A DNA stretch of 23,400 bases from a virus: positions 1-23,400 of the IMG/VR virus record IMGVR_UViG_3300047443_000049; one strand, given 5' to 3'. Below are positions 1-23,400 of the stretch, one piece after another; within the stretch, counting starts at the first letter, position 1, and every line of letters begins with the position of its first letter. The notes below the pieces were generated by a model. That model worked only from the letters and a program-made list of their open reading frames with translations. It ran no database searches and was not told the origin of the DNA. Both the position numbers and the translations under genes were made by a program.

Positions 1-26
1 AGCCCCGCGCACCACAGGAGCGACCC

Positions 27-758
27 GTGACCACCACCACCGCAACACCCACCGCACAACACCTCGTCACCGTCATCCACCACTGGGGCGACCTCAACGA
101 AGCCCTCGGCGCACCCAACAAGATCGCAGGCTTCGGCGTCGGCCTCCGCAACTACCTCGCCGCATTGGACCGCATCGACGAGCAGCAGGCGGAGGCGGAG
201 CGACACCGCGCCCTGGCCCTCCGCACCCTGGAGCGCGACCCGACACAGCTCGGCGAACGCCCCATCCCGCTGAGGGTGCACATCCTCGACACCATGGCCG
301 CGATCCACACCGACCTCCTCGACTGCGCCGACCACACCGCCGCCGCCGTCCAACGCTCACCGATGGGCCCGCTCCCCGCCGGATACCCCGCCACCGACCG
401 CGCCCGCCGCGCCGTCCTCGCCATGAAGGACCAGCACGACCCCCGCCGCTGGAAGTGGACCGGCCCCCGGCTCGCCGCCCCGTACGCCGCACTCTGGCTC
501 CTCGGCCGCGTCCAAGGCGCGCCCGGACCGTTCCACCGCCTCACCGAGCACGACGCCGACCACATCGCCACCGTCGCCCGCCACGCCGCCACCCGCGTCG
601 AGCAGGCCCTCGACATCGCCGACCGCATCGCACCCATCAGCCAACCCTGCCCCGACTGCGCAGGCCGCATCGAAATCCACGGAGGCGCCGGCGCCACACC
701 CGTCGCCCGCTGCGGGACGTGCGGGCGCGTCTGGACGGAGCAGCCAGCCGTCGCGTGA
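27..758 (+). CDS. Hypothetical protein with C-terminal zinc ribbon
   Basis: This is a 243-residue soluble protein of unknown function. Residues 1-200 look mostly helical (for example 85-110 and 175-203), with a tryptophan-rich patch around RRWKWTGP at 140-147. The C-terminus carries four cysteines as CPDC (208-211) and CGTC (229-232), a typical zinc-ribbon spacing, so it probably binds one zinc ion and perhaps nucleic acid; that role is inference. The GTG start is preceded by ACAGGAG at 14-20, six bases upstream. The gene converges on the leftward gene at 774, with a hairpin between them. I do not recognise the family. The coding frame has the strong C/G third-position bias of its neighbours. 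Confidence 0.8.
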   Translation: MTTTTATPTAQHLVTVIHHWGDLNEALGAPNKIAGFGVGLRNYLAALDRIDEQQAEAERHRALALRTLERDPTQLGERPIPLRVHILDTMAAIHTDLLDCADHTAAAVQRSPMGPLPAGYPATDRARRAVLAMKDQHDPRRWKWTGPRLAAPYAALWLLGRVQGAPGPFHRLTEHDADHIATVARHAATRVEQALDIADRIAPISQPCPDCAGRIEIHGGAGATPVARCGTCGRVWTEQPAVA

Positions 759-765
759 CGCGTCA

Positions 766-796
766 ACGCCCCGTCAGTCGGCCGCTGGCGGGGCGT
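766..796. terminator. Hairpin between convergent genes (probable bidirectional terminator)
   Basis: ACGCCCCG (766-773) pairs perfectly with CGGGGCGT (789-796). A T-G wobble and an inner CAG/CTG extend the stem to 12 pairs around a 7-base loop. It begins 8 bases after the stop of the rightward gene and covers the last codons and stop of the leftward gene. There is no T-tract on either strand, which is common for actinobacterial terminators. Termination is inferred from position and structure. Confidence 0.55.
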
Positions 797-1064
797 CGTC
801 ACGCTTCGCTGACGCCCGTCCCTTGCCCACCGCGATCTGCCCCGCCGCCTCGCCCGTGACGCTCATCCGCGCCCCGATCACCCGGAACGTGTGGCCCTGG
901 CTCTTCGCGGTGATGACGGCCTGCTGACGCACGTCAGCCACGAAGGTATGCAGCTGCGGCCACTCCTGGAGCAGCTCGGCGCACGCCGCCGCACGGTCCA
1001 GCGCGTCCGGGATGGCCTCCAGCGCCCGCAGCGCCGCACGCACCTGCTCGACCTCGCCCGCCAC
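774..1064 (-). CDS. Small helix-turn-helix-like regulator
   Basis: This is a 96-residue, mostly helical protein on the minus strand. Residues 1-44 form a charged helical region (EVEQVRAALRALEAIPD). Residues 45-82 follow the pattern of small actinobacterial sigma-70 region-4-like HTH proteins: RQQAV, then a turn at QGHTF, then IGARMSVTGEAAGQI. The recognition helix is degenerate compared with the usual LGxSRxRxxQI. I chose GTG at 1064 because GGGAGG lies about 8 bases upstream and the family usually begins just before such an EVEQ segment. A TTG at 1133 would add 23 residues but sits inside a palindrome. It is the only leftward gene in the window and is divergent from the DUF2637 gene, so it could control the palindromic sites between them. 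Confidence 0.65.
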   Translation of the reverse strand: MAGEVEQVRAALRALEAIPDALDRAAACAELLQEWPQLHTFVADVRQQAVITAKSQGHTFRVIGARMSVTGEAAGQIAVGKGRASAKRDDAPPAAD

Positions 1065-1109
1065 CTGCAACACCTCCCGCGCGGAGGGTAGGGCTGCATA
1101 ACCCACCGC

Positions 1110-1146
1110 CCAAGGGGTACCCTCTGAATCCAAGGGGTACCCCTTG
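1110..1146. promoter_or_regulatory. Tandem palindromic operator candidate
   Basis: Two related sites lie in the gap between the divergent genes. The second, at 1131-1146, is a perfect 16-bp palindrome, CAAGGGGTACCCCTTG. The first, at 1111-1126, is CAAGGGGTACCCTCTG, with an intact GGGTACCC core. Their centres are 20 bp apart, close to two helical turns, so two dimers would sit on nearly the same DNA face. That layout is typical of a repressor operator. The cognate protein is unknown; the adjacent leftward HTH-like protein is the obvious candidate. Confidence 0.6.
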
Positions 1147-1194
1147 AGACGTCACGACGGGGCATGACGACCGTCCGACGCCCACAAACGAATC

Positions 1195-1230
1195 GAGCCC
1201 CGACCGGTGGTTGCACACCGATCAGGGCTC
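1195..1230 (-). promoter_or_regulatory. Stem-loop, fully paired only in minus-strand RNA
   Basis: A 15-position stem (1195-1209 with 1216-1230) closes a 6-base loop. In plus-strand RNA, positions 1201/1224 and 1204/1221 are C-A mismatches. In minus-strand RNA both become G-U wobbles, giving an unbroken stem. It lies just upstream of the ribosome site (AGGAGA, 1238-1243) of the DUF2637 gene. It could be a leftward terminator or attenuator ahead of the HTH gene, or a 5' leader structure for the rightward operon. The gap 1065-1253 otherwise shows only the palindromes at 1110-1146 and no convincing -10/-35 pair. Confidence 0.45.
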
Positions 1231-1253
1231 TGACCACAGGAGACGTGACTCCG

Positions 1254-2120
1254 ATGGCTGAACGGCAGCCTACCCACCCCGCAGCGAACTGGACCACCTG
1301 CCCGGAGTGCGGTGCACCCACCGGCAACGGCCCGCACACCTGCAAGCCCCGCGCCTCGATCGGCCTCGCCATCGGCGCCGCCGTCATCATCACCGGCATC
1401 ACCGGCATCGCCTTCTGGCTGAGCTACTACCACCTGCACGACGTAGCCGCCGGACACGGCCTGGCCGTCGACCCCGCCCGCGCCTGGGCCTGGCCCGCCG
1501 TCCTCGACCTGTTCTACCTCGCCGGAGAGCTGCTGATCCTCCGCGCCTCCTGGCTCCGCACCGTCGACTACTGGGCCATCGCCCTCACCGCCCTCGGCGC
1601 CGTCGGCTCGATCGGCCTCAACGTCGCCGGAGTCGGCACCAACGCCGCAGTCCTCGACTACGTCGTGGCCGCCGTCCCGCCCATCGCCGCGCTGCTGGCG
1701 TTCGGGGCGCTCATGGGCCAGGTCCACCGCTCCTTCGTCCGGACCCCGGCCGCAGTCCCGCCGATGCCCGCCGCGCCGCCCGTCATCACCCGCGTCACCG
1801 AGCAGCCGACACCCGTCAGCGCCCCGCCCATGCAGGCACCCGAGCTGCCTGCCGGATACGCGCCCGCCGACGAGCCGCTGACGCCCGACGCTGAGCCCGA
1901 GCCGACGCCCGTCCGCGCGCCGTACGACGACCTCCGCGTCGAAGGCATCCGCAAGCTCTACGACACCGGCCTCCGCCCCACCTCCATGGAGATGGCCAAG
2001 GCCGTCGAAGACGCCGGATACCCGCGCCCCGCACCGTCGAGCGTCCGCACCCTGCGCCAGATCATCGAGGCCGTCGAGCCGCACCTCGCTCCCGTGCCGT
2101 TCCCGCGCCGCACCGGCTGA
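1254..2120 (+). CDS. DUF2637 (SpdB-like) membrane protein with winged-helix-like tail
   Basis: This is a 288-residue integral membrane protein. It has a short N-terminal zinc-knuckle-like segment (CPEC at 16-19, HTC at 28-30). Four hydrophobic segments follow at about 35-60, 80-98, 104-127 and 132-156, with the Trp/Tyr and LDLFYLAGE pattern of DUF2637. Next come a Pro/Ala-rich linker (165-222) and a basic helical domain (226-275) that looks like a winged helix (VEGIRKLYDTGLRP, then SSVRTLRQIIEAV). DUF2637 proteins are common in Streptomyces plasmids and integrative conjugative elements, where related Spd proteins act in plasmid spread. A role in DNA movement here is inference. The ATG at 1254 is preferred because AGGAGA at 1238-1243 lies 10 bases upstream; in-frame GTG at 1245 is too close and ATG at 1164 lacks a good site. 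It is the first gene of a coupled membrane cassette. Confidence 0.85.
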   Translation: MAERQPTHPAANWTTCPECGAPTGNGPHTCKPRASIGLAIGAAVIITGITGIAFWLSYYHLHDVAAGHGLAVDPARAWAWPAVLDLFYLAGELLILRASWLRTVDYWAIALTALGAVGSIGLNVAGVGTNAAVLDYVVAAVPPIAALLAFGALMGQVHRSFVRTPAAVPPMPAAPPVITRVTEQPTPVSAPPMQAPELPAGYAPADEPLTPDAEPEPTPVRAPYDDLRVEGIRKLYDTGLRPTSMEMAKAVEDAGYPRPAPSSVRTLRQIIEAVEPHLAPVPFPRRTG

Positions 2121-2272
2121 TGGCCGCCATCTGGCTCACGCTCTTCCTGGTCGCCGCGTCCGCCGCCGGCATCTGGCTCTATGCCAACTCCCGTACCGAG
2201 CTGCTCACCGCTGTCGGCGTCGTCTTCGCCTTCGGCTCCGCACTCGTCTACGTCGCCCTCATCTCCCACTGA
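2120..2272 (+). CDS. 50-residue two-span membrane protein
   Basis: This small gene starts with ATG overlapping the previous stop (TGATG), which suggests translational coupling. The 50-residue product has two hydrophobic segments: residues 3-20 (IWLTLFLVAASAAGIWLY) and 29-47 (LTAVGVVFAFGSALVYVAL). A short polar turn (ANSRTE) separates them, and no other domain is present. The next gene starts eight bases after its stop, and that gene's ribosome site GAGGA overlaps this stop codon. Small two-span proteins of this kind are common in spread cassettes of Streptomyces mobile elements, but I see no sequence feature that fixes a function. Confidence 0.7.
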   Translation: MAAIWLTLFLVAASAAGIWLYANSRTELLTAVGVVFAFGSALVYVALISH

Positions 2273-2279
2273 GGACCCC

Positions 2280-2816
2280 ATGAACCTCGCCAACGGCCTC
2301 ACCGACATGTTCTGGACGGCCTGGTACAACAACGCGGTCACCTTCGGCGGCTTCATCGTCGGCGCCAGCATCATCGTCTTCGGCACCGTCCGCTGGTGGC
2401 ACAAGGAGCGCCCCGCCTGGAAGCCGCTGATCGGCCCGATCATCTGCGTCTTCTACGGCATGCTCCTCATCCTGTCCGCCGGCGGACTGCTCGGCGGCGG
2501 CGCCAACATCCTGCTGTGGGGCTCCAACTGGCTCGGCTACGCCGCCCTCGTCTACGGCGTCGGAGGACGGGCCCCGGACACCACCCGCGCGTACGACCTG
2601 ATGCTCAACAACGGCGGCCACGGCGTCGCCATCCTCACCACCGTCGGCTTGGTCGCGCGCTGGATCTTCGGTAAGCGGAAGTGGCGCACGTCGATCGCCC
2701 TGTCGATCCTCGCCGGGATCTGCCTCGGCCTGTCCCGGGGCACCGTCGAGTACCTCGCGCCGCCGCTGGTGTCGGTCGTCAACTGGCTCGGCGACTACCT
2801 TGCGGGCCTGTCGTGA
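2280..2816 (+). CDS. Multi-span membrane protein of unknown function
   Basis: The 178-residue product has four or five hydrophobic segments at about 20-38, 48-72, 78-94, 114-130 and 137-152. A basic loop (RWWHKERPAWK, 38-48) and a second basic patch (FGKRKWR, 130-136) probably face the cytoplasm. The C-terminus from 160 is weakly hydrophobic (PPLVSVVNWLGDYLAGL). The ATG start is preceded by GAGGA at 2271-2275. The frame is open further upstream, but earlier starts would overlap the 50-residue gene and lack a ribosome site. The stop overlaps the next gene's GTG start (GTGA). I do not recognise a named family. The context suggests a partner of the DUF2637 protein. Confidence 0.8.
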   Translation: MNLANGLTDMFWTAWYNNAVTFGGFIVGASIIVFGTVRWWHKERPAWKPLIGPIICVFYGMLLILSAGGLLGGGANILLWGSNWLGYAALVYGVGGRAPDTTRAYDLMLNNGGHGVAILTTVGLVARWIFGKRKWRTSIALSILAGICLGLSRGTVEYLAPPLVSVVNWLGDYLAGLS

Positions 2817-3415
2817 CGGCCGCCGGGCGCATGGGGGAGGGGTCCGCCGTGCTGTGCTGCCAGTTCGGCCACTGGCTGTTCCCCGGCGCGGTCAAGCCCA
2901 CCCTGGCGCGCCTGATCGGCACCAGCCTGGGCGGCGCTTACGGGGCCGGGGTCGTACTGCCGCACCCGGGCCTGGCGCTGTCCGTGGCCGGGGCCGGCAT
3001 CAGCCTCTGGTGTCTCGCCGCCTGGACCGCCAGCGAAGCGGGCGAGGAGCCGGAGGACGGGGGAGAGGTCGAGTACCTCACCCGGGACGACGCCGTCGAG
3101 CTGCTGTGGGATCTGGTCGGCGACGGCCGCGGCGTGCTCCTCACCGTGCTGCGCAACGCGCTCCAGTGGGAGACCACGAAGGAGGTACGGGACTTCCTCA
3201 CCGACGAGGACATCCCCGTACGTGCGGGCGTGCGCACTGTCGCGGGCAATGGGCCGGGCGTCCACCGGGATGACTTCCCGCCCCTCCCCTCCCCCGTTGA
3301 CGAGCTGTCCCCTGTTGGTGTTGTTGCCGCAGGTGAGGACGCCAACGCCAACGCCAACAACGGCCCCGACCAACGCGACCGGCTCCGGAAGATTCACTGG
3401 CCGCCGCGCACCTAA
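2813..3415 (+). CDS. Membrane-anchored protein with winged-helix-like tail
   Basis: The 200-residue product starts at GTG overlapping the previous stop by four bases. Residues 30-50 and 52-73 are hydrophobic (LIGTSLGGAYGAGVV; LALSVAGAGISLWCLAAW) and probably span the membrane. An acidic linker (74-88) leads to a folded domain at 89-155 whose pattern (LTRDDAVELLWDLVGD, VRDFLTDEDIPVRAGV, GPGVHRDDFPP) resembles winged-helix-like tails I associate with actinobacterial mobile-element proteins. The C-terminus is Asn/Ala-rich, encoded by three tandem GCCAAC units at 3341-3358. The layout (membrane part first, DNA-binding-like part last) mirrors the DUF2637 protein at the head of the cassette. Function is unknown; a membrane-tethered DNA-binding role is inference. 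Confidence 0.75.
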   Translation: MTAAGRMGEGSAVLCCQFGHWLFPGAVKPTLARLIGTSLGGAYGAGVVLPHPGLALSVAGAGISLWCLAAWTASEAGEEPEDGGEVEYLTRDDAVELLWDLVGDGRGVLLTVLRNALQWETTKEVRDFLTDEDIPVRAGVRTVAGNGPGVHRDDFPPLPSPVDELSPVGVVAAGEDANANANNGPDQRDRLRKIHWPPRT

Positions 3416-3418
3416 GCC

Positions 3419-3459
3419 CCGGGGCGACCGCCCGCCTGGCAGCTAGTCGGCCGCCCCGG
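3419..3459 (+). terminator. Hairpin after the membrane cassette
   Basis: CCGGGGCG (3419-3426) pairs with CGCCCCGG (3452-3459). An A-C mismatch and then CCG/CGG extend the stem inward. It starts four bases after the TAA of the last membrane gene. There is no T-tract, so it is a moderate terminator candidate. The remaining gap to 3495 shows nothing else beyond the next ribosome site. Confidence 0.4.
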
Positions 3460-3495
3460 TTCACCCATCCCAACCCACTGAGACGGAGCACCATC

Positions 3496-3603
3496 ATGAC
3501 CGAGCCCACACCCACCCCCGGCGGCTGGACCCCGGAGCAGCGCGAGAAGCAGGCGGCATTGTCCGATCGGGCAAAGCGCCCGCCCGAGCCCGCGAAGGGC
3601 TGA
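3496..3603 (+). CDS. 35-residue micro-protein
   Basis: This short gene has ATG preceded by GGAG at 3485-3488, seven bases upstream. The 35-residue product is hydrophilic and Pro-rich: MTEPTPTPGGWTPEQREK, then an Ala/Lys/Arg segment ending EPAKG. The WTPEQREKQAALSDRAKR stretch could form one amphipathic helix. There is no membrane segment. Its stop begins a 20-bp repeat that recurs at the stop of the next micro-gene. Function is unknown. The gene call rests on the ribosome site and codon bias. Confidence 0.5.
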   Translation: MTEPTPTPGGWTPEQREKQAALSDRAKRPPEPAKG

Positions 3604-3620
3604 CCGCCTGCCACACTCGC
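3601..3620 (+). repeat. Stop-codon-associated direct repeat, copy 1
   Basis: TGACCGCCTGCCACACTCGC begins at the TGA stop of the 35-residue gene. Copy 2 at 3799 differs at one of 20 bases and begins at the stop of the next micro-gene. Confidence 0.7.
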
Positions 3621-3648
3621 CCTGTACCGCCACCATGAGGAGCAGCCC

Positions 3649-3801
3649 ATGACCACCACCCCGCAGCAGCGCCGCCGTATCCCGCTGGCCGAGCTGGCCT
3701 CCCGTGGCAGCGCCGCCGCAACCCCCGCCCTCGCGCGCGTGCTCCCCACGTCGGCGTCCGGTCGCGTGGAACGCGCGGCGTTCCAGTCGTTCTCGCGCTG
3801 A
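3649..3801 (+). CDS. 50-residue basic micro-protein
   Basis: This is a short gene with ATG preceded by AGGAGC at 3638-3643. The 50-residue product is basic and low in acidic residues: MTTTPQQRRRIPLAELASR, then an Ala-rich segment and a C-terminus ending RAAFQSFSR. There is no membrane segment and no recognised domain. A frame starting at the ATG at 3634 stops after five codons, so 3649 is the sensible start. Its stop begins the second copy of the 20-bp repeat, and a terminator-like hairpin follows. It may be a nucleic-acid-binding or accessory peptide, but that is a guess from charge alone. Confidence 0.5.
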   Translation: MTTTPQQRRRIPLAELASRGSAAATPALARVLPTSASGRVERAAFQSFSR

Positions 3802-3818
3802 CCGCCTGCGACACTCGC
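3799..3818 (+). repeat. Stop-codon-associated direct repeat, copy 2
   Basis: TGACCGCCTGCGACACTCGC matches copy 1 at 3601 in 19 of 20 bases and again begins at a gene's TGA stop. The copies are 198 bp apart and bracket the second micro-gene. Confidence 0.7.
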
Positions 3819-3821
3819 ACC

Positions 3822-3857
3822 GAGGCCCTGCCGCATCCCCCCCGTCGGCGGGGCCTC
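3822..3857 (+). terminator. Hairpin after the micro-genes
   Basis: GAGGCCCTGCCG (3822-3833) pairs with CGGCGGGGCCTC (3846-3857), with one T-G wobble and a C-rich 12-base loop. It lies 20 bases after the stop of the 50-residue gene. The strong stem without a T-tract fits an actinobacterial terminator that separates the accessory genes from the late operon. Confidence 0.55.
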
Positions 3858-3935
3858 ACCCATGTAGTTGCGTTCTGGACGATCATCGGTCATCCTGGCC
3901 CCAGTCCTGGCGTGCCCGGACACAGACGCTTCACA
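3858..3935 (+). promoter_or_regulatory. Gap before the late genes: likely late promoter and possible packaging site
   Basis: No gene fits here. A weak promoter-like pair is visible: TTGCGT at 3868-3873 and CATCCT at 3891-3896, 17 bases apart. It is far from consensus. Position alone (between a hairpin and the terminase genes) makes this the natural place for the late promoter. In many phages the cos or pac site also lies beside the small terminase gene, but I cannot identify one by sequence. Confidence 0.3.
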
Positions 3936-3968
3936 GAACGGCCCCCGTCCACCCGGCGGGGGCCGTTC
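3936..3968 (+). terminator. Strong hairpin just upstream of the small terminase gene
   Basis: GAACGGCCCCCG (3936-3947) and CGGGGGCCGTTC (3957-3968) form a perfect 12-bp stem with a 9-base loop. No T-tract follows; instead the ribosome site GGGAGGTGA comes at 3979-3987. It may be a terminator for upstream reading-in, or a leader structure of the late mRNA. Confidence 0.55.
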
Positions 3969-3992
3969 GCATTCCCCCGGGAGGTGACAGCC

Positions 3993-4541
3993 GTGCCGTA
4001 CGGACAGCACGTCGACCAACTCCCCGAAGACGAACTCGACAAGATCCGCGCCATGCACGCCGACGGCCTCGGCCGCAACGAGATCGCACGCCGCCTCACC
4101 CGCTCCGGACGCACCATCACCGTCGTCTGCGCCGACATGGGCCTCAGCTTCGACCGCACCGCCACCGAAGAAGCCACCCGGGCGCGCATGGCCGACCTCG
4201 CCGAGAAGCGCTCAATCCTCGCCGAAGCGCTCACTGACGACGCGCTGCGCCTCACGGAGCAGCTCTGGCAGCCCGCGACCGTCTTCAACATCGGCGGCAA
4301 GGACAACGTCTACACCGACCAGGAAGTCCCAGAGCCCCCCGCCGACGCCAAGCGCGCACTCATGGGTGCAGCAGGCATGGCCATCGACCGCTCCCTGCGC
4401 CTCGTACCGCCGGCCGTCGATAGCGGTGCCGACGACGCCCGCTCGATGCTTGGGAAGCTGTTCAGCGGTCTTGCGGAGGTGGTGAGGGAGCAGGAGGCGG
4501 CCGGGCCCGGCGGCGAGGAGGCGGAGGGTGAGTCTCCTTGA
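3993..4541 (+). CDS. terS: Terminase small subunit
   Basis: This is the DNA-recognition subunit of the packaging motor (182 residues). Residues 13-52 form a helix-turn-helix (ELDKIRAMHADGLGRNEIAR, then TRSGRTITVVCADMG) like those of phage small terminases. The middle and C-terminal parts (60-165) are helical and suit oligomerisation, and the tail (166-182) is Gly/Glu-rich. GTG at 3993 is chosen because the near-perfect site GGGAGGTGA lies at 3979-3987; the longer frame from GTG 3912 would run through the hairpin and lacks such a site. The end overlaps the large terminase start by 14 bases. The identification rests on the HTH plus the immediately following large terminase. Confidence 0.85.
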   Translation: MPYGQHVDQLPEDELDKIRAMHADGLGRNEIARRLTRSGRTITVVCADMGLSFDRTATEEATRARMADLAEKRSILAEALTDDALRLTEQLWQPATVFNIGGKDNVYTDQEVPEPPADAKRALMGAAGMAIDRSLRLVPPAVDSGADDARSMLGKLFSGLAEVVREQEAAGPGGEEAEGESP

Positions 4542-5805
4542 TGCGCTGCCTCTGTCCCGTAAGCAGATCCTGTCCATCGTCCAGTCCGACGCCCGGATCA
4601 ACATCTGGGAAGGCAGCGTCAGGTCCGGGAAGACCGTCGCCTCGCTCCTTCGCTGGCTGATCTACGTAGCGAACGCGCCGCGTGGCGGCGAACTGGTCAT
4701 GGTCGGCCGCACGCGCGACTCCCTGTTCCGGAACATCATCGGCCCACTGATGAACCCGGACCTGTTCGGGCAGCTCGCCCATCAGATCCAGTACAACAAC
4801 GGCGCGCCGATCGCCTACATCCTCGGCCGGCCGGTGCACGTCCTCGGCGCGAACGACGCCAAGGCCGAACCCAAGGTCCGCGGCATGACGTGCGCCGGCG
4901 CCTACGTTGACGAGTTGACGACGCTGCCTCGCACGTTCTTCGACCAGCTGGTGGCGCGCTGCTCCGTCAAGGGCTCGAAGATCTTTGGGACGACGAACCC
5001 CGACAACCCCGGGCACTGGGTGAAGCGCGAGTACCTCAAGCGCGCCGCACAGGTACGGCTCCGCTCCTGGCACTTCGTCCTCGACGACAACCCCTTCTTG
5101 GACCCTGAGTACGTTGCCGCGCTTAAGGCCACCTACACGGGCCTGTTCTACCGGCGGAACATCCTCGGCCACTGGGTGCAGGCAGAGGGCGCCATCTTCG
5201 ACGCGTGGGACGAACAGCGCCACGTTGTCGAGGACGTTCCGCACATCGTCCGCTGGCTGTGCGACGCCATCGACTACGGGACAACCAACCCGTACGCCGA
5301 CCTCCTGATCGGGCTCGGCGTCGACTCGAAGCTGTACGTGGTGAGCGAGTACCGGTGGGACTCCCGCACCGAGCGCCGCAAGAAGACCGACGCCGAATAC
5401 TCCGCTGCCCGCCGCCGCTGGCTCGCAGGCGTCGCGCAGCCACAGACCAACGTCCTCGGCGTACAACCGGAGTGGACGATCGTCGACCCGTCCGCAGCCT
5501 CGTACATCGAGCAGCTGCACCGTGACGGCGTCCCCAGCGTCACGCCGGCCGACAACACCGTCCTCGACGGGATCCGCACCGTCGGCTCACTCATCGCAGG
5601 CGACCGACTGCGCGTCCACGCTTCCGCGAAGGGCCTGATCGAGGAAATCCCGGGCTACTCCTGGGACGACGAGAAGGCAGAGAAGGGCGAGGACGCCCCG
5701 ATCAAGCTCGACGACCACTCCTGTGACGCGCTGCGGTACGGCGTGCGTACGACCGAGGCCCTGTGGCGGCCGTACATCCCGACCCTGCTGGAGGTGGCCG
5801 CCTGA
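4528..5805 (+). CDS. terL: Terminase large subunit (PBSX/Terminase_3-like)
   Basis: This is the ATP-driven packaging motor and nuclease that fills the prohead (425 residues, usual length). The ATPase part shows Walker A GSVRSGKT at 29-36, Walker B YVDE with D128-E129, and the coupling motif GTTN at 154-157 followed by PDNPGHW. The C-terminal RNase H-like nuclease has the expected acidic residues: D249 in AIDYGTTNPY, D320 in TIVDPSA and D400 in DDHSCDALRYG. The GTG start follows GGAGGCGGAGG inside the terS end. The stop overlaps the portal start (TGATG). All catalytic motifs are intact. Confidence 0.97.
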   Translation: MSLLDALPLSRKQILSIVQSDARINIWEGSVRSGKTVASLLRWLIYVANAPRGGELVMVGRTRDSLFRNIIGPLMNPDLFGQLAHQIQYNNGAPIAYILGRPVHVLGANDAKAEPKVRGMTCAGAYVDELTTLPRTFFDQLVARCSVKGSKIFGTTNPDNPGHWVKREYLKRAAQVRLRSWHFVLDDNPFLDPEYVAALKATYTGLFYRRNILGHWVQAEGAIFDAWDEQRHVVEDVPHIVRWLCDAIDYGTTNPYADLLIGLGVDSKLYVVSEYRWDSRTERRKKTDAEYSAARRRWLAGVAQPQTNVLGVQPEWTIVDPSAASYIEQLHRDGVPSVTPADNTVLDGIRTVGSLIAGDRLRVHASAKGLIEEIPGYSWDDEKAEKGEDAPIKLDDHSCDALRYGVRTTEALWRPYIPTLLEVAA

Positions 5806-7367
5806 TGCCTCTGCCCGCGAGCGGCACCCCGTGGCCGCCCACCGACCCCTGCGTACAGACCGCGCTGGCCGACTGGGACGCCTGGTACTCCGCCGACCCC
5901 GACCAGCTCGAACAGCGCTACCTCAACCGCGGCTCTCAGGGCCTCCCCGAGAACCGCCCCACCCAGTACCGGGGCGGCCTCGTCGGTCGCGTCGCTCGCT
6001 GGTTCTGGGGCAACCCCGTCCCGGACGGCCAGAAGCGCGAGAAGCTCCACATCCCGCTGGCCGGAGACATCGCCCGCACCTCCAGCGACCTGCTGTTCTC
6101 CGAGCCGCCCAAGCTGGTCGTCGACAACAAGGACACCCAGACGCGCCTTGATGAGCTGGTCGACGGCGGCCTACACCCGACGCTCCTGGAGGCCGGCGAA
6201 GTCTGCGCGGCCCTCGGCGGCTCGTACCTGCGCGTGGTGTGGGACGACCAGGTCGCCGACCGCCCGTGGGTCAGCACCGTGGGCGCCGACGCCGCCGCGC
6301 CTGAGTTCGCGTACGGCAAGCTGCGCGCGGTCACCTTCTGGACCGTGGTCCGTGTCGACGGCCGCGAGGTCTGGCGGCACCTGGAGCGCCACGAGCGCGG
6401 CTTCATCCTCAACGGCCTCTACAAAGGCGGCCCAAGCGACCTCGGCAAGCAGATGCCGCTCGACGCGCACCCGGACACCCGGGGCCTGCGCGACATCATG
6501 GACACCAAGGCGCCGAAGAACCTCACCGCGTCGTACGTGCCCAACGTCCGCCCGGCCCGCGCCTGGCGGAACATCCCGGCCGCCGCCTACTGGGGACAGT
6601 CCGACTACCAGGGCATCGAGGGCATCATGGACGCCCTCGACGAGACGTACAGCTCGTGGATGCGGGACGTGCAGAACGGCAAGGGCCGCATCATCGTCGC
6701 GGACTCCCTGCTCCGGTCCAACGGGCCTGGACAGGGTGCCTCCTGGGACGAGGACCGTCGCATCTACTCGGGCCTCAACATGCTCCCTCGCGCAGGCGAC
6801 CCCAACCCGATCACGTCGGTCCAGTTCGAGATCCGCGTCGCCGAGCACCGCGACACCTGCCGGGAGCTGGTCGAGCAGGCCGTACGGCAGGCTGGCTACT
6901 CGGCGAGCACGTTCGGCGAGACCGGCGATGGCGCGGCGATCACCGCGACCGAGATCCGGGCACGGGAGCGGCGCAGCATGGCCACCCGCGCCCGCAAGGC
7001 CCTGTACTGGGGGCCTGGCATCGCCGACATCGTCGCGGCGCAGCTCGCTGTCGAGCAGGGCCTGTTCGGCGTCTCCGGGCTGGACCTGACTCCGCCGTCG
7101 GTGGAGTTCCAGGACTCCATCAGCGACGGGCCCGCCGAGATCGCCGCGACCGCTGCCCTGCTCCGGCAGGCCGAGGCGGCGTCCACGGAGACGCTCGTAC
7201 GGATGAGGAACCCCGACTGGGACGACGCCCAGGTCAAGGCCGAGGTCACTGCGATCAACAGCGAGTCCGGCCGGGCCGTGGCCGACCCCACCCAGACCGG
7301 AGCGGAGGGCGGCGGGCATGCCGGTTTCCCCAGCGATGGCGGAGGACCTGGCAGCGGAGGTCCGTGA
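5805..7367 (+). CDS. Portal protein (SPP1 gp6-like)
   Basis: This is the dodecameric portal through which DNA enters and leaves the capsid (520 residues). Typical features include the early helical segment with WYSADPDQLEQRY (27-39), and KLHIPLAGDIARTSSDLLFSE at 80-100 followed by the clip/stem region. The hallmark GDGAAITATEIRARERRS (374-391) precedes long helices (392-420). The C-terminus is Gly-rich (500-520). The ATG overlaps the terL stop, with GGAGGTGG at 5790-5797 as ribosome site; the frame is open for 14 codons upstream but that lies inside terL. The last 50 bases overlap the next gene. Function follows from motif and position. Confidence 0.95.
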   Translation: MPLPASGTPWPPTDPCVQTALADWDAWYSADPDQLEQRYLNRGSQGLPENRPTQYRGGLVGRVARWFWGNPVPDGQKREKLHIPLAGDIARTSSDLLFSEPPKLVVDNKDTQTRLDELVDGGLHPTLLEAGEVCAALGGSYLRVVWDDQVADRPWVSTVGADAAAPEFAYGKLRAVTFWTVVRVDGREVWRHLERHERGFILNGLYKGGPSDLGKQMPLDAHPDTRGLRDIMDTKAPKNLTASYVPNVRPARAWRNIPAAAYWGQSDYQGIEGIMDALDETYSSWMRDVQNGKGRIIVADSLLRSNGPGQGASWDEDRRIYSGLNMLPRAGDPNPITSVQFEIRVAEHRDTCRELVEQAVRQAGYSASTFGETGDGAAITATEIRARERRSMATRARKALYWGPGIADIVAAQLAVEQGLFGVSGLDLTPPSVEFQDSISDGPAEIAATAALLRQAEAASTETLVRMRNPDWDDAQVKAEVTAINSESGRAVADPTQTGAEGGGHAGFPSDGGGPGSGGP

Positions 7368-8439
7368 CCTCTACGAGGCCGCAGAGTTCGCCCTCCTGGC
7401 CCGCCTCGCGGCGGCGCTGGAATCGGGCATCGAGTCCCCCCGGTGGGCGCAGTTGAAGGCTGCGGCGGTGGGAGACCTGCGCAGCGCGGTCGAGACCATC
7501 TCGGCCGCGCTGCAGCAGGACGCCGATGGCGCTATCGCCCGCGCACTCACCGAGGCGTACGGGCGTGGTCGGCAGGCGGCTGTCGCCGAGCTGGGCGGTC
7601 TGGACATCGGCCGGGAGCTGGCTGCGCGCCGCGCCCTGCCGAATGCCGCGGCCGTCGACCGGCTCGCCGCCTCGATGGCGGACGACACCCGGCCGCTGTA
7701 CCAGCGCATCACGCGCGTCGTCGTGGACACGTACCGGCGTGTCACCGCCCGCGCCTCCGGCACCGTCCTCCTGGGCGCGCAGACCCGCAGGCAGGCCGCA
7801 CAGCAGGCCCTCAACGAGTTCGCCGGGCGAGGGATCAGCGGATTCACTGACCGCGCCGGCCGGAACTGGGACATGGCCAGCTATGCCGAGATGGCCGTGC
7901 GCTCTGTCACCGGCCGCGCCGCAGTCGAGGGCCACATCGACGCGCTCGGTCAGATCGGCGTCGGCCTCGTCATCGTGAGCGACGCGCCGCTGGAGTGCCC
8001 GCTGTGCCGCCCGTGGGAAGGCGAGATCCTGTCGCTGTCGGGCCCGTCCGGTCCGCACACGGTCCGGGAGCGGCACGCGATCGAGCGCAGGCAGACCGTG
8101 GCCGTGCACGTCGTCGGCAGTCTCCTGGAGGCCCGCGCCGCAGGCCTGTTCCACCCGAACTGCCGCCACTCGCTGTCGGCCTACCTCCCGGGCGTCACGA
8201 CGCGCCCGCAGGCGCCCCCGCACCCGCAAGGGGCGACCTACGAAGACACCCAGCAGCAGCGCTACCTCGAACGCCAGGTGCGTGCGTGGAAGCGCCGCAG
8301 TGCTGTGGCCATGGACGACACGGCACGCCGCACGGCGAACGCCCGCGTCCGCGAGTACCAGGCCCGGATCCGCGCACTCACGGCGGACAAGGGCCTGCCA
8401 CGCAAGAGCGCACGCGAGCAGATCGGCTCCGCGCGCTAA
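7318..8439 (+). CDS. Phage minor capsid protein 2 (Phage_min_cap2 / MuF-like)
   Basis: This is a 373-residue minor head protein. Such proteins sit inside the capsid near the portal and may be ejected with DNA. Residues 8-170 are helical. A Cys/His motif follows: SDAPLECPLCRPWEGE (221-236, C227 and C230) and GLFHPNCRHSLSAYLPG (276-292, H279, C282, H284). This pair of motifs is the signature of the Phage_min_cap2 family and could bind zinc. The C-terminal helix (310-373) is basic. The ATG at 7318 follows GGAGGG at 7304-7309 and overlaps the portal gene by 50 bases. No extra toxin or enzyme domain is fused at the C-terminus, unlike some MuF proteins. Confidence 0.9.
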   Translation: MPVSPAMAEDLAAEVRDLYEAAEFALLARLAAALESGIESPRWAQLKAAAVGDLRSAVETISAALQQDADGAIARALTEAYGRGRQAAVAELGGLDIGRELAARRALPNAAAVDRLAASMADDTRPLYQRITRVVVDTYRRVTARASGTVLLGAQTRRQAAQQALNEFAGRGISGFTDRAGRNWDMASYAEMAVRSVTGRAAVEGHIDALGQIGVGLVIVSDAPLECPLCRPWEGEILSLSGPSGPHTVRERHAIERRQTVAVHVVGSLLEARAAGLFHPNCRHSLSAYLPGVTTRPQAPPHPQGATYEDTQQQRYLERQVRAWKRRSAVAMDDTARRTANARVREYQARIRALTADKGLPRKSAREQIGSAR

Positions 8440-8491
8440 CCCAGCCCGGCACGCCGCACGGCAGCCGAGCGACCCGAAAAGGGAGCACATC

Positions 8492-9217
8492 ATGCCCAAG
8501 AAGACCCTGCCGCGTGATCGCAAGGACTACGTCTGGGCCCACCCGTACGGCGTCGGCCCTTTCTCCCCGGTCCTCTACGCGGATGGTGGCGCAGGGGACG
8601 GCGGCGGCTCCGGATCCAACAGCAGCGGCACCGGCGGTGACGGCGGCGCAGGCGCTGGAGGTGATGGCGGCCAGGGCGGCACAGGAGCAGGCGGTGCAGG
8701 CGCTGGCAGCGGCCAGGACGGTGGCGGAGACGCCACTGACTGGAAGGCCGAGGCCCGCAAGTGGGAGCAGCGCGCCAAGGACAACAAGACCGCCGCTGAC
8801 GACCTCGCCGCGCTCAAGGCCTCGCAGATGAGCGACCAGGAGAAGGCCGTCGCCGACGCGGAGAAGAAGGGCCGCACGTCCGCCGCCGCCGACTACGGAC
8901 TCAAGCTCGCTGGCGCCGAGTTCCGCGCCGCCGTCGCAGCCGCAGGCATCGACCTCGGCGAGGCCGCCGAACTCATCGACGTGAACCGCTTCGTCGCCGA
9001 CGACGGCGAAGTCAACGTCGCGGCCATCAAGTCCGCAGTCACCAAGCTCTCCAAGCTCGCGCCCGCAGGCGGCCCCGGCCGGTCCGGAGGCGACTTCGGC
9101 GGCGGCTCCGGCGACCAGGCGGCATCCCTCGACAAGCAGATCGAGGACGCGACCACGAAGCGCGACTTCGCGACCGTCATCCGACTCAAGCGGCAGAAGG
9201 CCGCACAAACCACATGA
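8492..9217 (+). CDS. Capsid scaffolding protein
   Basis: The 241-residue protein directly before the capsid gene fits a scaffold that directs prohead assembly and is then lost. It has a 30-residue basic/aromatic start and an extreme Gly/Ala/Ser-rich disordered stretch at 31-80. A charged coiled coil (83-130, WKAEARKWEQRAKDNKTAAD) follows, then helices at 131-190, a second Gly-rich linker (191-210) and a C-terminal basic helix (215-238) that could bind the shell. ATG 8492 is preceded by GGGAG at 8481-8485; the frame is open further upstream but only inside the previous gene. No protease motif is visible, and no separate capsid protease gene is seen. Confidence 0.88.
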   Translation: MPKKTLPRDRKDYVWAHPYGVGPFSPVLYADGGAGDGGGSGSNSSGTGGDGGAGAGGDGGQGGTGAGGAGAGSGQDGGGDATDWKAEARKWEQRAKDNKTAADDLAALKASQMSDQEKAVADAEKKGRTSAAADYGLKLAGAEFRAAVAAAGIDLGEAAELIDVNRFVADDGEVNVAAIKSAVTKLSKLAPAGGPGRSGGDFGGGSGDQAASLDKQIEDATTKRDFATVIRLKRQKAAQTT

Positions 9218-9231
9218 CCTGAGGAGGCACC

Positions 9232-10431
9232 ATGGCCGGCATCACCGGGATGGGCACTACCTTCAACCTCCCGAACTACGCGGGCGAGCTGTTCGCGCTC
9301 ACCCCCGACGACACCCCGCTACTGTCGGCCATCGGCGGCCTCACCGGCGGCGGCATGACCACCGCCACCGAGTTCGAGTGGCAGACCTACGACCTGCGCG
9401 ACCCGGCGCAGAACGTCCAGGTGGAAGGCGCGACCGCCCCCACCGCCCAGGAGCGGGCCCGCGGCAACGTGCGGAACGTCGCGCAGATCCACCAGTCGAA
9501 GGTGTCCGTCTCGTACACCAAGCAGGCCGCGATCGGTCAGCTGGCGACTCCGGGCTCGGCGCCGTTCCGGAGCGTGGACGGCTCGAACCCGGTCAACAAC
9601 GAGCTGGACTGGCAGGTCGCTCAGGAGCTCAAGAGCATCGCGCTGGACGTGAACTACTCGTTCATCAATGGCGCGTACGCCAACCCGACGTCCAACGCGA
9701 CGGCCCGCAAGACCCGCGGGCTGCTCGCCGCGATCACCACGAACCGGATCGCGAAGGGCGTCACCACCACGGGCGCCAGCTCGGCAACGGACACGATCAC
9801 CTCGACCGCCCACGGCCTGACCGACGGCAACAAGATCGTGTTCACCATCACGGACGTGGCGACGAACATCGTGGCTGGCCGCGTCTACTACGTCGTCAGC
9901 TCGGCGACGAACACCTTCAAGGTCGCGACCTCCCTCGGCGGCACCGCGCTCACCCTGGGCACCGCCACCGGCCTGGCCTACACCAAGCCGTGGGCGACGG
10001 CCCTCACCGGCGATGTCGTCAACGACATGATCCAGCTGGCCTACGACAACGGCGGGATCAGCGAGCAGTTCACGGCCACGCTGCTGTGCAACAGCATCCA
10101 GAAGCGGGCCGTCACCAAGGCCTTCGCGTCGCAGTACGGCCAGTACACGGAGACCTCGCGCAACGTCGGCGGCGTGGCCCTGACGACCGTCGTGACGGAC
10201 TTCGGGACGCTGAACCTGATGATGGACCGGCACATGCCGCAGGACACCATCGCCGCCGTCAGCCTGGAGCAGCTGACCCCGGTCTTCCTCAACGTGCCCG
10301 GCAAGGGCGTGTTCTTCGAGGAGCCCCTCGCCAAGACCGGCGCCTCCGACGAGGTCCAGCTGTACGGCGAGATCGGCCTCAAGTACGGCGCCGAGAAGGC
10401 CCACGCGGTCATGACCGGGCTGGTGGTGTGA
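9232..10431 (+). CDS. Major capsid protein (SU10 type) with inserted beta domain
   Basis: This is the shell-forming protein with HK97 fold (399 residues). The N-terminus (MAGITGMGTTFNLPNYAGEL) and the segments TEFEWQTYDLRDPAQN (46-61) and IHQSKVSVSYTKQAA (86-100) match actinophage members of the SU10-type capsid family. Residues about 177-252 form a beta-rich module (STAHGLTDGNKIVFTITD, then AGRVYYVVSSATNTFKVA) that resembles the FCCH-like domain found in many phage structural proteins. The capsid sequence resumes at DVVNDMIQLAYDNGG. The module probably decorates the capsid surface. GAGGAGG at 9221-9227 is a strong ribosome site, fitting the most abundant protein of the virion. Confidence 0.93.
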   Translation: MAGITGMGTTFNLPNYAGELFALTPDDTPLLSAIGGLTGGGMTTATEFEWQTYDLRDPAQNVQVEGATAPTAQERARGNVRNVAQIHQSKVSVSYTKQAAIGQLATPGSAPFRSVDGSNPVNNELDWQVAQELKSIALDVNYSFINGAYANPTSNATARKTRGLLAAITTNRIAKGVTTTGASSATDTITSTAHGLTDGNKIVFTITDVATNIVAGRVYYVVSSATNTFKVATSLGGTALTLGTATGLAYTKPWATALTGDVVNDMIQLAYDNGGISEQFTATLLCNSIQKRAVTKAFASQYGQYTETSRNVGGVALTTVVTDFGTLNLMMDRHMPQDTIAAVSLEQLTPVFLNVPGKGVFFEEPLAKTGASDEVQLYGEIGLKYGAEKAHAVMTGLVV

Positions 10432-10432
10432 C

Positions 10433-10762
10433 GTGGCGACGTACGAACGAGGCGCCGGCGACCACATCGCCGAGCGGCTGCGGCCGGTCCCCGGCAGCGA
10501 CGAGGAAGCCCGCCTCAATGCCCTCGCCGACGACCCGTCGACGGACTGGCGGCGCATCGACGACGAGCCGCTGACGCCCGCTGACGACGACCCGCCGCCG
10601 CCGTTCATCCCCCCGGGCCCTGCGGACAAGCTGCCGGCGCGCTCGGCTTCCAAGTCCGACTGGGTCGTCTTCGCTGTCGCCCAGGGCATGGACGAGGACC
10701 TGGCCGACAAGGCCACGCGCGACGAGCTGGCCGCGCTCTACCACGACGGAGGTAACCCCTGA
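10433..10762 (+). CDS. Small head protein with SAP/HeH-like C-terminus
   Basis: This is a 109-residue acidic protein after the capsid gene. The N-terminal half is disordered and Pro/Asp-rich (PADDDPPPPFIPPGP around 49-63). The C-terminus (72-105) reads SKSDWVVFAVAQGMDEDLAD then KATRDELAALY, a pattern of two helices like the SAP/HeH motifs often seen in phage proteins between capsid and connector genes. GTG starts two bases after the capsid stop, with no strong ribosome site, so translation is probably coupled. Its role is unknown; it may be a connector-zone or capsid accessory protein. Confidence 0.8.
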   Translation: MATYERGAGDHIAERLRPVPGSDEEARLNALADDPSTDWRRIDDEPLTPADDDPPPPFIPPGPADKLPARSASKSDWVVFAVAQGMDEDLADKATRDELAALYHDGGNP

Positions 10763-11268
10763 TGGCCCTGTCCAACATCATCATGGCGTTCTCGGCGGCG
10801 GCCACGCAGTCGACCGCCCTGGACCTCACCACGGCGACCGCGCCGGTCCAGTACCGCAAGGCCAACACGCTCACCTCCGGCACCGGCGCCAATCAGGCCG
10901 ACCTGATTTTCACCGACACCCGCACCCTCGCCGCGAGCGCCACCGAGGATCTCGACCTGGCGGGCGTCCTCGTCGGCGCCTTCGGGGCGACGCTGACGTT
11001 CGCCCGCGTGAAGGGCCTGTTCATCGTGGCGGCGGCCACGAACACCAACAACGTCAACATCACCCGCCCGGCCGCGAACGGCGTCCCGCTGTTCCTGGCC
11101 GCGTCCGACGGGGTCGCCATCCGGCCTGGTGGATGGTTCGCGATGAGCGCCCCGGACGCCACGGGCTACCCGGTCACCGCGGCGACCGGCGACCTGGTCA
11201 CGCTCACCAACAGCGCGGCCGGCACGTCGGTGACGTACGACGTCATCATCATCGGCTCGTCCGCGTAA
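10762..11268 (+). CDS. Putative capsid decoration or beta-rich virion protein
   Basis: This is a 168-residue protein with alternating small, hydrophobic and Thr/Asn residues. The pattern is all-beta, with few charged residues and no membrane helix. Its start (MALSNIIMAFSAAATQSTAL) is hydrophobic, but the rest reads as strands (VKGLFIVAAATNTNNVNITR; GGWFAMSAPDATGYPV; VTYDVIIIGSSA). The ATG overlaps the previous stop (TGATG) and GGAGG lies at 10749-10753. Position between capsid and head-tail adaptor, together with composition, suggests a shell decoration or cement protein, or a head fibre base. I do not recognise a named family. Confidence 0.75.
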   Translation: MALSNIIMAFSAAATQSTALDLTTATAPVQYRKANTLTSGTGANQADLIFTDTRTLAASATEDLDLAGVLVGAFGATLTFARVKGLFIVAAATNTNNVNITRPAANGVPLFLAASDGVAIRPGGWFAMSAPDATGYPVTAATGDLVTLTNSAAGTSVTYDVIIIGSSA

Positions 11269-11281
11269 GGGGTGATGGCCG

Positions 11282-11701
11282 GTGGCCAGGGTCTACGCAA
11301 CACCGGCCGACCTCGCCGACTACACCGGCACGGCCGCACCCGCCGCCGCCGAGCGGCTGCTTCGGAACGCCTCGACCATGCTGGAGTCTCGCGTCTTCCG
11401 GCTCTGCTGGTTCGTGGCTGACACCACCACGGGCCTACCTACTAACACGATCGTCGCGGGCGCGTTCCGGGACGCGGTGTGCGCACAGGTCGCGTGGTGG
11501 GACGAAGTCGGGGATTCCACCGGTGCGGCTGGCGTCGGCTGGGGCTCGGTGGAGATCGGGTCCGTGAAGCTGGGCCGGTCGGTGACGACCGTCAGCGGCG
11601 ATGCGTCACCGGCCCGTCAGGTCGCGCCTCAGGCGATGGATGCGTTGCTGTCCACCGACCTGACGCCGGACATCTTCGAGCTGGGGTCGGTGTCGTCGTG
11701 A
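11282..11701 (+). CDS. Head-tail adaptor (connector) protein
   Basis: The 139-residue protein fits the SPP1 gp15 / HK97 gp6-like adaptor that docks under the portal. It begins RVYATPADLADYTG and continues with helices AAERLLRNASTMLESRVFR and VAGAFRDAVCAQVAWWDEVGD, then a short beta hairpin (VEIGSVKLGRSVTT) and a C-terminal helix. This layout (helix bundle, beta hairpin, final helix) is standard in the family. The GTG start at 11282 follows AAGGGGTGAT. An ATG at 11274 is in another frame. The stop overlaps the next GTG (GTGA). Confidence 0.82.
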   Translation: MARVYATPADLADYTGTAAPAAAERLLRNASTMLESRVFRLCWFVADTTTGLPTNTIVAGAFRDAVCAQVAWWDEVGDSTGAAGVGWGSVEIGSVKLGRSVTTVSGDASPARQVAPQAMDALLSTDLTPDIFELGSVSS

Positions 11702-12015
11702 GCAGCGTCCCGGGCACGCTGCTGCGCCACGAGGTCACCGTCGAGCCCTACACGGGCGACGGGTCGTACGGGCCGATCTACAGCGCGGCAACGGCCGTCC
11801 GCTGCTTCCTCGACCAGAAGACCCGCATGGTCCGCGACGCGGGGGGCCGGGAGGTCACCAGCAGCTCGACGTTCTACGCCCGCCTCGACACAGTCTGCCC
11901 GGCCGAATCCCGGGTGACGCTGCCTGACGGGCGTCAGACAACCGTCATCGCCGCACTGCGCCGCGACGGCGGCGGCCTGCCCACACCCGACCACCTCGAA
12001 GTGCAACTCCAGTAG
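11698..12015 (+). CDS. Head closure (stopper) protein
   Basis: This is a 105-residue beta-rich protein, the size of SPP1 gp16-like stoppers that plug the connector. It starts MSSVPGTLLRHEVTVEPYTG, continues with AVRCFLDQKTRMVRDAGG and STFYARLDTVCPAESRVTLP, and ends DHLEVQLQ. This order matches the head-closure family. The start overlaps the adaptor stop by four bases with no strong ribosome site, so it relies on coupling. The frame is open upstream but that region is the adaptor gene in another frame. Role is assigned by pattern and gene order. Confidence 0.82.
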   Translation: MSSVPGTLLRHEVTVEPYTGDGSYGPIYSAATAVRCFLDQKTRMVRDAGGREVTSSSTFYARLDTVCPAESRVTLPDGRQTTVIAALRRDGGGLPTPDHLEVQLQ

Positions 12016-12024
12016 GAGGGCGTC

Positions 12025-12375
12025 ATGGCGCAGTACACCCACCTGGACTGGGAAGGTCAACGGCTGTGGACCAGCCGCGGGCAGCGCCTCGCCGGTGAGG
12101 GCCTGGACCTGGCGCTGGAGCACCTCCTGGGCGAGGCCAAGAAGCTCGTGCCGCTCGATGAGGGCACGCTGGAGCGCTCCGGGACAGCCAGCCGCGACGG
12201 CCTCACCGGCGCGGTCAGCTTCGACACCCCGTACGCGGTCCGGCAGCACGAAGAGATGGACTACCGGCACGCTCCCGGCCGCCAGGCCAAGTACCTGGAG
12301 CAGCCCATGAACACCGAGCGCGAGACGCTGCTGCAGCTGATGGCCGTGTCCTGGCGGGACTGGCTGCGCGGCTGA
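12025..12375 (+). CDS. Minor capsid / tail completion protein (Minor_capsid_2-like)
   Basis: This is a 116-residue protein with helix GQRLAGEGLDLALEHLLGEA, the element LVPLDEGTLERSGTASRDG, and the characteristic YAVRQHEEMDYRHAPGRQAK followed by YLEQPM. The last motif is shared with HK97 gp10-like and Minor_capsid_2 neck or tail-completion proteins. It lies in the usual place between head closure and tail terminator. The ATG start follows TAGGAGGG at 12013-12020. No anomalies are seen. Confidence 0.85.
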   Translation: MAQYTHLDWEGQRLWTSRGQRLAGEGLDLALEHLLGEAKKLVPLDEGTLERSGTASRDGLTGAVSFDTPYAVRQHEEMDYRHAPGRQAKYLEQPMNTERETLLQLMAVSWRDWLRG

Positions 12376-12391
12376 CCAACCCCCTTCCCCC

Positions 12392-12407
12392 GCCCGCTCG
12401 CGCGGGC
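12392..12407 (+). terminator. Short GC hairpin between neck genes
   Basis: GCCCGC (12392-12397) and GCGGGC (12402-12407) flank a TCGC loop, 16 bases after the upstream stop. The stem is only six pairs and lacks a T-tract, so it may be an mRNA processing or attenuation element instead of a full terminator. Confidence 0.35.
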
Positions 12408-12433
12408 CCTTCGGCATGCCCGGGAGGTGGTGC

Positions 12434-12868
12434 GTGAGCTACACCACCGACCTCGTCGACGGCATCGCCGCGCTGCTCGCTGACGCCGGACTCGGCGTCT
12501 ACCGCCCGGCCGGCCCCGCCTACACCACGACGGAAACCGGGATCGTCGTCGGCTCCATGCCGGACGCCCCGGAGCGCGTGATCTGCCTGACGCCATACCC
12601 GGTCGACGACTCGGGCATGGCGGAGACCGTCACCGGTCTACAGGTGCGCATGCGGGCGTCCGTGGACCCCCGCCAGGTGATGGCCATGTCGGACGCCGTC
12701 TTCGACCTGCTCGACAACCGCAGCCACTTCCGTCTCGGGTCCGTGCTGGTCGATCTGGCCTGGCGCCAGTCCGAGGCCTCCCTCGGCCTGGACGTCCACG
12801 GGCGGCTGGAGCTGTCCGCGAACTACTACCTGCGCACCCTGCGCGACTCACCCCACCTGTACGAATAA
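12434..12868 (+). CDS. Tail terminator protein
   Basis: The 144-residue protein fits the ring that ends the tail tube and joins it to the head. It starts MSYTTDLVDGIAALLADAGL and contains an alpha/beta pattern with ETGIVVGSMPDAPERVICLT, VTGLQVRMRASVDPRQVMAM and a C-terminal RLELSANYYLRTL. This matches the minor capsid / tail-terminator family that precedes the tube gene in actinophages. GTG 12434 is chosen because GGGAGGTGG lies at 12422-12430; an in-frame ATG at 12416 comes before that site. Confidence 0.85.
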   Translation: MSYTTDLVDGIAALLADAGLGVYRPAGPAYTTTETGIVVGSMPDAPERVICLTPYPVDDSGMAETVTGLQVRMRASVDPRQVMAMSDAVFDLLDNRSHFRLGSVLVDLAWRQSEASLGLDVHGRLELSANYYLRTLRDSPHLYE

Positions 12869-12882
12869 GGAGTTGATGGGCC

Positions 12883-13350
12883 ATGTCGACGCCCACCCCG
12901 GAGACCGCCCTTGCCCGCAGGTGGCGGATGGAGTTCAACATGGGCTCCGTCTCCAGCCCGGACTGGCAGCTGTACCCGGCCGTCACGAACTTCAACTACG
13001 AGACGCCGCCCAACATCGAGGACTCCAGCACCTACGACGATGGCGGATGGGCCGACAACACCAAGACGGGCCAGTCCTGGAGTGTGACGATCACCCACAA
13101 CCGGAAGGCCACGACCGACGCCACCGCCTACCACCCCGTGCACGAGGCCGCCCGCGCCGCATCCCTGGCCTTCGGCGCCGCGTCCGAGGTCGGTGTCCGG
13201 TGGATGGACCGCGACGGCCTCCCCGAGGCCTACCAGGGCATCGCGCTGGTCACGTGGGCCCCGGCGGGCGGTGAGCGCACCGCGCTGGACAAGGTCGCGG
13301 TGACCTTCACGGGCAAGGGCGTCCTCGCACAGATCGACAACCCGCTGTAA
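12883..13350 (+). CDS. Major tail tube protein
   Basis: The 155-residue protein is the repeating subunit of the tail tube. It has the expected beta-rich pattern: RRWRMEFNMGS, YPAVTNFNYETPPNIEDSST, the loop YDDGGWADNTKTG and the strand QSWSVTITHNRKA. The C-terminal strands are YQGIALVTWAPAGGE and DKVAVTFTGKGVLAQI. AAGGAG at 12867-12872 lies ten bases upstream, slightly far. A nearer ATG at 12875 is out of frame. The stop overlaps the next ATG (TAATG). Position between tail terminator and chaperones supports the call. Confidence 0.9.
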   Translation: MSTPTPETALARRWRMEFNMGSVSSPDWQLYPAVTNFNYETPPNIEDSSTYDDGGWADNTKTGQSWSVTITHNRKATTDATAYHPVHEAARAASLAFGAASEVGVRWMDRDGLPEAYQGIALVTWAPAGGERTALDKVAVTFTGKGVLAQIDNPL

Positions 13351-13850
13351 TGGCGATCCGTTTCGAGGCGCTGGAAGACCTCTTCGACGATGCGCTGGAG
13401 CTTCCCGTCGGCGGCAAGACCTACCGCATTCCGTCGCCGTCGGCCGAGGACGGCCTCAGGGTCCAGACGATCACCACCCTCGCCGCCCGGCTCCTTTCCG
13501 GCGGCGAGGCCATCGACACCGAGGCCCTGGACGACGACGAGGAACGCGACCTGTTCCAGCTGTCGCTCGGCCCGGTCTACGACGAGCTGCTCAAGGCTGG
13601 CGTTTCCTTCTCCGTCCTCCGCCACGTCGGCCTGACCGCCATGTTCTGGATCACCAACGGCGTCGAGACCGCCCAGACCTACTGGAAGGCGGCTGGAGAC
13701 CCTTCTCTCCTGGCCCCGAATCGGGAAGCGCGTCGCAAGGCCAAGAAGAGTGGATCGGCCGCGGCGAGCAAGACCCGGTCACGGGGCTCTGGGAGTGGTA
13801 CGAGCGCCCCGCGGGCTACCGCGAGCGCCCGCAAGGCCGCGAAGACCTGA
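13350..13850 (+). CDS. Tail assembly chaperone, short form (gpG-like)
   Basis: This is the 166-residue product of the upstream frame. Residues 1-125 fold as the usual helical chaperone (RFEALEDLFDDALELPVGGK, RVQTITTLAARLLSGGEAID, RHVGLTAMFWITNGVETAQ). The remainder is a Lys/Ser/Arg-rich tail (127-166) that looks like an unstructured run-out. The protein binds the tape measure during tail assembly and is not in the virion. ATG overlaps the tube gene stop. The longer form made by frameshifting is listed separately. Confidence 0.88.
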   Translation: MAIRFEALEDLFDDALELPVGGKTYRIPSPSAEDGLRVQTITTLAARLLSGGEAIDTEALDDDEERDLFQLSLGPVYDELLKAGVSFSVLRHVGLTAMFWITNGVETAQTYWKAAGDPSLLAPNREARRKAKKSGSAAASKTRSRGSGSGTSAPRATASARKAAKT

Positions 13851-14041
13851 CCTGGGCCGCACTGCTGGAGCAGTGGCCGCTCATCGAGGCAGACCTCCAC
13901 TCGGTCTATGGCATCGACGTCGGGACCGCAGGGCTGCTCCAGGAGCGCTCGTGGCGCTGGCTCCGGCTGCGCATCCTCGGCCTGCTCTCCGTCGAGTCAC
14001 GTCTGAGCCGCCACTTCGCACCCCCACCAGCCAAGCCATAG
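13350..14041 (+). CDS. Tail assembly chaperone, -1 frameshift form (gpGT-like)
   Basis: A second frame, -1 relative to the first, encodes the conserved tail EDLTWAALLEQWPLIEADLH followed by YGIDVGTAGLL and RSWRWLRLRILGLLSVESRL, ending at TAG 14039-14041. That downstream frame has no ATG, GTG or TTG from at least 13382 onward, so it cannot easily be started on its own. A -1 frameshift within the end of the first gene, as in lambda G/GT and most siphoviruses, is the standard explanation. The shift must occur before the 13848-13850 stop, probably between about 13690 and 13790. I found no classical XXXYYYZ heptamer; CCT TCT at 13697-13702 and GCC CCG at 13709-13714 are weak candidates. Confidence 0.75.
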
Positions 14042-14053
14042 GAGGGGGTCCGG

Positions 14054-17000
14054 ATGTCCCTGACCATCGGCGAACTCGTCGGCTACGTCCGGGCGGACGA
14101 CTCCCAGTTCCAGCGCGTCCTCACCCAGGACGAACTCCGCATGCGGGGCTTCCAGCGCGACATCGACGGAAGACTCCGCGACCTGCGCGGCCGGTTCGTG
14201 TCCGAGGGCCGCGGCATGGGCCAAGGGCTCAGGGAAGGCACCCGCGAGAGCGGCCGACTGCACACCTCGCTGGGCCGTCTCGGCGGTATGGCGGGTGCGC
14301 TCGGTGGCGTGGTGGCGCAGGGCGCGCTGATGGCGGCCAAGTTGGGCGCTGCTGTGCCGGTTGCGGCTGGGCTGGCGGCTGCGCTGGCGAACATTGCGCC
14401 GGCGGCGGCGGTCGGCGCGACTGCGGTGTTCGCGCTGGCGCAGGCTGTGGCCGCCATCAAGATCGGCACATCGGGCGTCGGTAGCGCACTGTCGGCCGCT
14501 TTCGCCCCGGCCACCGGCGGCGGAGGTGGTGGCGGCGGGGGTGGTGCGGCGAAGCAGCATGCGAACGCCCTCAGGCAGCTCCGGGACGCGCAGGAGCAGG
14601 CGGCGCTCGCCAACCAGCGGGCGGCCCGTGCCACCGAGGACGCTGAGCGGAATCTCACCGACGCCCAGAAGGCCGCCCGGAAGGCACAGCAGGACCTGAC
14701 GGCCGCGCGCAAGGAGGCCGCGCGCGAGCTGGAGGACATGAACAACCAGCTCAAGGACGCCAAGCTTGACGAACGCCAGGCCGTGCTGGACGTCCAGGAC
14801 GCTGAGGCAGAGCTGGCCAAGGTCCGCGCCTCCAACAGCAACGCCTCGGATGAGGAGATCGCCAAGGCACAGCTCGGCTACGACCAGGCTGTTCAGGCCC
14901 TGGCGGAGCAGCGGACCGAGACCATGCGCCTCCAGTCCGACACCGACGCCGCGAACAAGGCTGGGGTCGGCGGCTCCAAGACGGTCGTGGACGCGCAGCA
15001 GCAGGTCTCGGACGCCAACCGCGACGTCAGCGATGCCGTACGGGCCCTCAAGGACGCGCAGGCGGAGCAGGCCCGCACGGCGAAGGAGGGCCTGGAGAAC
15101 GTCAAGCGCGCCCAGGAAGGCCTCACCGAGGCGGTTGGCGGCTCGACGGGCGGCGTCAACAAGCTCAACGACGCCATGTCCAAGCTCAGCCCGAGCGCCC
15201 GAGCGTTCGTGCGCGAGGTCATCGCCCTCAAGCCCGCCTGGGACGCCCTGAAACTCGACGTCCAGGAGGCGCTCTTCAAGGGCCTGGCGGGTGAGCTGCA
15301 CAGGACCGCGGGCTCCGTGCTGCCGGTGCTCCGTAAGAACCTCGTCGACTCCGCCCGCGCCCTCAACGACATGGCCAAGGGCGTGACCGGCGCGGCGCGG
15401 GAGATGGCCGAAGACGGCACCCTCGGCAAGGCGATGCACTCCGCATCGAAGGGCCTGCACAACCTCAGCGGCATCCCCGGCATCACGGTGAAGGCGCTGA
15501 CGCAGATCGCGGCGGCCGCCGGCCCGTCCTTCGAGAAGCTCACGGAGGCCGCGGGCAAGGGCGCGGAGAAGATCGGGAAGAAGCTCGACAAGGCATTCGC
15601 GTCCGGCGCGATGCAGAAGGCAATCGAGCACGCCATCGACCTGATCGGTGACCTCGTCGACATCGTGGGCAACGTCGCCAAGATCCTCGGCAGCGTCTTC
15701 GATGCGGCTGAGGTGTCCGGCGGCGGGTTCATCGGCGTCCTCAAGACCGTCAGCGGGCAGCTCGCGAAGACCTTCGCGTCCAAGCCGGTCCAGGACGGCC
15801 TCAAGGCCCTGTTCGAGACCATGGCCACGCTCGGGAAGACCGTGGCTCCGCTGCTTGACCAGGCGCTTCGGGCGCTCGGCCCGGTGCTGGCGGCGCTGGG
15901 GCCTCCCGCTCAGGTTCTGATCGAGGCGCTTGGGAAGGCGCTCCAGCCGATCATCAAGGCTCTCGGCCCGATCCTGGCCGACCTCGCGGGCGCGGTGGGC
16001 GACGTGGTGCTGGCGTTCATCCCGCTCTTGCCCGTCGTCTCGGATCTGATCGTCACGGCCCTCACGCCGCTCTCGCCGCTGATCAAGAAGATCAGCGAGG
16101 TTTTCATCAAGATTGCCCCCACGGTCGTCAAGCTCGCCGACAAGCTCGACACCGTCCTCACCCCGGTGATGATGGGCCTGGTCGACGTCGTCGTGCAGTT
16201 CGTCGAGCAGTCCGGTGACCAGCTCCTCCAGCTGCTGCCCGACCTCATGAAGGCCGCCTCCGACTCCGCGCCCGCGTTCGTGGAACTCGGCAAGTCGGTG
16301 GGCAAGATCCTGACGCAGCTCGCCCCACTGCTGCCCCAGATCACCACGCTCGCCGTGACGATGGCGCTCCAGCTGCTGCCCGCGCTGCTGCCGCTGATGA
16401 AGCCGTTGACAGAACTGGCGGTGCTCTTCATCAAGCTGGAAACGGCCGTGCTGGTCCACGCCATCGGTGCTCTTACCACCCTGGTCGGCTGGTTCAAGGG
16501 ACTGCGGGAAATGCTCAAGCCCGCAGTGGACGCGGTGCACTGGCTCACCACGAAGATCAGCGACGCGTTCGAGTGGCTGTCCGATCACCTCGTCGGCCAC
16601 TCCGTCATCCCCGACATGGTCAGGTCCATCGTGGCGTGGTTCGCGGGGCTGCCCGGCAAGGCCTGGAACGCCCTGTCGAGCTTCGCTTCGCGGATCGCCG
16701 GGCGGGCCTCGGACGCCGGCGCGGCCATGCTGCGGGAGATCCGCTCCAAGCTCAGCAGCGCAGTCTCCGCCATCAGGGGGCTGCCCGGCCGGGCGAAGGA
16801 CGCCCTCGGCGACCTCGGGAACGTCCTCTACCGCTCCGGGCGGGCCCTCATCCGAGGGTTCGTCAACGGCATCAAGTCCATGGGCAGCATCGTCGCCGAC
16901 GCAGCCTCGGCCCTGGTGGACAAGGCCGCGGACTTCTTCCCACACTCCCCGGCCAAGAAGGGCGCCTTCTCTGGGAAGGGCTGGACGCTGCACTCCGGCC

Positions 17001-17317
17001 AGGCCGTTGCTCAGGCCATGGCGGCCGGTATGCGCATGCAGGAGTCGGAGGTCAGCCGCGCCGCCCGGTCCCTGGCGGCGAGCGCCCAGCAGGGCATCGC
17101 GGGCGCGGACTCGCCGTTGGCCAGCCTCGTCACGTCCCCGGGCAACGCAGGCGGGGGCGCGCCGGCGGGCGCGGCGTCGGGCTCGGGCGGGGTCGTCAAG
17201 GGCGAAGTGAAGGTTGTGGTCGACGTACGTGGCGGCCAGGACAAGTTCGTCCAGTGGCTGCGCGAAACCATCGGCTCTGGTGGCGGCGGCGACGTGCAGT
17301 TCTTCCTCGGATCCTGA
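14054..17317 (+). CDS. Tape measure protein
   Basis: This 1087-residue protein sets tail length and travels with the DNA at injection. At about 1.5 angstrom per residue this suggests a tail near 160 nm, an inference. The N-terminus (1-75) begins MSLTIGELVGYVRADDSQFQ. Residues about 80-150 are Gly/Ala-rich and hydrophobic. A run of glycines (about 155-166) then leads to a long coiled coil (about 168-360) rich in Ala, Gln, Lys and Glu. Mostly helical, partly hydrophobic segments follow (about 560-800). Near the C-terminus PHSPAKKGAFSGKGW is the usual end-of-repeat motif. No lysozyme or peptidase motif is evident. GGAGGGGG at 14041-14048 is the ribosome site. Confidence 0.95.
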   Translation: MSLTIGELVGYVRADDSQFQRVLTQDELRMRGFQRDIDGRLRDLRGRFVSEGRGMGQGLREGTRESGRLHTSLGRLGGMAGALGGVVAQGALMAAKLGAAVPVAAGLAAALANIAPAAAVGATAVFALAQAVAAIKIGTSGVGSALSAAFAPATGGGGGGGGGGAAKQHANALRQLRDAQEQAALANQRAARATEDAERNLTDAQKAARKAQQDLTAARKEAARELEDMNNQLKDAKLDERQAVLDVQDAEAELAKVRASNSNASDEEIAKAQLGYDQAVQALAEQRTETMRLQSDTDAANKAGVGGSKTVVDAQQQVSDANRDVSDAVRALKDAQAEQARTAKEGLENVKRAQEGLTEAVGGSTGGVNKLNDAMSKLSPSARAFVREVIALKPAWDALKLDVQEALFKGLAGELHRTAGSVLPVLRKNLVDSARALNDMAKGVTGAAREMAEDGTLGKAMHSASKGLHNLSGIPGITVKALTQIAAAAGPSFEKLTEAAGKGAEKIGKKLDKAFASGAMQKAIEHAIDLIGDLVDIVGNVAKILGSVFDAAEVSGGGFIGVLKTVSGQLAKTFASKPVQDGLKALFETMATLGKTVAPLLDQALRALGPVLAALGPPAQVLIEALGKALQPIIKALGPILADLAGAVGDVVLAFIPLLPVVSDLIVTALTPLSPLIKKISEVFIKIAPTVVKLADKLDTVLTPVMMGLVDVVVQFVEQSGDQLLQLLPDLMKAASDSAPAFVELGKSVGKILTQLAPLLPQITTLAVTMALQLLPALLPLMKPLTELAVLFIKLETAVLVHAIGALTTLVGWFKGLREMLKPAVDAVHWLTTKISDAFEWLSDHLVGHSVIPDMVRSIVAWFAGLPGKAWNALSSFASRIAGRASDAGAAMLREIRSKLSSAVSAIRGLPGRAKDALGDLGNVLYRSGRALIRGFVNGIKSMGSIVADAASALVDKAADFFPHSPAKKGAFSGKGWTLHSGQAVAQAMAAGMRMQESEVSRAARSLAASAQQGIAGADSPLASLVTSPGNAGGGAPAGAASGSGGVVKGEVKVVVDVRGGQDKFVQWLRETIGSGGGGDVQFFLGS

Positions 17318-17329
17318 CAGGAGGCGCAG

Positions 17330-20300
17330 ATGGCGTTCCCGACTGACCCGCTGGGCACCCTGGTAGAGATCAAGCCCGGGAGCACGTGGACCGACATCAC
17401 CGCGGACGTGAAGCTGTCGGATCGGATCACGATCACGCGCGGGCGCGCCACCGAGCGCGCCCGCGTGGACGCCTCCAAGTGCACGCTCACCCTCAACAAC
17501 AAGGACGGCAAGTACTCGCCCAGGAACCCCCTGAGCACCCTCTACGGCACCATCGGCCGCAACACCCCCATCCGCATCAGCGTCATGGCCGGACCGGTGG
17601 CCCTGGACCTGCCAGGCGCCAAGGTCGGCGTCGCGGGCGGCTACGCCACCACCCCCGACAACGCCGCCCTCGACATCACCGGCGACCTCGACATCCGCTT
17701 CGACGCGACGCTCACGAACTGGATCACCTCCGGAGCCGGGGCCTCGACCGAGTTGTGCGGCAAGTTCAACTTCACCGGCGGCTCGAAGAGCTGGATCCTC
17801 ATGGTCCGCGACGGCGCCCTCCGCCTCGAATGGTCGGTCGACGGCACCAACATCCTGTCGGCGACCTCCACCGTCGACATCGCCGTACCCGCGCACGGGC
17901 ACCTGGCCGTACGCGCCACCCTCGACGTCAACAACGGCGCCAGCGGCAACACGACCACCTTCTACACCTCGGACTCCATCACCGGCACCTGGACCCAGCT
18001 CGGCAACGCCATCGTGCAATCCGGCACCACCAGCATCTTCAACTCGACCGCGGCCCTCGAAGTCGGCACCGTCAGCACCCTCGGATTCCAGGTCTGCGCG
18101 GGCCGCGTCCACAAGTTCGAGCTGCGCAACGGCATCGCCGGGACCGTGGTCGCGAACCCCGACTTCACCGCGCAGGCGAGCGGTACGACCAGCTTCACCG
18201 ACTCGGCCGGCCGAACCTGGTCCAAGGCGGGCAACGCGAGCATCACGAACCGGCAGACGAGGTTCTCGGGCGAGGTGCCCGCGTGGCCGACCCGGCGCGG
18301 GCCGTCCGGCCAGGACGCTTACGTGTCCCTGGAAGCCGCGGGCATTCAGCGGCGCCTTATGCAGGGCACCAAGCCGCTGGACAGCGCGCTACGCCGCCGG
18401 ATCCCCTCCGGCAGTCCGCTGGCCTACTGGCCCATGGAGGATGGCCAGGACTCCACCCAGGCGTATTCCCCGACGGTGGGCGTACGCGCCATGAAGACCA
18501 CAGGAATCAACTTCGGCGCCGACGACACCCTGCCCGGGTCATCGGCGCTGCCGACGCTGCCCGCTGGGTCGATTGTGAGCGGCGCCGTACCGGCAGGCAG
18601 CGGTGGCGGCTGGCATGTCGAGATGGTCTACAAGCTCGCGAGCGTCCCGGCCTCCCTGACGACGTTCTTCCAGGTGTACCTGTCCGGTTCCACCGTCCGC
18701 CGCGTCATGGTGCGCCTGAGCACGACCGCCATCAGGATCGAGCTCCGCGACAGCGACGACGCGGTACTGGCCACCACCGATAACACCGACGCCACCGCGA
18801 TCAGCGACTTCACCGGCGGCTGGAGCAGGCTCCAAATCTTCTCCACCGACGCCGGAGGAGGCGTCGCCGACTTCACAGCCCGATGGATCAAGATCGGGGG
18901 GACCTCCACCTGGTCCGCAGTAGCCTCCTCCCTTGGGACCGGCAACGTCACCATCGCCACCACCAACCTGGTGTCCGCGTCCTACGACGGCTTCTCACTC
19001 GGCCACATCGCCGCTTTCGACACCACCAGCACCCTCGTCTACAACAACGCCGACCATGGGTTCAACGGCGAAACCACAGGCACCCGCATGGCGAGGCTCG
19101 CCAGCGAACAGGCCCTGCCTGTCACCGTGTATGGCGATCTCACGACCCAGGAACTGGTCGGTCCGCAGCGCCCCGACGTGCTCCTCACGCTGCTCCAGGA
19201 CGCCGCCGACGTGGACGGCGGGATCCTCTACGAGCCGCGCGAGACGACCTCGCTGGCCTACCGCGACCGCGCCGGCCTGGAAAACCAGGCGATCGCTCTC
19301 GCCCTGGACCGCCTCGCCTACGGCCACATTGCGCCCCCTTTCACGCCGGAGCCGGATGACCAAACCGTCCGCAACGACATCACCGTCACCCGCGTGGGCG
19401 GCTCCAGCGGCCGGGCCACACTCGACACCGGCGCCCTGTCCACGCTGGAGCCGCCGAACGGAGTCGGCCTCTACGACGACGCGGTCACCCTCAACTTGTA
19501 CGACGACACCCGGCCCGAGCAACAGGCGTCTTGGCGCCTGCACCTGAGCACCTGGGATGAGGACCGGGTCCCGGCCGTCAGCCTGCGACTCCACAAGGCC
19601 ACCGACCTAATCCCCGCGGCGTTGCTGCTCGACATCGGGGACCGGTGGACCGTCGCCAACCCCGGCCTCGACTTCGCCCCGGGCGGCCTGGACCTGCTCC
19701 TCCAGGGCCAGAAGGAAGTACTGGGGGTCCGCACCTGGACCATGGACCTCACCGGCTCACCCGCCGCCCCCTGGAACGTCGCCCACGTCGACGACGCAAC
19801 GTACGGGTGGACGGACACCGAAGTGAGCGCCCTGGCCGCGTCCTACACCTCGACGGCCACCGCGATCAGCGTGGCCACCACCAGTGGCCCCCCGTGGACC
19901 ACCGACCACAGCGACACCCCGTTTGAACTGCGTGTCAGCGGCGAGGACATGACCGTCGTCAGCATCGGCACCGTCGTCAACCTCGCCGACGACCCCCTGC
20001 TGCTGGCCGGAACTATCAGCGGCTGGTCCGGCTCCAACTCGGCGATCACCTACGACACCACCATCATCAACACCGCACACGGCGCCGACGCCTCGATCAA
20101 GTGCGTGCCCAACGGCAGCTCGGCGTCCGGCGGCGTCAACTCGGCGGTGCACAGCCCGGTCGCCTCCGTCACCGCGGGCGCCTCGTACACCGTGTGCGGC
20201 TGGGTGTACTCGCCGCTGGGCTGGTCGGATCTGCGGACCGCCGTCGACTGGTACGACGCGTCCAACGTGTTCATCTCGTCGTCGACCGGCTCCGCAACGG

Positions 20301-20569
20301 TGGTGCCCGCTGCCACCTGGACGTTCCTGACGCAGACGTTTACCGCGCCCGCGCTGGCATCCCGCGCCACTACCCGCGGCCGGTGGGGCAGCACCCCTGC
20401 GGCTACGGACATCTCGTACTGGTGGGCCCTGCGCCTCATCGCTGACGCCAGCGTGTCGACGACCAGCCCGCAGACCATGACCGTCGTCCGCTCCCGCAAC
20501 AACGTCGTCAAAGCACAGGCAAGCGGCGCGGCCGACAGTCTCGCCCACCCTGCCTACGTTGCCCTGTAG
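17330..20569 (+). CDS. Large modular minor tail protein with LamG-like and CBM-like modules
   Basis: This 1079-residue baseplate/tip protein is probably involved in host recognition. Residues 1-90 resemble the start of actinophage minor tail proteins (ITRGRATERARVDASKCTLT, GKYSPRNPLSTLYG). Residues about 100-275 form a concanavalin/LamG-like module (PDNAALDITGDLDIRFDATL). A second such module spans about 362-572 (SPLAYWPMEDGQ to DGFSLGHIAAFD). Residues 580-850 hold the conserved hub-like segment (VGPQRPDVLLTLLQDAADVD, GGILYEPRE). Residues about 884-1042 look like a CBM_4_9-type jelly roll (NLADDPLLLAGTISGWSG, SYTVCGWVYSP) inserted between SGEDMTVVSIG and PQTMTVVRSRNNVVKA, which are normally adjacent. 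AGGAGG is at 17319-17324. Sugar binding is inferred. Confidence 0.88.
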   Translation: MAFPTDPLGTLVEIKPGSTWTDITADVKLSDRITITRGRATERARVDASKCTLTLNNKDGKYSPRNPLSTLYGTIGRNTPIRISVMAGPVALDLPGAKVGVAGGYATTPDNAALDITGDLDIRFDATLTNWITSGAGASTELCGKFNFTGGSKSWILMVRDGALRLEWSVDGTNILSATSTVDIAVPAHGHLAVRATLDVNNGASGNTTTFYTSDSITGTWTQLGNAIVQSGTTSIFNSTAALEVGTVSTLGFQVCAGRVHKFELRNGIAGTVVANPDFTAQASGTTSFTDSAGRTWSKAGNASITNRQTRFSGEVPAWPTRRGPSGQDAYVSLEAAGIQRRLMQGTKPLDSALRRRIPSGSPLAYWPMEDGQDSTQAYSPTVGVRAMKTTGINFGADDTLPGSSALPTLPAGSIVSGAVPAGSGGGWHVEMVYKLASVPASLTTFFQVYLSGSTVRRVMVRLSTTAIRIELRDSDDAVLATTDNTDATAISDFTGGWSRLQIFSTDAGGGVADFTARWIKIGGTSTWSAVASSLGTGNVTIATTNLVSASYDGFSLGHIAAFDTTSTLVYNNADHGFNGETTGTRMARLASEQALPVTVYGDLTTQELVGPQRPDVLLTLLQDAADVDGGILYEPRETTSLAYRDRAGLENQAIALALDRLAYGHIAPPFTPEPDDQTVRNDITVTRVGGSSGRATLDTGALSTLEPPNGVGLYDDAVTLNLYDDTRPEQQASWRLHLSTWDEDRVPAVSLRLHKATDLIPAALLLDIGDRWTVANPGLDFAPGGLDLLLQGQKEVLGVRTWTMDLTGSPAAPWNVAHVDDATYGWTDTEVSALAASYTSTATAISVATTSGPPWTTDHSDTPFELRVSGEDMTVVSIGTVVNLADDPLLLAGTISGWSGSNSAITYDTTIINTAHGADASIKCVPNGSSASGGVNSAVHSPVASVTAGASYTVCGWVYSPLGWSDLRTAVDWYDASNVFISSSTGSATVVPAATWTFLTQTFTAPALASRATTRGRWGSTPAATDISYWWALRLIADASVSTTSPQTMTVVRSRNNVVKAQASGAADSLAHPAYVAL

Positions 20570-20577
20570 GAGGCACG

Positions 20578-21072
20578 ATGCCCTGGCTCGCCGGGATGAA
20601 AATCACCGCACAGCGGCTGATCGACTTCACTCCCCACACCGTGGAGTACCAATCCCTGACGGCCAACGCCACCGCGGTGACCACAACGGAGACCGTGGCA
20701 CTCACCACCGGATCCGTCGTGTTCGAGACCGGCCGGGCGTACCGGTTCACCATCAAAGGCTTGTACCAGTCCAGCGTCGCCGCGGACCAGGTGCAGGTCC
20801 GCATCCGCAAGACCAACACCTTGGGCACCACCTACGTCGACTCGTTCCGCCTGTACTGCCCGGCGGCCGGCGGCAACACGGCGTTCTACCTCAGCAACAT
20901 CGGCGTCAACACGTCGGGAGCCGACATCACCGCCGTCGTGGTCGGCACCTACGTCCGGTCTGCCGGCACCGGGAACGTGCTGATCGCCGCGAGCGCGACC
21001 AACCCGGCCTACATCGAGGTCGAGGACATCGGCGACGCCTCTGACTTCTCCGGCGCCACCGCCATCACCTGA
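20578..21072 (+). CDS. Small beta-rich minor tail protein
   Basis: This is a 164-residue protein with an N-terminal stretch PWLAGMKITAQRLIDFTP, typical of small Streptomyces phage tail or fibre proteins. A beta-sandwich-like body follows (TVALTTGSVVFETGRAYRFT, DQVQVRIRKTNTLGTTYV, NVLIAASATNPAYIEVEDIG). There are no membrane segments or catalytic motifs. AGGAGG at 20568-20573 overlaps the previous stop codon, giving tight coupling to the large tail protein. A T-tract terminator follows its stop. It probably sits at the tail tip, but this is inferred from position and composition. Confidence 0.8.
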   Translation: MPWLAGMKITAQRLIDFTPHTVEYQSLTANATAVTTTETVALTTGSVVFETGRAYRFTIKGLYQSSVAADQVQVRIRKTNTLGTTYVDSFRLYCPAAGGNTAFYLSNIGVNTSGADITAVVVGTYVRSAGTGNVLIAASATNPAYIEVEDIGDASDFSGATAIT

Positions 21073-21088
21073 CCCGACCGGCCTCCAT

Positions 21089-21117
21089 GCCCCGAGCCAC
21101 CAGGCCGGGGCTTTCTT
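21089..21117 (+). terminator. Rho-independent terminator after the tail genes
   Basis: GCCCCG-A-GCC (21089-21098) pairs with GGCCGGGGC (21103-21111) around an ACCA loop, with one bulged A. TTTCTT follows at 21112-21117. This is the only textbook stem plus T-tract in the window, and it separates the tail genes from the lysis genes. Confidence 0.8.
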
Positions 21118-21136
21118 CATGCCCTGAGGAGGGCCC

Positions 21137-22057
21137 ATGGCCACCCCCTTGACCGCAGACGCCCTCGTCGCCGCTCTCGAAGGCGAAGGCCTGACCGTCC
21201 ACGAGCACGCTGGTTGGCGCACCCACAACCGGGAGAAGGCCACCGGCAAGGGCTTCGGCCCCGTCTACGGCGTCCTGATGCACCACACCGCTGGCCACGG
21301 CGACAAGGAGCTGTGCTTCAACGGCCGCTCCGACCTCCCCGGGCCGCTGTGCCACTCCTGGCTGGGACAGACCGAGGGCCTGTGGATGATCGGCCACGGC
21401 CGCACCAACCACGCGGGCCTGGTCGACCCCGACGTCATCGCCGCCCTGCGCGCCGAGGCCTCCGTGCTGCCGAAGGACGACAAGGCCGACGCCGACGGCA
21501 ACGACGTCCTCTACGGCATCGAGATCGAGAACTACGGCACCGGCAAGGACCCGTACCCGGACGCCCAGTACGCGCAGGCGGTGCTGTGGGCGGCCGCGAT
21601 CTGCCGGGCACACGGCTGGTCGGAGAAGAGCGTCGCCGGGCACAAGGAAGTCCAGCCCGGGAAGATCGACCCCTCGTTCGACATGGACGTCTTCCGGGCG
21701 GACGTCAAGAAGCAGCTCGCCAAGACCGTAGGCAAGCCCGTCAGCGCCCCGGTCGCCGCGACGCCCACCGTCGACTTGTCCCGGCTGGTCAACGCGGCCA
21801 AGAAGGACCCGAAGGCGAGCCAGGGCCATGTCACCTACCGGGCCGGGGTCAACCTTGTCGAGGCCGCGCTCCTGGAGCTGCGGTACCTCAGCAAGGACTT
21901 CGCCGGGGACGGCTCCTTCGGCAGCCGCACCGTCGAGGCGTACGCGGCCTGGCAGCGGCACCTCGGCTACACCGGCAAGGCCGCCGACGGCATCCCCGGC
22001 CGCGTCTCCCTCGGCAAGCTCGGCGCCCGCACCGGCCTGTTCACGGTGGTCGCATGA
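21137..22057 (+). CDS. Endolysin: N-acetylmuramoyl-L-alanine amidase with C-terminal binding domain
   Basis: This 306-residue enzyme cuts the amide bond between muramic acid and the peptide of the cell wall at lysis. Residues about 20-195 are an Amidase_2/PGRP domain with likely zinc ligands in VLMHHTAG (H49 or H50), VAGHKEVQPG (H169) and KIDPSF (D178), plus GIEIENYG (127-134). A Pro/Ala linker (198-212) leads to a peptidoglycan-binding-like helical domain (about 215-300; FAGDGSFGSRTVEAYAAWQR). There is no signal peptide, so export needs the holin. GAGGAGGG at 21126-21133 is the ribosome site. The stop overlaps the next ATG (ATGA). Confidence 0.95.
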   Translation: MATPLTADALVAALEGEGLTVHEHAGWRTHNREKATGKGFGPVYGVLMHHTAGHGDKELCFNGRSDLPGPLCHSWLGQTEGLWMIGHGRTNHAGLVDPDVIAALRAEASVLPKDDKADADGNDVLYGIEIENYGTGKDPYPDAQYAQAVLWAAAICRAHGWSEKSVAGHKEVQPGKIDPSFDMDVFRADVKKQLAKTVGKPVSAPVAATPTVDLSRLVNAAKKDPKASQGHVTYRAGVNLVEAALLELRYLSKDFAGDGSFGSRTVEAYAAWQRHLGYTGKAADGIPGRVSLGKLGARTGLFTVVA

Positions 22058-22395
22058 TCCTCAACCTCACGCCGCACCCGATCCGGCTGTACGACAACGC
22101 CCGCGAGGACGGCCTGGACGACCTCGACCCGCACCTTCGCGAGGTCATCCCGCCCGAGGCGACGCCCGCACGGCTGGCCACGATTGAGCTGGGCGGCGGC
22201 ATCACCTTCGAGATGGTCGAGTTCGGGCACGCCCAGAACCTGCCGCCCAAGCGGGACGGTTGCCAGTACATCGTCTCGCTCGTCGTCGCCCTGGCGCTCG
22301 CCGATCGCCGCAGCGACCTGCTCGTCCCGTACCGCGAAGTCCGCAACAGCAGCGGCACCGTGATCGGTTGCCGCTCACTCGCACAGCCCGTCTGA
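22054..22395 (+). CDS. Conserved NLTPHP-family small phage protein, function unknown
   Basis: This is a 113-residue soluble protein whose ATG overlaps the endolysin stop (ATGA). It starts MILNLTPHPIRLYDN and continues with a Pro/Ala-rich acidic segment. The core reads FEMVEFGHAQNLPPKRDG, QYIVSLVVALALADRRSDLL, VPYREVRN and GTVIGCRSLA. I recognise this motif set from uncharacterised small proteins in many phages and some bacteria (NLTPH near the start, NLP and YIVS in the middle, G-CRSLA at the end). There is no membrane helix and no obvious catalytic site, though the conserved His and Cys could matter. Placement between endolysin and holin does not by itself prove a lysis role. Confidence 0.85.
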   Translation: MILNLTPHPIRLYDNAREDGLDDLDPHLREVIPPEATPARLATIELGGGITFEMVEFGHAQNLPPKRDGCQYIVSLVVALALADRRSDLLVPYREVRNSSGTVIGCRSLAQPV

Positions 22396-22425
22396 CCCTC
22401 CCCTCCTCGCAGAAACGGATCACCC

Positions 22426-22680
22426 ATGTCCCTCAACCTCCCCAGCTCTGACACCGTCGTGAAGACCGCTGCCACCTACGCCAGAGACCTCGCCGAGCGC
22501 GTCGTCAGCACCTTCCTCCAGGCGTTCATCAGCGGCCTGGTCCTCACCGCCCCGTTCGACCTGCACATGTGGCAGGCCGCCTCCCTCGGCGGAGCGTCCG
22601 CTGTCCTATCGCTCGCCAAGGGCCTCGTCGCCCGCTGGCGGTCGGTCACCAACAGCGCGTCTCTGGCCAAGAACGTCTGA
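22426..22680 (+). CDS. Holin (r1t-like)
   Basis: This 84-residue membrane protein forms lesions that let the endolysin reach the wall. Residues 29-44 (STFLQAFISGLVLTAP) and 49-68 (WQAASLGGASAVLSLAKGLV) are membrane spans. The N-terminus is polar and the C-terminus is short and basic (ARWRSVTNSASLAKNV), as in the r1t holin family. The ribosome site is weak: only CGGAT at about 22415-22419 is seen, unlike the GGAGG sites of neighbours. The stop overlaps the next ATG (TGATG). Confidence 0.88.
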   Translation: MSLNLPSSDTVVKTAATYARDLAERVVSTFLQAFISGLVLTAPFDLHMWQAASLGGASAVLSLAKGLVARWRSVTNSASLAKNV

Positions 22681-23018
22681 TGAGCGAGGGCACTACCGGC
22701 ATATGGGCCGTCGACGCGCTCGTGGTCTGGTCGATCGCCGCCGCGGCCGTCGCCGGAGCCGGGGCGCTGCTGTGGCGGGTAACGCGCAGCGTCCGGCGGG
22801 TGGCGGCCCGGGTCGAGGACTTCATCGAGGACTGGACCGGGGCGCCGCCGCGCCCGGGGGTCCCTGCCCGTCAGGGCGTGATGGAACGGCTGGGCACCAT
22901 CGAGCAGCAGCTCTCCACCGTGGCGCACGAGGTCCGGCCCAACGGCGGCTCCAGCATGCGCGACGCGATCAACCGAGTAGACGAGCGGACAGCGCGGATC
23001 GCGCCCGACGACGAGTAG
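22680..23018 (+). CDS. One-span membrane protein (DUF2746-like), lysis cassette
   Basis: This is a 112-residue protein with one N-terminal membrane segment (about 10-32, VDALVVWSIAAAAVAGAGAL). A basic stop-transfer patch (RVTRSVRRVAARV), a Pro-rich turn and a charged helix with RLGTIEQQLSTVAHEVRPNG follow. The end, NGGSSMRDAINRVDERTARI, is shared by many actinophage membrane proteins next to holins. It may act as a second holin-like or regulatory component. It starts on the holin stop (TGATG) with no good ribosome site, so it is probably coupled. Confidence 0.8.
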   Translation: MSEGTTGIWAVDALVVWSIAAAAVAGAGALLWRVTRSVRRVAARVEDFIEDWTGAPPRPGVPARQGVMERLGTIEQQLSTVAHEVRPNGGSSMRDAINRVDERTARIAPDDE

Positions 23019-23030
23019 GAGGGCCCCGGG

Positions 23031-23400
23031 ATGACGCTGCCGACCCGCACGGTCACCGGCCTGTACCGCAACCTGGCCACCCAGCAGCTCGAAACGGGCA
23101 CGGTGGAGCTGGACCCGTACCCCGGGGTGTGGCACGACAACACCGGCCACGAAGTCCTCAAGGGCGGCACAGGCGCGGTCACCCTCGCCGTCGGCGCGTT
23201 CTCCGTGGCGCTGCCGACGACCGACGCGGCTGGCGTCAACCCGACCACGGGCAGGCTGTGGCGGCTGACGGAGACGATCGGCACCGAGCCGGTCCGTACG
23301 CGGTACTTCGCACTGCCGATCGGGGACGGCACACCGCTGGACGTGACGCAGCTCGTCGTCGCCCAGCCCGGAGCCCTCACCTACCTGCCCGTGGCAGGCT
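23031..23400 (+). CDS. Virion-like beta-rich protein, 3' end cut by window
   Basis: This open frame runs from ATG 23031 off the right edge (at least 123 residues), with AGGAGGG at 23017-23023. The N-terminal part is beta-rich (RTVTGLYRNLATQQLETGTV, GAVTLAVGAFSVALPTTDAA, GRLWRLTETIG, RYFALPIGDG), like the attachment domains at the start of phage tail fibre or minor tail proteins. No stop codon or catalytic motif is seen in the visible part. Location after the lysis genes is unusual for a tail gene, but fibre genes are placed there in some phages. The identity is tentative. Confidence 0.65.
   Translation, partial: MTLPTRTVTGLYRNLATQQLETGTVELDPYPGVWHDNTGHEVLKGGTGAVTLAVGAFSVALPTTDAAGVNPTTGRLWRLTETIGTEPVRTRYFALPIGDGTPLDVTQLVVAQPGALTYLPVAG

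Follow-up and report, generated by a model that had tools for sequence, protein, structure and literature searches.

Why would a phage set, directly before its late genes, a run of four genes that all appear to encode membrane proteins, two of them with DNA-binding-type tails? Spd proteins, which the set recalls, have so far been studied on conjugative plasmids, whose spread involves TraB, and to our knowledge their mode of action is still unsettled. DUF2637 and Spd proteins as such are already known; our literature searches, which were weak on subscription journals, found no account of a conserved TraB-less phage cassette with two DNA-binding-type membrane proteins. We argue tentatively, and with somewhat less than even confidence, that the four genes form an Spd-like cassette lacking TraB, carried by Streptomyces phages and prophages, and that it would tether or spread phage DNA in the mycelium.

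Anatomy of the four-gene set

The whole stretch of DNA analysed here (the window) is a complete IMG/VR record of 23.4 kb. On its plus strand, g1 (1254-2120) encodes a DUF2637 membrane protein of 288 aa with four TM helices (residues 33-163), a disordered linker and a C-terminal HTH; g2 (2120-2272), a 50-aa protein with two TM helices; g3 (2280-2816), a 178-aa polytopic membrane protein of phrog_16379; and g4 (2813-3415), a 200-aa protein of phrog_34550 with two TM helices and a C-terminal winged helix. Coordinates and letters agree with the junctions described in an earlier sequence-only reading: TGATG, in which the g1 stop (TGA, 2118-2120) overlaps the g2 ATG at 2120; GAGGA at 2271-2275, lying over the g2 stop ahead of the g3 ATG at 2280; and GTGA at 2813-2816, where the g3 stop overlaps the GTG start of g4. 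The same reading held that the four genes encode only membrane proteins, and hydropathy peaks are indeed present in all of them (four in g1, two in g2, about five in g3 and two in g4).

Downstream of the cassette follow a putative terminase small subunit with an HTH (3912-4541, plus strand; HTH_38, phrog_5536), located directly 5' of the terminase large subunit, TerL (4528-5805, plus strand; PF03237, 1.4e-13; phrog_2, 4.5e-41), and then portal, capsid and tail genes, an endolysin and a holin. The presence of a small two-TM protein together with other membrane proteins near late genes could suggest a lysis or membrane-permeabilising (holin/spanin-like) cassette, but the endolysin (21137-22057) and the holin (22426-22680) lie elsewhere in the window, as they do in the phage OnionKnight (genes 22-24), so a lysis module is rejected; DNA-binding tails do not fit such a role either, and we consider it very improbable. 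Upstream of the cassette, the gene at 27-758 (phrog_7575), which has homologues in many related loci, carries a C-terminal CPDC/CGTC zinc-finger-like motif.

The two tails were modelled, with the rest of g1 and g4, by AlphaFold2 on alignments of relatives. In the g1 model, a disordered linker joins four long helices to a tail of three helices (residues 227-274; 1932-2075, plus strand; pLDDT about 90) that lacks a beta wing; in the g4 tail (residues 91-151; 3083-3265, plus strand; pLDDT 94-97), elements are arranged as helix-strand-helix-helix-strand-strand (H-E-H-H-E-E), the order of a winged helix. The winged helix that had been expected in both tails is thus predicted with high confidence in g4, whereas the g1 tail is HTH-like only. 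A conserved motif, DTKxVRxLL / GNGPGVHxxD, marks the g4 domain, and the tail of a g1-slot protein in one relative (L168) matches Pfam HTH_24 above its cut-off. Fold searches of the PDB with the g1 and g4 models returned no significant match, many winged-helix proteins being among the weak, non-significant matches of g4, and solved structures searched by sequence yielded nothing of use. The disordered tail of g4 (3317-3365) has a Cys-rich motif (GCCCRS) that is retained in many relatives and an Asn-rich run (ANANANN) retained in most.

The family of g1 and its link to plasmid transfer

The assignment of the first gene to DUF2637 is borne out by a profile match to PF10935 (E 4.4e-13; 49.9 bits against a curated cut-off of 22.8). 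g1 also matches phrog_733 (E 9.5e-31), which PHROG labels 'excisionase', a label that RefSeq phage records likewise attach to DUF2637 proteins of phiSASD1 (L003, 5932-6702) and Dubu (L004, 5932-6693) and that would make g1 an excision factor. However, g1 is a 288-aa four-TM protein rather than a small soluble directionality factor, its Pfam family is DUF2637, and in OnionKnight the annotation 'excise' stands on another gene (34), the corresponding gene 57 being called a membrane protein, so that the label looks wrong on DUF2637 proteins and this reading is hardly credible.

The company that DUF2637 genes keep points elsewhere. In Streptomyces genomes, which carry 1-11 DUF2637 copies each among those sampled, the chromosomal genes of the short class follow directly after TraB/FtsK in 20 of 20 sampled loci, a figure that applies to a class picked by length from a longer list and not to all DUF2637 genes; at 9 of the 20 loci the gene escaped our own DUF2637 model and was placed by a Pfam search and coordinates. 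These TraB modules, which are probably actinomycete integrative conjugative elements, contain genes that pass the same family cut-off as g1 but place them after TraB/FtsK, whereas in phages g2-g3-g4 and terminase come after g1. Two small plasmids carry TraB, a gene of about 100 aa and then DUF2637, which thus occupies the slot of spdB on pIJ101; in a third plasmid DUF2637 is found without TraB annotated directly before it.

Conversely, the g1 slot of several phages is filled by a relative of pIJ101 SpdB. A phmmer search with pIJ101 SpdB matched phage g1-slot proteins at 4.5e-6, 4.7e-5 and 2.2e-4, an HMM built from five plasmid SpdB proteins scored 1.6e-8 to 3e-5 against a set of 86 g1 proteins, and hhalign of the phage relatives against plasmid SpdB gave 96.7%. 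The g1 family of the window itself does not match pIJ101 SpdB directly, DUF2637 and SpdB profiles do not align directly (hhalign, 0.2-3.7%), and a path through an intermediate group is weak (49%, with controls below 0.4%); an iterated SpdB profile drew in DUF2637 members but was not relied on because of profile drift. By sequence alone, therefore, the link between DUF2637 and SpdB is only suggestive. Since the g1 slot of these phages is filled by just the two membrane families that come after TraB on plasmids, g1 is nonetheless best read as a counterpart of SpdB, with a four-helix membrane domain and a predicted cytoplasmic DNA-binding tail.

The likeness extends to architecture: pIJ101 SpdB and other Streptomyces Spd proteins combine a membrane domain with a C-terminal HTH-like tail. 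SpdB2 of pSVH1, which we liken to the phage cassette by description and not by sequence, is described in PMC4170104, reporting Tiffert et al. (2007), as a membrane protein that forms oligomers, interacts with TraB and binds dsDNA. Plasmid Spd systems differ in lying beside TraB, and no counterpart of g4 was found when a plasmid relative was looked for; as far as tested, with the plasmid search covering g4, g2-g4 appear phage-specific. The earlier suggestion that DUF2637 and such tails are characteristic of spread genes is accordingly upheld in part, by the TraB adjacency, the two plasmids and the SpdB relatives in the g1 slot, and weakened by the non-significant direct DUF2637-SpdB match and the missing plasmid relative of g4.

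The model that recognised TraB/FtsK at all 20 chromosomal loci found none near the phage cassettes in about 180 loci. A full tra-spd module is thereby ruled out, and, having no TraB motor, the cassette cannot work exactly like its plasmid counterpart; pump-driven transfer is excluded unless a motor of the host or of a co-resident element serves. Direct repeats near the cassette formed no clt-like array.

Recurrence, control and exchange

Whole or in parts, the cassette occurs at 109 distinct IMG/VR loci and 40 loci of Streptomyces genomes. Among the IMG/VR loci, whose counts depend on the queries used, g3 is present in 97, the g4 tail in 58, both in 46, and DUF2637 with g3 in 43; g3 and the g4 tail are 192-303 bases apart, and TerL lies on the same strand, at a median distance of 3.1 kb, in 42 of the 83 with enough sequence. 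A two-TM ORF of 40-70 aa (median 48) sits immediately 5' of g3 in 74 of 131 loci. Two separate searches of 199 Streptomyces genomes, less query-conditioned than the IMG/VR counts, found the g4 tail in 27 and g3 in 35, the two adjoining in 14 as judged from coordinates; in 16 of 39 of these genomes a TerL profile matched downstream of the cassette, at a distance of up to about 7 kb (coordinates read by eye). These whole-genome searches replaced a scan of genome contigs that had returned one locus only.

Among 50,697 records, OnionKnight, which carries an integrase and a repressor and grows on the laboratory strain S. lividans, was the sole isolated phage in which the full order turned up, although single-protein searches of these records are weak (window g3 misses OnionKnight g3). 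Its cassette likewise lies at the genome end, beside terminase (gene 1), and consists of a divergent DNA-binding gene (56), a DUF2637 gene (57) and genes for membrane proteins of 48, 168 and 127 aa in the same order (58-60), but gene 60 lacks the winged-helix domain. In TurkishDelight (genes 97-100), a membrane protein with an HTH-like tail, gp97, with a profile match of 99.7% to the phage SpdB class, stands at one end of the set and the g4 winged-helix motif (gp100) at the other; the middle genes differ, and the set is not beside terminase in the stretch seen. With OnionKnight, the IMG/VR loci and the Streptomyces genomes, the four-gene order recurs elsewhere, often beside terminases, and the idea that these genes are never found together outside the window is clearly contradicted. 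Because genes, order and spacing recur widely, and because close pairs of g1 and of g4 have dN/dS values of 0.20-0.48, indicating purifying selection, the arrangement is not a product of chance.

The cassette also has a control region of its own. A divergent gene for a small HTH-like protein, a putative local repressor (up119; 774-1133, minus strand; start TTG at 1133 or GTG at 1106), is homologous to OnionKnight gp56, annotated 'DNA binding protein', and has homologues at 38 of the 89 viral loci with enough upstream sequence. Between it and g1 lie two tandem operator-like palindromes (1110-1147), an imperfect one at 1111-1126 and another at 1131-1146 (CAAGGGGTACCCCTTG), spaced by 20 bp; these are the only copies within the window, where 0.05 would be expected. 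Relatives have a palindrome of other sequence at the equivalent position, e.g., GGTGTCGGCTACCCGACACC or GTGATGGGTACCCATCAC, and the arms co-vary between phages; a site that differs in sequence yet stays palindromic is what would be expected if repressor and operator changed together. A leader hairpin (1195-1230, plus strand) directly 5' of the g1 ribosome-binding site has compensatory changes on both sides in three of seven pairs of a 13-sequence alignment.

Two membrane proteins with HTH or winged-helix tails, encoded directly before late genes, might be thought to be membrane-bound regulators, g1 and g4 acting as one-component transcription factors that link membrane state to expression of the terminase and late genes or of the cassette. 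Yet a separate soluble HTH gene is already at the operators, in chromosomes the short-class DUF2637 genes go with TraB and not with late promoters, and two polytopic tail-less partners would not be needed, making this role rather improbable.

The cassette, moreover, moves between related phages. A block at 1352-3667 shares 97.2-97.3% DNA identity with three contigs (L005-L007), compared with about 67-77% on either side of it; in the comparison with L008-L010, identity is 91-98% over much of the flanks, while the g3 end and the whole of g4 are replaced. These contrasts indicate that the cassette is exchanged as one unit and that near relatives have divergent alleles of it. Such exchange, together with the cassette's own regulation, favours the main rival to tethering or spread, superinfection exclusion, in which the membrane proteins would block or trap the incoming DNA of related phages, recognised at the membrane by the DNA-binding tails. 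All four products are predicted to be membrane-bound, the putative divergent regulator and operators would permit expression from a prophage, the cassette recurs in prophages of sequenced Streptomyces genomes, and its alleles diverge strongly between phages that are otherwise near-identical. Exclusion nevertheless seems unlikely to us: phage genes of all kinds commonly undergo mosaic exchange, the relatives of g1 are transfer genes, and no known exclusion family was matched, PADLOC models of anti-phage defence and exclusion giving no match to g1-g4 at E up to 0.1.

At its left edge, the exchanged block starts right after a zinc-ribbon-like stretch near the N terminus of g1 (CPEC...HTC; 1296-1350) that is otherwise seen in L010 and L117. 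Near its right edge, a 22-bp direct repeat (95%; 3599-3620 and 3797-3818) flanks a small ORF and is a possible recombination site.

Proposed role and related arrangements

On our weighing, tethering or spread of phage DNA appears the most likely role. We count in its favor the two membrane proteins with predicted DNA-binding-type tails, the TraB-linked DUF2637 family and the SpdB relatives in the g1 slot, and the recurring order with its terminase adjacency; we count against it the lack of TraB/FtsK near any phage cassette, of a direct DUF2637-SpdB profile alignment, of a plasmid relative of g4 and of significant PDB fold matches. The anatomy of the set, its kept order, the TraB-linked family of g1, the absence of TraB, the control region and the unit exchange are observed features on which this reading is built. 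We posit that g1 and g4, the second membrane protein to bear a DNA-binding-type tail (here a winged helix), would assemble with g2 and g3 as membrane partners into an oligomer in the membrane. Such an assembly would keep the DNA of the phage or prophage at septa or the hyphal membrane, and would aid its passage into neighboring mycelial compartments or its persistence there, much as Spd proteins do for plasmids. TraB could be replaced by a host septal DNA translocase or by simple tethering, and the divergent HTH protein would keep the cassette under its own repression. That a self-regulated Spd-type membrane machine without a TraB pump moves or anchors viral DNA across hyphal cross-walls, allowing infection or lysogeny to spread from compartment to compartment without virions, is a speculation to which we assign a low probability.

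Should the cassette prove to move or anchor viral DNA in hyphae, phages of multicellular bacteria would have a way to spread without virions; should its role be exclusion, it would be a widespread system not described before. The compact Spd-like set of OnionKnight, which has no TraB, would let Spd function be tested apart from the motor.

Related arrangements were seen at several loci. At L102 (9785-10842) and L103 (9733-10762), two tandem g3 homologues precede a large protein of about 900 aa, with a weak AAA_22 match in L102; a secretion-type module was considered here and rejected, the neighboring large proteins giving no transfer family. At L064 (5039-13004), DUF2637-g3-g4 precedes a gene for a DUF3987/DnaB-type protein and a weak integrase match, and no terminase was found; the cassette may here belong to a satellite or an integrative element. 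A second form of the cassette, present in phages and prophages (L022, 3572-7405; L026, 5156-9387), combines an SpdB-class first gene, variable middle genes, a four-TM protein and a g4-type winged helix; the middle genes of L026 include one for a NERD-domain nuclease-like protein.

Follow-up and report, generated by a model that had tools for sequence, protein, structure and literature searches.

Receptor recognition in Streptomyces phages is poorly understood, and one tail gene of the window, the whole 23.4-kb stretch of an IMG/VR viral record analysed here, raises the question of whether the segment separating two strands of its C-terminal domain is an integral part of that domain or an inserted module with a role in recognition. 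The original prediction, made from the sequence alone, had described the segment as a carbohydrate-binding-like jelly roll nested inside the C-terminal fold of a minor tail protein. In our view, the segment is likely to be an adhesin module with a CBM_4/9/16/22-like jelly roll, seated in an exchangeable socket of a baseplate hub, where the socket would be a beta-hairpin turn in the small C-terminal domain.

The carrier protein and its genome setting

The source phage is of the Streptomyces type, and the genes of the window run in the order terminase, portal, head, major tail protein, tail assembly chaperone, tape measure, hub, a 164-aa protein, and endolysin (Table 1). In the relative Eklok, the complete genome lists the tail genes as major tail, chaperones, tape measure, hub, a 110-aa protein, and endolysin, with no further annotated tail-fibre gene. 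No separate Dit gene is recognisable between the major tail protein and the hub, either in the window (12883-20569) or in Eklok. The tape measure, the hub, and one small protein seem to make up the tail tip, and these small siphophages seem to have no other large tail-tip protein than the hub. The 164-aa protein (20578-21072), located between the hub and the endolysin, shows only a weak match to PHROG 24062 and is a candidate tail-tip accessory.

The hub is matched by PHROG 5313 over residues 1-884 (E value of 2e-251, 838 bits), and its C-terminal domain has so far been just a part of this PHROG of unknown function. The match stops at residue 884 because the family profile lacks the module at the position that we name slot B, and the C-terminal core in its empty form corresponds to about the last 110 positions of the profile. 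Apart from PHROG 5313 and 24476, no named domain was found in the empty core with Pfam and PHROG, or in the whole protein with NCBIfam.

The full-length AlphaFold2 model of the hub is of moderate confidence (pLDDT of 65 overall). The core of the model matches baseplate hubs with Z-scores of 16-18 and an rmsd of about 3.3-4 for about 250 residues spread over residues 7-815, the matched hubs being the eCIS hub of PVC (PDB ID 6j0m), the MuSo2 43-kDa tail protein (PDB ID 3cdd), and the baseplate proteins of A-1(L), P1, and 7-7-1. The structural matches listed for the carrier are of the hub type with no Dit among them, which is no proof against a Dit. Two LamG/concanavalin-like domains are predicted to interrupt the core, and on the model the hub-type match together with these interruptions identifies the carrier as a gp27/Tal-like baseplate hub with inserts and not as a generic minor tail protein. 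The first LamG domain is an optional insert, being missing in three relatives (L024, L025, and L043) and replaced by another module class in two (L028 and L076), and the second is found in 13 of the 13 hubs of the underlying alignment (A1). Together with the C-terminal module, the model thus places three sugar-binding-like units in one chain, as had been anticipated.

Table 1. Features of the hub region, with positions in the window, strand, and the evidence for each assignment
Feature	Position	Strand	Evidence
Tape measure protein	14054..17317	+	PHROG tape measure families
Predicted baseplate hub (gp27/Tal-like) with three glycan-binding-like modules, 1,079 aa	17330..20569	+	Single ORF, PHROG 5313, model matches; adjoins tape measure gene in tail operon
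Hub core segment 1 (residues about 7-87)	17348..17590	+	Structural match, conserved in homologues
LamG/pentraxin-like module 1 (residues about 88-307)	17591..18250	+	Z 14-18 to pentraxin and LamG chains
Hub core segment 2 (residues about 308-360)	18251..18409	+	Structural match, conserved in homologues
LamG-like module 2 (residues about 361-579)	18410..19066	+	Single-domain match 361-579, Z 13.8
Hub core segment 3 (residues about 580-815)	19067..19774	+	Structural match, conserved in homologues
Slot 0, empty here, before DTxGS	19781..19816	+	145-148 aa module in phiSASD1, L065, L076
Small C-terminal beta domain, first half (residues 829-879)	19814..19966	+	Conserved in empty homologues, C-terminal model
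Slot A, empty here, before PFDxxxGGE	19901..19915	+	96-174 aa fillings in Eklok group, Dubu, L017, L049, L064
Slot B, predicted CBM_4/9/16/22-like jelly-roll module (residues 880-1045)	19967..20464	+	Gap versus empty homologues, fold, DNA exchange
Small C-terminal beta domain, second half (residues 1046-1079)	20465..20566	+	Conserved in empty homologues
Endolysin, Amidase_2 with PG-binding-like end	21137..22057	+	Pfam and PHROG matches

The slot B insert and its predicted fold

The strand GEDMTVVSI (residues 871-879, 19940-19966) closes the first half of the C-terminal domain, and PQTMTVVRS (20468-20494) opens the second half, which ends in HPAYVAL; reading frame and coordinates place these elements as the original prediction had them. 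Slot B is the turn of the hairpin formed by the two strands, measuring 166 aa here versus 3-7 aa in the empty relatives, where the C-terminal domain is unbroken (GGEVMTVTAI-SGASS-PQTFTVTRSVNG...AL). The shorter homologues assumed in the original prediction turned out to be real: the segment is absent, and the turn correspondingly short, in Streptomyces phage Chymera, in two viral contigs (L019 and L028), and in 13 of 28 Streptomyces prophage hubs, so that not all aligned homologues carry it. A further 57 viral contigs without the insert were chosen by their best match to the empty form and are not an unbiased sample.

In the alignment of 56 sequences, the junction is sharp and both hairpin strands are kept in filled hubs (G and E before the insert; Q, R, and N after it). 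As far as the aligned sequences go, an insertion between intact hairpin strands, nested in another small fold as proposed, is shown, and it fits the model. The limits first given for the insert, 19979-20457, were slightly short at both ends, with an end that is not codon-aligned, and the alignment sets them at 19967-20464.

Short direct repeats are found around the module, at 19948-19960 and 20476-20488 in the window and at 6603-6615 and 7131-7143 in the related hub L014 (13 nt in L014), because the two hairpin strands share a near-identical MTV(V). Site-specific insertion was considered and rejected, the repeats being explained by the alike strands and not taken as a recombination site. A foreign base composition was likewise rejected, as the module does not differ in G+C content from the DNA around it.

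In the full-length model, the C-terminal domain largely stayed at a pLDDT of <50, and a separate AlphaFold2 model was therefore made of the last 274 residues, using the 56 sequences. The resulting model has a mean pLDDT of 84 and a pTM of 0.82, and its jelly roll spans almost exactly the insert. Foldseek ranks CBM16 at the top, and VIA-align 2 gives CBM22 (PDB ID 2w5f; Z-score of 15.3, rmsd of 2.8, 146 residues), CBM4-2 (Z-score of 14), and CBM16 (Z-scores of 12-13), with a matched range of construct residues 75-237, or about 880-1042 of the hub, in agreement with the alignment gap. A profile of the module searched against PDB sequences found CBM22 2w5f (E value of 6e-4) and CBM16 3oea. The Pfam CBM_4_9 family matches 15 of 16 module relatives (E values of up to 0.1, the best being 6.7e-11), and the window copy itself stays below the curated cut-off (E value of 0.0075, 17.1 bits versus 25.9). 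Invariant Trp residues are present in the module. The segment is thus predicted with good confidence to be an independent beta-sandwich jelly roll, which bears out the CBM_4_9-like fold first suggested, albeit with a weak Pfam match for this copy. On the model we describe it as CBM-like and do not assign it to a CBM family: the likeness to families 4, 16, and 22 (the Pfam CBM_4_9 group) lies in the predicted fold and a weak profile similarity, whereas the identity is 11-17% and no enzyme is attached.

Slot fillings and module exchange among relatives

Relatives were gathered from phage records, viral contigs, and 199 Streptomyces-type genomes, 34 of which gave a match. Across these relatives the C-terminal domain varies in length at three positions, slots 0, A, and B, and the fillings form six clusters: a CBM_4_9-like class (n = 17), a LamG-like class of about 200 aa (n = 19), the EDFED class (n = 4), an Eklok-group class (n = 3), a class of unknown type (n = 2), and a single filling of 96 aa. 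The CBM class is seen in slots A and B, and the EDFED class is seen in slots 0 and A. Slot B can be filled in tandem, with two modules in Dagobah, Dryad, and L052 and three in L061. The insert is not peculiar to the window phage; of the 28 sampled Streptomyces prophage hubs whose end is complete, 15, or about half, have slot B filled. Judged by sequence, slot B behaves like an interchangeable fitting, because related phages have it empty or with different modules, and this fitting probably tunes which bacterial surfaces the phage adheres to.

Two hubs (L071 and L072) hold in slot B a filling of about 208 aa that is unrelated to the other module classes. In L018 (3839-6724), the hub ORF ends early inside a LamG-like slot B filling, owing to a stop or frameshift that is possibly a sequencing error.

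The window module shares 93% and 92% DNA identity with the modules of L014 and L015, compared with 57% for the hubs; at third codon positions the values are 89% and 87% for the module and 55% for the hub. The module is not intrinsically slow, since in the comparison of the window with L013 nucleotide identity amounts to 88% for the hub and 94% for the module. A DNA identity of 92-93%, third positions included, in hubs that are 57% identical points to a recent exchange of the module. Similarity to L014 goes up close to where the C-terminal domain begins and is highest across the module, and this domain was probably exchanged along with the module. A conflict between hub and module topologies was dropped as proof of exchange, as the AU test does not reject the window, L013, L014, and L015 as one clade of the hub tree (p of 0.61); for this reason, the argument rests on the difference in divergence, including that at third positions.

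On a tree of the hub segment (66 rows), slot B occupancy requires 22 changes, whereas shuffled labels need 22.2 on average and 16 at least, so that occupancy carries no phylogenetic signal, and slot content requires 24 changes versus 27.3 when shuffled; these counts are approximate because many deep forks of the hub tree are weakly supported. The alignments and identities show that modules are gained, lost, and exchanged among phages by recombination, which gives rapid modular evolution stronger support than the single chain behind the original prediction could: fillings differ, several slots are used, and module DNA has been exchanged recently.

One contig, L027 (2-757; window 20125-20306), switches inside the module from L013-like to window-like, with 35 and then more than 1,000 diagnostic sites, and matches the window at nearly 100% downstream of the switch. 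It was rejected as proof of a crossover and is suggestive only, since the two parents hardly differ over the roughly 150 bp in which the switch falls and a chimera of metagenome assembly is possible.

A broader reading, which we regard as slightly more probable than not, makes the C-terminal domain a multi-slot platform that Streptomyces phages use specifically for docking unrelated adhesin modules, be they CBM-like, LamG-like, or of other kinds. Its hairpin turn and two nearby loops would take up one module or several in tandem, and the phages would trade them by recombination within the module or close to it, at such a pace that hub ancestry is no longer reflected in slot content. If true, this would be a natural plug-in system for retuning host adsorption with the hub unchanged.

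Possible function and relation to known systems

Because the insertion keeps both hairpin strands intact, the hub could fold, and would be expected to assemble, whether the socket is empty, holds a module, or has been given another one. By analogy with gp27/Tal homologues, the hub would be a trimer at the tail tip, and each virion would then carry the module in triplicate, next to its LamG domains. Displayed around the tip, the modules may bind actinobacterial surface glycans weakly but multivalently, aiding adsorption before DNA ejection, and exchanging the module may alter surface specificity or host preference with the hub untouched. Carbohydrate binding by the module and an effect on host range are both what we infer. 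A jelly roll fold may also serve structural roles, which counts against an adhesive function. As the hub looks like the sole large tail-tip protein, exchangeable modules are natural candidates for host-range determinants, and the socket offers a clean experimental design, since naturally empty, single, and tandem hubs are directly comparable.

The module might instead bind environmental polysaccharides such as chitin, cellulose, or plant and fungal glycans, holding virions near the host mycelium and not at the host wall. Plant polymers are the ligands of CBM22, CBM4, and CBM16, its neighbours in structure, and the isolated relatives with a stated source come from soil. This explanation is nevertheless unlikely, because a ligand cannot be predicted from likeness of fold within the jelly-roll superfamily, because the tail-tip hub that carries the module is the part in contact with the host, and because the nearest relatives that the module has in Streptomyces genomes are likewise phage-tail-like proteins. 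A purely structural module, packing against hub or accessory subunits or shielding the tip with no sugar binding, would agree with the sub-threshold Pfam score of the window copy; its frequent absence, its replacement by unrelated modules, and the use of multiple slots are hard to reconcile with a required packing, and we find this reading still a little less credible. That the segment is integral to an ancestral domain and was lost repeatedly, with no insertion event, is very improbable: change counts on the tree cannot tell gain from loss, but the reading is largely refuted by the unrelated module classes filling the same turn, and the module has a complete predicted fold of its own and the conserved core runs uninterrupted in many viral contigs.

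The proposed adhesin module in a hub socket comes nearest to the "evolved Dit/Tal" type of baseplate protein, whose CBMs, carried in Dit and Tal loops, bind the host (PMC7291167). Evolved Tal proteins of streptococcal and other siphophages are gp27-like hubs encoded in the tape measure region with inserted carbohydrate-binding-like domains (PMC7291167), and the window hub resembles them in all these respects, its first LamG module likewise interrupting the gp27-like core. In contrast, the CBM-like module lies outside the gp27-like domain, in the small C-terminal domain after residue 815, at a hairpin turn that is one of three slots with varied modules; moreover, the relatives infect Streptomyces and no separate Dit gene is recognised. 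Evolved Dit proteins of Lactobacillus, Lactococcus, and Streptococcus phages also carry CBMs in loops of a baseplate protein, some of which were shown to bind the host and aid adsorption (PMC7291167, PMC10688798), but the carrier there is the Dit galectin domain and not a hub C-terminal domain. With the present hub, the concept of evolved Dit and Tal proteins reaches beyond lactic acid bacterial phages to actinophages. An excess of domain mosaicism has been described for tail proteins (PMC10684548), and in the literature covered, which is incomplete, we found no description of this hub domain or its slots.

Among actinophages, recombinant CBM-like domains of the mycobacteriophage Douge fibre gp20 and of BppU bind the mycobacterial host surface (PMC13033339). 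These are also tail-tip proteins with CBM-like folds, and the gp20 structure matches the slot B module with a Z-score of 13.4, but they are separate fibre and baseplate proteins, whereas the window module is inserted into the hub. CBM_4_9-like modules further occur in prophage tail-like proteins of Streptomyces genomes (L160, L161, L162, L163, and L166), where three are arranged in tandem N-terminal to an uncharacterised tail-like domain.
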